Positions 1 to 61,952 are shown, numbered from the stretch's first letter. The stretch is 61,952 nucleotides of DNA from Cyclobacteriaceae bacterium (GCA_026989505.1 JALSJF010000148.1:1-61952), one strand, 5' to 3'. Notes: generated by a model from the sequence alone, not told the origin. Translations and numbers: made by a program.

Positions 1-2
1 AG

Positions 3-107
3 CAAATTGAGGACAATAAAGCTGCCGTAGAGCAAGCCTATGCCGACCTGGAAAAAATTAAAAAGGTAATTAACGGGCACAAAGAAAGTCTGAAGAAAAT
101 AAAATAG
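3..107 (+). CDS. C-terminal fragment of a coiled-coil protein (5' end outside window)
   Basis: An open frame enters from the left edge and ends at a TAG at 105-107. The 34 visible residues are rich in Lys, Glu and Ala, with hydrophobic positions spaced as in an amphipathic helix or coiled coil, and they end in a basic tail. Nothing in this stub identifies the family. It converges on the transglutaminase-like gene with only 4 bases between the two stop codons. Confidence 0.6.
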   Translation, partial: QIEDNKAAVEQAYADLEKIKKVINGHKESLKKIK

Positions 108-111
108 ACCC

Positions 112-837
112 TCAGATAGAGGCAATATAATCCAGCAGTTTAGTTACCCGGCTGTCGGTATAGTATTTTCCGGCTTCTTCTGCCAGGGCCGCGGCCCGCT
201 GGTAATTACCCCCGTTCAACGCCCGGACACTCTGGTTGTAATATAACAGGCCCCTAAGTTCCCGGCCGGTAAGCTGGCGCTCAATATTCAGGTGTAAATC
301 AACCTGCCCGGCCTGCAACTCACTATTGGCCTGACGGTAGGTTTGCTTTTGCCGGGCTATCTGCTGCCGGTCTGTGACAAACCCGTAGCGGGGATCGGTA
401 GGTTCCAGCAGTATTTCGTTTTCGCTGCCCGGATACACCAACAGGTAGATATGATAGTTGGTTTCTACCACCACATGCGGAATGTTGAGTTCGGTTAACA
501 AAATAGCATAAATGGTGGTGGCCGTTAGGCAGTCATAACTACCCTGCGCCAGGGTTTCGCTTAAGGAAGGGTAGGCACTATATTTCTTCAACAGCTTGCG
601 GTGGGTGTAATAATACAGATACGCAACAAAATCCTGTGGCCGTTTGTACTGTGGTTGTTTCCTGGCAAGGAGGGCTAATACGCCCTCAAGTTTCTCCATG
701 GCCTCCTCGTTGCCGGCTACCCCCAGTTGCGACAACAGGCCGTCATGCCCTCCGGAAGCCGTCATACGGTAGGCATAACTATCCTGAAATGACAGCAAAG
801 CCAAAACCAACCCCCACACGGCCAAACGGAACTTCAT
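112..837 (-). CDS. Secreted transglutaminase-like cysteine protein
   Basis: The product is 241 residues with an N-terminal signal peptide (about 1-22, ending near SYA), so it is exported. A transglutaminase-like core is suggested by Cys103 in a GSYDCLTA context at the start of a helix, His129 on a following strand (NYHIYLL), and an acidic residue at Asp148 (EPTDP). That order, Cys - His - Asp, is the papain/transglutaminase triad order. Residues about 190-241 look like a short TPR-type helical tail (YNQSVRALNGGNYQRAA). The substrate is unknown; such proteins in Bacteroidota are thought to be proteases or amidases of the envelope. The gene stands alone on the minus strand. Its upstream region carries phased TGTTAA boxes. 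Family assignment is by motif order only. Confidence 0.65.
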   Translation of the reverse strand: MKFRLAVWGLVLALLSFQDSYAYRMTASGGHDGLLSQLGVAGNEEAMEKLEGVLALLARKQPQYKRPQDFVAYLYYYTHRKLLKKYSAYPSLSETLAQGSYDCLTATTIYAILLTELNIPHVVVETNYHIYLLVYPGSENEILLEPTDPRYGFVTDRQQIARQKQTYRQANSELQAGQVDLHLNIERQLTGRELRGLLYYNQSVRALNGGNYQRAAALAEEAGKYYTDSRVTKLLDYIASI

Positions 838-838
838 G

Positions 839-885
839 TTAACTGTACGTTAATTTGGTAACATAAAGTTAACAATTTCTTAACA
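839..885 (-). promoter_or_regulatory. Phased TGTTAA boxes upstream of the transglutaminase-like gene (Pho-box-like)
   Basis: Read on the minus strand, TGTTAA (885-880), TGTTAA (874-869) and TGTTAC (863-858) lie exactly 11 bp apart with 5-bp spacers. Two further related hexamers (855-850 and 844-839) are also 11 bp apart but shifted by 8 bp from the first set. Direct repeats with one-helical-turn spacing are how OmpR/PhoB-family regulators bind. The same pattern precedes the phosphate genes near 48.5 kb. The boxes run up to the start codon, and a weak -7-like element (900-893 on the minus strand) lies upstream of them, so here the site could repress rather than activate. Confidence 0.5.
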
Positions 886-1285
886 TCTAACCAAAATGTA
901 AGCACAACTTATTGATAATTAGCTAATTACAAAACACGCCAAGCCCATATAATTGCCCCTTATCATCGCTGCCCTGAACAATGAGCCCACAGCCTATCCT
1001 TGTGCTTGCCGCACCTACACTACGGGAAACATGTTTTAGTCTGGCCCCGATTCAAAACCAGGCTTTCTTTCAACAGAAGAGTAATTTCTTTCACCAACAG
1101 GATAGAGCAGGCTGAAGGCCTGAATTATGTAATACAAGGCAACGTCTTGGTCAGAAGTACACAGATAGGATACGCCCTGAAAGGGCGCCAATAGCACTGC
1201 CGCCAACCAAAGGCGGGAGCCACCTTTACTACGTCAGGAAGGGGGAATTGATTAACCCGGTTTATTCACGAGAATCGCGAATAAT
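886..1285. other. Intergenic region without a credible gene; two hairpins
   Basis: About 400 bases between divergently oriented features hold no convincing gene. A 64-codon open frame (1000-1194) has no recognisable features. Two palindromes are visible. The first is a 6-bp stem, CGCCCT / AGGGCG with a GAA loop (1173-1187). The second is an 8-bp-arm inverted repeat with one mismatch (1264-1282), just beyond the stop of the DMT transporter gene. The GC-rich palindrome resembles short dispersed repeats often seen between Bacteroidota genes. I have only one copy here, so calling it a repeat is inference. Confidence 0.45.
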
Positions 1286-2176
1286 TTATTTGCGGTTGGC
1301 AATATATACCCCCAATAGTACCACCAGCATACCAAGGTAGTGCTGCGGATAAAGTGTTTCCTGATCGAGCAAGCCCCAGCCCACGGCTACAATGGGGATT
1401 AAATAGGTTACCGAACTGGCAAAAATCGTAGAGGAAATCTGCACCAGTTTATTAAACAGGGTCATAGCCACGGCTGTGCTCATAATCCCCAGCAGTACTA
1501 CATAAAAGAAAGAGCCCCAGGCCTGCGGGTGTGTCTTCAGGGTGGTCAGAAAAGGGGTGCCGGCCAATAAATAGAGGAGGGCTACCGGCAGCACCATCAG
1601 CATCGACAGGCTGGTTAAAGCAAGGGCCTTTACCCCGGTTAACTTAAACTTGATGATGTTCACATTAAAGCCATAACAGAGGGTAGCCAGCACAACAAAC
1701 AACCCGTAATAGTTGAGGTTCTGCCACAGGCCGCTCCTGCCGCCCGACATCAACAACAAGGTGCCGGCAAAGCCGATGACCAGCCCCAGAACTACCCGGC
1801 CGGTAATCAGTTGGTGAAACATGACAACCCCAACCATCACGGCAAACAGGGGCGTCAGGGCATTAAGCACCCCGGCAATGGCGCTGTTGAGTTGGGTTTC
1901 GGCCATGGCAAACAAAAATGCCGGGATGAAACTGCCGAAGAAGCCTACGGAGAAAATCCACGGCCAATAACGTTTATGGATTCTCCCAGGCTGGCGAAAG
2001 GCCGTGGGCACCATTACCATGGCGGCCGCCACAATACGCAGCGCCCCTACCTCGTAAGCCGAAAAGGCATCCAGGCCGCGTTTGATAAGAATAAACGAGC
2101 TGCCCCAGATAAGGGTAAGCACCAACAACAGCAACCAGGCTAACGATACGTTTTTAACAGCGGGCCTGTTGCTCAT
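1286..2176 (-). CDS. EamA/RhaT-family (DMT superfamily) transporter
   Basis: A 296-residue integral membrane protein with about ten hydrophobic helices in two tandem EamA repeats. Telltale sequences are LTLIWGSSFILIKRGL near the N-terminus, and the FLFAMAETQLNSAIAGVLNALTP stretch (about 88-110), typical of the first EamA domain. The second repeat ends with a VGWGLLDQETLYPQHYLG motif before the last helix. Family members export amino acids or metabolites, or import various solutes; the substrate cannot be read from sequence. The start codon overlaps the stop of dusB by 4 bases (ATGA), so translation of the two is probably coupled. Confidence 0.85.
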   Translation of the reverse strand: MSNRPAVKNVSLAWLLLLVLTLIWGSSFILIKRGLDAFSAYEVGALRIVAAAMVMVPTAFRQPGRIHKRYWPWIFSVGFFGSFIPAFLFAMAETQLNSAIAGVLNALTPLFAVMVGVVMFHQLITGRVVLGLVIGFAGTLLLMSGGRSGLWQNLNYYGLFVVLATLCYGFNVNIIKFKLTGVKALALTSLSMLMVLPVALLYLLAGTPFLTTLKTHPQAWGSFFYVVLLGIMSTAVAMTLFNKLVQISSTIFASSVTYLIPIVAVGWGLLDQETLYPQHYLGMLVVLLGVYIANRK

Positions 2177-3171
2177 GCTGTCACCCCGTCATAATCGTTA
2201 AACTTTTCCCCTATCTCGTCCAGCAGATCAAAAAGGGCCGTGTGGTCTTCCAGTTCTACCAGTTGCTGGCGGTAAGGTTTAAAGTGGGGCAATCCTTTGA
2301 AATAGTTGGTGTAGTGCCTGCGCATTTCATACACCCCGGTTTTGTCGCCCTTCCACGTAATAGAGAACTGCAAATGTTTTTTTACCGTGGCAATACGCCC
2401 GGCCATGGTGGGTGGCGGCAGGTGCTCCCCGGTAGCCATATAATGTTTTATCTCGTTAAAAATCCACGGGTTGCCAATGGCTGCACGGCCAATCATGATG
2501 CCGTCAACACCATATTTTTTCCGGTACTCCACAGCCTTTTCGGGCGAGTCGATGTCGCCATTGCCAAACACCGGGATATGGATGTCGGGCTGGTTTTTCA
2601 CCTCGGCAATATAGCTCCAGTCGGAGTGGCCCTTATACATTTGCTGGCGGGTGCGGGCGTGGATGGTGAGGGCCCGGATGCCCACATCCTGCAGGCGTTT
2701 GGCCACCTCAATAATTTGAATACTGTTTTCATCCCAGCCCAGGCGGGTCTTTACGGTTACCGGCAAGCTCACCTGGTTAACAATCTCGGCCGTCATCTTT
2801 TGCATTTTGGGCAGGTCCAGCAAAATACCGGCCCCCGCCCCGCGGCCGGCCACCTTCTTTACCGGGCAGCCGTAATTGATATCAACCAACTCGGGCCGGG
2901 CCTCCTCGGCAATAGCCGCAGCCTCACGCATCGATTCAATCTTCTCGCCAAAAATCTGAATGCCTATCGGGCGCTCATAAGCATAAATATCCAGCTTTTG
3001 CCGGCTTTTAGCCGCATTCCTGATCAGGCCTTCGGCCGAAATAAATTCCGTGTACATCAAATCCGCCCCGTTTTCCTTGCACACGGCCCGAAAAGGCGGG
3101 TCGCTCACATCCTCCATAGGCGCTAACAAGAGGGGAAACTCCCCGATTTCATGTGATCCAATGGTTACCAT
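2173..3171 (-). CDS. dusB: tRNA-dihydrouridine synthase (DusB type)
   Basis: A 332-residue FMN enzyme that reduces uridines to dihydrouridine in tRNA D-loops. Visible motifs are the FMN-binding start LLLAPMEDVSDPPFR (about 14-28), the catalytic Cys102 in INYGCPVKKV, the phosphate/RNA-contacting KTRLGWDE, the HARTRQQMYKG segment and IGRAAIGNPWIF near the end of the barrel. The C-terminal 90 residues form the usual helical RNA-binding domain. Length is normal for DusB. It is the first gene of a two-gene minus-strand unit with the downstream DMT transporter. Confidence 0.92.
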   Translation of the reverse strand: MVTIGSHEIGEFPLLLAPMEDVSDPPFRAVCKENGADLMYTEFISAEGLIRNAAKSRQKLDIYAYERPIGIQIFGEKIESMREAAAIAEEARPELVDINYGCPVKKVAGRGAGAGILLDLPKMQKMTAEIVNQVSLPVTVKTRLGWDENSIQIIEVAKRLQDVGIRALTIHARTRQQMYKGHSDWSYIAEVKNQPDIHIPVFGNGDIDSPEKAVEYRKKYGVDGIMIGRAAIGNPWIFNEIKHYMATGEHLPPPTMAGRIATVKKHLQFSITWKGDKTGVYEMRRHYTNYFKGLPHFKPYRQQLVELEDHTALFDLLDEIGEKFNDYDGVTA

Positions 3172-3208
3172 CTGCTGCTTTTTTATCCCGACTTACAAAA
3201 ATATAGCT

Positions 3209-3237
3209 TTTGCAAAAGATAATAACCCTTACTTTTG
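3209..3237 (+). promoter_or_regulatory. Bacteroidota-type promoter for the CPBP protease gene
   Basis: TACTTTTG at 3230-3237 matches the -7 consensus TAnnTTTG, and a TTTG at 3209-3212, 17 bp upstream, fits the -33 element. The start codon at 3255 lies 17 bases beyond the -7 element. This supports the ATG at 3255 over a longer in-frame start at 3210, which would sit upstream of the promoter. Confidence 0.6.
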
Positions 3238-3254
3238 TCAACATTAACAAAAGC

Positions 3255-4211
3255 ATGACCAGCAAAGCCAATCCAACTACCACCGGGCTGTTTACCGGTT
3301 ACCCTCCCTGGGCGCAGTTGCTCATCACCCTGGGGGCCACTATGGTGGGCTTTCAACTGTTCGGGGGTTTTCTCGGTATCGCCATAGCTTACCCCTTTTA
3401 CCCGGGCGCCCCCGGCACCTACCTGCAACACCTTGGCAACCCGGCCGGAGACGAGGGCATGCGCATCCCTTTCCTTATTGCCCAGGGCATCAGTCAACTG
3501 GTTGGGTTTTTCCTGGTGCCGTGGCTGCTGGTCAGGTACTTGTACAAGGGCCGCTTGCGCCAGCTTGCCGGCAGCAAAACCTACGGGTTACCGGTATTCA
3601 TGGCCATCCTGATCACTTTTTTCTTTATGGGCGTTAATGCCCCGTTTATTGAGTGGAACAAAAATATTAGCTTCCCCGAAACCCTGGCCGGGCTGGAAAA
3701 AACCCTGCGTGCCCTGGAGGACTCCCTGGCCGGCACTTCGGAGTTTATCACCCGCTTTGGCAATACCGGGGAACTGCTGCTGGGATTGATGGTGGTGGCG
3801 GTTATCCCCGGCATAGGCGAAGAACTGGTGTTTCGCGGGCTGGTGCAAAACCATGTCTTCCGGATAACCAAAAATATTCACCTCGCTATCTGGGCCGGGG
3901 CGCTGCTCTTCAGCCTGTTTCATTTGCAGTTTTTTGGCCTGGTGCCGCGTATGCTGCTGGGGGTGATGTTTGGTTATCTGTATTATTTTTCCGGCAATAT
4001 AGTTTACCCGATGGTAGCCCACTTTTTTAATAATGGCTTTACTTTAGTGATGTTGTATTTATATCAGGTAAAGGCAGTTGATTTTAATATCGAAGATACC
4101 GAAACCCTGCCCTGGTCGCAGGTGATTATTTCGGCTGCACTAACCGGGGTTCTTTTGCTTTCCTTTAAACGAAACAGCCAACGTATAAATGCCAATGAAC
4201 AACTGGGTTAA
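3255..4211 (+). CDS. CPBP-family intramembrane metalloprotease (Abi/RCE1-like)
   Basis: A 318-residue polytopic membrane protein. The three CPBP metal-site motifs are present in order: an EExxxR box in IGEELVFRGLVQN, a histidine in FSLFHLQF, and a histidine in YPMVAHFFNN. These glutamates and histidines would bind the catalytic zinc inside the membrane. Family members cleave prenylated or membrane-bound peptides; in bacteria the substrates are mostly unknown. I take the ATG at 3255 because the promoter at 3209-3237 lies just upstream. The last 23 bases overlap the DUF2007 gene, followed by cdsA, so the three form one operon. Confidence 0.85.
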   Translation: MTSKANPTTTGLFTGYPPWAQLLITLGATMVGFQLFGGFLGIAIAYPFYPGAPGTYLQHLGNPAGDEGMRIPFLIAQGISQLVGFFLVPWLLVRYLYKGRLRQLAGSKTYGLPVFMAILITFFFMGVNAPFIEWNKNISFPETLAGLEKTLRALEDSLAGTSEFITRFGNTGELLLGLMVVAVIPGIGEELVFRGLVQNHVFRITKNIHLAIWAGALLFSLFHLQFFGLVPRMLLGVMFGYLYYFSGNIVYPMVAHFFNNGFTLVMLYLYQVKAVDFNIEDTETLPWSQVIISAALTGVLLLSFKRNSQRINANEQLG

Positions 4212-4404
4212 GGTGTTTGCTGCCAAAGAAGAGTATAAAGCCGCTATGGTTAGCGATATCCTCACGGATAACGGTATGCAGGCGGTAATTGTTAACAAAA
4301 AAGATTCGGCTTATAGTATTTTTGGCCAGTATGAGGTGCATGTGGCCCCGGAATACGTGGTAAGCGCCCTAAGAATAATAGAAAATGACATCAAGTTCAA
4401 CTAA
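4189..4404 (+). CDS. DUF2007-family putative signal-transducing protein
   Basis: A 71-residue soluble protein beginning MNNWVKVF (second Met) with the typical DUF2007 plan: a beta strand, a helix (AAMVSDILTDNGMQAVIVN), then two strands and a helix (EVHVAPEYVVSALRII). The fold is related to the PII-like/ACT-like ferredoxin folds, and no ligand is known. It overlaps the protease gene upstream by 23 bases and cdsA downstream by 20 bases. Such a tight arrangement suggests coupled translation in a membrane-related operon. Confidence 0.8.
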   Translation: MPMNNWVKVFAAKEEYKAAMVSDILTDNGMQAVIVNKKDSAYSIFGQYEVHVAPEYVVSALRIIENDIKFN

Positions 4405-5218
4405 GTTCAGCGGTTTAAAGCTGCGGCTAATGACGGCCGTTGTCGGGGCTTTCCTGATTATTGCCGGCACCGCCTATAATATGTGGACGTATTTTGCCGT
4501 CTTTATTACGTTGAGCATCCTCACCCAATGGGAGTTTTATAAACTGGCCCGCATGGATGACAAGCTGCCCCTGAAAGTCTGGGGTACCCTGATCGGGCAG
4601 ATGTTCTTCATCCTTACCTTTCTGATTGAGGCCGATATCCTGCCCTTAAAGTATATGCTGGTGCTGTTCCCGCTACTGGCCTCGGTGTTTATGATCAAGC
4701 TCTATAAAAAGGAAGACGAAAAGCCCTTCACCAATATTGCCTATACCTTTCTGGGGATCATTTATGTGGCCATTCCGTTTTCGCTGCTGCATATCATAGC
4801 TTTTGCCAATGAAAAGTACAGCCACGAAATTATTGTGGGCATTATGTTCATTCTCTGGGCTTCCGATACCGGGGCCTACTTCTCAGGCATTATGCTGGGC
4901 AAGAAAAAGCTTTTTGAGCGGGTGTCGCCAAAAAAAACCTGGGAGGGTAGCATTGGCGGGGGCTTGCTGGCACTGGTTATGGCCTACGTGCTATCACGTT
5001 ATTTTCTCGATTTAAACACCGTGCAGTGGCTGGTGGCTTCGGGCCTGATTGTGATTACCGGCATCTATGGCGACTTGATTGAATCGGTATTTAAAAGAGG
5101 TATTGAAATCAAAGATTCGGGGCGCGCCCTGCCCGGCCACGGGGGCTTTCTCGACCGCTTCGACAGCCTCTTGCTGGCAACCCCTTTTATCGTGGTATTT
5201 ATTAAAATATTTTCTTAG
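4385..5218 (+). CDS. cdsA: Phosphatidate cytidylyltransferase (CDP-diacylglycerol synthase)
   Basis: A 277-residue membrane enzyme making CDP-diacylglycerol from phosphatidic acid and CTP, the branch point of phospholipid synthesis. Eight or so hydrophobic helices are visible. The family signature near the C-terminus (about 243-261) is intact: KDSGRALPGHGGFLDRFDS, carrying the Lys-Asp, His-Gly-Gly and Asp-Arg-Phe-Asp residues. SPKKTWEGSIGG is the other conserved CdsA block. It overlaps the DUF2007 gene. The psd gene for phosphatidylserine decarboxylase, in the same pathway, follows after one unrelated gene. Confidence 0.95.
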   Translation: MTSSSTKFSGLKLRLMTAVVGAFLIIAGTAYNMWTYFAVFITLSILTQWEFYKLARMDDKLPLKVWGTLIGQMFFILTFLIEADILPLKYMLVLFPLLASVFMIKLYKKEDEKPFTNIAYTFLGIIYVAIPFSLLHIIAFANEKYSHEIIVGIMFILWASDTGAYFSGIMLGKKKLFERVSPKKTWEGSIGGGLLALVMAYVLSRYFLDLNTVQWLVASGLIVITGIYGDLIESVFKRGIEIKDSGRALPGHGGFLDRFDSLLLATPFIVVFIKIFS

Positions 5219-5244
5219 AAACGTGGTGGTTATACTCCTTTAAC

Positions 5245-5252
5245 TACCTTTG
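5245..5252 (+). promoter_or_regulatory. Putative -7 element upstream of glutamate dehydrogenase
   Basis: TACCTTTG matches TAnnTTTG and lies 28 bases before the ATG at 5281. No clear -33 TTTG was found at the expected distance, so the call rests on the -7 element and position only. Confidence 0.4.
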
Positions 5253-5280
5253 CAACACCAACTTTAAACATCGCAAAATC

Positions 5281-6555
5281 ATGGGTTATATAGAGCCTGC
5301 CCCCATCCGAGACCATGAAAACCCGCTTGAATCTATGATGTCCAGATTTGATCTGGCCTCACAAACCTTAGGTCTTGAGGAAGAAATATACAATGTGCTG
5401 AAAACACCGGTAAAGCAGGTGGTGGTGTCATTGCCCATTACCATGGATGACGGCTCTATCCGGGTGTTTGAAGGCTACCGCGTAATCCATTCCAACATCC
5501 TGGGCCCGTCAAAGGGCGGCATCCGTTTCGACCCGGCCGTAAACATTGATGAAGTCAAAGCCCTGGCTGCCTGGATGACCTGGAAATGTGCGGTGGTAGA
5601 TATCCCCTATGGGGGTGCCAAAGGCGGTATCACCTGCAACCCGCGGGAGATGTCGCCCGGGGAAATTGAGCGCCTCACCCGCGCCTATACCGATGCCATG
5701 ATTACGGTATTTGGCCCCGACAAAGATATCCCGGCCCCGGATATGGGGACCGGCCCGCGTGAGATGGCCTGGTTAATGGACGAATACTCCCGCGCCCACG
5801 GTATGACCATCAATGCGGTGGTAACCGGCAAGCCCATTGTTTTGGGCGGCTCCCTCGGGCGGGCCGAAGCTACCGGCCGCGGGGTAATGGTGTCGGCCAT
5901 GGTGGCCATGGAAAAACGGAAAATCAACCCTTATAATGCCACTTGTGCTATTCAGGGCTTTGGCAATGTGGGCTCTTATGCCGCTACCCTGATGACCGAG
6001 CGGGGGGTAAAGATTGTGGCCATCAGCGATATTTCCGGAGCCTATTATAATGAAAACGGCATTGATGCCCGGGCCGCCCAGATTTACCGTGATGCTAATA
6101 ACGGCTTACTCAAAGGTTTTCCGGGGGCCGAACCCATTGAACCGGAAGATTTGCTTACCCTGGAGGTTGATGTGCTGATCCCGGCTGCCAAAGAAGACGT
6201 AATTACCAAGAAAAATGCCGACCGGATCAGGGCTAAGCTGATTGTTGAAGGCGCCAACGGCCCAACTTCCTATAAAGCTGATAAAATTATTGCCGACAAG
6301 GGCATCCTGGTCGTGCCGGATATCCTGGCCAATGCCGGAGGGGTTACCGTGTCGTACTTTGAGTGGGTGCAAAACAGGCTTGGCTATAAATGGACCCGCG
6401 ACCGGGTAAACAGGCGTTCCGACCGGATTATTAAGGCAGCTTTTGAGAAAGTATATAAAACTTCTCAAAAATTTGATGTAACTATGCGTATTGCAGCCTA
6501 CATGGTGGCCATCGAGAAAGTAGCCCAAACCTACAAGTACCGGGGCGGCTTTTAG
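5281..6555 (+). CDS. Glu/Leu/Phe/Val-family dehydrogenase, probably NAD-dependent glutamate dehydrogenase
   Basis: A 424-residue enzyme, the length of Bacillus RocG/GudB-type hexameric glutamate dehydrogenases, which interconvert glutamate and 2-oxoglutarate plus ammonia. Substrate and catalytic residues are in place: Lys78 in GPSKGG, Lys102 in WMTWK, catalytic Lys114 in PYGGAKGG and Asp154 in APDMGTG. The dinucleotide site GFGNVG covers about 226-231. Leucine or valine dehydrogenases are shorter (about 350-370), which argues for glutamate as the substrate. The gene sits between cdsA and psd but has its own putative promoter. Cofactor preference (NAD or NADP) is not certain. Confidence 0.88.
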   Translation: MGYIEPAPIRDHENPLESMMSRFDLASQTLGLEEEIYNVLKTPVKQVVVSLPITMDDGSIRVFEGYRVIHSNILGPSKGGIRFDPAVNIDEVKALAAWMTWKCAVVDIPYGGAKGGITCNPREMSPGEIERLTRAYTDAMITVFGPDKDIPAPDMGTGPREMAWLMDEYSRAHGMTINAVVTGKPIVLGGSLGRAEATGRGVMVSAMVAMEKRKINPYNATCAIQGFGNVGSYAATLMTERGVKIVAISDISGAYYNENGIDARAAQIYRDANNGLLKGFPGAEPIEPEDLLTLEVDVLIPAAKEDVITKKNADRIRAKLIVEGANGPTSYKADKIIADKGILVVPDILANAGGVTVSYFEWVQNRLGYKWTRDRVNRRSDRIIKAAFEKVYKTSQKFDVTMRIAAYMVAIEKVAQTYKYRGGF

Positions 6556-6581
6556 GCAGGCAAGGGCAGATAAAACAACCT

Positions 6582-7265
6582 ATGACGCTACACAAGGAGG
6601 GCAGGAGCACACTTTTTTACCTGCTGGTAATACTGGTAACCGTTAATCTGGCGATCATGTACATTTGGCCGGCAAAGGTAGAAGTGCAGCCTATTGCCCT
6701 GGTGCTTAGTATACTTTTTTTTCTTATGGTGCTGCAGTTTTTCCGCAGCCCCAATATTACCATCAACCAAAACGAGCGCTATGTGCTGGCCCCGGCCGAT
6801 GGCAAAGTGGTGGTGGTGGAAAAAACCACGGAAGTTGAGTATTTCAACGATGAACGCCTGCAGATTTCGGTGTTTATGTCTCCTTTAGATGTGCATAACA
6901 ACCGGGCCCCGGTGGCCGGCAGGGTAAAATCGTTTACCTACCACCCCGGCAAATACCTAGTTGCCTGGCACCCGAAGTCTTCTACGGCCAATGAGCGCAC
7001 CACTATGGTAATGACCATGGCCAACGGGGTGGATATCCTGGTAAGGCAAATAGCCGGGGCCATGGCCCGCAGGATAAAATGGTACGTGCAGGAGGGTGAT
7101 CCGTTGCGGCAGGGCGAAGAATTTGGCTTTATTAAATTTGGTTCCCGGGTTGACGTATTTTTGCCAACTGATGTTAAAGTAGTGGTTTCACCAGGAGATA
7201 AAACCCGTGGCGGCCGCACGGTACTGGCCGAATTTCCCGGCCAGGGGGAACCCGGGCGCAGCTAA
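6582..7265 (+). CDS. psd: Phosphatidylserine decarboxylase proenzyme (short, PSD-A/archaetidylserine type)
   Basis: A 227-residue proenzyme that makes phosphatidylethanolamine. Two N-terminal membrane helices (about 11-30 and 36-53) anchor it. The autocleavage site is Gly187-Ser188 in IKFGSRVDVFLP, where Ser188 becomes the pyruvoyl group. ADGKV (about 72-76) and SPLDVHNNRAPVAG (100-113) are the conserved PSD blocks. The short form with a GS site rather than LGST is usual in Bacteroidota and archaea. With cdsA two genes upstream, it supplies the phospholipid pathway. Confidence 0.93.
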   Translation: MTLHKEGRSTLFYLLVILVTVNLAIMYIWPAKVEVQPIALVLSILFFLMVLQFFRSPNITINQNERYVLAPADGKVVVVEKTTEVEYFNDERLQISVFMSPLDVHNNRAPVAGRVKSFTYHPGKYLVAWHPKSSTANERTTMVMTMANGVDILVRQIAGAMARRIKWYVQEGDPLRQGEEFGFIKFGSRVDVFLPTDVKVVVSPGDKTRGGRTVLAEFPGQGEPGRS

Positions 7266-7292
7266 AACCGTTTAGTAAGCAAAAGGACAAAA

Positions 7293-7889
7293 ATGAATAA
7301 CCCGCTAATTTTAATCCTGTTATTTATGGCAAGTTTGCAAGGTAAGGCCCAGGGCCAACAGGAAGTGGCCGTGCTGGGTGCCGGCTGCTTCTGGTGTGTA
7401 GAAGCCGTGTTTGAAGAACTTAAAGGCGTGGCCTCGGTTGAATCGGGCTATATGGGCGGCACGGTAGAAAACCCTACCTACGAGCAGGTTTGTACCGGCA
7501 CCACCGGCCATGCCGAGGTGGCCCGCATTACCTACGACCCGGCCATAATTAGCTTTAAAGAAATCCTGGAAGTGTTCTGGAAAACCCACGACCCCACCAC
7601 CCTGAACCGCCAGGGGGCCGATGTGGGCACCCAATACCGGTCGGCCGTTTTTTACCTTAACAACCAGCAAAAAGAAGAAGCCGAATACTATAAACAACGG
7701 TTAACTGAATCAGGGGCCTACACCTCGCCCATTGTTACCGAGATAGTGCCGGCCACCACGTTTTATCCGGCTGAAAATTATCATCAGGACTACTATAGCC
7801 TCAACCCCAACCAGGGCTATTGCCGCTACGTTATCCAGCCCAAGCTGGAAAAATTCCGGGCGGCCTTTGCCGATAAACTGAAAAACTAA
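7293..7889 (+). CDS. msrA: Peptide-methionine (S)-S-oxide reductase, exported
   Basis: A 198-residue MsrA repairing methionine-S-sulfoxide in proteins. The catalytic motif GCFWC is at 31-35 with nucleophile Cys32. GTTGHAEVARITYDP and the EDYHQDY-like block (AENYHQDYYSLNPNQGYC) are the other family landmarks. The first about 20 residues (MNNPLILILLFMASLQGKAQ) form a signal peptide, so this copy acts in the periplasm or at the envelope. Resolving cysteines are probably in the C-terminal part (Cys in QGYCRYV). It is the last gene before the hydrogenase island. Confidence 0.93.
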   Translation: MNNPLILILLFMASLQGKAQGQQEVAVLGAGCFWCVEAVFEELKGVASVESGYMGGTVENPTYEQVCTGTTGHAEVARITYDPAIISFKEILEVFWKTHDPTTLNRQGADVGTQYRSAVFYLNNQQKEEAEYYKQRLTESGAYTSPIVTEIVPATTFYPAENYHQDYYSLNPNQGYCRYVIQPKLEKFRAAFADKLKN

Positions 7890-8069
7890 TATCGGCCACG
7901 GTGATCTTTTACTGTTTTCTGAAAAATCTTTTCAATCCTATTTTTTTTGCACATGGGTTGCCGGAAAATATTTACCCATTGCAGCTCAAACAATGATTTT
8001 GTCTGCGTTGGCAACATTTTTTCAGGCCATAGCCAGGGGCCAGGAGAAATATTTTAGTGGTCAAAAAGA

Positions 8070-8077
8070 TATTTTTG
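8070..8077 (+). promoter_or_regulatory. Putative -7 element for the hydrogenase structural genes
   Basis: TATTTTTG fits TAnnTTTG and lies 74 bases before the hupS start, in a 262-base gene-free stretch. No good -33 TTTG is present at the usual spacing, so activation by a regulator would be expected if this is the promoter. Confidence 0.4.
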
Positions 8078-8097
8078 CGCCTCATCCTTTGGCTTTC

Positions 8098-8113
8098 TGT
8101 GACTTATGTCATA
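8098..8113 (+). promoter_or_regulatory. CRP/FNR-like palindrome in the hupS leader
   Basis: The sequence TGTGAC-TTAT-GTCATA contains a perfect TGAC/GTCA inverted repeat (8100-8111) with a 4-base centre. It resembles the TGTGA-N6-TCACA site of CRP/FNR-family regulators with one change in the right arm. It lies about 40 bases before hupS and downstream of the putative -7 element, so it would act as a repressor site there or as an activator of an undetected promoter. Confidence 0.35.
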
Positions 8114-8151
8114 TATTGCTTAATTAAGTAAAAATTAAAAACCGTTATACT

Positions 8152-9111
8152 ATGGCAAATGTATTGTGGCTTCAAGGAGGCGCATGTAGTGGAAATACTA
8201 TGTCTTTCTTGAATGCAGAAGAACCAACCGTTGTTGAACTCATCACAGACTTCGGGTTAAACATTCTCTGGCACCCTACTACCGGGTTGCAAATTGGCGA
8301 CCAGGTACAGGACCTTTTAAATGACATAATAGCCGGCAAAGAGCAAATGGACATCCTGGTTTTCGAAGGCTCTATCATCCAGGGCCCTGACGGCTCCGGC
8401 TCCATGAATTATTTCGCAGACCGGCCAATGATGGACTGGGTCAGGGACCTCTCAAAAGTAGCGGGCTATGTGGTTGCTATTGGCGATTGTGCCACCTGGG
8501 GTGGCATTCCGGCCGTACCCCCAAACCCCAGCCAGTCAACCGGAATGCAGTTCCTCAAAACCGGCAAAGGGGGCTTTCTGGGAGCCGACTATGTATCTAA
8601 AGGCGGCTTACCGGTAATTAACATTCCCGGCTGCCCGGCCCACCCCGATTGGGTAACACAAATTTTAGTGGCTATCTCAATTGGCCGGATTGGCGATATT
8701 TTGCTGGACGACTACCAGCGGCCCAAAACTTTCTTTACCGAGTTCACCCAGGATGGTTGTACCAACATTACCAATTTTGCCCAAAAAGTAGATGGCAACT
8801 TTGGCCTGCGGGGCGGGTGCTTATTTTATGAAGTAGGCTGCCGTGGCCCGCTTACACGTTCGAGTTGTAACCGTATTTTATGGAACAGGCAGTCAAGTAA
8901 AACACGGGTCAACCACCCTTGCCTGGGCTGTACCGAACCGGGCTTCCCACATCATGACCTGAAAAAAGGTAGCGTATTTAATACCATGAAGTACCTGGGC
9001 ATCCTGCCCAAGGAAGTGCCGGAAGGCAGGACCAAACTGGCTTACTATCTCGAAGCCGGTTTCCAAAAAGTTATGCCTAAGAACAAGCGCATAATGGAAA
9101 CCTCTATCTAA
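8152..9111 (+). CDS. hupS: Group 2a [NiFe]-hydrogenase small subunit
   Basis: A 319-residue electron-transfer subunit that begins directly with the flavodoxin-like domain (MANVLWLQGGACSGNTMSF). It lacks the Tat signal and the C-terminal anchor of group 1 enzymes, so it is cytoplasmic. This is the cyanobacterial HupS / mycobacterial HucS type. FeS ligands are as follows. Proximal: Cys12, Cys113, Cys161; the position of the usual second Cys is Asn15 (CSGN instead of CTGC). Medial: Cys239, Cys257, Cys260. Distal: Cys203, Cys223, Cys230; the usual His is Gln200. Losing one ligand at both proximal and distal sites predicts [3Fe-4S] clusters throughout, as reported for Huc. It pairs with hupL 32 bases downstream. 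Confidence 0.95.
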   Translation: MANVLWLQGGACSGNTMSFLNAEEPTVVELITDFGLNILWHPTTGLQIGDQVQDLLNDIIAGKEQMDILVFEGSIIQGPDGSGSMNYFADRPMMDWVRDLSKVAGYVVAIGDCATWGGIPAVPPNPSQSTGMQFLKTGKGGFLGADYVSKGGLPVINIPGCPAHPDWVTQILVAISIGRIGDILLDDYQRPKTFFTEFTQDGCTNITNFAQKVDGNFGLRGGCLFYEVGCRGPLTRSSCNRILWNRQSSKTRVNHPCLGCTEPGFPHHDLKKGSVFNTMKYLGILPKEVPEGRTKLAYYLEAGFQKVMPKNKRIMETSI

Positions 9112-9143
9112 TTAATTTCAACTCACCAAAAATACCTAGTAAA

Positions 9144-10739
9144 ATGTCAACAGTAAAAGAATTAAATATATCTCCGGTAGGGCGGGTAGAAGGCGACCTG
9201 GATGTAAAAGTATATATTGATAACGGCAAAGTAACCCGGGCCCACACCCAGGCAGCCATGTTCAGGGGCTTTGAGCAGATCATGGGTGGCAAAGACCCCC
9301 AGTCAGGCTTGATTGTTACCCCCAGGATTTGCGGCATTTGCGGAGGCTCGCACTTGTATTGCGCCTCCTCAGCCCTGGATACAGCCTGGGGCACACAACT
9401 GCCCCCCAACGCTTTGCTGCTCAGGGCAATTGGCCAGGCTACCGAAACTATTCAAAGTATCCCACGCTGGTTTTACGCTATCTTCGCCACTGACCTGGCC
9501 AATAAAAAATTTGCCAACAAGCCCTTATATAGTGAGGTGGTAAAACGCTGGTCGGCTTATGTGGGCACAACGTTTCAAAAAGGATTGACAGCCAGTGGTT
9601 TGCCGGTGCAGGTATATGCCCTCTTTGGCGGCCAATGGCCGCATTCCAGTTATATGGTGCCCGGTGGGGTGATGTGCGCCCCTACCCTGAAAGATATTAC
9701 CCGGGCGCATGCCATTATGACCCAATTTAAAAATGATTGGCTGGAGCCTGTCTGGCTGGGCTGCTCCATTGAGCGCTACCTGGAAATCAAAACCTGGGAC
9801 GATATGCTGGCCTGGGTAGAAGAAAATGACACCCAGCGCAACAGCGACCTGGGACTTTATATCCGGGCAGGCTTAGAATTCGGCCTCGATAAATTTGGCC
9901 AGGGGGTAGGCAAGTTTTTGGCTATGGGTACTTACCTGCACAAAGACATGTACAATAACCCTACTATTGAAGGCCGTAACGATGCCCTGATCGGCTCCAG
10001 TGGTTTCTTTGACGGGGAAAATTACCATGCATTTGACCACCTGAAGGTGAGCGAACATGTAAAACATTCCTGGTATAACAACCAGGAAGATGGCTTGCAC
10101 CCCTGGGAAGAGCCTTTGCCCACTCCGGCCAAATCGCAAACATTAGAGGATTCTGACTTTGACGGTCAATACAGTTGGGCCAAGGCCCCTCGCTATGACG
10201 GCCACGCCTGCGAGGCCGGACCGCTGGCCAGGGTAATCATGAATGCCAACCCCAACAACAAAGACCATCAGATAAAAGACCCGTTGTTTGGTGATATTAT
10301 CAAAAAAATGGGGCCGAGCGTATTTACCCGGGTGCTGGCCCGCGTGCATGAAGCGCCCAGGTTATATACCATGATTGACAAATGGCTCTCCGAAATTGAC
10401 CTGAATGGCGATTTCTACATTAAGCCTGTTGAAAAGGACGGCAAAGGGTTTGGTGCCACCGAAGCCGCCCGTGGTGCCCTGGCCCACTGGGTGGAGATTG
10501 AAAACGGGGTAATCAAAAACTACCAGGTAATGGCCCCTACTACCTGGAACGTAGGCCCAAACGATGCCGAAGGCAACCCGGGGCCGATAGAAAGCGCCCT
10601 CACCGGCATTGAGGTAGAAGACCCGGCCGACCCGGTTGAAGTAGGCATTGTGGCCCGCTCATTCGATTCATGTCTGGTATGTACGGTACATGCCCATGAC
10701 GAGAAAAGTGGTATTGAACTTTCTAAATTCAAACTGTAA
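9144..10739 (+). CDS. hupL: Group 2a [NiFe]-hydrogenase large subunit (catalytic), precursor
   Basis: A 531-residue subunit holding the NiFe(CN)2CO site that splits H2. The L1 motif is RICGICGGSH at 61-70, with metal ligands Cys63 and Cys66. The L2 motif DSCLVCTVH is at 508-516, with ligands Cys510 and Cys513. The N-terminal SPVGRVEGD places the conserved Glu at 16. After His516 a 15-residue tail follows, to be cut off by the endopeptidase encoded next. Ser509 in place of the common Pro (DPC) is usual in group 2a. The best match is to cyanobacterial HupL and mycobacterial HucL, which oxidise H2 for respiration. It is cotranscribed with hupS and followed by a strong hairpin terminator. Confidence 0.96.
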   Translation: MSTVKELNISPVGRVEGDLDVKVYIDNGKVTRAHTQAAMFRGFEQIMGGKDPQSGLIVTPRICGICGGSHLYCASSALDTAWGTQLPPNALLLRAIGQATETIQSIPRWFYAIFATDLANKKFANKPLYSEVVKRWSAYVGTTFQKGLTASGLPVQVYALFGGQWPHSSYMVPGGVMCAPTLKDITRAHAIMTQFKNDWLEPVWLGCSIERYLEIKTWDDMLAWVEENDTQRNSDLGLYIRAGLEFGLDKFGQGVGKFLAMGTYLHKDMYNNPTIEGRNDALIGSSGFFDGENYHAFDHLKVSEHVKHSWYNNQEDGLHPWEEPLPTPAKSQTLEDSDFDGQYSWAKAPRYDGHACEAGPLARVIMNANPNNKDHQIKDPLFGDIIKKMGPSVFTRVLARVHEAPRLYTMIDKWLSEIDLNGDFYIKPVEKDGKGFGATEAARGALAHWVEIENGVIKNYQVMAPTTWNVGPNDAEGNPGPIESALTGIEVEDPADPVEVGIVARSFDSCLVCTVHAHDEKSGIELSKFKL

Positions 10740-10761
10740 ACACAACATTTTTTAACCAAAG

Positions 10762-10796
10762 CTTTCCCGGGGGTAGCCGCGGGAAAGTTTTTTATT
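10762..10796 (+). terminator. Rho-independent terminator or attenuator after hupL
   Basis: A perfect 8-bp stem CTTTCCCG (10762-10769) / CGGGAAAG (10780-10787) is followed by a run of T (TTTTTTATTT). It lies 22 bases after the hupL stop and 17 bases before the endopeptidase gene. If partly leaky it would give more structural-gene transcript than maturation-gene transcript. No clear new promoter was found in the 17-base gap, so read-through is likely. Confidence 0.8.
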
Positions 10797-10812
10797 TAAC
10801 CCCCTTTTGTAA

Positions 10813-11292
10813 ATGAAATTAGCAATAATGGGATTCGGTAACCCGGTACGCAGCGATGATGCCATTGGTGTATATGTGGTAGAACAACTCAAAAAGGCCG
10901 TGGGCAACACCGAGGCCATTAGCCTCTTTGATATGGGAACAGCTGCTTTTGAAACCCTGTTTGGGTTAAAAGGCCATCAAAAAATTATTCTGGTAGACGC
11001 CATTATCAACAGCAGCGAACCGGTAGGCACACTTTTTAAGGTGCCGGCTGAAGAAATCCTACGTGCCCCGGAAGACGACCCGTTGGTGTTTCTCCATGGC
11101 ATGAAGTGGGACCAGGCCTTGTCGTATGCCAAAAAAATCCTGCAGGATGACTATCCTGAAGATATTGAAGTATATTTAATTGCTATTGAAAACACCAGGC
11201 TCGATGTTGGCCTCAGCAAGGAAGTACAAAAGGCCGGGGATAACGTGGTGAACCTTATTGTAAAGGAGTTGCAATTATTGGAAATGATATAG
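10813..11292 (+). CDS. hupW: Hydrogenase maturation endopeptidase for HupL
   Basis: A 159-residue HybD/HycI-family protease that removes the C-terminal tail of the large subunit after nickel insertion. The N-terminal motif GFGNPVRSDDAIG (about 7-19) holds the nickel-sensing acidic residues Asp15/Asp16. The FDMGTAAFETLFGL and ILVDAI segments follow, as in the family, and the HGMKWDQALSY region supplies the histidine equivalent. The symbol follows the cyanobacterial partner of HupSL; hupD would be the name in other systems. Its stop is one base from the next start, opening a run of coupled genes. Confidence 0.9.
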   Translation: MKLAIMGFGNPVRSDDAIGVYVVEQLKKAVGNTEAISLFDMGTAAFETLFGLKGHQKIILVDAIINSSEPVGTLFKVPAEEILRAPEDDPLVFLHGMKWDQALSYAKKILQDDYPEDIEVYLIAIENTRLDVGLSKEVQKAGDNVVNLIVKELQLLEMI

Positions 11293-11293
11293 T

Positions 11294-11611
11294 ATGGCAG
11301 GTGTTGCATTAAGTTCCTCGCATATTTACCTCGACAGTGCGCTGGTAGAGGAGTTCTTCCGTCAGGAAACCTATGCCTTGGTGGCTTACGATAAAAAACA
11401 ACAGCGGCTATTGATTTCCCCGGCCAGCAACCAGTGGTTTGCCAAAATGCACAAGCCCATGCAGTTCTTGCTAAAAACCCGCAATGTAAAAGGGGATAAA
11501 ACCTTGGGTATCCGGGAAATCCTGCTTGATAATGATATTGATCCGGCAGACCGGCCGTTGACTGTGGAGATAGTTAAACGAACCGGCCTTTTAAAAGTGA
11601 ACTTATTATGA
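11294..11611 (+). CDS. Unknown 105-residue protein of the hydrogenase cluster
   Basis: I do not recognise this family. The product is 105 residues, soluble, with no signal peptide, cysteine or metal-binding motif. Predicted elements alternate strands and helices: YALVAYDKKQQRLLISPAS looks like a beta hairpin, and the C-terminus (RPLTVEIVKRTGLLKVNLL) ends in a strand. It starts one base after the endopeptidase gene and overlaps the next gene by 4 bases (ATGA). Its place between the maturation protease and hypA indicates a hydrogenase-specific role such as assembly, scaffold or accessory subunit. That role is inference from context alone. Confidence 0.75.
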   Translation: MAGVALSSSHIYLDSALVEEFFRQETYALVAYDKKQQRLLISPASNQWFAKMHKPMQFLLKTRNVKGDKTLGIREILLDNDIDPADRPLTVEIVKRTGLLKVNLL

Positions 11612-11874
11612 ACAGCCGCAATAAACCTGAAGATGCCTGGTTACTTGATGCTGAAGTAAAGTACAGGATAGAGGAGGCTCACGGACGCTGGCAGGTCTCA
11701 CTTATATTTATTGATACCCATGACCCAACCCATTTTTTGGTTAAACAAATCGGGGATTACCGGACAGAAAAATTAGCGAAAATTTACGCCCGCAATATGC
11801 AACAAACAGCCGCCAAAGATTTTAGGGGAACACAAAAAGTCAATCCAGATGATTATCCTGCAAACAACAACTGA
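11608..11874 (+). CDS. Unknown 88-residue protein of the hydrogenase cluster
   Basis: An unrecognised 88-residue hydrophilic protein with no signal, membrane segment or cysteine. It appears to be a small alpha/beta domain: two strands (KYRIEEAHGRWQVSLIFID), then a helix with basic and aromatic residues (TEKLAKIYARNMQQTAAKD), and a disordered polar tail. It overlaps the 105-residue gene by 4 bases and the TPR gene by 26 bases, so the three are translated together. It could be an adaptor between hydrogenase and the TPR or membrane protein, but nothing in the sequence proves a function. Confidence 0.7.
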   Translation: MNSRNKPEDAWLLDAEVKYRIEEAHGRWQVSLIFIDTHDPTHFLVKQIGDYRTEKLAKIYARNMQQTAAKDFRGTQKVNPDDYPANNN

Positions 11875-13336
11875 ATATCGGCAACAAACAGAGGAGATAA
11901 TCGCTGGGGTTGACCGCCTTGCAGAGTTGGTAACCATAACTACTACCGGAAGCAGCAAAGCAAACGGGCAGACAAAACTCTTGTACGTTAACAAGGTAAT
12001 AAAACCAGCTATCGATTGGCATGACACTTTGCCCCCCTACCTGTTTCCGCCCCTGCCGCTAAACAGCGCTAATTTGCTCGCCCTCGTTTTTTATTTTTTG
12101 GGCAACCATCAAAAAGCCTTCGCCTACACAAAAGAAGCTGATGAATTGTATAATCACCTGCTTATCGCCACTAATTTACATTTCAATTATACCCTCAGCG
12201 CAGAACAGCTTACCTTTCTTGGCCATACCTCCGGTCACAACCTGGCAATTGCCCATCACTATGGCCAGGTGGCCTGCCCCATAGGGCAGCAAGAGCTGGC
12301 CAGCACCTATGAAGCCGCTATAAAAAATGCTGGCAATCTACAGGAGCAATTGTTTACGGTTAAACATTACGCCACCTTTTTAATTGATAGCGGCCACTTT
12401 GAGAAAGCCGAAAAACTGTTGCATTCCATGACCAAAAAAACGGGTTCTGAAGCAGAAACCCATGCCTTGAACCACTTGCTGGCGGCCAGTATGATGGCCC
12501 GGGTTACCCTACCTTTCGATAAAGCCAGGCTGGCGGCAATCAGGAAACTGCAATTGGGCTGCATTGCCTATTATGAAACACTGAGCCTACAATTGAATGC
12601 CGGCTTATTATTACTTGAGGTTGCTGAAATAGCCGGCTTTGCAGAAGACTTTATAGCTGCAAAAAAACATATCGAAAAGGCCATTCAATATTTTACTGCC
12701 GAGGACACCCCGGAACTTCTGGGCGAAGCCCTGATACGTAAAGCTACCTTGTTATACAACTGGTCCAAAAACGGCAGCCCGCAATACTATAAACCGGCTA
12801 TCAACACCTTTCAAAATGCGTTAAAGGTTTTCAAAAAAGACACCCATCCACAACATTTTGCCGATATTCACCACCGCCTGGCGCTAATCTACTCAGAAAT
12901 CCCCGTAGCTGAAGATGAGCGACCACTTTGGGCTGCTTTTTGCGCTTCGTCCTTTAAAGAAGCCCTGGCCGTTTACACACGCGAGAGCTTCCCGTATGAA
13001 TACGCCATGGTATGCCATAACTACGCCACTGCCCTGATGGGATTTCCGGAAGGCAAACTACATAATAACCTCGACAAAGCTTTCAACCTGTTTGAGGAAG
13101 CCCTGACCGTACGCTCTGCCGCCCGCTATCCACTTGAGCGCACGTTAACCTTATTAAACCAACTTGAACTCTATTGGCTGCTGCACAATGAAGACCAGGC
13201 AGCCGAAACCAAAACCCTGGCCGTAATGCAGGCAAAGGCAGAAGAAATCAAACAACTGGCTACAGATAAAAAATTGTTAAAGAAAGCGGCCGAACACTTA
13301 CATCGGCTTGCCGAATTAGAACAACTTATTGGCTAA
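11849..13336 (+). CDS. Tetratricopeptide-repeat protein of the hydrogenase cluster
   Basis: A 495-residue, all-helical protein without a signal peptide. Repeated helix pairs such as NHQKAFAYTKEADELYNHLL (about 90-109), GHFEKAEKLLHSMTKK, AINTFQNALKVFKKDTHPQ and HNNLDKAFNLFEEALTVRSAA are TPR-like. The conserved A-F/Y/L-A-L pattern is strong in the second half, which ends in a charged helix. TPR arrays bind other proteins, so this may hold hydrogenase subunits or tether them to the membrane protein encoded two genes on. A TPR gene also accompanies group 2a hydrogenases in mycobacteria, as I recall. The start overlaps the preceding gene by 26 bases; no better start was seen. Confidence 0.8.
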   Translation: MIILQTTTEYRQQTEEIIAGVDRLAELVTITTTGSSKANGQTKLLYVNKVIKPAIDWHDTLPPYLFPPLPLNSANLLALVFYFLGNHQKAFAYTKEADELYNHLLIATNLHFNYTLSAEQLTFLGHTSGHNLAIAHHYGQVACPIGQQELASTYEAAIKNAGNLQEQLFTVKHYATFLIDSGHFEKAEKLLHSMTKKTGSEAETHALNHLLAASMMARVTLPFDKARLAAIRKLQLGCIAYYETLSLQLNAGLLLLEVAEIAGFAEDFIAAKKHIEKAIQYFTAEDTPELLGEALIRKATLLYNWSKNGSPQYYKPAINTFQNALKVFKKDTHPQHFADIHHRLALIYSEIPVAEDERPLWAAFCASSFKEALAVYTRESFPYEYAMVCHNYATALMGFPEGKLHNNLDKAFNLFEEALTVRSAARYPLERTLTLLNQLELYWLLHNEDQAAETKTLAVMQAKAEEIKQLATDKKLLKKAAEHLHRLAELEQLIG

Positions 13337-13338
13337 TT

Positions 13339-13686
13339 ATGCACGAATTATCCATTGTAAACAGTATTATGAACACCCTGGAACAAGAGTTCGATGAGGC
13401 TAAGCTGGATAAACTGCAAGCCATTTACCTGAAAGTGGGTATCTTAGCCAATATTGAGCCGCGGTTGCTGCATAATGCCTTTACGGCCAAACATCATTGT
13501 GGCACCAGGTTCCATCATGTGCAATTGCATATCGAGCCTACGGATATAAAGATTCAGTGTGCTAGCTGCAACCATATCACCACGGTAAAAAACTACCGGT
13601 TTGCTTGTGAAAAATGTGGTCGACCAAGCAAAAACCTTATTCAGGGTGAAGAAATGCTTATTCATAAAGTGGAGTTTGAAGACTAG
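13339..13686 (+). CDS. hypA: Hydrogenase nickel-insertion protein HypA
   Basis: A 115-residue nickel chaperone. The nickel site is the N-terminal MHELSI, with His2 and Glu3. The zinc site has two CxxC pairs at Cys74/Cys77 and Cys90/Cys93 (IQCASCNH and FACEKCG). It works with HypB to deliver Ni to the HupL precursor. It starts 2 bases after the TPR gene stop, and the next gene begins directly at its own stop. Length and motifs are complete. Confidence 0.95.
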   Translation: MHELSIVNSIMNTLEQEFDEAKLDKLQAIYLKVGILANIEPRLLHNAFTAKHHCGTRFHHVQLHIEPTDIKIQCASCNHITTVKNYRFACEKCGRPSKNLIQGEEMLIHKVEFED

Positions 13687-14556
13687 TTGCCCGTGTTAAA
13701 AAAGATACTATCATATACAAATACCTTTTATGAGGCGCTCAAAGCTTATTGGGAAAACAAGCAAAGCCTACGCCTGATCAGCACTTTTTTAGTTACCATT
13801 TTTATTGTTAGCACGGCTTTAAGCTTCCTGGTAATACAGGGTTACCTCAGCCTGGGAATTTATAATCAATATTTTCAAAACCCTTTTTTCTCCATCGAGG
13901 TTGTGTTTACTGTTTTGCTGATTACCGAATTATTTGGGCTGATATTTATTCTTCCCAGGTCGGTAGCCAAATCGGTTGGCAAGCAATTTGAACTGCTGTC
14001 GCTTATTTTTTTACGTGACGGCTTTAAAGAATTCAGCCACATCCATAATGATTTTTCCCTTGAATCCTTAAAAGCCCCGCTAACGAACATGGTGGTTTAC
14101 GGCTTTGGTGCTGTTGCCATATTTACCCTCCTCGGATTTGTTTACAAACTGCAGCAACACATTAAACTGGCCGCCAGCGAAGATAGCCAGGATCAGTTTA
14201 TAAAATTTAAAAAGCTATTGGCCTTATTTTTACTGGTAGCCTTTGTTTGGGTTGGCTATATGGACATAAAAACCTTACTTATAAGCGGCACCTACCTGCA
14301 CTCTTTCAAAACTTTTTACACTATTCTTATTTTTAGCGATATCCTGATTGTGTTGATAGCGTTAAGGTACACCGTTAATTATTACAAAATATTCCGGTAC
14401 TCGGCTTTTGTTTTAGGCACTATACTGATTAGAATAGCCCTTTCGGTGCAACCTTATTACGATGTAGTAATTGGTGTTGTGGCCACTGTTTTCATCCTAA
14501 TCCTTACCCTGGTTTATAATTACTTCTTAAAAGAATTTCCTGACAAAATGAAATAG
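13687..14556 (+). CDS. Seven-helix membrane protein embedded in the hyp genes (unknown)
   Basis: An unrecognised 289-residue membrane protein lying between hypA and hypB. Hydrophobic helices are visible at about 30-52, 70-89, 133-153, 177-193, 210-227, 238-254 and 260-280. A long cytoplasmic-looking loop at 90-130 includes an amphipathic helix (KQFELLSLIFLRDGFKEF). No heme-binding His pair, quinone motif or transporter signature was recognised. The frame opens with TTG at 13687 directly after the hypA stop; a GTG at 13693 is an equally good start. Position suggests a hydrogenase membrane partner, replacing the cytochrome b or stalk used elsewhere, but this is inference. Confidence 0.8.
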   Translation: MPVLKKILSYTNTFYEALKAYWENKQSLRLISTFLVTIFIVSTALSFLVIQGYLSLGIYNQYFQNPFFSIEVVFTVLLITELFGLIFILPRSVAKSVGKQFELLSLIFLRDGFKEFSHIHNDFSLESLKAPLTNMVVYGFGAVAIFTLLGFVYKLQQHIKLAASEDSQDQFIKFKKLLALFLLVAFVWVGYMDIKTLLISGTYLHSFKTFYTILIFSDILIVLIALRYTVNYYKIFRYSAFVLGTILIRIALSVQPYYDVVIGVVATVFILILTLVYNYFLKEFPDKMK

Positions 14557-14561
14557 CAAAG

Positions 14562-15260
14562 ATGAGCGTAGAAAAATCAACCCAAACCGCCCGCGGCACA
14601 GCCCAATGCGAGAATACCAATATCAACCTGCTTAAAGCCAACGATTTTGTGGCCAACATAATCCGCGATAAAATGACCGAGACCAACACCCTGCTGATAA
14701 ACATAACTTCTTCGGCCGGCAGCGGCAAAACTACCCTGATGCAAAAAACGGCTACCCGTCTGAAAAACAAACTGCGAATGGCCGTGATGGTGGGTGACCT
14801 GGAAACAGAACGCGATGCCGACCGCATACGGGAAAGCGGCATCCAGGCCCTGCAAATTGTTACCGGGGGTATCTGCCACCTCGAGGCACAAATGGTGCAT
14901 CAGGTATTGCCCGAGTACAAGCTCGATGAAATTGATTTGCTCTTTATCGAAAACGTAGGCAACCTGGTATGTCCGGCCTCGTTTGATTTGGGTGAAGACT
15001 ACCGGGTTACCCTGATGGCAACCACCGAAGGGGATGACAAGCCCAAGAAGTACCCACGAATGTTTTTAACTTCTGATGTTATGCTTATTTCGAAAGCAGA
15101 TTTACTCCCCTATCTGCCGTTTTCGGTTGATGCTGTTACGAAAGATGCCCGCGATATCAACCATGAGCTTGAAGTAATGGTGGTGTCTGCCTTAAAAGAA
15201 GAGGGGCTCGATGCCTGGTGCGATTGGCTGGTTGATAAAGTACAACAAAAGCAAGCCTGA
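14562..15260 (+). CDS. hypB: Hydrogenase nickel-incorporation GTPase HypB
   Basis: A 232-residue SIMIBI-class GTPase that powers nickel transfer to the large subunit. The Walker A motif is SSAGSGKTT (50-58), and GDLETERDADRIR follows as switch region. The intersubunit metal site is kept: Cys105-His106 in GGICHLEA and Cys137 in NLVCPAS. The N-terminus lacks both the high-affinity CxxCGC motif and the His-rich nickel store found in some HypB proteins, so this is the short form. It follows the membrane protein by 5 bases. Confidence 0.95.
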   Translation: MSVEKSTQTARGTAQCENTNINLLKANDFVANIIRDKMTETNTLLINITSSAGSGKTTLMQKTATRLKNKLRMAVMVGDLETERDADRIRESGIQALQIVTGGICHLEAQMVHQVLPEYKLDEIDLLFIENVGNLVCPASFDLGEDYRVTLMATTEGDDKPKKYPRMFLTSDVMLISKADLLPYLPFSVDAVTKDARDINHELEVMVVSALKEEGLDAWCDWLVDKVQQKQA

Positions 15261-15315
15261 TGAATTGCCATAAATTTTATGTATTGGCAGATTTAACCGT
15301 TAAATTAGTAATATA

Positions 15316-15588
15316 ATGTGTTTAGCTATTCCCGGAAAGATTGAAAGTATTGAAACCCGTTATAATGGGGCTGTGCGCATTGCCAAAGTGTTATTTGGCA
15401 GCATCAGCAAAGAAGCCAGCCTCGAAATGCTGCCCGAAGCGGAAATTGGCGACTATGTTTTAGTGCATGTAGGGGTAGCCATTAGCAAAGTAGATGAAGC
15501 AGAAGCCCAGAAAACATTTAAATATTTGGCCGAAATTGGCGAACTGGGGGATTTAACCGATGTGGATGAGTATCTTCCTGAAGAATAA
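15316..15588 (+). CDS. hypC: Hydrogenase assembly chaperone HypC
   Basis: A 90-residue chaperone that binds Fe(CN)2CO with HypD and carries it to the HupL precursor. The N-terminus MCLAIPGKI includes the essential Cys2, exposed after removal of Met1. The DYVLVHVGVAISKVDEAEA block is the conserved HypC core. It is followed by an acidic C-terminal helix. The 55-base gap after hypB is the largest within the maturation genes; hypD begins 6 bases later. Confidence 0.95.
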   Translation: MCLAIPGKIESIETRYNGAVRIAKVLFGSISKEASLEMLPEAEIGDYVLVHVGVAISKVDEAEAQKTFKYLAEIGELGDLTDVDEYLPEE

Positions 15589-15594
15589 AAACAC

Positions 15595-16689
15595 ATGAAA
15601 TACCTCTCCGAATACCGTGACCCGGAACTGGCCCGGCAATACCTGGCCGAAATAAAAAAAACGGTTACCCGGCCGTGGTCGATTATGGAGGTGTGTGGCG
15701 GCCAGACCCACAGCCTGGTAAAAAATGGCATTATTGCTATGCTGCCGCAAGAGATTACCATGATCCACGGCCCGGGATGCCCGGTATGTGTAACCCCCCT
15801 CCACCTGATTGACAAAGCTGTGCACCTGGCCCTTGAAAAAGGGGTTGTCTTGTGCTCATTTGGCGATATGCTGCGGGTACCGGGCTCAGAAAAAAGCCTC
15901 CTCGAAGCCAAGGCAGCCGGTGCCGATGTGCGTATTTTGTATTCCCCCCTGGAAGCCGTAAACATTGCGGCCGAAAACCCTGACAAAGAAGTAGTGTTCT
16001 TTGCCGTAGGTTTTGAAACCACCGCCCCGGCCAATGCCCTGTCGGTTGTAGATGCCGCCCGCAGAGGGCTGAAAAACTACAGTATCCTGGCCTCGCATGT
16101 GCTGGTGCCCCCGGCTATCGAGGCGATTATGGAAGATGTGGACAGCCATATTGACGGCTTCCTGGCTGCCGGCCACGTCTGTACGATCATGGGCACTTTT
16201 GAGTACTACCCGCTGGTAGAACGCTTTAAGGTACCTATTGTGGTTACCGGCTTTGAACCCCTCGATATTTTACAGGGGATTTTAATGGTCGTCAGGCAGC
16301 TCGAGCAGGGCCGGGCCGAAGTGGAAAACCAATATGCCCGCATTGTGCGCGAAGAAGGGAACCCCGAGGCCCAGAAAACCATTTATGAGGTTTTTGAGGT
16401 TACCGACCGCCTCTGGCGGGGCATGGAAATCATCCCCATGAGCGGTTACCGGGTAAAAGACAAGTATGCCGCCTATGACGCTACGCAAAAATTTCGTATC
16501 AATCTGGTTGAGGCCGAAGAAAACCCGGCTTGTCTGGCCGGGGAAATTATGAAAGGGATAAAAAAACCTTTCGAGTGCCCCGAATTTGGCAAAACCTGCA
16601 AGCCCACCAACCCCCTGGGTGCGCCTATGGTAAGCAGCGAAGGGGCTTGTGCCGCCTATTTCCATTATTCCGGGCTGGTAGAAGGCTAA
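15595..16689 (+). CDS. hypD: Hydrogenase Fe-cofactor assembly protein HypD
   Basis: A 364-residue FeS protein on which the Fe(CN)2CO unit is built with HypC. Conserved cysteines are visible: Cys34 in [10 protein letters not shown], and Cys62 and Cys65 in [11 protein letters not shown]. The redox-active pair and [4Fe-4S] ligands lie in the C-terminal segment ([22 protein letters not shown] and EGACAAYF). The [10 protein letters not shown] block is also typical. Length is normal, and hypX begins 4 bases after the stop. Confidence 0.96.
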
Positions 16690-16693
16690 CCCG

Positions 16694-18415
16694 ATGAAAA
16701 TCCAGTTCCTCACCAATACGTTCAACGGTATGGCCCAGCGCCTGTGGCTCGAACTCGACCGGCTGAACCATGAGGTAAAAGTACAAACCGGCACCTCCCC
16801 GGCAGCCATGATCAGTGCCGTAGAAACCTACCGCCCCGACCTTATCATTGCCCCCTACCTTACGGCCAGGATACCAGCCGCTATCTGGCAGCACTACACC
16901 TGCCTGGTGGTACACCCGGGCGTTGCCGGTGACCGGGGGGCATCGTCACTCGACTGGGCGATCCTTGAAGAAGCAGCAACCTGGGGGACAAGTATTATTC
17001 AGGCCACCGAAAAAATGGATGCCGGCCCGCTTTGGGCCTCCTTCGAGTTTCCCCTGCGGCCGGTGAGCAAAGCCCAACTCTACCGCCATGAAGTTACCCA
17101 GGCAGCCGTTAAGGGGGTGTTGTCGGCCCTGAAAAAATGGGCAGCAGGTGAACCGCCCCTACCCGCCCCGGCCGGTAAATGGCGTAGGAAAACAAACCAG
17201 GAGGACGTTAAATTCAACTGGCAAGAACCCGCCACTGCCATCCTGAAAAAAATCCGCGCAGCCGATAGTAGCCCCGGGGTATTGGTGCAGCTTTTTAATC
17301 AAGATTATTATGCTTATGGCGCCCATAAGGAAGAAAAACTCAAAGGCCGCCCCGGGCAGGTAATGGCACAACGGCAGCAAGCCATATGCGTAGCCACAGG
17401 CGATGCGGCCCTTTGGCTTACCCACCTGAAACCTGCTACGGAAGGCGGCATTAAATTGCCGGCTACGCTGGCGCTGGGGGATGCCGCCACCCCCCTCCCG
17501 GAGAAGGGGCTCAGCCCATTTGCAAACCCCGGTTATGCCACCTGGCAGGAAATCCGCTTTGCGCAGGAGGGGGCTATCGGCTATTTGCATTTCAACTTTT
17601 ACAACGGGGCCATGAGTACCCGCCAATGTCAGCGGTTACGGGAAACTTTTGCCGAAGCCAAGAAGCGGGTGAAACTAATTGTCCTGATGGGCGGTCACGA
17701 CTTATGGTCAAACGGTATCCACCTGAATGTAATTGAAGCTGCCCGGGACCCGGCCGCAACCTCATGGGAAAACATCAATGCCCTGAACGACTTGATCCTG
17801 GAAATTATTGAAGCTACCGGCCACTACATTATCAGCGCCCTGCACGGCAATGCCGGGGCCGGAGGGGTAGCCCTGGCCCTGGCGGCCGACAAGGTGCTGG
17901 CCCGTGAAGGCATTGTTCTTAACCCCCACACAAAAAATATGGGGCTTTACGGCTCCGAATATTGGACCTACCTGTTACCGAAACGGATTGGCATTGACAA
18001 GGCCACCAAATTTACCGAAGAGTGCCTTCCCTGGGGGGTAGCCGTAGCCAAAGAAATTGGCCTGATAGATGATTACCACGGAGAAACAACCCACGATTTT
18101 ACCGCCTTTATCCGGCAACAGGCGCAGGCCATCATAAAATTACCTTATTTTGACAAGCTGCTGCAAGCCAAGCGGTTTCTGCGCAGAAAAGATGAGATGA
18201 ATAAGCCGCTAGCCGATTACCGTGCAGAAGAACTGGCTAAAATGAAGAAAAACTTTTACGATAACGATAAACATTACCATGAAAAACGTTTCAACTTTGT
18301 GCATAAGGTAGCCCCTGAACAGGCACACAGTATGGCCGGCCTCTATGCAAGCCGCAGGGCAATCTACCGGAAACGCAAATGGGAACCGATCAATTACAAA
18401 GACCAAACCCGATGA
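16694..18415 (+). CDS. hypX: HypX/HoxX, enzyme supplying the CO ligand under aerobic conditions
   Basis: A 573-residue two-domain enzyme. The N-terminal half resembles N10-formyl-THF-dependent transferases (VVHPGVAGDRGASSLDWAI, about 75-93, then MDAGPLWASFEF). The C-terminal half (about 290-500) is a crotonase fold with the oxyanion-hole region ISALHGNAGAGGVALALAAD. HypX transfers formate carbon to CoA and decarbonylates formyl-CoA to CO for the NiFe site, a route found in aerobic H2 oxidisers. Its presence suggests that hydrogenase is made in air. The stop overlaps hypE by 4 bases (ATGA). Confidence 0.94.
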   Translation: MKIQFLTNTFNGMAQRLWLELDRLNHEVKVQTGTSPAAMISAVETYRPDLIIAPYLTARIPAAIWQHYTCLVVHPGVAGDRGASSLDWAILEEAATWGTSIIQATEKMDAGPLWASFEFPLRPVSKAQLYRHEVTQAAVKGVLSALKKWAAGEPPLPAPAGKWRRKTNQEDVKFNWQEPATAILKKIRAADSSPGVLVQLFNQDYYAYGAHKEEKLKGRPGQVMAQRQQAICVATGDAALWLTHLKPATEGGIKLPATLALGDAATPLPEKGLSPFANPGYATWQEIRFAQEGAIGYLHFNFYNGAMSTRQCQRLRETFAEAKKRVKLIVLMGGHDLWSNGIHLNVIEAARDPAATSWENINALNDLILEIIEATGHYIISALHGNAGAGGVALALAADKVLAREGIVLNPHTKNMGLYGSEYWTYLLPKRIGIDKATKFTEECLPWGVAVAKEIGLIDDYHGETTHDFTAFIRQQAQAIIKLPYFDKLLQAKRFLRRKDEMNKPLADYRAEELAKMKKNFYDNDKHYHEKRFNFVHKVAPEQAHSMAGLYASRRAIYRKRKWEPINYKDQTR

Positions 18416-19470
18416 GCAATAAAACAAGCAAAATGCAATTGCAGTGCCCCATGCCAAAGCTGGATTTTGATGTTATTACCCTGGGCCACGGCAGTGGCGG
18501 GGTGTTAACCAACAAACTATTAGACAGCGGGGTGTTCGACCTGCTGAAAAACCCCGTCCTCGATGAACGGCATGACGGGGCCACCCTGAACTTAAACGGC
18601 CGCATGGCTTTTTCTACGGATAGTTTTTTGGTGTCGCCCCTATTTTTCCCCGGAGGGAATATTGGTGAACTGGCGGTAAACGGCACCGTAAACGACCTGG
18701 CCATGTGCGGGGCTACGCCCAGGTACTTATCCCTCAGCTTTATTATTGAAGAAGGGCTGCCCATGACGGAATTTTGGGATATCCTGGTGTCGATTAAAAA
18801 TGCCTGTACGCGAGCCGGGGTTACCGTAGTGACCGGAGATACCAAGGTAGTAGAAAAAGGCAAAGGCGATAAAATTTTTATCAACACCTCCGGCATCGGT
18901 GAAATCCACCCCAAGGCGAATATCAGCACCCGGAATATCAAGGCCGGGGATAAAATCATTATCAGTGGCCAGGTGGCTGCCCACGGTATGGCCATCATGT
19001 CGGTGCGCGAAGGCCTGGAGTTTGAGGCGCAAATAGAAAGCGATACCACTAACCTCAACCCTACGGTGATCGGCCTTATCGCAGAATTTGGTGAACACCT
19101 GCACCTCGTTACCGACCCCACCCGCGGGGGGGTGGCCACCGTGCTGAAAGAAATTGCCCTGGCGGCTGGAGTAGGCATAGAAATAGCCCACAACAACATT
19201 CCCGTAGCCGGGCCGGTGGCCAATGCCTGTGAACTGTTGGGGTTAGACCCCCTATATGTAGCCAACGAAGGGGTGTTTATCAGTTTTGTGGCGGCCGCTT
19301 TTGCCGAAGACTATCTGGCCGCCCTGCAACAAACGCCAGACGGACAACATGCCCGTATTATGGGCGAAGCCGTAAACGACCATCCCGGGCAGGTTATCCT
19401 GGAAAGTGCCATTGGCGGCAAACGGGCCATCGGTATGCTGCCGGGGGAACAGTTGCCCAGGATATGTTAA
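18412..19470 (+). CDS. hypE: Hydrogenase expression/formation protein HypE
   Basis: A 352-residue PurM/ThiL-like ATP-binding protein that dehydrates a carbamoyl group on its C-terminal Cys to cyanide. The N-terminal ITLGHGSGG and ATP-site segments (FSTDSFLVSPLFFPGG, GNIGELAVNGTVNDLAMCGA) are present. The protein ends PRIC, with the required terminal Cys. I start at ATG 18412, which overlaps the hypX stop; a longer in-frame start at 18379 lies inside hypX. HypF, which loads the carbamoyl group, is not encoded in this window. Confidence 0.95.
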   Translation: MSNKTSKMQLQCPMPKLDFDVITLGHGSGGVLTNKLLDSGVFDLLKNPVLDERHDGATLNLNGRMAFSTDSFLVSPLFFPGGNIGELAVNGTVNDLAMCGATPRYLSLSFIIEEGLPMTEFWDILVSIKNACTRAGVTVVTGDTKVVEKGKGDKIFINTSGIGEIHPKANISTRNIKAGDKIIISGQVAAHGMAIMSVREGLEFEAQIESDTTNLNPTVIGLIAEFGEHLHLVTDPTRGGVATVLKEIALAAGVGIEIAHNNIPVAGPVANACELLGLDPLYVANEGVFISFVAAAFAEDYLAALQQTPDGQHARIMGEAVNDHPGQVILESAIGGKRAIGMLPGEQLPRIC

Positions 19471-19480
19471 GCCTGGTTAA

Positions 19481-20578
19481 ATGATGGCACTTTCCACTTT
19501 AGGCAATCAAGTTGATCAGGCAAGGATATTCAAAGGGGCCCGGGAAAAGCCTTTCTTAGCCCCAAGAGGGGTGTTTGTGACCAAAAACATACTTTTTGTG
19601 GCCGATACAGGGCAAAACCGGGTGTTTATTTGGCCCGAAATGCCGGCTACCGAATATGCCGAACCCACGGTTATCCTGGGGCAGCATGCCGTGGCAGATT
19701 TTGGCCGCAATGCCGATGGGGTAGTTACCGCCAGTTCCCTGCAGTACCCATCAGGGCTATGGAGCGATGGCCATAAACTAATTGTGGCGGATGCCTGGAA
19801 CCACCGGGTGTTAATCTGGCATACCCTGCCCACCACCAACGCCCAGCCAGCCGATGTGGTTATCGGCCAGCCCGGGTTTACCACCAACCAACCCAATGTG
19901 CAGGGTATTGGGGCCGCCCCCACAGCGCAAACATTAAACTGGCCTTATGGCGTTTTTTCCGATGGGCAGCACTTGTGGATTGCCGATACCGGTAACCGCA
20001 GGATTTTGTTTTACCACACAATCCCAACAGCCAATTATGTTGCAGCCGACAAGGTGATTGGTAAACCCGGTTTTACCTCCCGCGATTATGCCAACCACGA
20101 ACCCCTCTGGCCTTATTCAGTCAAAGTCAATGCCCGGGGGGCAATGGCCGTGGCCGACACCCAGTTTTACCGGACGCTGCTGTGGCATGATTACCGCCAG
20201 GCGTTTAATAACCCCGCAGAAGTTATCATCGGACAACCTGATTTTGACAGTTGCGGGCAAAACCAGTACCGGCTTGCCCCCGAAGCCAATACCCTTAACT
20301 GGACCTACGATGCCTGCTTCTACAAAAAGGGCTTGCTTATTAACGATACCGGCAACAGCCGGATACTCGTATTTAAAGACACGCCCCGGCACAACAACGC
20401 CCCGGCCGATGCCTTGATTGGCCGGCCGGATTTTAACACCGGCAGCGAATACCAGGAAACCATGATGGGCACAGATAAAGCCCTTTACTGGCCTTTCTCC
20501 ATCATCACCTATAAAAACCAACTGGTTATAGCCGACACCGGCAACCACCGCCTGGTTATTTGCCGCTTAAAAGCTTAG
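19481..20578 (+). CDS. NHL-repeat six-bladed beta-propeller protein of the hydrogenase cluster
   Basis: A 365-residue soluble protein without a signal peptide. Six copies of an ADTGNxR-type motif start at about residues 41, 103, 168, 225, 288 and 351, spaced near 62 residues, so it should fold as a six-bladed propeller. Between blades a second motif of the form VIGQPxF recurs (about 65, 128, 193, 249 and 312). NHL propellers bind proteins or small ligands; no catalytic residues are evident. NHL genes also lie near group 2a hydrogenases in other phyla, as I recall. It follows hypE by 10 bases and its last 12 bases overlap the converging transporter gene. Confidence 0.88.
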   Translation: MMALSTLGNQVDQARIFKGAREKPFLAPRGVFVTKNILFVADTGQNRVFIWPEMPATEYAEPTVILGQHAVADFGRNADGVVTASSLQYPSGLWSDGHKLIVADAWNHRVLIWHTLPTTNAQPADVVIGQPGFTTNQPNVQGIGAAPTAQTLNWPYGVFSDGQHLWIADTGNRRILFYHTIPTANYVAADKVIGKPGFTSRDYANHEPLWPYSVKVNARGAMAVADTQFYRTLLWHDYRQAFNNPAEVIIGQPDFDSCGQNQYRLAPEANTLNWTYDACFYKKGLLINDTGNSRILVFKDTPRHNNAPADALIGRPDFNTGSEYQETMMGTDKALYWPFSIITYKNQLVIADTGNHRLVICRLKA

Positions 20579-21271
20579 GTAAAGCCAATAAAAGCCAATT
20601 ACAACCGCAAACAAGCCCCCCGCCAGACGGATGCCATTAAGAAACAGGGTATTGTGCTCCTGCCGGGTGTGGGTAACAATCCGGTCTAACACCAGGGCAT
20701 AGGACGTCATGGCCAGCACCGTGCCAATGGCAAAGCCGCTGATATACTCCACGGTCTCGAGGCGGGTTTGAAAGCTGAGAGCCGGCAGCAGCAGCAAGAA
20801 ATGGGCTATACCCGCCAGGCCGTGAACCAGGCCAATACCGAAAGAGGAGAACAGGTTTTGCTTTATCGCTTGCGGATGGGTATGTTCATGCGCATGGGAA
20901 TGATCATGTTCGTGCTTGTGAATGTGGATATAGGGTTGGCCATCGGTATGGATATGCGGATGGCTATGCGTTTTCTGGCCGTAGAAAATACGGTAAAACG
21001 ACCACACCCCGACCCCGATAAGGATCACACCTACACTTTGCTCACTATAGGCCGAGATTATATCTACCGGGATTAATTCCTTAAAGAAAAGCAGCAAAAC
21101 GCCTATAAGCAACATGCCGGCCAAATGCCCCAGGCCCCAGGTCAGGCCTATTTTCCAGGCTTTGCGTTTGGTTTCGATGACCAACGGGGTAACGGCCGCC
21201 AAATGGTCGGGGCCGGAGATTACATGCAGCATAGAGGCCAGGATGCCGGCCAGAAGCAAAAAATTATCCAT
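20567..21271 (-). CDS. NicO/UreH-family nickel-type transporter with His-rich loop
   Basis: A 234-residue membrane protein with about six helices. The first helix carries HVISGPDHLAAVTP (His16, Asp22, His23), resembling the HxxxxDH metal motif of NiCoT/UreH/RcnA proteins. A cytoplasmic or periplasmic loop at 102-132 has 13 histidines, mostly alternating, a likely metal store. A second SFGIGLVHGLAGIAHFLLLLPAL block is typical of the UreH group. Convergence with the hydrogenase operon (12-base overlap) fits nickel supply to HupL, although RcnA-like export or cobalt cannot be excluded. Confidence 0.8.
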   Translation of the reverse strand: MDNFLLLAGILASMLHVISGPDHLAAVTPLVIETKRKAWKIGLTWGLGHLAGMLLIGVLLLFFKELIPVDIISAYSEQSVGVILIGVGVWSFYRIFYGQKTHSHPHIHTDGQPYIHIHKHEHDHSHAHEHTHPQAIKQNLFSSFGIGLVHGLAGIAHFLLLLPALSFQTRLETVEYISGFAIGTVLAMTSYALVLDRIVTHTRQEHNTLFLNGIRLAGGLFAVVIGFYWLYLSF

Positions 21272-21276
21272 CCGCC

Positions 21277-21284
21277 CAAAACTA
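21277..21284 (-). promoter_or_regulatory. -7 element of the NicO-type transporter gene
   Basis: TAGTTTTG on the minus strand matches TAnnTTTG and ends only 5 bases before the ATG at 21271, so the transcript would be leaderless or nearly so. The -33 region is poor. Confidence 0.4.
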
Positions 21285-21491
21285 AATAATATTTGCCGGG
21301 AAAGGAGGTAATTTGCAGGTTAAAAAGGCGGCCGCCCGGCTACTGCCCTGGTATGCGCATCGTTGCAATACCATGATCGTGGCGGCTGCCGGGAGGCCTT
21401 CCCTGGATATCCCCCTGTCACCCTCCGGTCATATAACCCTTCCGTTCATCAATTATTTGAGGTTCGGGCCACAAATCAAGGCAGATAAGAA

Positions 21492-21499
21492 TAAATTTG
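21492..21499 (+). promoter_or_regulatory. -7 element of the amidase gene
   Basis: TAAATTTG matches TAnnTTTG and lies 24 bases before the ATG at 21524. It also argues against a longer frame starting at 21497, inside the element. The 200 bases before it hold no gene that I can support. Confidence 0.45.
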
Positions 21500-21523
21500 T
21501 TTGCCACGGTAAACTACAGTACA

Positions 21524-23167
21524 ATGAAAAATTCAGCCTTCCTCCTGCTGCTTCTCTCCCTGGCCTGCCAGCCCGGGCCTGAAACGGTTATCGCCCCCTG
21601 GGTGCCGTATGATGAATCCGAAGAACTGGCACAAAACGCCAACCATGAATCGGTAAAAATGCGCTTTAAGCTGATTCAGTCGAAAAACCTTGATAAAAAC
21701 GCTAACTGGAAAAATATAGCCGGGCAGATCCGTAATTTCACCGAAGAAGATTACCAAACCCTTAAGCCGCTGATCTTCGGCCAGGATATCCCCACCTTGC
21801 AAAGGCACATCCGGTCAGGCGCCCTTACCTACGAAAAACTTACCCAGTGGTACCTCTACCGGATCGTAAAATTTGAAAACGACCGGCATAAAATGCTTAA
21901 CGCAATCATTTCTATTAACCCCAATGCCGTTAACGAAGCCCGGTTGCGGGATAAGAACAAATCGGCCAGCGACCATCCGATATACGGTATGCCGGTGCTG
22001 CTGAAAGACAATATAAACTTTGCCGGCCTGCCCACCACAGCCGGGGCGGTGGCCTTTAAAGATAACTTTACGGCCAATGCCTTTATTACCGGCAGGATAA
22101 TTGCCCGGGGCGGCATTATCCTGGGCAAAACCAACCTCAGTGAGTGGGCCAACTACCTTTGTTTGGGTTGCCCCAACGGCTATAGCGCCATGGGCGGGCA
22201 AACCCTCAATGCTTATGGGCGCAGAATAATCGATACCGGAGGCTCCAGTTCCGGCAGCGGTGTGGCCATGGCAGCCAACTATGCAGCCGTAGCCGTGGGT
22301 ACCGAAACCTCGGGGTCAATCCTGTCGCCTTCAAGCAAAAGCTCGCTGGTGGGGCTTAAGCCAACCGTAGGGCTGCTGAGCCGGGGCGGCATAGTGCCTA
22401 TCTCCGGCACCCTGGATACCCCCGGGCCCATGACCCGCAACGTAATTGACAATGCCATATTACTGGATGCCATGGCGGGGGAAGACCCGGCCGATGCCGC
22501 TACCAGGGATAGCCCCAAAGACAAAACCTATTGGCAAGATTTGGCTAATGGTACGCTGGAGGGCTTGCGCTTTGGGGTGAATAAGCAAATGCTGCAAGAT
22601 TCTATCTACCGGTTAACCGTAGATAAAATTGTGAAACTGGGCGGCATTGCCGTAGAGTTTGAGCCGGAAAAGGTAGATTTTACCGGTTTCGGCAACCTCC
22701 TCAGTGCCGACATGAAGGTGGACCTGCCCGCTTATATTAAAAACTATGCTTCAGAGGCCATCACCTTTAACTCCGTGGCCGATATTGTGGCCTTTAACCG
22801 CCAGGATTCGGCCCTGCGCATACCTTACGGACAGGCGCGTTTTGCGGGCATATTGCATGTTAACCTCAGTAAAGAGGAAGCAGAAGCGCTAAAGCAGCGG
22901 TTGCATAGCGAGGGGGTAAGGTTTTTTGCTACCCCCATGGCGAAATACCAGTTGGATGCCGTGTTGTCGGTAAATAACCGCAATGCCGGTTATGCTGCGG
23001 CTGCCTTTTACCCTTGCCTTACCGTACCTATGGGCTACCGCGCCAATGGCGAACCGGCCGGCCTTACTTTTATTGGCCGGCCATTTACGGAGGATAAGCT
23101 GCTGAAAATGGCTTATGCGTTTGAGCAAGGTAATAAAATACGTGTGCCGCCCAAAGGGTATGAGTAG
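21524..23167 (+). CDS. Amidase-signature lipoprotein
   Basis: A 547-residue member of the amidase signature family (Ser-cisSer-Lys hydrolases of carboxamides). The catalytic Lys is in GMPVLLKDNINF, and the signature GGSSSGSG is followed by GTETSGSI with the other serines. The N-terminus (MKNSAFLLLLLSLAC) is a lipoprotein signal with Cys15, so the enzyme sits in the periplasm or outer membrane. This is unlike cytoplasmic GatA; similar exported amidases occur in soil Bacteroidota, with unknown amide or peptide-amide substrates. I chose ATG 21524 because it starts the lipoprotein signal. Confidence 0.88.
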   Translation: MKNSAFLLLLLSLACQPGPETVIAPWVPYDESEELAQNANHESVKMRFKLIQSKNLDKNANWKNIAGQIRNFTEEDYQTLKPLIFGQDIPTLQRHIRSGALTYEKLTQWYLYRIVKFENDRHKMLNAIISINPNAVNEARLRDKNKSASDHPIYGMPVLLKDNINFAGLPTTAGAVAFKDNFTANAFITGRIIARGGIILGKTNLSEWANYLCLGCPNGYSAMGGQTLNAYGRRIIDTGGSSSGSGVAMAANYAAVAVGTETSGSILSPSSKSSLVGLKPTVGLLSRGGIVPISGTLDTPGPMTRNVIDNAILLDAMAGEDPADAATRDSPKDKTYWQDLANGTLEGLRFGVNKQMLQDSIYRLTVDKIVKLGGIAVEFEPEKVDFTGFGNLLSADMKVDLPAYIKNYASEAITFNSVADIVAFNRQDSALRIPYGQARFAGILHVNLSKEEAEALKQRLHSEGVRFFATPMAKYQLDAVLSVNNRNAGYAAAAFYPCLTVPMGYRANGEPAGLTFIGRPFTEDKLLKMAYAFEQGNKIRVPPKGYE

Positions 23168-23248
23168 GCGGTTGCAATTATTTTATTATCTTGGTAGGAA
23201 TATATAATGCTCAATAGCCGGGCTAATTAAGAAACCTGTTTATCCCCT

Positions 23249-24868
23249 ATGAAAATTCTAACCCCATGCCTGGCCCTGCTTGCAGCCGCCCTGATTCACG
23301 CCTGTACCACCACCAATACCAAAGAACAAGCAAGCCAGGAGAGTACTTCCACAGCTACCGAAGAAACCGCCCCGGCCCAACCGGCACAAGTTTATACCCA
23401 TCCGATTGAATACTTTAATGCGGTAGTAATAAATAATGGGGAACCAATTTATGATAGCGAAGAATTATTATACATTCCCGGATGGGACTATACCGTTACA
23501 AATTTTGCCTCTACGAGTACCATTTGCGCGGTATCGGATAGTGGGGAACAACTCTTGTTTATTCGAGGCACCGAAGAAAAAAAATACCAACTGTTTGCGA
23601 TAACGCCTACCCTAAACGAGTCTATTGAGTTTACCACGATTTCTTTGACCGACTATGAAACCGCCACTTCGCAATCCGTAGAAGTGTTTACCCAGGGTAT
23701 AGAGCAGCTTGATTTTGATGCGCTGCAAGCAAAAATAATAGCCGGAGCCACTAATATTACCCGGGCCAACGATTCCCTTTACATCGCTACAGAGCGAGGC
23801 AATATAGCCTTTCTTAACAAATTTATTGCGGAGACTGGCGAAGTAAACGAAGGTGGAGGGGTAGCCTATTATACGCTTATCAGCCAGCTTAACGATAATA
23901 TTATTTTACTGGCCCGGCACCGGTATCCCGCCATTGGTGTAGTGCTGGTAAATATGAAAAAAGGTCAACAATTCGCGTTAGAAACCGATGGTTTTATCCA
24001 TAATTTACATTGCTCGCCCAATGGCCGCTATCTGGCCCTGGATGCTGATGGCGGGGGTGATGATAGCCAATACGACCCCTTCGGCACCTTGTGGCTTTAT
24101 GACCTGGCCGGGGACAAACCTGCACTTATTTTTACCACAGGCCTGGGGCCCGTAGGTAAAAACACCCGGCTTAAATGGGTGGGGAACGAACAGGTACTGT
24201 TGTCAACCTTTTGCCGGAATTACCGGATGGCGATAAACGGCAAGACGAATCCTGCTGTGGCATCTGCGGAAACCGCAGCCTGGCCCTTTATTGCCGGCCG
24301 CTACGAGATGTCGCTTTCCCTGGCGTATGACGGGCAGATGGTAACGGGCTATTATAATAACGGCCGCTTCCGGGGCGACAATAATTTTGGCTGCTCCTTT
24401 TATTTTTATGGCAAGGCGGACGACAGCCCCGGCCCCCGGGCAGTTAAGGTTAACACCCTAAACCCGTTTGCCCTCTACCAACAACCCCGGGAAGGGGTAC
24501 TCAGGCTCCACAGCGAAGAAGGCGATATTCTTTCGTTGGTGGCCAACCTTAGTGCCGAGGAGTGTTGGGACCCGCAATTGGGTTGGGGCAACATTGCGGC
24601 CAGCCCCGGCATCAGTTTTACGTTAAGCATCCCGGAGCCGTGGCAGGAAATCCGCCTGGTAAACGTTGCCAAACTTTATTTTTACCAGGCGCCCGATGAA
24701 GCCACCCGGATGCCTGCCTATGTACTTAAAAACGATCCCCTGATGATCAGTGAACAGCAGGGCGGCTGGCTCAAGGCATCGTTTATCGGCAGCTCCGCTA
24801 CCACCAGCGGCTGGATAAAAGCAACAGAAACCCGTAGCTTAGCACAAATGGCCGGTACCGATGAATAA
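23249..24868 (+). CDS. Unknown lipoprotein with propeller-like segment and C-terminal SH3-like domain
   Basis: A 539-residue protein with a lipoprotein signal (MKILTPCLALLAAALIHAC; Cys19), followed by a low-complexity Thr/Glu/Ala linker. The middle (about 60-390) alternates short strands, and SPNGRYLALDADGG followed by GTLWLYDLAGDKPAL resembles a TolB/WD40-type blade. The last 60 residues (PAYVLKNDPLMISEQQGGWLKASF...SGWIKATE) look like a bacterial SH3 domain. No catalytic motif was seen. It stands alone between the amidase and the DUF4286 gene. I do not recognise the full-length family. Confidence 0.75.
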   Translation: MKILTPCLALLAAALIHACTTTNTKEQASQESTSTATEETAPAQPAQVYTHPIEYFNAVVINNGEPIYDSEELLYIPGWDYTVTNFASTSTICAVSDSGEQLLFIRGTEEKKYQLFAITPTLNESIEFTTISLTDYETATSQSVEVFTQGIEQLDFDALQAKIIAGATNITRANDSLYIATERGNIAFLNKFIAETGEVNEGGGVAYYTLISQLNDNIILLARHRYPAIGVVLVNMKKGQQFALETDGFIHNLHCSPNGRYLALDADGGGDDSQYDPFGTLWLYDLAGDKPALIFTTGLGPVGKNTRLKWVGNEQVLLSTFCRNYRMAINGKTNPAVASAETAAWPFIAGRYEMSLSLAYDGQMVTGYYNNGRFRGDNNFGCSFYFYGKADDSPGPRAVKVNTLNPFALYQQPREGVLRLHSEEGDILSLVANLSAEECWDPQLGWGNIAASPGISFTLSIPEPWQEIRLVNVAKLYFYQAPDEATRMPAYVLKNDPLMISEQQGGWLKASFIGSSATTSGWIKATETRSLAQMAGTDE

Positions 24869-24892
24869 CCCGGCCCTGATTTTTACAATGTT

Positions 24893-25192
24893 ATGATCTT
24901 ATACAATGTTACCGTAACCGTAGATGAGGCCATTCACGATGACTGGTACCACTGGATGACCACCGAGCACATTCCCCAGGTAATGGCCACCGGCAAATTC
25001 ACCGGTTGGAAACGCTACCGTGTGCTGTTGGAAAAGGAAGGGCAAATCACCTATTCCATACAGTATTTTGCCGAAAACATGGCCCAACTGCAACTTTATC
25101 AGGCCCTGCATGCCAATGAACTGCAAGCCAGGCACCGGCAAAAATTTGGCGACCGGGCCGTAGTATTCCGGACCATCCTGGAAGAAGCCTGA
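24893..25192 (+). CDS. DUF4286-family protein
   Basis: A 99-residue soluble protein of a small Bacteroidota family with a dimeric ferredoxin-like (ABM-type) fold. It begins MILYNVTVTVDEAIHDDWYHW and contains the typical HIPQVMATGKF and the QYFAENMAQLQLYQ helix. The function is unknown. It starts 24 bases after the lipoprotein gene and converges on the DUF4293 gene. Confidence 0.85.
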   Translation: MILYNVTVTVDEAIHDDWYHWMTTEHIPQVMATGKFTGWKRYRVLLEKEGQITYSIQYFAENMAQLQLYQALHANELQARHRQKFGDRAVVFRTILEEA

Positions 25193-25234
25193 GGCGAAAA
25201 ATTTTGCTGATCCCGGGGTTAGGGGTTATCCGGG

Positions 25235-25699
25235 CTAACGCAGCCGGTCAACCGAACGTACCAGCTTTTCATCCTTTTGAATAAACCTGCGGGCCAGGAT
25301 ATTAAGCAGCATGGCCAGGGCAAAAACAAAAATTCCCAGGCCAAAATCTCCCTGGTATTCCTCCTGCAAGCCCACCACAAAATACGTCATCAGTACCAGG
25401 GTGGCCGTCATTAAGAAAGAGTTGGCAATTGCCAGCTTCATTTGTGTCAGGCGGTTTTTATACGTGAATATCTCAACCAAAGCAATAATTATTGCCCCCC
25501 CTGAAAGACCGGCCACCAGGGCATAGAGCCCATAGTCAACGGTAGTTACCCCTTGAACCGTAGTGGCAATACCATAGCTCATCAACTGCAACTGCATGCC
25601 CTCCTCCCTTGCAGCTACCTGCCAGTAAGGGAAAATATTAAAGAGCACCAGGGCGATTATGGCGAGAAAAAGAAAGACGGTTTGAATTCTTTGTATCAT
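25235..25699 (-). CDS. DUF4293-family membrane protein
   Basis: A 154-residue protein with four membrane helices. MIQRIQTVFLFLAIIALV at the N-terminus is the hallmark of DUF4293, a family nearly confined to Bacteroidota. The C-terminus ends in a conserved basic stretch (LARRFIQKDEKLVRSVDRLR). The function is unknown. It is divergent from the thiolase gene, with 72 bases between starts. Confidence 0.88.
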   Translation of the reverse strand: MIQRIQTVFLFLAIIALVLFNIFPYWQVAAREEGMQLQLMSYGIATTVQGVTTVDYGLYALVAGLSGGAIIIALVEIFTYKNRLTQMKLAIANSFLMTATLVLMTYFVVGLQEEYQGDFGLGIFVFALAMLLNILARRFIQKDEKLVRSVDRLR

Positions 25700-25771
25700 A
25701 TTTGATGTTTAATAATGCCTGACAAAGGTATAAGAACCTAAAATAGTAATCAACAAAAGCCAAGATACATT

Positions 25772-26971
25772 ATGCACACTGCCTATATTGTTGATATCGT
25801 GCGCACCCCCGTAGGCCGCTATGGTGGCGCCCTGGCCACCGTCCGCCCCGATGACCTGGCCGCCCTGGTAATCAAGGGCCTGCTGGCGCGCAACCCGTCA
25901 TTGCCGGCCGCAGAAATTGAAGACGTGATTCTGGGGGCGGCCAACCAGGCCGGGGAAGACAACCGCAATGTAGCCCGTATGGCCGCCTTGCTGGCGGGCC
26001 TGCCGGTGACCACCGGAGGGGTAACCGTAAACCGCCTCTGTGCTTCGGGCCTGCAAGCCATTATGGATGCCGCCCGCAGCATTATGCTGGGCGAAGCCGG
26101 GGCCTATATTGCCGGAGGGGTGGAGAGTATGAGCCGCGCCCCTTTTGTAACCGCCAAGCCCGAAACAGCCTTTAGCCGAAAGGTGGCCACCTTCGACACC
26201 ACCATTGGCTGGCGGTTTGTCAACCCAAAACTGGCGGCCCTGTACTATCCTTACGGTATGGGCGAAACGGCCGAAAATGTAGCCGAGCGATGGCAGGTTT
26301 CGCGGGCAGCACAAGATGCCTTTGCCCTGGCCTCCCAGGAAAAATACCGGCAGGCGGCCGCAGCGGATGCGTTTGCCGGTGAAATTATCCCCGTAGAAGT
26401 GCCGCAACGCAAAGGCGGGCCTGTGGTAGTTAGCCAGGATGAACACCCGCGGCAAACCTCGCTGGAAAAACTGGCGGCCCTGAAACCCGCCTTCAAAGAA
26501 AACGGCACCGTCACAGCCGGCAATGCTTCGGGCATCAACGATGGCGCAGCCGCCTGCCTGCTGGTAAACGAAGAAACCCTGAAAAAATATGACCTGCAGC
26601 CAATGGCCAGGGTAGTGGCCATGGCCATTACCGGAGTACACCCCGATATCATGGGCATTGGCCCGGTAGAAGCTACCCGCAAAGCCTTGCAACGGGCCGG
26701 CCTGCAACTAACCGATATTGGCCTGGTAGAACTCAACGAAGCCTTTGCCGCCCAATCGCTGGCCTGTATTCAGGAACTGGGCCTGGACCCTGATATAGTT
26801 AACGTAAACGGTGGCGCTATTGCCCTGGGCCACCCCCTGGGCGCCAGCGGCACGCGTATTTCGGCTACCCTGGTTCATGAAATGCGTAAACGAAAAACCT
26901 CCTATGGACTGGCCACCATGTGCGTAGGCGTAGGCCAGGGGGCCGCTATCATTTACCAAAACTGTGATTGA
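25772..26971 (+). CDS. Acetyl-CoA C-acyltransferase (thiolase)
   Basis: A 399-residue thiolase with all catalytic residues: nucleophile Cys90 in [11 protein letters not shown], His354 in GHPLGASG and Cys384 in [10 protein letters not shown]. The [11 protein letters not shown] form is close to 3-oxoadipyl-CoA thiolase (PcaF), but no aromatic-degradation genes are nearby, so a general beta-oxidation or acetoacetyl-CoA role is equally possible. It overlaps truA by 4 bases. An acyl-CoA dehydrogenase encoded at 53.4 kb could act in the same pathway. Confidence 0.9.
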
Positions 26972-27720
26972 CCTTGCGTTATTTTGTTTACCTTGCCTAT
27001 AAAGGCACTAACTATCACGGCTGGCAAATACAGCCCAACGCCAACACGGTGCAAGCGGAAATAAACAAAGCCCTGCAAACTATTCTGCCCGAGAAAACCA
27101 CAGCCGTTGGCAGCGGCCGCACCGATACCGGGGTACATGCTACCGGCCAGGTATTTCATTGCGACCTGCCCGCATCCTACCGTGCCGAAAGGCTGGCCCA
27201 TAAATTAAACGGGGTACTGCCTGACGATATTGTGGTGGACAAGGTTGTGCCCGTAGTCGCTGATGCCCACGCCCGCTACAGTGCCCTCAGCCGCAGATAT
27301 GCCTATCGCCTGCGGTTTAGCAAGAGCCCTTTCAGTGCCAACGAGTATTATTATTTACCCCAAAAACCCGACTTTGCCATAATGAACCGGGCCTGTGCCC
27401 GCATCATGGGCACCCATGAATTTACCTCTTTTTCGCGGGTGAAAACCTCGGTAAACAATTTTATCTGTGAGGTAACCGAAGCCCGCTGGCAAGATGATGG
27501 CGACCAGGCAGTTTTTTATATCACCGCGAACCGTTTTTTACGCGGCATGGTAAGGGCCTTGACCGGCACCCTGCTGGCGGTAGGGTTTGGCAAGCTAAGC
27601 TTAGATGGGTTTGCCGCCATAATAGAAGCCAAAGACCGCAGGCGGGCCGGGCAGTCAGTTCCGCCCCAGGGTTTGTATCTTTGCGAAGTCAGGTATCCCG
27701 AAGAACTATTTATTAACTAG
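26968..27720 (+). CDS. truA: tRNA pseudouridine(38-40) synthase TruA
   Basis: A 250-residue enzyme modifying U38-U40 in the anticodon arm of many tRNAs. The catalytic Asp is in GSGRTDTGVHATGQV, and the YKGTNYHGWQIQPNANTVQ start and RFLRGMVRALTGTLL block are diagnostic. The start codon is TTG at 26968, overlapping the thiolase stop (TTGA), so translation is coupled. Length is normal. Confidence 0.94.
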   Translation: MTLRYFVYLAYKGTNYHGWQIQPNANTVQAEINKALQTILPEKTTAVGSGRTDTGVHATGQVFHCDLPASYRAERLAHKLNGVLPDDIVVDKVVPVVADAHARYSALSRRYAYRLRFSKSPFSANEYYYLPQKPDFAIMNRACARIMGTHEFTSFSRVKTSVNNFICEVTEARWQDDGDQAVFYITANRFLRGMVRALTGTLLAVGFGKLSLDGFAAIIEAKDRRRAGQSVPPQGLYLCEVRYPEELFIN

Positions 27721-27726
27721 CAACTC

Positions 27727-29499
27727 TTGAGCAGCACCAAAGAAATTACCGGTAAAATTGTTGACTGGAATATCCTGAAAAGGCTAATGCAGTTTGTAAG
27801 GCCCTATAAATGGAAATTCCTGGCCCTCATCCTGCTAACAACCCTGTCGGCCGCCCTGGTACCCCTCAGGCCTTATATTATCCAGCACACCATTGATGTT
27901 GATGTGGCCAATGGCGACTACCGGGGCCTGGTAAACATGATTTACCTGCTGCTGGGGCTATTGGTGCTGCAAGCGCTGATTCAATACACCCACACCTATC
28001 TTTCCGGCTGGATTGGCCAGTACATCGTCAAAGATATCCGCATAAAATTATACGGCCACCTGCTCAGGTTGCGGCTGAAGTTCTATGATAACACCCCCAT
28101 CGGGCGGCTGGTTACCCGGGTGATTTCCGATATTGAAACCCTGTCCGAAGTGTTCAGCCAGGGATTGGCCTCCATCATCGGAGACCTGCTGCAGTTGTTT
28201 TTTATTGTGGGTTTTATGTTTTACGCCAACTGGAAACTGGCCCTGATTAGTTTAACCACCCTGCCGGTGCTGCTTTTTGCTACCTATGTATTCAAGGAAA
28301 AGGTGAAAGTAGCCTTTAACCGGGTACGCAATGCCGTAGCCAACTTAAACTCCTTTGTGCAGGAGCATGTTACCGGCATGAGCATCGTGCAAATATTCAA
28401 TAGCGAAAAAGCCGAATATCAAAAATTTAAAAAAATCAACGAGGAGCATAAGAAGGCCAACATCCGGTCTATCCTCTATTACTCTATTTATTTTCCGGTA
28501 GCCGATATTGTCAGTGCAGCCGGCATTGCCTTGCTGATATGGTATGGCGCCAGCGCGGCCCTGGACCCGGCCGCCTCCGGCATTACCCTGGGGATGCTGA
28601 TGGCCTTTATCATGTACATCCAGATGTTCTTCCGGCCCATCCGCATGCTGGCCGACCGTTTTAACACCCTGCAAATGGGCGTAGTGAGTACTTCGCGGAT
28701 AATTACCCTGCTTGATAATGATGATGCCACACCCGATGCGGGTGATTTTGAGCCGGAGAACTTTAAAGGTAAAGTTGCGTTTAAAGATGTTTGGTTTGCC
28801 TATAATGAGGAAGACTATGTGTTGAAGAACATCAATTTTACCGTAAACCCGGGCGAAACAGTAGCTTTAGTGGGGGCTACCGGGGCGGGAAAGTCTTCCA
28901 TCGTTAACCTGCTTACCCGGCTATACCCGATTAACAAAGGGCAAATTTTGATTGATGATGTGGCAATTGACCGCTATAAGCTGGCCGCCTTACGCAGCCA
29001 TATCGGGGTGGTGCTGCAAGATGTTTTTCTCTTCTCCGATACCATTTTCAATAATATCACGTTAGGAAATAAAAGCATCAGCCGGGAGCAGGTGTGGGAG
29101 GCAGCCGAAATGGTGGGGGCCCGGGGGTTTATTGAAAAAATGCCCGGAGGCCTCGATTATAATGTGCTGGAACGGGGGGCAGGGCTCAGTGTTGGCCAGC
29201 GGCAGTTAATTTCATTTGTCAGAGCTATGGTATATAACCCGGGAATTATTGTGCTGGATGAGGCCACCTCTTCCGTTGATTCGGCCACCGAAGCGCTCAT
29301 CCAAAAAGCTATCGACCGCCTGATGTACGGGCGCACCTCAATAGTTATTGCCCACCGATTATCTACAATAAAGCACGCTAACACCATTTTGGTAGTGGAT
29401 AAAGGCGAAATAAAGGAATCGGGCAACCATGAAACTTTATTGGCCAAAAATGGTTACTATACCCAGCTTTACAACATGCAATACAAAGAAGTTGGATAA
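27727..29499 (+). CDS. ABC exporter, MsbA/MdlB-like half-transporter
   Basis: A 590-residue half-transporter with an N-terminal six-helix domain (about 20-330) fused to an ATPase domain. The ATPase motifs are intact: Walker A GATGAGKSS, signature LSVGQRQL, Walker B GIIVLDEATS and switch His in IVIAHRLSTI. Such homodimers export lipids, peptides or drugs; the substrate is not evident. The frame starts with TTG at 27727, 6 bases after the truA stop. Confidence 0.92.
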   Translation: MSSTKEITGKIVDWNILKRLMQFVRPYKWKFLALILLTTLSAALVPLRPYIIQHTIDVDVANGDYRGLVNMIYLLLGLLVLQALIQYTHTYLSGWIGQYIVKDIRIKLYGHLLRLRLKFYDNTPIGRLVTRVISDIETLSEVFSQGLASIIGDLLQLFFIVGFMFYANWKLALISLTTLPVLLFATYVFKEKVKVAFNRVRNAVANLNSFVQEHVTGMSIVQIFNSEKAEYQKFKKINEEHKKANIRSILYYSIYFPVADIVSAAGIALLIWYGASAALDPAASGITLGMLMAFIMYIQMFFRPIRMLADRFNTLQMGVVSTSRIITLLDNDDATPDAGDFEPENFKGKVAFKDVWFAYNEEDYVLKNINFTVNPGETVALVGATGAGKSSIVNLLTRLYPINKGQILIDDVAIDRYKLAALRSHIGVVLQDVFLFSDTIFNNITLGNKSISREQVWEAAEMVGARGFIEKMPGGLDYNVLERGAGLSVGQRQLISFVRAMVYNPGIIVLDEATSSVDSATEALIQKAIDRLMYGRTSIVIAHRLSTIKHANTILVVDKGEIKESGNHETLLAKNGYYTQLYNMQYKEVG

Positions 29500-29534
29500 T
29501 TTCGCTAAGAAATATTCTTAATACCCGAAAGCCT

Positions 29535-29542
29535 TATATTTG
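29535..29542 (+). promoter_or_regulatory. -7 element before the unknown envelope protein
   Basis: TATATTTG matches TAnnTTTG and ends 5 bases before the ATG at 29548, suggesting a leaderless transcript. No clear -33 element was seen. Confidence 0.35.
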
Positions 29543-29547
29543 TCCTG

Positions 29548-30252
29548 ATGGTTAAGCTGAGAATTATTTTGCTGGTGGCCTTTTGTATGCTATTTTTTTC
29601 TGCGTTTTCTCAGAAGCGTTATAAAAAAAGCCTGACCCAGTCCAAGGGCAAAAAGCACCAACCCCTGCGCTTCAAATACAACAAAAAAATGGCGGTGATC
29701 TGCCCCATTTTTGTACCCAGCGAGTACCCCTACCAGGGAATTGGTTTTAAAGTGGGCGACCCCTTTGCCCTGACCTATAAATTATATGCCACCAAGTGGC
29801 TGGCGTTCTCTATTGATGGCGGCATTGCGGCTTCCGGCTTGTACAAAACCCGCTATAAGGAGTTGTTCCCTGGTTTCCCCGATACCGACACCCTTAATTA
29901 TGTAAACCATCAGGTAGAAAAAGACATTAATTTCTCGGCCAAGGTAAGTATTTATAATGATGCCCCTAAGTTTCTTAAGGGGCTGGACTACTATGTGAGT
30001 TTTGGCTGGCAGTTCCGCTATGTTGACCTGCTTTACGGGTATGTGTATGAGGTTAGCCCTACCGAAGATATTTTCGGCAGTGTACGCAAAACCGTAGATT
30101 ATATGGGCCCGGAGGTGGGTGTTGGCCTGGAGTATTCGTATTTTGATTTGCCTATTTCGGCTTTTGTAGAGGTAATTTGGATGTACGATATTGTTAATCA
30201 ACCAACATTTATTAAATTTCAAGGGGGAATTGGCCTCAGGTATGTGTTTTAA
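29548..30252 (+). CDS. Exported protein of unknown function, possibly outer-membrane beta-barrel
   Basis: A 234-residue protein with a signal peptide ending near AFSQ (about 20), followed by a basic linker and then alternating aromatic strands (YYVSFGWQFRYVDLLYGYVYE, GVGLEYSYFDLPISAFVEVIW). The C-terminus ends in Phe (GIGLRYVF), as outer-membrane barrels do. A porin-like small barrel of 8 strands is the likely fold. I recognise no specific family. Confidence 0.7.
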   Translation: MVKLRIILLVAFCMLFFSAFSQKRYKKSLTQSKGKKHQPLRFKYNKKMAVICPIFVPSEYPYQGIGFKVGDPFALTYKLYATKWLAFSIDGGIAASGLYKTRYKELFPGFPDTDTLNYVNHQVEKDINFSAKVSIYNDAPKFLKGLDYYVSFGWQFRYVDLLYGYVYEVSPTEDIFGSVRKTVDYMGPEVGVGLEYSYFDLPISAFVEVIWMYDIVNQPTFIKFQGGIGLRYVF

Positions 30253-30263
30253 CTACTCTTGCC

Positions 30264-30782
30264 GTGCGTAAATATCTTATTCTCGGGGGTATTATAGTGC
30301 TTACAGGCATTGTTGTCAACTTCACCTTAGGGGGCTTTGAGCCTATTGAGCCGGTTTTGGTCTCAGCCCGGGAAACACAGCTCTATGGCTGGCCTTACGA
30401 AGGGTACCACGCCTCCGATTCCCTGGACCGGCAGGTTGGGCGCCTGCGCGAAATCCTGGCCGCCAGCAACCGCCCCGGCACCCTCACCATTGTCAACTAC
30501 CTGCAACCGGACCTCGAAAAAAGGGGCGTAGTTAAACAGTTTGTAGGGATAGCCTGGGATACAGCCCCGGAACAAAACCCGTTTGGGCTCGATACCCTCA
30601 CGCTTCCGGCCTATAATGGCTTTCAGTTCAACATTACCCTTAAGCCGCTGGTTATGCCCAGCCCCGAAAAACTTAAAAGAATGGCCCGCGAAGCGGCCAA
30701 AACCATGGAGGGCCAACTGCAGGGCATCAGTATAGAGCAGTACAAGAACCAAACCCTGGTGGTTAATTTCCCGCTTAAGTAA
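30264..30782 (+). CDS. Unknown protein with N-terminal membrane anchor
   Basis: A 172-residue protein starting with GTG at 30264. One hydrophobic helix (about 4-22) is followed by a soluble domain of roughly 145 residues with YNGFQFNITLKPLVMPSPEKLKRMA and a C-terminal strand LVVNFPLK. An effector-binding (GyrI-like) fold is possible but not demonstrated. It follows the barrel-like gene by 11 bases, suggesting a pair. Confidence 0.6.
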   Translation: MRKYLILGGIIVLTGIVVNFTLGGFEPIEPVLVSARETQLYGWPYEGYHASDSLDRQVGRLREILAASNRPGTLTIVNYLQPDLEKRGVVKQFVGIAWDTAPEQNPFGLDTLTLPAYNGFQFNITLKPLVMPSPEKLKRMAREAAKTMEGQLQGISIEQYKNQTLVVNFPLK

Positions 30783-30956
30783 CCCTTTACCGAAAGGTGG
30801 TTTCGCATGAATTAGCCCGCCTGAAGCCAAAATATAAGCCTGTTTTACTTCCCGGTATTTCAACCATACGCTGGCCGGCCAGGCTATGTTTTGCCGGGGA
30901 CAATGCAGATGACGTTTCGGGAACCCGGAAATGTGCCGGGGCTATTTACTTCCACC

Positions 30957-30991
30957 TGATAAAAACCCGGCCCCACAAAAAGTGAGGCCGG
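30957..30991 (-). terminator. Terminator of the M16 peptidase gene
   Basis: On the minus strand an almost perfect hairpin GGCCGG...CCGGCC... is formed by 30967-30972 and 30986-30991, with an inner CAC/GTG pairing (30974-30976 / 30982-30984) and a 5-base loop. It is followed by GTTTTTAT on the minus strand. It lies 44 bases beyond the M16 stop. Confidence 0.75.
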
Positions 30992-31034
30992 AGCTTAAAT
31001 ACAAGGTACTGTTATCCCAGGAAACTCCGCTAAC

Positions 31035-33848
31035 CTATTCTTCAGGCATCAGCACCACCTGCACATAGTTGTTCATATCCAGGTATTGGTTGGCGGCCTG
31101 CTTCAGGTCATCAGAAGTAAGGGCCTCCACCAATTTATCATGGTCATAGAAACGGTCCAAATCACTATGGTTACGGTAATAACTGCTAATTTGCCCCAGC
31201 CAATAACGGTTCTTTTTCAGGTTCTCTTCCCTGTCCCTGCGTTGGGTTTCCTTGATTTTGTGCAAGTCTTCTTCACTTACGCCATTGGTTTTAATATTCT
31301 CAATTTCAGCCATGGTGGCCGCAATCAACTCATCAACATTTTCCGGGGCACAAGGAAAACTGATGCGCATGGTATAGCTTTCATAAGGATATTTTGAGGA
31401 CGAACCCCGGGCACCCACACCGTAAACCCCGCTTTTTTCTTCGCGCAGGATTTCTATCAGCTTAATCGACAGCAGCTCCCCGAGCGAACTCAGGTAATAG
31501 TTGCTTTCTTTGGTATAGGGTTTTTCCCCGGTAAAGTTTATCGTCACCATACTTTTAGGGTCTTTGCCTTTATGCACCACCTCTTTGACCACGCCTTTGG
31601 GTGGCCGTACGCCTAAATCGCGCCAGGTTTCCTGGGCGTTGGTGGCCGGCAGGCTGCCGAGGTACTGTTCCAGTAACGGGGTTATGCCTTCTACGGTGAA
31701 ATTACCAACAAAGAAGAAGGTGAAATCAGCGGCATCGGCAAACCTTTGCTGATAAAAAGTATAGGCTTTGTCAAAATCAATTTTCTCCAGGTCCTCCACA
31801 TTAGGGAAACGCCCCCCGCGTGGATGGTTTTGGGTCATGATTTTTATTTGCTCGGCAGAATAGAAAAACCTGGGGTCTGACATCAGGTTTTGCAACAACA
31901 TTTTATTGCGCATGATAAAAGACTGGAAAGCGGCTGAATCTTTGCGCGGGCTGGTAAAATATAAGTGAACCAATTGCAGCATAGTTTCCAGGTCTTTAGG
32001 GGCCGCATTGCCCCGCAGCCCTTCGTTTAGGGTGCCCACATAAGGTGCAGCCGATACGGTTTTGCCCGCCAGCATTTTTTGCAGGTTTACGGCTGAGAAA
32101 TCCGAAACCCCACTTTCTGAAACGATATCGGCTGAATTATCGGCTGAAAGATAGTCTTCATCACTATACAGCGAAGAGCCTCCGGGGCTATAGGCCGACA
32201 TCAATATTTCATCATTTTTAAAATCGGTGGGCTTGAGCACTACCTTTAAGCCATTGGTCAGGGTTAGTTCGGTAAGGCCCAGCTTTTCGATCTCTTTGGT
32301 AGCGGCTACCTTGCCCGGTTTTGGCAGGGTGGCCATCAGGGTAGTGGCCACAGCTTCTTCTTCATAGGCGGTGATTTCTTTCTGGCCGGCCAGGTTGAGC
32401 ATGGCCAGCACTTCCTCTTCGGTAGGCAGCGTCACCCCTTCTTTCTGCGGCCCGGTAATAATTACCACCCGGTTTTCTTTGGTAATCCACTTTTCGGCCA
32501 GGGCATTCACCTCGTCCAGGGTAATGCCCGGCAGCAGGGCTTTCATGGCCTCGTTTTCAAATTCAATGCCGGGAATCGGGGATTTTTCCAGGTAGTTGTC
32601 AATATATTCCCCTACATAGGCTTTCGACTCGGTCTTGTCCCTTTCCTTAAACTTTTGCTCGTAATCGTTGAGCATCACCTTTTTATAGCGGTCGAGTTCT
32701 CCCTGGGTAAAACCAAATTTTTTCACCCTTTCGTTCTCTTCAATCAGGGCGCTAAGGCCTTTTTCAATATTGTTTTCGCCCACTACGGCAAAAGAGGTAT
32801 AGCTGCTTTTCGTGCGTACCATATTACCGAAATAGGTAGCGGCAAAGAAAAAGGGCGGGTCGGCAGATTTGGTAAGCTCCGACAAGCGCTCCATGAGCAT
32901 ACCGTTATAGAGTTCATAAACGGCATCCCTGCGGTAGTCTTTCAAGGTGGAGGTTTCCACATTATCGGCCTTGTAGTATAGTTGCACCATGGTAAAGGCC
33001 GCTTCCTTATCGCTGGCAATGGCAATGTAGGTTTGCTCGTGCCCGGGCACCGGATAGGTGACCCTTTCGCGTGCTTTCTTAGGGTTTTTAATCTTGCTAA
33101 AGTGGTCTTTGATCTTCGCCTCCATGGCCTCCACATCAATATCGCCAACAGCTATTACCGACATCAGGTCAGGGCGGTACCAGTCACGGTAAAACTTTTT
33201 AATGGTTTCATACGAGGCATTTTCAATGATTTCTTTTTTACCGATGGGCAACCGTTCGGCATAATGGGAGTTCTTAAACAGTACCGGAAAATACTTATCG
33301 CGCATCCGCTGGTCGGCCCCACGGCCCAGGCGCCACTCTTCAATCACCACGCCCCGTTCTTTGTCTATTTCTTCTTCGTCAAAAGTTACGTTATGGGCCC
33401 AGTCTTCCAGTATTTGCAGGCCTTTATTCAGGATTTCCTCGTCATCGGTGGGGATGGGCAGGATGTACACCGTTTCATCAAAGCTGGTGTAAGCGTTCAG
33501 GTCGGCCCCGAATTCAACACCTATTGTCTGCAAAAAGCTGACAATATCGTTTTTGGCAAAATTCTTAGTGCCATTAAAAGCCATGTGCTCCACAAAGTGG
33601 GCCAGGCCGCGCTGGTCTTCATCTTCCAGGATAGAGCCGGCATTAACCACCAGGCGCATTTCTACCCTTTTTTCAGGTTTTTTGTTTTTGCGGATGTAAT
33701 AGGTCAACCCATTGCTCAGGGTGCCAATTCTTACATTGGGGTCAACGGGCAGGGGGCTGTTGAGGTCCCCGCTGATGTTTCGTTCCTGGCCAAAGGCCGG
33801 TACAATCAGGCATAAAATTAACAGAAAGTTTAACGTGGTTTTTTTCAT
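31035..33848 (-). CDS. M16 (pitrilysin) family zinc protease, two-domain
   Basis: A 937-residue exported protease (signal peptide about 1-20, ending AFGQ). The inverted zinc motif HxxEH is HFVEH at 84-88, and the distal Glu lies in ERGVVIEEW about 75 residues later. A second, inactive M16 domain follows in the C-terminal half, as in E. coli PqqL and pitrilysin. These enzymes close around peptides and degrade them in the periplasm. It is a single gene with its own terminator. Downstream on the other strand are unrelated envelope genes. Confidence 0.93.
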   Translation of the reverse strand: MKKTTLNFLLILCLIVPAFGQERNISGDLNSPLPVDPNVRIGTLSNGLTYYIRKNKKPEKRVEMRLVVNAGSILEDEDQRGLAHFVEHMAFNGTKNFAKNDIVSFLQTIGVEFGADLNAYTSFDETVYILPIPTDDEEILNKGLQILEDWAHNVTFDEEEIDKERGVVIEEWRLGRGADQRMRDKYFPVLFKNSHYAERLPIGKKEIIENASYETIKKFYRDWYRPDLMSVIAVGDIDVEAMEAKIKDHFSKIKNPKKARERVTYPVPGHEQTYIAIASDKEAAFTMVQLYYKADNVETSTLKDYRRDAVYELYNGMLMERLSELTKSADPPFFFAATYFGNMVRTKSSYTSFAVVGENNIEKGLSALIEENERVKKFGFTQGELDRYKKVMLNDYEQKFKERDKTESKAYVGEYIDNYLEKSPIPGIEFENEAMKALLPGITLDEVNALAEKWITKENRVVIITGPQKEGVTLPTEEEVLAMLNLAGQKEITAYEEEAVATTLMATLPKPGKVAATKEIEKLGLTELTLTNGLKVVLKPTDFKNDEILMSAYSPGGSSLYSDEDYLSADNSADIVSESGVSDFSAVNLQKMLAGKTVSAAPYVGTLNEGLRGNAAPKDLETMLQLVHLYFTSPRKDSAAFQSFIMRNKMLLQNLMSDPRFFYSAEQIKIMTQNHPRGGRFPNVEDLEKIDFDKAYTFYQQRFADAADFTFFFVGNFTVEGITPLLEQYLGSLPATNAQETWRDLGVRPPKGVVKEVVHKGKDPKSMVTINFTGEKPYTKESNYYLSSLGELLSIKLIEILREEKSGVYGVGARGSSSKYPYESYTMRISFPCAPENVDELIAATMAEIENIKTNGVSEEDLHKIKETQRRDREENLKKNRYWLGQISSYYRNHSDLDRFYDHDKLVEALTSDDLKQAANQYLDMNNYVQVVLMPEE

Positions 33849-33923
33849 GTAGATAAATTTTTGGTCTGTGAACCACTAAAGTAATAAATAATAGCATTTA
33901 ACGAAAAGGAAATGTATAAAATC

Positions 33924-34694
33924 CTAGATGGTATAACCGCCATCGGCCGTATAAACCCCGCCTGTACAAAATGCCCCGGCATCGGCAGCGAGAAACAAAG
34001 CCAGGCCGGCAATGTCTTCGGGTTCGGCCAGCATATTCAGCGGCTGGTGGCGCATCACCGATTTTAAAATCTTTTCATCGCGCCAGAGGGCCTCGCTGAA
34101 TTTGGTTTTAATCAGGCCCGGACAAATTACATTGGCACGGATACCCTCTTTGCCCCATTCTTTGGCCATAACCTTGGTAAGTGAAATAAGGGCTGCCTTG
34201 CTGACACTATAGATGCCCAGCATGGCTTCAGGCGACAGGCCCCCTATGCTGCTGATATTGATCACCGATCCACCTCCCCTGGCGGCCATTACAGGGTACA
34301 CCATTTTGGCCAGGGCAAACGGCCCTTTCAGGTTGACTTCCATGATCTTGTCAAAAGCAGCGTTGTCGGTGGTAAGCAGGGGGCCGAACACCGGATTTAC
34401 GGCTGCATTATTCACTAAAATATCGATACCCTCATATTTTTTTACCGTGGCAGCCACCAAGGCCTCCATACTTTTCTGATCCCCCACCTGGGCAGCCACA
34501 GGGTGTACCGATAGGCCCGTTGCCTGCATGGCAGCCGCGGCCTCGGCCAACGCCTCTTGCTTGCGGCTGGCAATTACTACCCTGGCCCCCGCCTGCCCCA
34601 TAGCTACCGCCATGGCCCGGCCAATACCTTTGCTGCCCCCGGTTATCAAGGCTACCTTACCGGTTAAGTCAAATTTATCTTGAATGTTCATCAT
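33924..34694 (-). CDS. Short-chain dehydrogenase/reductase (SDR)
   Basis: A 256-residue classical SDR. The cofactor motif TGGSKGIG is at 18-25, NNAAVNP follows, the catalytic Ser is in INISSIGGL, and the YSVSK motif supplies Tyr and Lys. The C-terminus CTGGVYTADGGYTI is typical. I start at 34694 (MMNIQDK), since the 33 residues encoded by a longer frame upstream are hydrophobic and not part of SDRs. The substrate is unknown. Arg versus acidic residues after the motif suggest NADP preference (ASRK). Confidence 0.9.
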   Translation of the reverse strand: MMNIQDKFDLTGKVALITGGSKGIGRAMAVAMGQAGARVVIASRKQEALAEAAAAMQATGLSVHPVAAQVGDQKSMEALVAATVKKYEGIDILVNNAAVNPVFGPLLTTDNAAFDKIMEVNLKGPFALAKMVYPVMAARGGGSVINISSIGGLSPEAMLGIYSVSKAALISLTKVMAKEWGKEGIRANVICPGLIKTKFSEALWRDEKILKSVMRHQPLNMLAEPEDIAGLALFLAADAGAFCTGGVYTADGGYTI

Positions 34695-34834
34695 GCTTAT
34701 AGGGTTAGAAAAGATAAATATCAGCATTAACGCCTTGATTACAGAATAAAAAAACAGAAAATAACCAATAAGTTTTGCCCAAAGTTGGGGCAATTGTAAA
34801 AAATGCCTAATTTGAGCGCTGGTAATCTTTTACA

Positions 34835-35176
34835 ATGAAAAAGGCTTTTAAAATCTTCTGGATAAGCTTTGCCGTTTATTCCCTGCTTACTTTTGCAGGC
34901 TCTATGATAATTGAGCACAACGAAAATAATCTTGGCTTTCTCATCGACATGAAAGGTTACATCCCGCTGTTGAAATACTATACTTTCTTGGGGCTTGTCT
35001 TTTTTACCATTGCTTTTATCTCTTTATGGCGCCACCGGCTGCTCAACAAAAAAGAATCGCAGCGGTTCGAAACAGAAAAGAAGGAGTTAAAGGCTACCAT
35101 TTACGATTTACAGGAAAAGATAGCGGCAGACAACCGGGCCGTAGAAAACCCGGAGCCGCCTGCGGAGGAAGAATAA
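34835..35176 (+). CDS. Small membrane protein with C-terminal coiled coil
   Basis: A 113-residue protein with two hydrophobic helices (about 7-25 and 46-64), then a charged amphipathic helix (RFETEKKELKATIYDLQEKIAAD) and an acidic Pro/Glu tail. It looks like a LapA-type inner-membrane protein with a cytoplasmic coiled coil. The function is unknown. It is divergent from the SDR gene and lies one base before comM. Confidence 0.65.
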   Translation: MKKAFKIFWISFAVYSLLTFAGSMIIEHNENNLGFLIDMKGYIPLLKYYTFLGLVFFTIAFISLWRHRLLNKKESQRFETEKKELKATIYDLQEKIAADNRAVENPEPPAEEE

Positions 35177-35177
35177 G

Positions 35178-36728
35178 ATGATAGCCAAAACTTTTGGAAG
35201 TGCCGTTTACGGGGTTGATGCCAAGCTGATTATTATTGAGGTAACCATCAGCAGTACCATCAGCAAAACCAAGGTGCATATAAGTGGCCTGCCCGACAGT
35301 GCCGTGCGCGAAAGCACCCACCGGGTGGAATCGGCCATTAAAGCTGCCGGCTATAGCATGCCGCGGCAGGAAGCGATTGTGAACCTGGCCCCGGCTGATA
35401 TCCGTAAGGAGGGCACGGCCTTTGACCTGCCCATTGCCATTTGTATCCTGGCGGCCTCAGGACAATTGGAAATCCCTGCCCTGGAGAACTATATGTTGAT
35501 GGGTGAAATTGCCCTGGATGGCACGTTGCGGCCCATAAAAGGGGTATTGCCCATTGCTATAGCCGCCCGCAATGCCCGGCTTACCGGGCTTATTTTGCCC
35601 CGGGAAAACGCCAGCGAGGCGGCCATTGTCAACGACCTGGAAATCATCGGGGCAACCACCCTGGCCGAAGCCATAGGTTTCCTTACCGGGGAAAAACACA
35701 TTGCCCCTACGGTTGTTGACACCCGCGATGTGTTTACCTACCACCTGAATGATTATGCGGTTGACTTCAGTGACGTACAAGGGCAGGAAAATATTAAACG
35801 GGCCCTGGAAATAGCGGCTGCCGGCAGTCATAATGTTATTATGATCGGCCCGCCCGGGGCCGGTAAAACCATGCTGGCCAAGCGGCTGCCTTCAATTCTG
35901 CCCCCGCTTACCCTGCACGAAGCCCTGGAAACCACCAAGGTACACTCGGTAGCCGGCCGGCTCGGCAAAGACGCCACCCTGATGACCCAGCGCCCCTACC
36001 GGGCCCCGCACCACACCATCTCCGATGTGGCCCTGGTAGGCGGGGGCGGTAACCCCCAGCCCGGAGAGATATCGCTGGCCAACAACGGAGTGCTGTTTTT
36101 AGACGAACTACCGGAATTTAAACGCACGGTACTGGAGGTAATGCGCCAGCCCATGGAAGAGCGCAGGGTAACCATTTCGCGGGCCAAAATATCCCTGGAG
36201 TTTCCCGCCAATTTTATGCTGATTGCCAGTATGAACCCCTGCCCGTGTGGCTATTACAACCACCCCGAAAAGGAATGTGTATGTGCGCCCGGGGTAGTGC
36301 AGCGCTACCTGAACAAAGTCAGCGGGCCGTTGCTCGACCGCATAGACCTGCATGTAGAAGTAACCCCGGTGCCCTTCGAGCAGATAGCCGATAACCGTAA
36401 AAACGAGAGCAGCGAGGCCATCCGCCAGCGGGTTATTGCCGCCCGGGAAATCCAGCACCAAAGGTTTGCGCAAAATAAGGAGGTACACGCCAACGCCATG
36501 ATGCCCTCAGCCATGGTGAAGGATGTCTGCGAGATAAACAGTGCCGGCCGTGCCTTGCTGAAAACCGCCATGGAAAAACTTGGGTTGTCGGCCCGGGCGT
36601 ACGACCGCATTCTAAAAGTAGCGCGTACCATTGCCGACCTGGCCGCCAGCGAGGAAATTAAAATAGAACACCTGGCCGAAGCCATCCAATACCGCAGCCT
36701 TGACCGGGAAAACTGGGCCAGTGGGTAA
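35178..36728 (+). CDS. comM: YifB/ComM-family AAA+ ATPase
   Basis: A 516-residue Mg-chelatase-like protein. An N-terminal ChlI/Lon-protease-like fold begins MIAKTFGSAVYGVDA. The AAA+ domain has Walker A GPPGAGKT (224-231), Walker B VLFLDELPEF and a cysteine cluster MNPCPCGYY...ECVCAPG. ComM is a hexameric helicase that extends branch migration during natural transformation. No other competence genes are nearby. Length and motifs are complete. Confidence 0.92.
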   Translation: MIAKTFGSAVYGVDAKLIIIEVTISSTISKTKVHISGLPDSAVRESTHRVESAIKAAGYSMPRQEAIVNLAPADIRKEGTAFDLPIAICILAASGQLEIPALENYMLMGEIALDGTLRPIKGVLPIAIAARNARLTGLILPRENASEAAIVNDLEIIGATTLAEAIGFLTGEKHIAPTVVDTRDVFTYHLNDYAVDFSDVQGQENIKRALEIAAAGSHNVIMIGPPGAGKTMLAKRLPSILPPLTLHEALETTKVHSVAGRLGKDATLMTQRPYRAPHHTISDVALVGGGGNPQPGEISLANNGVLFLDELPEFKRTVLEVMRQPMEERRVTISRAKISLEFPANFMLIASMNPCPCGYYNHPEKECVCAPGVVQRYLNKVSGPLLDRIDLHVEVTPVPFEQIADNRKNESSEAIRQRVIAAREIQHQRFAQNKEVHANAMMPSAMVKDVCEINSAGRALLKTAMEKLGLSARAYDRILKVARTIADLAASEEIKIEHLAEAIQYRSLDRENWASG

Positions 36729-36767
36729 AACACCCCAACCAAACAATGTGTTTTGTACAAAAATTCA

Positions 36768-37739
36768 ATGAATAAGGCAGAAGCTATCAACACCATAAAC
36801 AAACTCACAGGCTACCGGACGCCTTTTTTCTTTATGGCTGATTTTAAGTGCAACACCAATCTGGTCATCCCACTAACTGATATTAACCCGGGGGAAATAC
36901 TTTATGATATAAGGGGTAAGAAAAATTTCCGCTACCCTGAAACCCGCCTCCCAAAACCTGAGCTTAAAGCCAGAGCAGTTAGCTTTCCTGAATACAAAAA
37001 AGCTTTCGACAGGGTCCACCGGGAAATATCAGCGGGCAACACGTACCTGCTTAATTTAACCTTTGCAACCCGCATAGAAACACCACACAGCCTGAAAGAC
37101 ATCTTTTACCAAAGCAAGGCCAGGTATAAGCTTTGGTATAAAAACCGGTTTGTGGTATTTTCACCGGAGAGGTTTGTTAGGGTTGCCAAGGGCCAAATAG
37201 CCGCTTTCCCGATGAAAGGTACAATTGATGCTGATTTATTTTCTGCCAGGGAACAAATTCTCGCCAATAAGAAGGAAATGGCCGAACATTTAACCATTGT
37301 TGACCTAATTCGTAATGACATGAGTATTTGTGCCGCAAATGTGCAGGTAGAACGTTTCCGGTATATCGATAAACTAAAAACAAACCATAAGAACCTGCTG
37401 CAGGTAAGCTCAAAAATTACCGGCACTATTAACGACAGGGGAGGCAGCCGGTTGGGGGACATAATTTACGCTATGCTTCCGGCCGGTTCTATCTGCGGGG
37501 CCCCGAAGAAAAAAACCCTTGAAATTATCGACTATGTTGAAAACTATAAACGGGGCTTTTATACCGGGGTTTTTGGCATTTATGACGGCAAAAGCTTTGA
37601 TAGCGGGGTAATGATCCGCTTTATAGAAAAGAAAAATAAGCAACTCCTTTATAAAAGTGGCGGGGGAATACACTTCTTAAGCAACCCCAAACAAGAGTAT
37701 CAAGAAATGATAGACAAAATATATGTGCCGGTTTATTGA
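36768..37739 (+). CDS. pabB: Aminodeoxychorismate synthase component I-like (chorismate-binding enzyme)
   Basis: A 323-residue chorismate-binding domain protein without the N-terminal extension of TrpE, the usual form of Bacteroidota PabB. Conserved stretches are NTYLLNLTF, FPMKGTIDA, MAEHLTIVDLIRNDMS (metal-binding Asp/Glu) and LPAGSICGAPKKKTLEII. It would make 4-amino-4-deoxychorismate for folate, with an amidotransferase encoded elsewhere. I start at ATG 36768; a TTG at 36753 is the alternative. It overlaps the aminotransferase-IV gene by 17 bases, which supports a PabB-PabC pair. Confidence 0.88.
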   Translation: MNKAEAINTINKLTGYRTPFFFMADFKCNTNLVIPLTDINPGEILYDIRGKKNFRYPETRLPKPELKARAVSFPEYKKAFDRVHREISAGNTYLLNLTFATRIETPHSLKDIFYQSKARYKLWYKNRFVVFSPERFVRVAKGQIAAFPMKGTIDADLFSAREQILANKKEMAEHLTIVDLIRNDMSICAANVQVERFRYIDKLKTNHKNLLQVSSKITGTINDRGGSRLGDIIYAMLPAGSICGAPKKKTLEIIDYVENYKRGFYTGVFGIYDGKSFDSGVMIRFIEKKNKQLLYKSGGGIHFLSNPKQEYQEMIDKIYVPVY

Positions 37740-38313
37740 AACTATTTGTTGTACTGAAGGTAAGCCCCAGTTGCTCAAGCTTCACCAGAAACGGGTAACT
37801 AAAGTTTTCGCAAGGTTTTTCCCAACACATAAACCCATTGACCTGACCACGGTCATTCAAAACACCCCCCTCCAGGGTAAATATAAGTGCCGGATAGTGT
37901 ATAACCATGATGTAATTGCCTCTGGGTTTACCCCTTATCAAAACCCGGTGATAAAATCACTTAAAATTGTCCCCGGCAAAGACCCTTGCTATGGATATAA
38001 ATTTGCCAACCGAATGGTATTAGATAACTTATACCGGCAAAGGGGAGAAGCCGATGATATTATAATCATTCGCCAGGGGTTAGTCACCGACAGCTACTAC
38101 GCCAACCTGGCTTTTTTTGACGGCCAATCCTGGTGGACACCGGCAAGACCGTTGTTGCAAGGGGTAAAGAGGGAGGCCCTCGTTGCGGCCGGCAAGTTAA
38201 AGAAAGCCCGCATTCTAGCGGACGATATTGCCAGCTTTACCAAAGTATCCCTTGTTAACGCTATGCTGGATTTGGGCGAAGTTGAAGTTTCGGTAAAATC
38301 TATAATGACATAA
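37723..38313 (+). CDS. pabC: Class IV aminotransferase-fold protein, probable aminodeoxychorismate lyase
   Basis: A 196-residue protein of the branched-chain aminotransferase/4-amino-4-deoxychorismate lyase fold. It is shorter than typical PabC (about 270), as in the Bacteroidota pabB-linked form. The PLP lysine is probably in GYKFANRMVLD, and the VTDSYYANL block matches the VTExxxxNL motif with Asp for Glu. PLLQGVKREAL follows. It would release pyruvate to give p-aminobenzoate. The 17-base overlap with pabB implies coupled expression. Confidence 0.82.
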   Translation: MCRFIETICCTEGKPQLLKLHQKRVTKVFARFFPTHKPIDLTTVIQNTPLQGKYKCRIVYNHDVIASGFTPYQNPVIKSLKIVPGKDPCYGYKFANRMVLDNLYRQRGEADDIIIIRQGLVTDSYYANLAFFDGQSWWTPARPLLQGVKREALVAAGKLKKARILADDIASFTKVSLVNAMLDLGEVEVSVKSIMT

Positions 38314-38429
38314 TGGCATAACCAGATGAAGCGGACTTATACTGAGGTTGACCGGATAAAATGACCGCTTGCTTAGCACTCCCTGTCAAGCATTGGTGCA
38401 ATTTTTTGAGGACAAAGCCACCTGGTGTT

Positions 38430-38460
38430 AACCCGTTTACATAAACCGGGTTGTATTTAT
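38430..38460 (+). terminator. Putative terminator after pabC
   Basis: AACCCG (38430-38435) pairs with CGGGTT (38447-38452); TTTA/TAAA extends the stem across a one-base bulge. A weak T-rich stretch (GTATTTAT) follows. It lies 117 bases after pabC and ahead of the susC gene. The rest of this 220-base gap holds no gene that I can support and no good -7 element. Confidence 0.4.
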
Positions 38461-38533
38461 CTGTTCTTTTTACTAATCTTATAACTTAATTTTATTTGAA
38501 GTATCGTAATTGTTTTACTTAATCCATAATTCT

Positions 38534-41500
38534 ATGAAGTACAATTTACTGTATTTAACTGTGTTGTTGCTTTTGGGCATAGTTGATGTGTTTGCCCAGG
38601 GGCAGACAATTACCGGGAAGGTTACTGATACCAGCAACCAACCTTTGCCAGGAGTAAACGTTGTCGTCCAAGGTACAACTACGGGCACAACTACTGATTT
38701 TGACGGCAAGTATAGTCTTTTGGTAAACCCGGGGGATGTCCTTGTTTTTAGTTTTATTGGCTACCAAAACCAAACGATAACCGTAGGTAGCCAAACAACC
38801 ATTAATGTGCAACTGGCCGAAGACGTATCACAGCTTGAGGAAATTGTGATAAGTGCCCTTGGGTTTGAGCAGAAACGAGACGAACTGGGTTCTACGGCAT
38901 CGGTTGTGCCCCCGGAAGACATGGTGCGTTCAGGGGAAGCCATGCTAATTAACAGTATTGGCGCCAGAGCATCTAATGTTCAAGTGCAAAGGTCAAACGG
39001 GGACCCCGGTGCCGGAACCACAATACGCATACGTGGTGCCAATACAATTTCAGGGTCAAGTAACCCTTTGATAATCGTTGACGGGGTGCCGATAAGCAAC
39101 ACCACTTATTATGGCCTGGGCAATGGAGGCCGAAGTGGCGGCACATCGCAGCAATCTCGTTTAAATGACTTGAACCCTAATGATATTGAGTCGATGCAAA
39201 TTCTCAAAGGGGCTTCTGCTGCTGCACTATGGGGGTCACGGGCGGCTAATGGTGTAATTGTAATTACAACTAAAAACGGCAGTGCCAATAAGTTAAACAT
39301 ATCTTATAAAGGAACCTATTCCTTAGATCAAATAAACACCCGGATACCTATGCAAACAACTTTTGGGCAAGGAAGGAATGGTGTTTATAGCCCAACCAGG
39401 GCCGAATCATGGGGAGACTATATCCCTGACAGGGCCGGGGGGAACGATGTTTTTGATGAATCGGGGAGATATTTTGAAGCGACTAACGGCACACGTTATT
39501 ATCCGATTGTAACCAAGAACTCAAGAGAAACTTATGTTGACTCCAATTGGGACGGGGCATTTCAAGATGGCCAGTTCTTTCAGCACGACCTGACGGCAAG
39601 CGGGGGCAGTAAAGATGCTAATTTTTTCTTTAGCCTTGCCCGGCTGGACCAGGAGGGGATTATAATTGGTTCTAATTATGATCGTACTAACGTAAGGTTA
39701 AACAACAACTTTCATATCAACAACTGGTTGAGTTTTTCTAATAAAGCCAGTTATATCAATAGTTACTCTAATAGAATTCAGCAAAGTTCCAATACGGCCG
39801 GCTTGCTCCTGGGTTTGTTAAGGACCCCTCCTGACTTTGACAACACCGATTATATAGGAACATATTATGATAACTCCGGCCAGGCTTTTACTAAAAGGCA
39901 ACGTTCGTACAGGAGATACATGGCCGATTCATACAACCCCACCTATAATAACCCTATGTGGACTACCCGAGAGCAGGAAAGTTCAACAAGGGTTAACAGG
40001 TTTATGGTTACCCCACAGTTTACCGTTACCCCAATTGACTGGCTGCAAATAATTTTACGTGGAGGGGTGGATTATTACACCGATGCCCGCGTATATTTCT
40101 TTCCAATTGGTTCGGCATCAAATATTTCCGGATCTTTTGCCGAAGAAGGAATAAGTGAAACGCAAATTAATTTTGATGGTATTGCCAAAGGAAACTTTAA
40201 TATTACCTCTAACATATCATTGCAGGCTACTATTGGCTGGAATATTAACGACAGGAAAACACGTAGTAACTATGCTTTAATAGAGGGCTTTCAGGTGAAT
40301 ACCAAAAAGCAAACTACTGACTTAAACACTTCTCGGGATGCCTCAGAGGTAGCCAACAACAAAATATTCCGTAGGTCTAACAGGGGCTATGCCATATTTG
40401 GGTTTGATATGTTTGACCAGTTAAATGTTAACTTTTCCGGGGCAATAGAGGCGGCCTCCTCCGTAAAAGGGTCATACTTCTATCCTGCTGTTGATTTAGC
40501 CTGGAGGTTGACCGATGCTTTTGATATTGGTGGTTCGGTATTGTCTTTTGCCAAACTGAGGGCCACCTGGGGTAAGGTAGGGGTACAACCAGGTGCTCAT
40601 AGGTTTGAAACTTTAGCCGAAGGTGGGTTTAGTTATTCTACTTATAGCGACCCGCTTAGCATAAGCCAGTTTGGCGGAGGTTTTAGGCTAGATAATAACC
40701 TGGGCAACCCTGACCTTGAACCTGAAATTAAAACAGAGTGGGAACTGGGTGCTGACGTGAGGCTTTTTGAAGAGAAGTTGGCTATTGGCGCTACTTATTA
40801 TCAAAACAGGATAACGGGAATATTAATCAACCTAGACCTAACACCATCATCTGGTTATTCTACCCAGTATGCCAATGCGGCAACGATGGAAAATAAGGGC
40901 TTTGAAATGGACTTTGATTATACTATTATAAATAAAGGCGATTGGGGTTTAGGCATTTTTGGTAACTATGGGGACAACAACAATTTAGTTACCGACCTTC
41001 AAGGAACAGAAACTATTGACCTCACACCAGGGGCATCCGTTAGTTCCAGGGCTATCGTTGGCCATCCGTTGGGCGTTTTATATGGCACCGGGTCCAAGAC
41101 AAACCCCGATGGGTCTTTTGACCTTGATGCCAATGGCTTCCCTCAATTAACAGACCGCCCTGTAGTATTGGGAGACCCTAACCCTGACTGGCGGTCAGGC
41201 ATTGGGCTTCGTGCAAGATGGAAATCGTTAGCTTTAAACGTGTTATTTGAACATTCGCAAGGTGGTGAATTTTCGCCTAGGACCTTATGGGTGTTGAGAA
41301 GGTTTGGCACCACCCAGGAAACAGCAAATTACTTTACCACCACGGAAGACCTGGTTAACTTTGATGGTGACTTGATCCCTGCCGGCACCACCGTGCGCGG
41401 AAATGTTGAAAACTTTGGCGGTGGTAATGTATTGCTCGATGAAACTTGGTACCGGCATGGTATTGGTGGTGGGTTTGGAGATAACCAAGCCTACAACTTC

Positions 41501-41758
41501 TCTATTAAAGATGCTACTTTTACCCGCTTAAGGGAACTTTCGCTAAGCTACACACTAAACTTTCCCAGGTTTCAGGAAGCCACCAAGCTTAGCTCAATTG
41601 TATTTACCGCCACGGGCAGAAACTTGTTCCTTTGGTCGAAAATTGAGGGTATAGACCCTGAGATTAACCAATATGGGGTAAGTAGCGGCTTTGGGTTAGA
41701 CTACTTTACCAACCCGAGCACAAGATCACTCTTGTTCTCAGTAGCAATTAATTTTTAA
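38534..41758 (+). CDS. susC: SusC/RagA-family TonB-linked outer-membrane transporter
   Basis: A 1074-residue outer-membrane receptor. A signal peptide ends near VFAQ (22). An N-terminal carboxypeptidase-regulatory-like domain (ITGKVTDTSNQPLPGVNVVVQ onward) precedes the plug with RIRGANTISGSSNPLIIVDG and ILKGASAAALWGSRAANGVI. The remaining 800 residues alternate barrel strands and end in Phe (SVAINF). It would import oligosaccharides or peptides with its SusD partner and TonB energy. No glycoside hydrolase, sulfatase, peptidase or anti-sigma gene is adjacent, so the substrate cannot be guessed. I start at ATG 38534 rather than an upstream TTG. Confidence 0.95.
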   Translation: MKYNLLYLTVLLLLGIVDVFAQGQTITGKVTDTSNQPLPGVNVVVQGTTTGTTTDFDGKYSLLVNPGDVLVFSFIGYQNQTITVGSQTTINVQLAEDVSQLEEIVISALGFEQKRDELGSTASVVPPEDMVRSGEAMLINSIGARASNVQVQRSNGDPGAGTTIRIRGANTISGSSNPLIIVDGVPISNTTYYGLGNGGRSGGTSQQSRLNDLNPNDIESMQILKGASAAALWGSRAANGVIVITTKNGSANKLNISYKGTYSLDQINTRIPMQTTFGQGRNGVYSPTRAESWGDYIPDRAGGNDVFDESGRYFEATNGTRYYPIVTKNSRETYVDSNWDGAFQDGQFFQHDLTASGGSKDANFFFSLARLDQEGIIIGSNYDRTNVRLNNNFHINNWLSFSNKASYINSYSNRIQQSSNTAGLLLGLLRTPPDFDNTDYIGTYYDNSGQAFTKRQRSYRRYMADSYNPTYNNPMWTTREQESSTRVNRFMVTPQFTVTPIDWLQIILRGGVDYYTDARVYFFPIGSASNISGSFAEEGISETQINFDGIAKGNFNITSNISLQATIGWNINDRKTRSNYALIEGFQVNTKKQTTDLNTSRDASEVANNKIFRRSNRGYAIFGFDMFDQLNVNFSGAIEAASSVKGSYFYPAVDLAWRLTDAFDIGGSVLSFAKLRATWGKVGVQPGAHRFETLAEGGFSYSTYSDPLSISQFGGGFRLDNNLGNPDLEPEIKTEWELGADVRLFEEKLAIGATYYQNRITGILINLDLTPSSGYSTQYANAATMENKGFEMDFDYTIINKGDWGLGIFGNYGDNNNLVTDLQGTETIDLTPGASVSSRAIVGHPLGVLYGTGSKTNPDGSFDLDANGFPQLTDRPVVLGDPNPDWRSGIGLRARWKSLALNVLFEHSQGGEFSPRTLWVLRRFGTTQETANYFTTTEDLVNFDGDLIPAGTTVRGNVENFGGGNVLLDETWYRHGIGGGFGDNQAYNFSIKDATFTRLRELSLSYTLNFPRFQEATKLSSIVFTATGRNLFLWSKIEGIDPEINQYGVSSGFGLDYFTNPSTRSLLFSVAINF

Positions 41759-41776
41759 TCAGAAAACTTGACATAA

Positions 41777-43195
41777 ATGAAAACGATAAAATCATTATTG
41801 ATCATATTTGGCTTGATATTTGCGTCATGCGAAAGCCTTGTTGAGGGGATTAATGACAACCCAAATAAAATAACCCCGCAGGATGTAGAGGCCGAATTAT
41901 TCCTCACAGGGGCTATGCTGGCCAACTCGGTTGCACAAGGGGGCCACCTAAACCGTATAGCAGGCATGTGGAGCGGCCACCTTACCGGTTTTACTTCATT
42001 ATACTCCAATATCTATGGGTACGATATTTCCACGGCCGAGTCTGTTGGTACCTGGAGCAGGTATTATGTAGGCGTTATTCCTAATGTAAGGCATATTCGG
42101 GAGATAGTACCTCAAGACATGTTGCTAACGGGTATCTGTAAGGTACTCGAAGCGCATGCAATTGGTACAGCCGCCTCCTTATTTGGTGATGTCCCCTACT
42201 CGGAAATTGACAACCCGGAAATTGCCGACCCAAAATTTGATCGCCAAAGTGAAGTTTTTACGGCTGCAATTGCATTATTGGACCAAGCTATAACCGACCT
42301 CAATAGCGCTACTTCAAGGTCGCTGCCGGCAGACATTTATTATGAAGGGGATGCAGGGAAGTGGGCTGAAGCGGCAGCCACATTGCAGGCAAGGTATTAT
42401 TTGCAAATGAAGATGTACCCGCAAGCTTTATCCGCTGCTGCAAATGGTATTTCCTCTAATGATAATAACATGAAGTTTATCCCCAGGGGCGACCCTGAAA
42501 TTGCTTCCGGGGACAAAAACCTGTTTTGGCAAATTTTAGCCGGCTCAAGGCAAGGTGACATTGGTACCGGCAATAGCTATCTAATGCAGCTATTAGACCC
42601 AAGCAATACAACGGTTGACCGTAACAATGCCAAAACCGATGAAACAGCCAGGTTTATGTACTATACGATTGATGAAACCAGCGCTTCGGCAAACCAGGGA
42701 ATTATTGAACAATTTGAACCCCAAAATCTGGTTTCCTATGCTGAAAACTTGTTAATTATGGCCGAATGTGAGGCCAGGGCTAATGGCGTGTCTGCTGCAG
42801 CCCTTGGGTACCTAAACGAGTGGCGGCAGTTTATGAATACAGGCGGCCATGTAAACGCCAACTTCCAGGGCGAATCATATTTGTATGCTGATTATGATGC
42901 CGCTGACTTTGCCGCAGGTGGTATAGAAAACCCCGACAACATTGCTGCCGACAGGGCTTTTCTGCGGGAGGTAATAGAAGAAAGATATGTGTCCGGAATG
43001 CAAATGTATATGGCGTTTAACGATGTTCGCAGGCTTGCCAAAGATGACCCGGATCTGATAGTGCCTTTTCCACTTAATACTGGCACGGCACCAGGACAAC
43101 CACAAAGGTTGCCCTATTCAGACGATGAATTAAACACTAATAATAATGCACCCGAAGAACCAGGGATATTTTCTACAACAGAGGTAAACCAATAA
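41777..43195 (+). CDS. susD: SusD/RagB-family outer-membrane lipoprotein
   Basis: A 472-residue lipoprotein (signal MKTIKSLLIIFGLIFASC, Cys18) of the SusD-like_2 group. DNPNKI near the N-terminus and a helix-rich TPR-like body (LEAHAIGTAASLFGDVPYSEID, ATLQARYYLQMKM) are typical. The C-terminal segment includes FLREVIEERYVSGMQMYMAFNDVRRL and PQRLPYSDDELNTN. It covers the SusC pore and binds substrate. It follows susC by 18 bases and ends at a hairpin terminator. Confidence 0.94.
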   Translation: MKTIKSLLIIFGLIFASCESLVEGINDNPNKITPQDVEAELFLTGAMLANSVAQGGHLNRIAGMWSGHLTGFTSLYSNIYGYDISTAESVGTWSRYYVGVIPNVRHIREIVPQDMLLTGICKVLEAHAIGTAASLFGDVPYSEIDNPEIADPKFDRQSEVFTAAIALLDQAITDLNSATSRSLPADIYYEGDAGKWAEAAATLQARYYLQMKMYPQALSAAANGISSNDNNMKFIPRGDPEIASGDKNLFWQILAGSRQGDIGTGNSYLMQLLDPSNTTVDRNNAKTDETARFMYYTIDETSASANQGIIEQFEPQNLVSYAENLLIMAECEARANGVSAAALGYLNEWRQFMNTGGHVNANFQGESYLYADYDAADFAAGGIENPDNIAADRAFLREVIEERYVSGMQMYMAFNDVRRLAKDDPDLIVPFPLNTGTAPGQPQRLPYSDDELNTNNNAPEEPGIFSTTEVNQ

Positions 43196-43215
43196 CATTT
43201 AGCTTTCTTTGTTTT

Positions 43216-43250
43216 GCTGGCCGCAGGGTACTTGTTTCCCTGTGGCCAGC
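43216..43250 (+). terminator. Terminator-like hairpin after susD
   Basis: A 13-bp stem with one G-T pair is formed by 43216-43228 (GCTGGCCGCAGGG) and 43238-43250 (CCCTGTGGCCAGC), with a 9-base loop. Only a short T stretch follows (CTATTTTGG), so it may act as a transcript-end stabiliser as much as a terminator. Confidence 0.6.
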
Positions 43251-43294
43251 ACTATTTTGGGGCCGGTTTTTAGATAACATAACATTCGCTTATA

Positions 43295-43645
43295 ATGATC
43301 TTGCCTAAGAAAACAGGGGACCGGGGCGAATCTTTTGCCGTAGATTTTCTGCATGCCAACGGCTATGAAGTGCTGGCCCGCAACTACCGCTTTGGCCGGG
43401 GTGAAATTGATATTATTGCCCGGCAAGACAACACCCTTATCTTTTTGGAGGTTAAAACCCGCAAAAATATTGCCTTCGGTTACCCGGAAACGTTTGTCTC
43501 GGAACCTCAGAAGGAAAGAATTTATGCCGCAGCAGAGGCGTATGTAAAAGCAGCCGACTGGGCCGGGGCCCTGCGTTTCGATATCATCGCCATTGTCTGG
43601 GATGGGCGGCAACCGGTCATCGACCATTTTGAAGATGCGTTTTAA
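43295..43645 (+). CDS. YraN family (UPF0102) endonuclease-like protein
   Basis: A 116-residue protein of the PD-(D/E)xK-like UPF0102 family. The active-site pattern is visible: GEIDIIARQ (Glu/Asp) followed by LIFLEVKTRK (Glu-x-Lys). The ARNYRFGRGEIDII start of that core is nearly invariant in the family. The role is unknown, possibly Holliday-junction or DNA-end processing. It stands alone after susD. Confidence 0.9.
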   Translation: MILPKKTGDRGESFAVDFLHANGYEVLARNYRFGRGEIDIIARQDNTLIFLEVKTRKNIAFGYPETFVSEPQKERIYAAAEAYVKAADWAGALRFDIIAIVWDGRQPVIDHFEDAF

Positions 43646-43685
43646 TTCCTTTGCAAAACCCGGACTTTTGCCCTATCTTCATACA

Positions 43686-43949
43686 ATGCCTATGACCAAC
43701 GATTTTTTCCTGCTGCCCCTGACCCAACAATGCCGGGTGTTGTATGCCGAAGGTGAGTTTATTATGGCCATCCGCTACTACGGGTTTAAGATAAACCTCT
43801 ACCGGCTGGGAAACCGCCTGGTGGAGGTGTTTTATAACCATAAACTCGACAAGGTTGAAACCGTGCAACCCCTGGACAGGGGCAGTACGCGCATGAACTT
43901 TTATGCCGATCAGGTAAGCATTAACCCGTGTTATTCACACAAACCCTAA
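43686..43949 (+). CDS. Small hypothetical protein
   Basis: An 87-residue soluble protein starting at ATG 43686 (MPMTNDFF); a longer frame from 43593 overlaps yraN and is less likely. It has alternating strands (YYGFKINLYRLGNRLVEVFYNHKLDKVETV) and no signal or metal motif. Bacteroidota often carry similar short proteins of unknown function. It ends at a strong terminator. Confidence 0.6.
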   Translation: MPMTNDFFLLPLTQQCRVLYAEGEFIMAIRYYGFKINLYRLGNRLVEVFYNHKLDKVETVQPLDRGSTRMNFYADQVSINPCYSHKP

Positions 43950-43958
43950 ATATTGAGG

Positions 43959-43979
43959 GGGCTTGCAAGCCCTTTTTTA
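43959..43979 (+). terminator. Rho-independent terminator after the 87-residue protein
   Basis: A tight GC-rich hairpin, GGGCTT GC AAGCCC (43959-43972), is followed by six T. It ends transcription before the convergent manA gene. Confidence 0.8.
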
Positions 43980-44016
43980 TCAACAAATTATAGCTGGGCT
44001 AACCAATTAGGGCGGT

Positions 44017-45003
44017 TCAGGAAGGCAGGTAAACTTCTAACACTTTGCCCGGCTGGCGGGGAACCAGGGTTATTTCGTTGGTACAGGCGGGCAACAGCCA
44101 GGTGTCGCCTGTAGTATAAGCAAAATTTCCCTGCGCACATTCCAGCGTGCCCTGGCCATGCAGGAATATCAAAATAACAAAAGAACCGGTATGCTTATAG
44201 TTCCGGGTAACCGGTTGGCCGGCCAGGATGCGGTTACAAATAAAGTAGCGGCAGGCGGCCAGCTCCGCAGTGGTTGCCTGCTTATCATAAGCGGTTTTAT
44301 AATCCGTATAAAAACTAAAATCTATCGCGGCCAGGGCCTCTTCAACATGGAGTTGCCGTTTGTTGCCGGCTTTGTCAACACGGTCAAAGTCATAGATGCG
44401 GTAGGTAATATCCGAGGTTTGCTGGATCTCGGCAATCAGCAGGCCGCGGCCAATGGTGTGTACCCGGCCGGCCGGCAAAAAAAATACGTCATCCGGGGCT
44501 ACCTGCTCCCGGTTAAGCAAGTCCAGGAGCTGCCCGCGCTGAAAATAGGCCCGATATTCTTCCCGGCTGGTTGGCCGGTTAAACCCCGATATCAGGGTAG
44601 CCCCGGGTTCGGCATCAATAACGTACCACATCTCGGTTTTACCAAAGCTATTGTGCCGTTGTCGGGCCAGCGTATCATCAGGGTGTACCTGGATAGACAA
44701 ATCCTGGTTGGCATCAATAAATTTAACCAGCAGCGGAAAGTCAGCACCAAACCGGGCATACACTTGTTCGCCCAGCAACGCTCCCCGGTAATCTTCAAGT
44801 AAGGTAACCAGGCTTTGGCCCGCCAGGGGCCCGTTGGCAACCTCGGATATATTGTCTTTAACGCCCGATATTTCCCACGACTCCCCGATAAGCTCATCTT
44901 CCGGCAAAGGTTTATGCAACCTGCTGCGCAGTTTCCGGCCACCCCAGAGGGTGGGCTTTAAGATAGGCGTAAACTTTAACGGGTAAAGTGGCGGCAAACT
45001 CAT
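44017..45003 (-). CDS. manA: Mannose-6-phosphate isomerase, type I
   Basis: A 328-residue cupin enzyme converting mannose-6-phosphate to fructose-6-phosphate. Zinc ligands are Gln105 and His107 in SIQVHPDD, Glu124 in KTEMWYVID and His182 in GRVHTIGRG. The [17 protein letters not shown] block is diagnostic of the short bacterial form. It overlaps the pgi stop by 4 bases, forming a two-gene unit around fructose-6-phosphate. Confidence 0.93.
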
Positions 45004-46649
45004 TGGCGCATTTTTTTATAGGCATTAATCAGGCCATTGGTAGAGGAATCATGATCGGTAACCGGTTGTTCACCGGCCAATGCCGGTAAAATATTGCCTG
45101 CCAGTTGTTTTCCCAGTTCTACCCCCCACTGGTCGAAACTGTTGATATTCCAGACAATTCCCTGAACAAAAATTTTATGCTCATACATGGCAATCAGGCT
45201 ACCCAGGGTATTGGGGGTAATTTTCTTAATCAGAATGGTGTTGCTTGGCCGGTTACCGGCAAAAACCTTAAACGGCAACAGTTTATCTGTTTCGGCTGCG
45301 CTTTTCCCCTGCGCGGCCATTTCTGCCTGCACGGCTGCCGCGGTTTTGCCTTGCATCAGGGCTTCGGTCTGGGCAAAAAAATTGGCCAGCAGCTTTTGGT
45401 GGTGGTCGCCCAGGGGGTTATGGCTGATGGCCGGGGCAATAAAATCGGCCGGGATAATTTTAGTGCCCTGGTGGATAAGCTGGTAAAAAGCATGTTGGCC
45501 GTTAGTGCCCGGCTCGCCCCAAACGATGGGCCCGGTCTGATAGTCCACCTGGCGCCCCTGCTTATCTACCGATTTGCCATTGCTTTCCATATTGCCTTGC
45601 TGAAAATAGGCCGCCAGGCGGTGCAGGTACTGGTCATAAGGCAGGATGGCTTCCGTTTCATAGCCATAAAAATTATTATACCAAATACCTATCATCGCCA
45701 GAATAACAGGTATGTTCTGTTCAAAAGGGGCATACCTGAAATGCATATCCATTTGATGGGCGCCTTCCAGCAAGTTGGTAAATCCCTCAAAGCCGATAGT
45801 CAGGGCAATAGATAAACCAATGGCCGACCACAATGAATAGCGGCCTCCCACCCAGTCCCAAAACACAAACATGTTATCGGGGTTGATGCCAAAGGCGGCC
45901 ACGGCTGCGGCATTGGTTGACAAGGCAACAAAATGATGGGCCACGGCCGCCTCACTGCCCAGCCGGTCAACCAGCCACTGCCGGGCGGTGTGGGCATTGG
46001 TCATGGTTTCCTGGGTGGTGAAGGTTTTTGAGGCAATAAGGAAAAGGGTTTGCCCCGGATCAACCCTGGCCAAGGTTTCGGCCATGTGGGTACCATCAAC
46101 ATTGGAGACAAAATAAGTCGTGATTTGTTCCAGGTGGTAAGGCCTTAAGGCTTCGGTAACCATGGCCGGGCCCAGGTCGGAGCCGCCAATACCAATATTT
46201 ACGATATATTTTATGGGCTTGCCGGTGAAACCACGCCAGCCCTGCCCATGCACCCGGTGGCAAAAGGCCTGCATTTTGGCCAGTTCCTTGTTCACAGCCG
46301 GCATCACATCTTTCCCTTCCACCATTACCGCCCTGTTGCTGCGGTTGCGCAAGGCGGTATGCAAAACCGCCCGGTTTTCGGTAAGGTTAATCTTTTCCCC
46401 GCTAAACATGGCCTCTATAGCGGCCGGCAAGCCGGCTTCGCGGGCCAGGGAAAATAATAACTGCAGGGTCTGGCCGGAAACCTTGTTCTTGGAATAATCT
46501 ACCAGAAAATCCTGCCAGGTGATGGAAAAACGGTCAAACCTGGCTTTGTCTTCGGCAAACAGCGCAGCCAACGTAGTGGTGTTGAACTCCGCATAATGCT
46601 GTTGCAATTTTTTCCAGGCAGGCAGTTCTGTTGGCCGCAGGTTATCCAT
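45000..46649 (-). CDS. pgi: Glucose-6-phosphate isomerase
   Basis: A 549-residue phosphoglucose isomerase of the long eukaryote/E. coli type. Conserved blocks are [50 protein letters not shown] and [15 protein letters not shown] near the C-terminus with the catalytic lysine nearby. I start at ATG 46649 ([12 protein letters not shown]); five further residues upstream are possible. manA follows with a 4-base overlap. Confidence 0.95.
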
Positions 46650-46759
46650 ACTACAAAGCAACATAAAATGCCGGAAATTGTTGCGCTATGGTGAGGATAA
46701 AAAGACAGGTTTCCTGGTTGCCCGCGATAAAACTTTTCCGGGCACAAAAACACGTGTAG

Positions 46760-48445
46760 TTAAATCTGCCCGGTTACCGCCTCACTCACATTAATTACGT
46801 GGTCGCCTACTTTTTCACAGGCGTTTATCAGTTCTATGTAGTGGATAGCATCTTTTACATGGTACTCACCTTTTTCTACCCGCTTCAGGTAATCCCTGCG
46901 CAGTTCGTTACGCAGGGCATTGATCTCCCGTTCTTTGTTAAGGGCTGCGTCAATGGTAACTTTTGAATAATCATTATTCAGGTTATGCCGCATAATATTC
47001 AGCGCCTCATCAAGCAAAGTATAAATCTTCAACAGGTTGGTAATCTGTTCTTCTGAGAACCATTGTGCCGACTCAAGTTGCCTTTCGATGGTCAGCGATA
47101 TCTGATAGAAAATATCCCCTATTCTTTCCAGGTCATTATTAATACTCAGCAGGGCCCTGATTTTAAAAGACGACTCCTCACTGATATTACCTTCCGACAC
47201 CTTGGCCAGGAAGGTAGCAATTTCTACTTCCATCCGGTCGGTGATTTCCTCGTAGTGCTTCATCTTGTCCATCATCTTCTGGCGCGACTTATGCTGCTTT
47301 TTGGCAATCAGCACATGGGTGAACTCCGACATCCGGGTGGTAATTTTAGCAAATTTGGCCACCTCTTTTCTTGCCTCAAGGATGGAAATCTCGGGGGTGG
47401 GCATAATATTCATGCCGATAAACTCCAGGTGGAATTCATCGTCATCCCCTTTGGAAGGCACCATTTTCGTCACCAGCCGGGCTATTTGCGGCACAAACCA
47501 AACCATCATGGTGGTATTGATGATATTGAACAGGGTATGGAAGATAGACAAGCCAATGGGAATGGCCGTAGCCTGGGCAAAAGGCGATGACCCCATAGTG
47601 GCTTCCATATAGGCGTTAATGCCCTTTAAGAAAGGGATAAACACAATGAGCATCCACACCACCCCCCCGATATTAAAGATAAAGTGGGCCCGGGCGGCCC
47701 GCTTGGCATGCACATTGGCAATCAGGGCGGCCAGGTTGGCCGTAATGGTGGTGCCAATGTTTTCGCCCAGCACCATAGCTGCGGCCAGTTCAAAGGGTAT
47801 CCAGCCCTGGTTGGCCATCACCAGGGTAACCGCCATGGCCGCACTCGATGACTGCACCACCACGGTAACCAGGGTGCCAATGGCCACAAACATGATAATC
47901 GACAGGTAGCCCATGTCGGCATAATGCTGCAGGAAAGACAGGATCTCAGGGTTGGATTTCAAATCCGGCACGGCCCCTTTAAGGGCGGCCAGGCCCATAA
48001 ACAACAGGGCAAAGCCAATGAACACTTCGCCCCAGGCACGCGGCTTGCTTTTCGACACAAAAAGAAGGGGCGCCCCAATCGCGATAATGGGCAAGGCATA
48101 GGCCGAAATCTTGACTTTAAAGCCAATGAGTGAAATAATCCAGGCGGTAACCGTAGTGCCAATATTGGCCCCCATAATTACCCCGATAGACTCCACCAGA
48201 TTGAGCAGGCCGGCATTGACAAAACTTACCACCATTACAGTGGTAGCCGAGGAAGACTGTACCAGGGCCGTAAGCAGGAAACCGGTAAAAACGCCTTTAA
48301 AGCGGTTGGAGGTCATGGCGCCCAGGATTTTGCGCATTTTAGAGCCGGCCACCTTTTGAATGCCCTCGCTCATTACTTTCATCCCATAAATAAAGAAGCC
48401 CAATGCTCCAAGCAGGGACACAAAGTCAAGAAAAGTATATTCCAT
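46760..48445 (-). CDS. Na/Pi symporter (NptA family) with C-terminal PhoU-like domain
   Basis: A 561-residue membrane protein. Two Na/Pi-cotransporter repeats carry the QSSS motifs (TALVQSSSATTVMVVSFVNAG and VVVQSSSAAMAVTLVMANQG). A cytoplasmic PhoU-like helical domain follows (about 360-555). It imports phosphate with sodium, with PhoU regulating uptake or signalling. I start at ATG 48445 (MEYTFLDFVSLLG); a longer frame adds a hydrophilic stretch unlike the family. It is divergent from an OprP-like porin, and both have Pho-box-like repeats. Confidence 0.92.
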   Translation of the reverse strand: MEYTFLDFVSLLGALGFFIYGMKVMSEGIQKVAGSKMRKILGAMTSNRFKGVFTGFLLTALVQSSSATTVMVVSFVNAGLLNLVESIGVIMGANIGTTVTAWIISLIGFKVKISAYALPIIAIGAPLLFVSKSKPRAWGEVFIGFALLFMGLAALKGAVPDLKSNPEILSFLQHYADMGYLSIIMFVAIGTLVTVVVQSSSAAMAVTLVMANQGWIPFELAAAMVLGENIGTTITANLAALIANVHAKRAARAHFIFNIGGVVWMLIVFIPFLKGINAYMEATMGSSPFAQATAIPIGLSIFHTLFNIINTTMMVWFVPQIARLVTKMVPSKGDDDEFHLEFIGMNIMPTPEISILEARKEVAKFAKITTRMSEFTHVLIAKKQHKSRQKMMDKMKHYEEITDRMEVEIATFLAKVSEGNISEESSFKIRALLSINNDLERIGDIFYQISLTIERQLESAQWFSEEQITNLLKIYTLLDEALNIMRHNLNNDYSKVTIDAALNKEREINALRNELRRDYLKRVEKGEYHVKDAIHYIELINACEKVGDHVINVSEAVTGQI

Positions 48446-48477
48446 GGTTACGTGTTTGGGGGATTTTAAAATCTGCT

Positions 48478-48485
48478 CAAAAGTA
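48478..48485 (-). promoter_or_regulatory. -7 element of the Na/Pi symporter gene
   Basis: TACTTTTG on the minus strand fits TAnnTTTG and lies 32 bases before the ATG at 48445. The -33 region is weak, which fits dependence on an activator bound at the upstream boxes. Confidence 0.5.
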
Positions 48486-48518
48486 GAGATAGATTTTAGC
48501 AAGCACCCTTTGGCAATA

Positions 48519-48537
48519 TTAACATTCTGTTAACATT
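48519..48537 (-). promoter_or_regulatory. Pho-box-like direct repeat upstream of the Na/Pi symporter gene
   Basis: On the minus strand AATGTTAA occurs twice, separated by 3 bases, so the hexamer TGTTAA repeats exactly 11 bp apart with a 5-base spacer. It lies 33 bases upstream of the -7 element. Hexamers spaced one helical turn apart bind PhoB/PhoP-type response regulators; the Bacillus PhoP hexamer TTAACA is the same sequence on the other strand. The phosphate function of both flanking genes supports the call. Confidence 0.55.
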
Positions 48538-48611
48538 ATATGGACAATAAAAAGATATAACTGTACAAATCAAACAAAACATCGGGCACCTGAGCCTGCC
48601 TGCCGGCTTAA

Positions 48612-48628
48612 TGTTATCAATTTGTTAC
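48612..48628 (+). promoter_or_regulatory. Pho-box-like direct repeat upstream of the OprP-like porin gene
   Basis: TGTTAT (48612-48617) and TGTTAC (48623-48628) are 11 bp apart, in the same orientation to the porin gene as the other boxes are to theirs. A weak -7 element (TTCTTTTG, 48667-48674, one mismatch) lies 38 bases downstream, close to the geometry at the symporter gene. Confidence 0.5.
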
Positions 48629-48701
48629 CTCTTAACACCGGCATAATAACTCAATAATAATATCCTTTCTTTTGTACCGTTGATCCCGTCTGACCTTGAC
48701 T

Positions 48702-49892
48702 ATGACCAAGCAAAATAAACCCTTTTTAGCCACCCTGGTGTTGATGGTTTCATTACTCACCAGCACAGCAACAGCGCAGGACCTAACCCACAATGTCTTT
48801 GGCAAAGGCATCCGGGCAATGGCAGCCGATTCGTCCTTTTCGCTGAAATTCGGCTTACGCTTTTCAACCCTGTACGAAGGCTTTTATAACCCCGTTACCA
48901 AGGGCTATGCCGACAATGTTTCCACCAGGCGCTTCCGCCTGAAATTTGACGGTTTTGCCTTTAGCCCGAAGCTGGTGTATAAAGTAGAGCTGGGTATTTC
49001 CAACCGCGACATAGGCGGGGCCGGCCCCGAAACCAATGGGGTTTCCCGGATCATCCTTGATGCGGTGCTGAAGTGGAATTTTGCCGGCAATTTTTATTTG
49101 TGGTTCGGGCAAACCAAGCTGCCCGGCAACCGTGAGCGGGTGGTTTCTTCCCAGAAGTTGCAGTTTGTTGACCGCAGTGTGCTTAACGCAAGATTTAATA
49201 TTGACCGTGACCTGGGCATCCAGCTTCATCACCACCACCGGGTGGGCAAACGGGCGGTTATGCGCGAAATTATCTCGCTGGCCAAAGGGGAAGGGCGCAA
49301 CGTTACCATCAAAAACAAAAAAGGCTATGACTTTACCGGCCGTATTGAGCTGTTGCCGATGGGCTTGTTTGCCAAAAAAGGCGATTACTTTCAAAGCGAC
49401 CTGCTGCGCGAGCCAACCCCTAAGCTGGCCTTGGGCGCTACCTATGACTATAATGCCGGGGCGGTTCGCGCCAATGCCCAACTGGGGCCCTGGTTAGATA
49501 CGCCACGCGACCTGGAAATGGTGATGCTTGATATGGTATATAAATACCGGGGTGTTTTTGTCATGGCAGAATACGCCAACCGCATTGCCAAAGGCGGGGC
49601 GGTAGTGGCCACCGAGCCCGGTGGCGAGGTAACCCAGGCCTTTTATACCGGGGAGGCGTTTAATATCCAGGGCGCCTACTTATTTAAAAACTTTTATGAG
49701 GTAGGCCTGCGCTACACGTACGTTAACCAGGACCCGGAAACCCAGCGTGGAGATATTGACCAATATACTTTTGGCGTATCAAAATATGTTGTCGGCCATA
49801 GCCTGAAAGCACAAACCGACCTTACCCTCCTCCGGCAAGTGGGCAGGGACGACATTATTATGTTCCGCTTCCAGGTAGAGTTGGCTTTTTAA
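48702..49892 (+). CDS. Phosphate-selective porin (OprO/OprP family)
   Basis: A 396-residue outer-membrane protein with a signal peptide ending at TATAQ (about 26). The FKFGLRFSTLYEG-like opening (SLKFGLRFSTLYEGF), the RFRLKFDG strand and the FVMAEYANR block are typical of the family, and the C-terminus ends in Phe (FRFQVELAF). It would let phosphate or polyphosphate through the outer membrane to the Na/Pi symporter encoded divergently. I start at ATG 48702; an upstream TTG adds two residues. Confidence 0.88.
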   Translation: MTKQNKPFLATLVLMVSLLTSTATAQDLTHNVFGKGIRAMAADSSFSLKFGLRFSTLYEGFYNPVTKGYADNVSTRRFRLKFDGFAFSPKLVYKVELGISNRDIGGAGPETNGVSRIILDAVLKWNFAGNFYLWFGQTKLPGNRERVVSSQKLQFVDRSVLNARFNIDRDLGIQLHHHHRVGKRAVMREIISLAKGEGRNVTIKNKKGYDFTGRIELLPMGLFAKKGDYFQSDLLREPTPKLALGATYDYNAGAVRANAQLGPWLDTPRDLEMVMLDMVYKYRGVFVMAEYANRIAKGGAVVATEPGGEVTQAFYTGEAFNIQGAYLFKNFYEVGLRYTYVNQDPETQRGDIDQYTFGVSKYVVGHSLKAQTDLTLLRQVGRDDIIMFRFQVELAF

Positions 49893-49933
49893 CCCCCCTT
49901 CCGTCCTGATACCCTATTCCTGCTGATATTGGT

Positions 49934-49941
49934 TATCTTTG
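49934..49941 (+). promoter_or_regulatory. -7 element upstream of the epimerase gene
   Basis: TATCTTTG matches TAnnTTTG, 62 bases before the ATG at 50004, leaving a leader of about 55 bases. No clear -33 element. Confidence 0.45.
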
Positions 49942-50003
49942 TCCGGGATAACACGTATAACTTCGTGGAATAAACTTTATTCCAGAGTAAAAAAGTTAAC
50001 GCC

Positions 50004-50945
50004 ATGCAAACAATATTAGGGTCAGGAGGTGCCATAGGGATTGAACTGGCAAAAGCTTTACCGGAGTACACTTCCGGCATCCGCCTGGTAAGCCGCCACC
50101 CCGTAAAGGTTAACCCTGATGATCAACTGGTAACAGCCGACCTGTTACAACCAGAAGAAACATTACAGGCAGTAGCCGGGTCATCGGTAGTTTATCTGAC
50201 TGCAGGACTCCCTTACAACCTGAAAACCTGGCAGCAAAGCTGGCCCCGATTGATGGCCAACGTTATTGACGCCTGCATTGCCCACGGGGCCAAACTGGTG
50301 TTCTTCGATAATATTTATATGTATGATGCCCGTTACCTCAGTGGCATGACCGAAGAAACCCCCATTAACCCGCCCAGTAAAAAGGGGAAGGTAAGGGCAA
50401 CTATAGCCAATATGGTATTAGACAGCGTGGCTGAAGGTAAACTTACTGCCTTGATTGCCCGTTCGGCCGATTTTTACGGACCGGGTATTAAAAATACCAG
50501 CATGCTTACAGAAACGGTTTTTAAGCCCTTAAGCAAGGGCAAAAAGGCCAACTGGATGGGTTCGGTGGACCACCCCCATGCCTTTACCTATACCCCCGAT
50601 GCTGGCCGCGCCACCGCTTTACTGGGCAATACCCCTGATGCCTATAACCAGGTCTGGCACCTGCCCACCTCAGCTAAGCCGCCTACCGGCCGGGAATGGA
50701 TTGAGGCCATTGCCAGGGAGATGGGGGTAGCGCCCAACTACCAGGTGGCCCCTAAACTTATGGTTAGGCTTATCGGTCTGTTTGTGCCCATTATGCGGGA
50801 AATGGTAGAAATGATTTATCAGTACGACCGTGATTATAATTTTGACAGCCGTAAATTCGAGCAACATTTTTCCTTTGCCCCCACACCTTATTTAGCCGGC
50901 ATAAAAGAAATTGTACGTAGTGATTACCCTAACCTCAAGAAATAG
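50004..50945 (+). CDS. NAD-dependent epimerase/dehydratase (extended SDR) family protein
   Basis: A 313-residue extended SDR. The dinucleotide motif GSGGAIG (about 6-12) is followed by SVVYLTAGLPYN and by FFDNIYMYDARY, where the catalytic Tyr region is atypical (no clear YxxxK). The RSADFYGPG and PHAFTYTPDAGRAT blocks are common in this subgroup. The substrate, a nucleotide-sugar or other, is unknown. The next genes are 7 bases downstream and may be cotranscribed. Confidence 0.85.
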   Translation: MQTILGSGGAIGIELAKALPEYTSGIRLVSRHPVKVNPDDQLVTADLLQPEETLQAVAGSSVVYLTAGLPYNLKTWQQSWPRLMANVIDACIAHGAKLVFFDNIYMYDARYLSGMTEETPINPPSKKGKVRATIANMVLDSVAEGKLTALIARSADFYGPGIKNTSMLTETVFKPLSKGKKANWMGSVDHPHAFTYTPDAGRATALLGNTPDAYNQVWHLPTSAKPPTGREWIEAIAREMGVAPNYQVAPKLMVRLIGLFVPIMREMVEMIYQYDRDYNFDSRKFEQHFSFAPTPYLAGIKEIVRSDYPNLKK

Positions 50946-50952
50946 CTAAACC

Positions 50953-51330
50953 ATGGATACCCCGGAAAAAAGCAAGTTGTTTCGGTTTCTTAAGCTGGAT
51001 GTTATCGTTGAACACCTGACCGGCCTTATTGAAGCCAAACTGGAACTGGTAAAACTTGAGGTTAAAGAAGAGGTGGCAAAAGTTGGTGCCCGGATTATAG
51101 CCGGTATTGTGCTGGCCTTCCTGCTGGTGATGATCATCATTTTTCTTTCCTTATCACTGGCCACCTTGTTAAACCGTGTGCTGGAGAGTATGTACTGGGG
51201 CTATTTTATCGTTACCGGCTTTTATCTGCTGGTATTAATCCTGCTGATCGTCTTTAAGGTACACATCAGGCTGCAGCAGAGGATAGAGGATGCTTTAATT
51301 GATACGGAAGATGATGGTGAAGAGGCATAA
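50953..51330 (+). CDS. YqjE / phage-holin-family 3_6 inner-membrane protein
   Basis: A 125-residue protein with a charged amphipathic N-terminal helix (HLTGLIEAKLELVKLEVKEE), two membrane helices (about 48-72 and 82-105) and an acidic tail. This plan is that of the YqjE/holin_3_6 family, stress-linked membrane proteins rather than true holins. It overlaps the next gene by about 20 bases. Confidence 0.8.
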   Translation: MDTPEKSKLFRFLKLDVIVEHLTGLIEAKLELVKLEVKEEVAKVGARIIAGIVLAFLLVMIIIFLSLSLATLLNRVLESMYWGYFIVTGFYLLVLILLIVFKVHIRLQQRIEDALIDTEDDGEEA

Positions 51331-51691
51331 CGATATAGGCAAGAAGAAGCGCAAAGCCGACCTCAAAGCGGCTGCAGCAGCACATCAGCAAGCCCTGTAT
51401 AAAGAGTTAAACAGCTCCGCTGACCGCCTGGTTGAGTTTGGCAAGGCCATGGCCGTGGCAGGAGGTATTTTGTACGTGGGCTATACCATCCTCGACCGTT
51501 ACCTGGACAGCAAACTAAAGACCGAAGAAAAACCCGATGATTCCGGCAAGTATGCCACCTTGCATAAAATTATTTTGCCGTTTGTGGCCCTGGCCCTGCA
51601 ACAGGGCAGCACGGTTTTATTAAAAAAGGCCCAACAAATGCTGATTGACTATCTCGAAGAAAAAAACAAAGCGGATGTTCCACAGGAATAA
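51311..51691 (+). CDS. Unknown small protein of the YqjE cluster
   Basis: A 126-residue protein with a basic N-terminus (KKKRKADLKAAAAAH), one hydrophobic helix (AVAGGILYVGYTILDRYL, about 49-66) and a second amphipathic segment (ALALQQGSTVLLKKAQQML). It resembles small proteins next to yqjE in Bacteroidota; the function is unknown. I start at ATG 51311, which overlaps the upstream gene. Confidence 0.65.
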   Translation: MMVKRHNDIGKKKRKADLKAAAAAHQQALYKELNSSADRLVEFGKAMAVAGGILYVGYTILDRYLDSKLKTEEKPDDSGKYATLHKIILPFVALALQQGSTVLLKKAQQMLIDYLEEKNKADVPQE

Positions 51692-52400
51692 AAAAAGCCT
51701 GGCCCTATTGGTTGACCCCGAAAACACATATCCGGGAAAAGGCCTGGCCAAACTTATTGCTGTTGCCAATGAGGTAAGGGCAGACTACATTTTTGTTGGC
51801 GGCAGCCTGGTCACCCACAATAAAATTGATGCTGTAGTGCAGGCCATCAAAAGCGCGTCCGATAAGCCGGTGGTGCTCTTCCCCGGAGGACTGAACCAGA
51901 TTTCTGCGCATGCCGATGCCCTGTTATTTTTATCGCTGATATCGGGGCGCAACCCGGAATTCCTGATCAGCAAGCAGGTGGCGGCTGCCCCGCTGGTAAA
52001 GAAACTTGGCCTGGCCGCAATCCCTACCGGCTATTTACTTATCGGCACCACCTCCAGCGCCTCTTATATGAGCAACACCCTGCCCATACCTTATCATAAA
52101 GCGGATATTGCCGCAGCCACGGCCCTGGCCGGTGAGCTTATGGGCCAGCAGGTTATTTATTTAGATGCCGGCAGCGGAGCAGCCGAGCCCGTGCGCCCGG
52201 CCATGATAACCCGGGTGAGAAAAAGCATTACCCTGCCTTTGATTGTGGGTGGGGGCATCTGCTCTTTTGATGAAGCCTACAGTAGCTTAGAGGCCGGGGC
52301 CGACACCTTAGTTATTGGCAACGCCACCGAGAAGGACCCCCATATACTAAAAGAAATTGCCGGGGCCATTACGGCCATGAATGGCTTAAATGTTCATTAA
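51675..52400 (+). CDS. Geranylgeranylglyceryl phosphate synthase family protein (group II)
   Basis: A 241-residue TIM-barrel prenyltransferase homologue. Blocks are LALLVDPENT near the N-terminus with the metal-binding Asp14, FVGGSLVTHNKID, VLFPGGLNQIS, the AIPTGYLLI strand and VGGGICSFDEAY with VIGNATEKDP at the phosphate site. Group II enzymes in Bacteroidota join G1P to a polyprenyl diphosphate, the first step of archaea-like ether lipids. The lipid made here is unknown. It starts within the upstream gene; the stop overlaps the convergent AraC gene by 15 bases. Confidence 0.85.
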   Translation: MFHRNKKSLALLVDPENTYPGKGLAKLIAVANEVRADYIFVGGSLVTHNKIDAVVQAIKSASDKPVVLFPGGLNQISAHADALLFLSLISGRNPEFLISKQVAAAPLVKKLGLAAIPTGYLLIGTTSSASYMSNTLPIPYHKADIAAATALAGELMGQQVIYLDAGSGAAEPVRPAMITRVRKSITLPLIVGGGICSFDEAYSSLEAGADTLVIGNATEKDPHILKEIAGAITAMNGLNVH

Positions 52401-53306
52401 CGATTCCCTGCGCCTCATCTTGCCGGCCGGAATACCGAACATCATCTTAAACCTGCGGCAGAAGTAGGCGGTGTCTTTATAGCCTACATCACGGCCAATA
52501 TCGCGAATACTCTTTTTGGTCGTACGCAATAAATTAACCGCTTCCTCCATGCGCTGGTACTCAATATAATCCTGCGGGTTAATGCCGGTCAGCATTTTAA
52601 AATACTGGCCTACATAATCTTCCGAAACATTGGCCACATTGGCCAGCACCTTATTCGACAAGTCCCCGTTGATGTTTTCCTTGATATAATTAAAAATGTC
52701 AATCAGCCGCGGGTCTTTAAAATACGTACTGTTGGTGGCCAGTTGCTCAACAAATAAATTGTTGTTAACAATATAGCGGATAATTTCTATAACCAGGTGT
52801 TCAGTCTTAAGCTTTACCACCCGGTTCTTGCCCGGCTCCTCAGAATTGGTTTCATGCAGGATCTGGCTGATAATATAGTTGATATTATCATTCTTAATAA
52901 CAAAGGGCTCAATATCCAGGGAAGCAAAAAAATTCACCGAGTTAAACACCTTGGCCTCAAAGGTTACATAGCTGTAGCTGTCGCTACTGCTGGCGCTGCC
53001 TTCGGAATGGGTTTGGATGTACAATTCTTTGCGCGAGATGAACTCATCATTGGTAAGGGACAGCTTGGCATTGGTGCCATAGGTAAGGCGCACGTTCTTG
53101 CCTCCGGGAATAAATAATATTTGCCCTTCTTTGGCAAAGGTCTCCTTGCCGGCCTTACCAAAGCCAACCCCACCGGAAGTTACCAGGATAACCGTGTTTT
53201 CCACATCGTAAAAATTCTCGATGGTTACCGGCTGCACAACATTTATTTTCTTGGCCTTAATGAACCTGACGCCTAAAGACTCAATGATTTTATTATAATC
53301 TTCCAT
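52386..53306 (-). CDS. AraC-family transcriptional regulator
   Basis: A 306-residue regulator. Residues about 30-100 form a cupin-like sensor (VTSGGVGFGKAGKETFAKEGQILFIPGG), and a helical middle follows. The C-terminal 100 residues are the AraC double HTH: LSNKVLANVANVSEDYVGQYFKMLTG, then KSIRDIGRDVGYKDTAYFCRRFKMMFGIPAGKMR. The target and inducer are unknown. The promoter contains a 20-bp inverted repeat, so autoregulation is likely. The acyl-CoA dehydrogenase gene upstream on the same strand may be cotranscribed, though a promoter lies between them. Confidence 0.92.
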   Translation of the reverse strand: MEDYNKIIESLGVRFIKAKKINVVQPVTIENFYDVENTVILVTSGGVGFGKAGKETFAKEGQILFIPGGKNVRLTYGTNAKLSLTNDEFISRKELYIQTHSEGSASSSDSYSYVTFEAKVFNSVNFFASLDIEPFVIKNDNINYIISQILHETNSEEPGKNRVVKLKTEHLVIEIIRYIVNNNLFVEQLATNSTYFKDPRLIDIFNYIKENINGDLSNKVLANVANVSEDYVGQYFKMLTGINPQDYIEYQRMEEAVNLLRTTKKSIRDIGRDVGYKDTAYFCRRFKMMFGIPAGKMRRRESLMNI

Positions 53307-53361
53307 GATGGTAAATCACTCTGTACTACAGTTAAGCACTATTATGCAAAAAATTCTTAGA

Positions 53362-53404
53362 CAAATCTAACTAACGAAAAGTACTTGCAAAAGAATTTTT
53401 GCAA
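53362..53404 (-). promoter_or_regulatory. AraC-gene promoter overlapped by a perfect inverted repeat
   Basis: On the minus strand TTTG (53391-53388), 18 bp and TAGATTTG (53369-53362) give a near-consensus Bacteroidota promoter. A perfect inverted repeat TTGCAAAA-GAAT-TTTTGCAA (53385-53404) covers the -33 element, as expected for an operator that represses its own gene. A further TGCAAAAAA half-site lies at 53345-53353. Confidence 0.6.
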
Positions 53405-53439
53405 CTTTTTTGCACTTTATCAAGATTCGGGCCCCATCA

Positions 53440-54579
53440 TTATTTCAAGATTTCCCGGGAGATAACAATTTTTTGAATTTCTGAAGTGCCCTCATATATC
53501 TGGGTGATCTTGGCATCCCGCAGCATCCGCTCTACATGAAACTCTTGCACATAGCCATAACCACCATGGATTTGCACGGCCTCAACGGTAACATCCATGG
53601 CCGTTTGCGAAGCAAACAACTTGGCCATGGCGCTGGCTTTGGTAAAATCTTCGTTGGCATCTTTCAACCGGGCAGCCGCTAAAACCAGCAAACGGGAAGC
53701 TTCTATTTTTGTGGCCATGTCGGCCAGCTTAAACTGAATAGCCTGATGTTTGGATATTTCAACTCCAAAAGCTTTGCGTTCTTTGGAATATTTTAAGGCT
53801 CGCTCATACGCCCCGGCCGCAATGCCCAGCGCCTGGGCAGCAATACCAATCCGGCCGCCATTTAATACCGCCATGGCCAGCTTAAAACCAAAGCCATCTT
53901 CGCCAATCCTGTTAGCTTTGGGCACCTTTACATCGGTAAACATCAACGAGTGGGTATCGGAACCCCGGATCCCCAGCTTTTTTTCTTTCTTGCCCACAAC
54001 AAAGCCGGGCATATCCTTTTCTACAATCAGGGCATTAATGCCGTGGTGCCTTTTTTCTTTATCGGTTTGGGCAAAAACCAGATACACACTGGCTGTACCG
54101 CCATTGGTTATCCAGTTTTTAGTGCCATTGATTACATAGTAGTCGCCCATATCCTCGGCCGTAGTACGCTGCGAAGTAGCATCTGAGCCCGCCTCCGGTT
54201 CACTCAGGCAAAAGGCCCCGATAATTTCGCCTTTGGCCAGGGGTGTTAAATATTTTTGCTTTTGCTCTTCCGTGCCATACTTTTCCAGCCCCCAGCATAC
54301 CAAAGAGTTGTTTACCGACATCACCACGGCAGCCGAGGCATCCACTTTGGCGATTTCTTCCATGGCCAGCACGTAGGACACCGTGTCCATGCCGCCTCCG
54401 CCATAATCAGGGCTTACCATCATCCCGAGGAAGCCCATTTCCCCCATTTTTTTTACTTGTTCTGCCGGAAAAATCTCTTTTTCATCCCTTTCGATTACCC
54501 CCGGCAAAAGTTCCATTTCGGCAAATTCCCTGGCGGCCTCTTTAACCGCCAGTTGCTCTTCAGTGAAGTTATAGTCCAT
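53440..54579 (-). CDS. Acyl-CoA dehydrogenase
   Basis: A 379-residue FAD enzyme of fatty-acid beta-oxidation, short/medium-chain type. The FCLSEPEAGSDA and NWITNGGTASVYLVFAQ motifs, LGIRGSDTHSLMF, and the C-terminal QIYEGTSEIQKIVISREIL, with the conserved YEG(T/S) region holding or near the catalytic base, are complete. It ends the minus-strand series that starts with panC. Substrate chain length is not resolved. Confidence 0.92.
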   Translation of the reverse strand: MDYNFTEEQLAVKEAAREFAEMELLPGVIERDEKEIFPAEQVKKMGEMGFLGMMVSPDYGGGGMDTVSYVLAMEEIAKVDASAAVVMSVNNSLVCWGLEKYGTEEQKQKYLTPLAKGEIIGAFCLSEPEAGSDATSQRTTAEDMGDYYVINGTKNWITNGGTASVYLVFAQTDKEKRHHGINALIVEKDMPGFVVGKKEKKLGIRGSDTHSLMFTDVKVPKANRIGEDGFGFKLAMAVLNGGRIGIAAQALGIAAGAYERALKYSKERKAFGVEISKHQAIQFKLADMATKIEASRLLVLAAARLKDANEDFTKASAMAKLFASQTAMDVTVEAVQIHGGYGYVQEFHVERMLRDAKITQIYEGTSEIQKIVISREILK

Positions 54580-54610
54580 ATTCTGCTATCTGTAGGTTCA
54601 AGGTGCGAAT

Positions 54611-55306
54611 TTAATCCCTTGAACCCAGGAATGCCATGATATAATACAGTAAAGTTACCAACGAGGCAATGGCCGCAACCACATAAGTCATGGCTGCCCA
54701 TTTAAGGGCATCTTTGGCGCCTTCATGCTCCATGCTGGAAACAATACCATGGCTGTCAATCCAGGCCAGGGCCCTTTTGCTGGCATCAAACTCTACCGGC
54801 AGGGTAACAAAGGCAAAAAGGGTAAACACCCCATAAGCAGCAATGATTACCAGTAAGATTTGCTGATAGGGGAAGGTACTGTATAACAACGACCCTCCGA
54901 AAATCATGGCCAGGAACAAAATGTTCATCACCTTACCGCTGATAGCCTGCAAAGGCACCAGGGCGGTACGCAGTTGCAGCATACTGTAAGCCGTGGCATG
55001 CTGTACGGCATGGCCACACTCGTGGGCCGCCACAGCCGCGGCAGCAATAGAGCGGCCGTGATAAACCTGCTCACTCAGGTTAACCGTTTTGGTAGCCGGG
55101 TTGTAGTGGTCCGACAGGTGGCCCGGCACACTTACCACCTGCACATCGTAGATGCCATTATCGGCCAGCATCCGCTCGGCTACTTCCCTCCCTGACAAGC
55201 CCGAGCGCAACGACATTTGCGAATATTTTTTGAATTTATTCTTCAGCCTGGCCTGTACGGCAAAGCTGACAATGGCAAAAACAATAATGATCAGAATAAT
55301 TCCCAT
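54611..55306 (-). CDS. Membrane zinc metallopeptidase (YugP/COG2738 family)
   Basis: A 231-residue inner-membrane peptidase. The zinc motif is HECGH at 95-99, preceded by HYNPATKTVNLS and the VPGHLSDHY block typical of YugP. Four hydrophobic helices (about 1-18, 125-145, 148-170 and 205-228) embed it. Members may degrade misfolded membrane proteins. It lies 9 bases after the YbhN-like gene on the same strand. Confidence 0.9.
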   Translation of the reverse strand: MGIILIIIVFAIVSFAVQARLKNKFKKYSQMSLRSGLSGREVAERMLADNGIYDVQVVSVPGHLSDHYNPATKTVNLSEQVYHGRSIAAAAVAAHECGHAVQHATAYSMLQLRTALVPLQAISGKVMNILFLAMIFGGSLLYSTFPYQQILLVIIAAYGVFTLFAFVTLPVEFDASKRALAWIDSHGIVSSMEHEGAKDALKWAAMTYVVAAIASLVTLLYYIMAFLGSRD

Positions 55307-55315
55307 ATTTCTATT

Positions 55316-56332
55316 CTATTTTTTTGGTTCAACAATTTCTTTTTTCTTTTCCGGCAGGGTCAGCAGTAAGCTAAGCCCGCCAATCGCCATGACCGCTACG
55401 GTTTGTGAGGCATGCACCAGCGTGGCAAAAAAGTAGCCGTCTTTTTCGGCAATACCATAGGTCAGTAAAATGGAACCCACCAGCAAATGGTAGGTGCCAA
55501 AACCTCCCTGCACCGGGGCCGACATGCCCAGGCCCCCCATAATTAAGATGGAAAGGCCGGCCGCCAATCCCAGGTGGCTGGTGCTGGCCACAGAAAAGAA
55601 CAGCACATAAGCCATTACATAATAGAGCAACCATATGAACACGGTTGACACCCAAAAACCGGCTTTCCTTTCCAAGCGCAGCACACTGGTAAACCCATCG
55701 GTCATTTCCCTAAGAAAAGAACGTATCTTGTAGTAAAACGGTTTCTTTTTTATTCGTTCTCGAAACCACCACAAGGTAAAAACACTGGCAGCAAGAATGA
55801 AACCAAAAATCAGCAGCAAGCCTAATTTATACGTGGTCAGGTTCATTCCCGCGTACTTATCGTTGATAAACCCGGCAAAAAAATGGCTGATGCGGTCAAA
55901 CTCAAGGATAAACGCCAATAGTATCAAGGCCAGCAAAACCAGAAAATCAAAAATGCGCTCGGCCACTACCGTGCCAATTGAAGCTGACATATTGACATTG
56001 TCGGTGCGCTTTAAGATACCACAGCGGGCAATTTCACCTAGGCGCGGGGCCGCCAGGTTGGTGAGGTAACCCACCATTACCGCTTTAAAGGTACGGTACA
56101 CGGATAACGAAGAATAACCCATTGGCCCCAGCAGCAGGTTCCAGCGGTAAGCCCTTAAGGCATGGCTGATGACTGACAGTACCACCGACAGCAACACCCA
56201 GCCATAGTTAACCTGTTTAAACCGCTCCGCTAAATCGCTGAAGTCCCAGTCATGAAAAACATAATACATCAGGCCAACGGCCACCGTCAGGCTGAAAAGA
56301 TATTTGCCGGCTGAAATAATAAATTGTCTCAA
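55316..56332 (-). CDS. YbhN/AglD-like (LPG synthase transmembrane/UPF0104) membrane protein
   Basis: A 338-residue protein with about eight membrane helices. ALRAYRWNLLLGPMGYS and TNLAAPRLGEIARCGIL match the RxGE motif of the LPG_synthase_TM family. It contains no MprF-type GNAT domain, so it is more likely a lipid flippase-type protein than an aminoacyl-PG synthase. It is encoded 4 bases after panD. Confidence 0.82.
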   Translation of the reverse strand: MRQFIISAGKYLFSLTVAVGLMYYVFHDWDFSDLAERFKQVNYGWVLLSVVLSVISHALRAYRWNLLLGPMGYSSLSVYRTFKAVMVGYLTNLAAPRLGEIARCGILKRTDNVNMSASIGTVVAERIFDFLVLLALILLAFILEFDRISHFFAGFINDKYAGMNLTTYKLGLLLIFGFILAASVFTLWWFRERIKKKPFYYKIRSFLREMTDGFTSVLRLERKAGFWVSTVFIWLLYYVMAYVLFFSVASTSHLGLAAGLSILIMGGLGMSAPVQGGFGTYHLLVGSILLTYGIAEKDGYFFATLVHASQTVAVMAIGGLSLLLTLPEKKKEIVEPKK

Positions 56333-56336
56333 GCTC

Positions 56337-56687
56337 TTAATCAGTCAGTTGATTGTTACTATCCGGAAAAACCAGGACAGGTTGGTGGCGGGCCGCCTCT
56401 GCTTTGTTTATGCTGGCATACGAAATTATGATAACCGTGTCGCCTACCTGGGCCTTGCGTGCTGCCGGGCCGTTCAGGCATATTTCACCCGTGCCCCGCG
56501 CACCTTTAATCACGTAGGTTTCCAGGCGTTCCCCGTTATTAAGGTTAACCACCTGCACCTTCTCATTCTCCACAATATCAGCCGCTTCCATCAGGGCTTC
56601 ATCCAGGGTAATACTGCCTACATAGTGCAGTTCGGCCTGGGTTATTTTTACCCGGTGAATTTTCGATTTCAATACCTCAATCAGCAT
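56337..56687 (-). CDS. panD: Aspartate 1-decarboxylase precursor
   Basis: A 116-residue pyruvoyl enzyme making beta-alanine for pantothenate. The self-cleavage site is Gly24-Ser25 in [14 protein letters not shown], with Lys9 and Tyr22 in place. The [13 protein letters not shown] and [12 protein letters not shown] blocks complete the family. It overlaps panC by 11 bases, which makes the pantothenate pair. Confidence 0.95.
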
Positions 56688-57540
56688 CTGTCTGTATGGT
56701 TACTATAATATTATCAATTAGTCTCACACCCTCTATATAGCCGGCAAAGCACAAAGCTAACTGATCCGGCTTATTTCCCTTGCCTACGGGCTGAAGATTT
56801 GCGGGGTTTACCCATGTCAGGTATTCCGGGGTAATGGCCGGAAATTTTTGCAAATGTTCCCTGGCCATGGCCAGGGCATCTTCAGCAGAAGCTCCTTTGG
56901 TTAGTTTTTGCGCCCCTATACGCAAGGCCTGATAAATTTCTGCGGCCAGCAGTTTGCCCGCATCGGATAACCGTTTATTGCGCGATGACATAGCCAGGCC
57001 CGAAGGCTCCCGCACGATGGGCATCCTACGCAATTGAATATCCAGTGAGGTATCAAAGACCATTTGCGCAATTATGTTGTACTGCTGCAAATCCTTTTGG
57101 CCAAAGTAAGCCCGCGTGGGTTGCAACAGATGGAAAAGTTTGAGTACCACCAGGGCTACCCCGTTAAAATGACCGGGGCGGTAAACACCTTCCATGGTGT
57201 CTTCCAAGGCCCCGAAACTAATGTTTATGCGTGGGGGGGCCGGGTACATTTCGGCTGCCTCCGGCACAAACACCAGGTCGCAGCCGGCAGATTTGAGCAG
57301 GGCCAGGTCGGCCTCGAGTGAAGCGGGATAACCGGCCAGGTCCGCAGGGTTATTAAACTGGATTGGGTTAACAAAAATAGTGGCCACGGTGAGGTCGTTT
57401 TCGCGTACCGAGGCCTCTACCAATGAAATATGCCCCTGGTGCAAGGCCCCCATTGTAGGCACCAGGCCAATAGTCTTCTTTGCCAGACGGGCAGCGTCAA
57501 TGGCTTTGCGAACAGTAGGAAGGGCATAGAAAACCTGCAT
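56677..57540 (-). CDS. panC: Pantothenate synthetase
   Basis: A 287-residue ATP-dependent ligase joining pantoate and beta-alanine. The HIGH-type motif is MGALHQGH (about 30-37) and the KMSKS-type site is near [16 protein letters not shown]. The [11 protein letters not shown] and [10 protein letters not shown] blocks are also diagnostic. I start at ATG 57540 ([10 protein letters not shown]), since 32 upstream residues of a longer frame match nothing in the family. panD follows. Confidence 0.95.
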
Positions 57541-57620
57541 GTTTTGTTGAATTCTGCCGTTATTGGCTGGCAAAAGTACGTTTTTCGGGCAAAAAACATG
57601 GGGGCAGCTATAAAATTGAC

Positions 57621-57628
57621 TATCTTTG
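57621..57628 (+). promoter_or_regulatory. -7 element of the GT5-like / DUF4270 / glmS genes
   Basis: TATCTTTG matches TAnnTTTG, 34 bases before the ATG at 57663, in the 122-base divergent region with panC. No clear -33 TTTG. Confidence 0.5.
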
Positions 57629-57662
57629 TACGCCATTCTTATGTTTTAAAAAATATTGTTTT

Positions 57663-58475
57663 ATGTCGAAACTTCGAATCTTGTATGTAGCAAGCGAAAT
57701 AAACCCTTTTTTACAAACTTCTGAAGTTGCCGATTTTGTGCGCTCTTTGCCCCAGGCAATGCAGGAAAAGGGTATGGAGATCAGGATATTGGTACCAAGG
57801 TTTGGCCTGATTAATGAGCGGAAGAACAGGTTACACGAAGTGGTAAGACTTTCAGGAATTAATATTACTGTAGGTGATGAAGAAAAACCATTGGTAATTA
57901 AAGTAGCCTCGGTGCCCAGCGCCAAACTACAGGTGTACTTTATTGATAACGAAGACTATTTTCATCGCAAATCGGTGTTCCATGACCAGGATGAAAAGTT
58001 TTATGAAGATAACGGGGAGCGGGCTGTTTTCTTTTGTAAAGGCGTGCTGGAAACCGTTAAAAAGCTGGGCTGGGCCCCGGATATCGTGCATGCCAACGAT
58101 TGGATGACCGGGCTAATTCCCATGTATATTAAAACAACGTATAAGAACGATCCGTTATTTATGAATACAAAGACCGTATTCACAATATATGACAACAAGT
58201 TTTCGTATAAATTTAAAGGTGATTTGCTCGACAAAGTAAAAATGCTGGATATTGAAGATGACATGCTCAGCAACTTAAAATCACTGGACTATGAAGGTTT
58301 TATCCGGCTGGGCATTGAATATTCCGATGCGGTGATTAAAGCAGAAGAAGGTGTAAATGACAGCTTAAAATCATTGTTTGAGGGTATTGAAAAAACCAAA
58401 AAAATAGACACCATAAAAAAATCCGAAAACTTTACAGACTCTTACTTCGAACTATATAATGAACTTGTTGGCTAA
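57663..58475 (+). CDS. Degenerate glycogen/starch synthase N-terminal domain protein (GT5-like)
   Basis: A 270-residue protein matching only the N-terminal half of glycogen synthase: LRILYVASEINPF, VRSLPQAMQEKGMEIRILVPRFG, DIVHANDWMTGLIP and the TVFTIYD strand. The C-terminal GT-B domain is absent. The ADP-glucose motif KTGGLxD is replaced by QTSEVAD (18-24). It is therefore unlikely to be catalytic and may bind glycan or regulate. A gene of this kind between panC and DUF4270 is common in Bacteroidota. Its end overlaps DUF4270 by 17 bases. Confidence 0.85.
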   Translation: MSKLRILYVASEINPFLQTSEVADFVRSLPQAMQEKGMEIRILVPRFGLINERKNRLHEVVRLSGINITVGDEEKPLVIKVASVPSAKLQVYFIDNEDYFHRKSVFHDQDEKFYEDNGERAVFFCKGVLETVKKLGWAPDIVHANDWMTGLIPMYIKTTYKNDPLFMNTKTVFTIYDNKFSYKFKGDLLDKVKMLDIEDDMLSNLKSLDYEGFIRLGIEYSDAVIKAEEGVNDSLKSLFEGIEKTKKIDTIKKSENFTDSYFELYNELVG

Positions 58476-59889
58476 GAAATTTAGGCGAGGGGTATTGGTA
58501 ATACTTAGCGCCCTGATGGTAATTTCTTGTGAAGACCCGGGAAAAATTGGTTTGCTGGTAAATGCCGACAACGGCATTATTGCCGGTAACTACAAAGAGA
58601 TTGTCCTCCCTACTTCTGTCGTGCAATTTAACCCCCGCAAAACCCTGGAAGCCCGCTCTATTCAGGCAGGGCAGTATTTCAACCCCGATTTTGGTACCGT
58701 TACTTCAAAGTCATATACCCGGATAGCGCCAACCGAACCGGTGATAACCCCTTCCCAAAATGCAGAGTACAAATCTTTTGAGCTAGCCATTTCGTTTGCC
58801 AGCCTGGTTGGCGAAGAACTGCTAAACAGTGAAACCCACCAGATAGACATATATCGCCTGGCCGAGCCCATTGACACCGCGGCAAACTATACACGGCTTG
58901 ACGAACTGGCGTTGATGCCTACCCGCATGGCTACCTGGATTTTTGCCCCTTTAAGGGATGACACCCTGCGTGATCAGAACGATACCACATTTATTTTACC
59001 CTTAGATAATGTAATTGGTGAGGAAATTTTTCAAAGACTCCAGGCAGGCGACCCCATGTTTGAAAGCGAAGCTGCTTTTAGCGAATATTTTCGTGGTATA
59101 GCCTTTGTTCCGGGGGGTAACAACAGGGCTATTTTTCAAATAGACCCGGAACGGTTGATCTTTGTGCTTCGGTTCAATGAGTTCAACTCCGATGGTACCC
59201 CTATTGCCCGCAGTTACGATTTTGTTATTGGCGACTATGGGTTTTACCATCTTGAGTCAGATAAAGCCGGTACGCCTTTAGCCAGCATTATGCCGGACAA
59301 CACCGAGTTTTACCCGCCAGACGATTACCGCTACCTGCAGTATGGCACCTTAATGGCCATTAAGGTTGACTTACGACCTGCTTATGCGTTAATCGACACA
59401 TTGCCTTTTATGATTGTAAATAAAGCCGAATTGCTTATTGATGATGTCAAGCAATATGGCGAATACATGAAGCCGCCAACTTTTTTACAGGTTTATTTTA
59501 CCGATTCCGTTAATTATAAATGGCCGGTAGTGGATAACAGCGGCCGGTTTGACTCTACTTCCGTAGGCGTAAACTTTATCATGCTACAGGATGAAGAAAA
59601 ATTTGTTCCTCCCGGGTTCTATTTATCACCGCTAAGTTCTTTTTACAGCCCGGACAACGGTAATTACCGGATTAATATGTCTTTGTTCTTTCAAAGTATC
59701 TATAATGGCGACTTCCATGATGAAAACCTGCCATTTTTAGAAGAGCAGGGGCAGATATATTTATTTGGTGAAAGTAGCGTTTTGGTACCGCAAGGTACGG
59801 GAAGCCATGTTTTTTCCACCCCCTTGGCCGTACATAAAAACAACATCCGCTTAAAACTATATTATACCACCCCAACAGGGAATAATTAA
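58459..59889 (+). CDS. DUF4270-family outer-membrane lipoprotein
   Basis: A 476-residue lipoprotein (basic start, then VILSALMVISCED; Cys24) of DUF4270, a Bacteroidota family of surface proteins of unknown role. Beta-rich blocks such as FELAISFASLVGEELLN and VPGGNNRAIFQIDPERLIFVL are typical, and the C-terminus is LKLYYTTPTGNN. It overlaps the GT5-like gene by 17 bases and precedes glmS by 17 bases. Confidence 0.88.
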   Translation: MNLLAKKFRRGVLVILSALMVISCEDPGKIGLLVNADNGIIAGNYKEIVLPTSVVQFNPRKTLEARSIQAGQYFNPDFGTVTSKSYTRIAPTEPVITPSQNAEYKSFELAISFASLVGEELLNSETHQIDIYRLAEPIDTAANYTRLDELALMPTRMATWIFAPLRDDTLRDQNDTTFILPLDNVIGEEIFQRLQAGDPMFESEAAFSEYFRGIAFVPGGNNRAIFQIDPERLIFVLRFNEFNSDGTPIARSYDFVIGDYGFYHLESDKAGTPLASIMPDNTEFYPPDDYRYLQYGTLMAIKVDLRPAYALIDTLPFMIVNKAELLIDDVKQYGEYMKPPTFLQVYFTDSVNYKWPVVDNSGRFDSTSVGVNFIMLQDEEKFVPPGFYLSPLSSFYSPDNGNYRINMSLFFQSIYNGDFHDENLPFLEEQGQIYLFGESSVLVPQGTGSHVFSTPLAVHKNNIRLKLYYTTPTGNN

Positions 59890-59906
59890 AGTAAAACTAC
59901 TGATTT

Positions 59907-61742
59907 ATGTGTGGCATAGTAGCTTATGTGGGGCATCAGGAGGCGGCCCCCATCATTATCAAAGGCCTGAAACGCCTTGAATACCGGGGTTATGACAGTG
60001 CCGGTATCAGCTTACTCAACGGTGGCCTGCACGTATATAAGAAAAAGGGTAAGGTAGCCGAACTGGAAGCGTTGCTTGACGGTGAGTCGCTAAGCAGCAA
60101 GATAGGCATTGGCCACACCCGCTGGGCCACGCATGGCGAACCCAACGACACCAATGCCCACCCCCACAGGTCAGCTTCCGGCAACCTGACGATCATCCAC
60201 AACGGTATAATAGAAAACTATGCCGCCCTGAAGCAGGAACTCCTTAAAAAAGGCTACACCTTTACCAGTGAAACCGATACCGAGGTTTTAATAAACTTTA
60301 TCGATGACATCCGGCAACATCAACAATGCTCGTTGGGCGAAGCAGTAAGGCAAGCCCTGAATGCCGTAGTGGGCGCCTATGCCATTGTGGTAATGGCCGA
60401 GGACAACCCCGGCCTGCTGGTAGCCGCCCGCAAAGGCAGCCCCCTGGTGGTAGGGGTAGGTAACGGAGAGTATTTCTTTGCTTCCGATGCTACGCCCATT
60501 ATCGAGTACACCAATGAAGTCATCTACCTGAATGATTTTGAGATTGCCGTGGTAAACGATGGCCGGCTGGTGATTAAAGACACCTCCGACATAGAAAAAA
60601 CACCGTATATCCAGACCATTAATATGGAGCTGGAGGCAATAGAAAAAGGCGGCTTTGAACACTTTATGCTCAAAGAGATTTACGAGCAGCCCAGGTCTAT
60701 TGGCGATTGTATGCGGGGACGGCTTAATGCGGCCGAAGGGCGGCTGGTGCTGGGCGGCATCCGCGAATATTCCAATAAGTTAACCCATGCCGAACGTATC
60801 CTGATCGTGGCCTGCGGCACCTCGTGGCATGCCGGCCTGGTGTCGGAGTATTTTATCGAAGAGTTTTGCCGCATACCGGTAGAGGTGGAGTATGCCTCCG
60901 AATTTCGCTACCGCAACCCGGTGATTAATGAAGGCGATGTGGTTTTTGCTATCTCGCAATCAGGCGAAACGGCCGATACCCTGGCCGCTATTGAATCCGC
61001 CAAAGCCAAAGGGGCCATCATTTTTGGCCTCTGTAATGTGGTTGGCTCTTCTATCTCACGGGTGTCGCACGAGGGGGCCTATACCCATGCCGGCCCCGAA
61101 ATTGGCGTGGCCAGTACCAAAGCTTTTACCGCCCAACTCACGGTTATGTTTATGATTGCCCTGCGGATCGCCCACCGGAAAGGGACCATTGCGGAATCAA
61201 AATACCACCAAATGCTGGTAGAGTTGGAGAACATCCCCGGGAAAGTAGAAGAAGCCCTGGCCGTGGATAACCAGATAAAAGAGATTGCCGCCAGATATAA
61301 AGAGGCCCGCAACTTCCTTTACCTGGGCCGGGGGTATAACTTTCCCGTAGCCTTGGAAGGAGCCCTGAAGTTGAAAGAAATTTCCTACATCCATGCCGAG
61401 GGCTATCCGGCAGCCGAAATGAAACATGGCCCCATTGCCCTCATTGACGAAGAGATGCCCGTAGTGTTTATTGCCACACAAGACAGCTCCTACGATAAAA
61501 TTGTCAGCAATATTCAGGAGGTCAAAGCACGCAAAGGCAAAGTAATTGCTATTGTCACCCAGGGCGATACGGTTATTCCGGCCATGGTGGACCATGTGAT
61601 TGAGGTGCCCGCCACCGAAGAGGCGCTGATGCCCCTCGTTACGGTAATCCCGCTGCAATTGTTGTCGTATCATATCGCGGTAATGCGTAACTGCAATGTT
61701 GACCAGCCCCGCAACCTGGCCAAATCGGTAACGGTTGAATAG
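59907..61742 (+). CDS. glmS: Glutamine-fructose-6-phosphate aminotransferase (isomerizing)
   Basis: A 611-residue enzyme making glucosamine-6-phosphate for peptidoglycan and LPS. The N-terminal glutaminase has nucleophile Cys2 (MCGIVAYVGH) and GHTRWATHG. Two SIS domains follow, with VACGTSWHAG, ISQSGETADT and ASTKAFTAQ, and the C-terminus ends PRNLAKSVTVE as in the family. It shares fructose-6-phosphate with the manA/pgi products encoded at 44-46 kb. Confidence 0.96.
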   Translation: MCGIVAYVGHQEAAPIIIKGLKRLEYRGYDSAGISLLNGGLHVYKKKGKVAELEALLDGESLSSKIGIGHTRWATHGEPNDTNAHPHRSASGNLTIIHNGIIENYAALKQELLKKGYTFTSETDTEVLINFIDDIRQHQQCSLGEAVRQALNAVVGAYAIVVMAEDNPGLLVAARKGSPLVVGVGNGEYFFASDATPIIEYTNEVIYLNDFEIAVVNDGRLVIKDTSDIEKTPYIQTINMELEAIEKGGFEHFMLKEIYEQPRSIGDCMRGRLNAAEGRLVLGGIREYSNKLTHAERILIVACGTSWHAGLVSEYFIEEFCRIPVEVEYASEFRYRNPVINEGDVVFAISQSGETADTLAAIESAKAKGAIIFGLCNVVGSSISRVSHEGAYTHAGPEIGVASTKAFTAQLTVMFMIALRIAHRKGTIAESKYHQMLVELENIPGKVEEALAVDNQIKEIAARYKEARNFLYLGRGYNFPVALEGALKLKEISYIHAEGYPAAEMKHGPIALIDEEMPVVFIATQDSSYDKIVSNIQEVKARKGKVIAIVTQGDTVIPAMVDHVIEVPATEEALMPLVTVIPLQLLSYHIAVMRNCNVDQPRNLAKSVTVE

Positions 61743-61760
61743 CCCTGTGATCAAAATGGT

Positions 61761-61792
61761 GTTGCCGCTCTCCCCGGCAACCTTTACTTTTA
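61761..61792 (+). terminator. Putative terminator after glmS
   Basis: A 7-bp stem GTTGCCG (61761-61767) / CGGCAAC (61775-61781) with a 7-base loop is followed by CTTTACTTTTAC. It lies 19 bases after the glmS stop. The T run is interrupted, so efficiency is doubtful. Confidence 0.5.
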
Positions 61793-61840
61793 CGCCTGGG
61801 AATTTGCAATAGTGCCGGGGGCAAAGCGTTGATAATTTAT

Positions 61841-61952
61841 ATGCGATACCTGATTTTTTTTATAGTGTCTGGCATTCTTGCTGCCGGAACTGTCCTGGCG
61901 CAAGCCCAGGCTCCGGATGAAGATGGTTTTACCACTATTTCAACCCCCCTTA
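61841..61952 (+). CDS. N-terminal fragment of an exported protein (3' end outside window)
   Basis: An ATG at 61841 opens a frame that runs off the window. The 37 residues seen start MRYLIFFIVSGILAAG, a signal peptide ending near LAQAQ, then an acidic stretch (APDEDGF). The family cannot be named from this stub. Confidence 0.55.
   Translation, partial: MRYLIFFIVSGILAAGTVLAQAQAPDEDGFTTISTPL

Follow-up and report, generated by a model that had tools for sequence, protein, structure and literature searches.

A conserved block of putative maturation and assembly genes behind the HucL endopeptidase in a group 2a [NiFe]-hydrogenase operon of Cyclobacteriaceae

The stretch of DNA analyzed here (the window; 61,952 nucleotides from a Cyclobacteriaceae bacterium) carries a hydrogenase operon on the + strand in the order hucS-hucL-endopeptidase-A105-B88-TPR-hypA-TM7-hypB-hypC-hypD-hypX-hypE-NHL. 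The genes for the group 2a [NiFe]-hydrogenase small subunit (hucS, 8152..9111) and large subunit (hucL, 9144..10739) were assigned by phmmer against the PDB and by identity to other HucL proteins, respectively, and are followed by the gene for the HycI/HupW-like C-terminal endopeptidase of HucL (10813..11292; Pfam HycI, 2.7e-14). Behind it lie A105 (11294..11611), encoding a soluble, huc-specific protein of 105 amino acids with a predicted two-repeat beta-beta-alpha-beta-beta barrel; B88 (11608..11874), encoding a small, soluble, and likewise huc-specific protein of 88 amino acids, predicted to be alpha-beta-beta-beta-alpha; and the gene for a Huc-associated TPR protein (11849..13336). The nickel metallochaperone gene hypA (13339..13686; Pfam HypA, 1.9e-25) and TM7 (13687..14556), which encodes a 7-helix membrane protein that is not hydrogenase-specific, precede hypB (14562..15260; homologue in the corresponding position in 66 huc loci), hypC (15316..15588; Pfam HupF_HypC, 1.5e-24), and hypD (15595..16689; homologue in 67 huc loci). 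The run is completed by hypX, with formyltransferase and enoyl-CoA hydratase domains (16694..18415; Pfam Formyl_trans_C, 7.5e-14, and ECH_1, 7.1e-16), hypE (18379..19470; TIGR02124, 420 bits, above cut-off), and a gene for an NHL-repeat protein, a conserved group 2a accessory gene (19481..20578; Pfam NHL, 3.9e-15).

The endopeptidase and A105 genes are separated by one base, A105 and B88 overlap by four bases, and B88 and TPR overlap by 26. The ORF calls thus agree with the original prediction on where A105, B88, TPR, and TM7 lie and how they are joined, and the overlaps recur in relatives, where the median spacing in the huc locus survey is -1 for endopeptidase/A105 and -26 for B88/TPR. The gene hypF, usually found between hypB and hypC, is absent from that position in the window (15260-15316) and was found on another contig of the assembly (G000:C248); a genome of the same family (G492) has kept a 2.3 kb gap between hypB and hypC. 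Beside the NHL gene, on the - strand (20567-21271), is a gene for a membrane protein with a His-rich loop that resembles a nickel/cobalt transporter and has a weak DsbD_2 match only. No repeats were found flanking the operon, and a scan for promoters and terminators gave a result no better than shuffled sequence.

Group 2a hydrogenases enable bacteria to live on trace H2. The best PDB matches of HucS in the phmmer search are the Huc small subunits 7uur/7utd, at 450 bits, with the next best match at 119 bits. HucL is 72-94% identical to the proteins of Bacteroidota loci, 62% to that of Nocardioides, 60% to those of mycobacterial and 56% to those of Thermus group 2a loci. By homology, the locus is a group 2a (Huc-type) [NiFe]-hydrogenase operon. 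The identities within Bacteroidota bear on its origin: HucL is 94% identical to that of a Flavobacteriia MAG and 89% to that of Zobellia, compared with 80% to that of Runella, which belongs to the same order, while the glutamate dehydrogenase encoded on the same contig is 76-80% identical to the proteins of the family and order and 44% to that of Zobellia. The contig as a whole is native to the order, but a same-family genome also has the operon, with 88-89% identity. A past transfer of the huc operon from flavobacteria is thus no more than a possibility.

As the original prediction held, A105, B88, and TM7 cannot be assigned to any Pfam or NCBIfam family, and all matches of the TPR protein fall below the cut-off. 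Neither A105 nor B88 has a membrane helix or a conserved Cys. The AF2 model of A105 (pLDDT 95.5) has two beta-beta-alpha-beta-beta repeats, and that of B88 (pLDDT 76) is alpha-beta-beta-beta-alpha. Foldseek searches with both models returned nothing below E 0.001; for A105, the top matches include the DNA-binding barrels of MraZ and plant B3 proteins, with weak E values of 0.2-0.4. Searches of PDB sequences with A105, B88, and TM7 profiles gave no convincing relative.

To follow the distribution of these genes, 80 huc loci were gathered via HucL from 84,980 species genomes and searched with profiles grown from the genes of the window; the counts per 73 refer to those loci in which 3.2 kb or more of sequence follows hucL. 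A105, TPR, and the endopeptidase are each present in 71/73 loci, and B88 is present in 65/73, counting either a copy in the operon or a longer copy upstream of hucS. Two loci (L104 and L112) have hucSL and no accessory block in the stretch covered. In a reverse test, 396 Bacteroidota genomes, 5 of which have group 2a HucL, were searched for A105, B88, and TM7. B88 was found in exactly those 5 genomes, and the strong matches of A105 are confined to the same 5; elsewhere, three A105 fragment matches were obtained (E 8e-4 to 9e-3). TPR proteins are too common for a search of this kind, and the linkage of the TPR gene to huc rests on its presence in huc loci.

Outside Bacteroidota, we examined plasmid-borne group 2a loci of Mycobacterium, Thermus, Sphingopyxis, Sulfobacillus, Mesorhizobium, and Octadecabacter. 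Homologues of TPR, NHL, and the endopeptidase are present in all six; those of TPR occupy the corresponding position in Mycobacterium, Thermus, Sulfobacillus, and the alphaproteobacteria (E 1e-35 to 1e-43), and those of NHL have E values of 1e-80 to 1e-105. The NHL gene, which the original prediction had missed, thus belongs by homology to the same conserved accessory set. The form of A105 differs between lineages. In alphaproteobacteria, it has a gene of its own, and in Thermus, its reading frame is unannotated. In actinobacteria (M. intracellulare, Nocardioides), it makes up the C-terminal part of the endopeptidase, and in Sulfobacillus, it shares a two-domain protein with B88, A105 being the N-terminal half. 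B88 is also present in the huc loci of Mycobacterium and Nocardioides and was not detected in those of Thermus or the alphaproteobacteria. The A105 copies outside Bacteroidota have modest single-sequence profile scores (E 4e-7 to 0.02); in hhalign comparisons of non-Bacteroidota with Bacteroidota profiles, A105 reached 97.1% and B88 98.1%, against 0.1% for crossed controls. No further huc genomes were found among 79 genomes searched in the order of Nocardioides.

The sequence data support the view that A105, B88, and TPR belong together as a conserved block that follows the HucL endopeptidase gene and is tied to group 2a hydrogenase. The original prediction had joined these three genes and TM7 in one module; the first three hold together, and TM7 falls outside, being widespread without huc, so the module of four was rejected. 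Co-occurrence with group 2a HucL in Bacteroidota divides in the same way, with A105 and B88 confined to the 5/5 genomes and TM7 found mostly in others. Several variants of the locus were seen in the survey. Many Bacteroidota loci carry a longer B88 paralogue and TetR regulators upstream of hucS; two tandem hucS genes are present in many Saprospiraceae-type loci (L083, L088, L089, L094, L095, L102, L107, L117, L119); and in L110 and L113, hucSL itself is in tandem, the first copy being followed by endopeptidase, A105, and TPR and the second by hypA.

TM7 has the seven hydrophobic segments that had been predicted. Its homologues begin at a codon aligned with GTG 13693, which is therefore the likelier start. 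In the reverse test, TM7 is present in 97/396 Bacteroidota genomes, that is, in 1/5 of those with group 2a HucL and in 96/391 of those without, a distribution that is not hydrogenase-specific and that, by the original prediction's own test, speaks against its place in the module. In huc loci, it is found between hypA and hypB in 6/60 (about 10%), as well as in G492, and is absent from 54/60. Its neighbors vary between genomes. TM7 is best described, from its occurrence, as a separate and widespread membrane protein; in a subset of huc operons, it recurs as an accessory or a passenger and does not define them.

In that subset, TM7 might have a genuine role of its own in nickel or ligand supply, a reading that we consider rather unlikely, though the least so of the alternatives discussed here. 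It occupies the same position between hypA and hypB in Flavobacteriaceae, Saprospiraceae, and the family of the window; it goes together with hypX (4/5 TM7 loci vs 2/41 others, p 4e-4 with kinship ignored); and in one genome (G198), it adjoins urease accessory genes, recognized by eye. However, most of the dozen contexts examined have no nickel enzyme nearby, and no metal-binding motif is evident in the TM7 alignment. A part for TM7 in nickel supply is put forward as a guess.

How HucSL would pass electrons to the quinone pool is a separate matter. The window has no known electron-exit subunit, as had been noted: neither HucM nor a Rieske domain nor a hydrogenase cytochrome b is encoded there. 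DUF1641/HucM (PF07849) is absent from the whole assembly, while the search found it in the Nocardioides control, and a search with Nocardioides HucM gave no match in the Bacteroidota huc loci examined. No Rieske domain of the hucE type is present on the contig of the window, the Rieske domains of the assembly being on contigs C193 and C201, and the assembly's single hydrogenase cytochrome b lies next to a second hydrogenase, on contig C271. TM7 has no Pfam match, and so no Ni_hydr_CYTB (HupC) domain, and no conserved heme His. Electron transfer in this clade cannot be accounted for by the known quinone stalk, HucM being absent from the huc loci examined in Bacteroidota. HucM is also missing beside hucS in three alphaproteobacterial loci, which have other small proteins there; HucM is therefore a feature of only part of group 2a. 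Among these alphaproteobacteria, Sphingopyxis alaskensis has been reported to oxidize atmospheric H2 (PMC10305171).

The alphaproteobacterial loci have small genes of their own. Directly after hucL (L159:10686-11395, L161:10687-11363, L162:10665-11376) are two related small proteins that share the motif CX2CX9CX14C. They have no Pfam match and are reminiscent of a small iron-sulfur protein, which makes them candidate electron carriers. Moreover, two small hydrophobic proteins of ~70 aa each are encoded between TPR and NifU (L159:13286-13731, L161:13311-13759, L162:13289-13714), and this pair, which resembles the two-helix asr0689/asr0690 proteins of Nostoc, is a candidate membrane anchor in these loci.

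With HucM absent from the Bacteroidota loci, and given their co-occurrence with hucL, A105, B88, and TPR could be structural subunits that organize the HucSL oligomer and replace HucM or add to it. This is improbable: mycobacterial loci have homologues of these genes, yet Huc purified from M. smegmatis consists only of HucS, HucL, and HucM (PMC10017518), and its fusion to the endopeptidase points to A105 as a transient partner.

The original prediction went further and saw in the four proteins a docking and electron-exit complex that brings HucSL to the membrane. The genes are co-operonic, and without HucM in the Bacteroidota huc loci examined, or a Rieske protein or cytochrome b in the window, an exit route is needed. 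The evidence nevertheless argues against such a complex. In Mycobacterium, Nocardioides, Thermus, and Sulfobacillus, homologues of A105 and TPR occur where HucM/DUF1641 is present, A105 and B88 lack a conserved Cys, and TM7, with no invariant His, is mostly found without huc and is missing from the great majority of huc loci. Since both A105 and B88 occur beside HucM, they were rejected as its substitutes. We thus regard the exit complex as very unlikely, and there is equally little to recommend the broader suggestion that Bacteroidota Huc reaches quinone by an undescribed route with A105, B88, and TPR as docking subunits and, in some loci, TM7 as their partner in the membrane. It is just as doubtful that A105, and possibly B88, regulates the operon as a MraZ/AbrB-like nucleic-acid-binding barrel: the two repeats in the AF2 model and the MraZ and B3 matches would suit a regulator and offer a weak lead, but no Foldseek match falls below E 0.2, the fusion to the endopeptidase fits poorly, and two TetR regulators are already encoded upstream of hucS in loci such as L074 and L163.

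We favor the reading that A105, B88, and TPR are probably maturation and assembly factors dedicated to the group 2a (Huc) hydrogenase. Several lines of evidence argue for it: the block is co-located with hucL directly behind the endopeptidase, has homologues in other phyla, and includes two genes, A105 and B88, that in Bacteroidota are confined to huc genomes; A105 is fused to the endopeptidase in some lineages and to B88 in another; A105 and B88 have neither a membrane helix nor a conserved Cys, and HucM is encoded in loci with these genes in Mycobacterium, Thermus, and Sulfobacillus; and both the composition of purified M. smegmatis Huc and the proposal made for the extended hyp-operon of Nostoc (see below) are consistent with it. 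The fusion of A105 to the endopeptidase establishes linkage, not mechanism. In the mechanism that we propose, A105 and B88 would jointly act as an adaptor through which the endopeptidase reaches nickel-loaded pre-HucL, and TPR would serve as a scaffold that keeps HucL until HucS docks. The action of all three would be transient, with no part in electron transport. Should A105 and B88 prove to be dedicated endopeptidase partners, they would constitute a pair of new hydrogenase maturation factors and possibly components that are missing when Huc is produced in foreign hosts.

Accessory genes between the structural and hyp genes are familiar from other hydrogenases. In group 1 hydrogenases, HupGHIJ/HoxO-HoxQ are so placed and are thought to act in maturation (cited in PMC2408588); A105 and B88, however, match no Pfam or NCBIfam model of these proteins. 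Closer to the window are the huc loci of Mycobacterium, Nocardioides, Thermus, and Sulfobacillus, which have homologous HucSL, endopeptidase, A105, TPR, and NHL in the same order but additionally encode DUF1641/HucM and a protein of the NifU family, which in Mycobacterium is NifU-Rieske. The huc operons 2-4 of Parageobacillus thermoglucosidasius resemble the window in gene order, with endopeptidase-hypothetical-TPR-hypothetical-NifU-NHL beside hucSL, and differ from it in carrying DUF1641 and NifU (PMC12976888). In Nostoc PCC 7120, the extended hyp-operon (asr0689-alr0693) likewise belongs to a group 2a uptake hydrogenase, with unassigned small ORFs and TPR and NHL genes between the structural and hyp genes (PMC2408588, PMC3126725); a NifU-like gene sets it apart from the window. 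According to that work, the small Nostoc ORFs encode two-helix membrane proteins, a description that does not fit A105 and B88. We therefore do not equate these with asr0689/asr0690, whose products bear more likeness to the small h5/h6 proteins found in alphaproteobacteria. The Nostoc genes between hupSL and hyp are co-transcribed with hyp, and a role in maturation has been proposed for them (PMC2408588, PMC3126725), as we propose here for A105, B88, and TPR.
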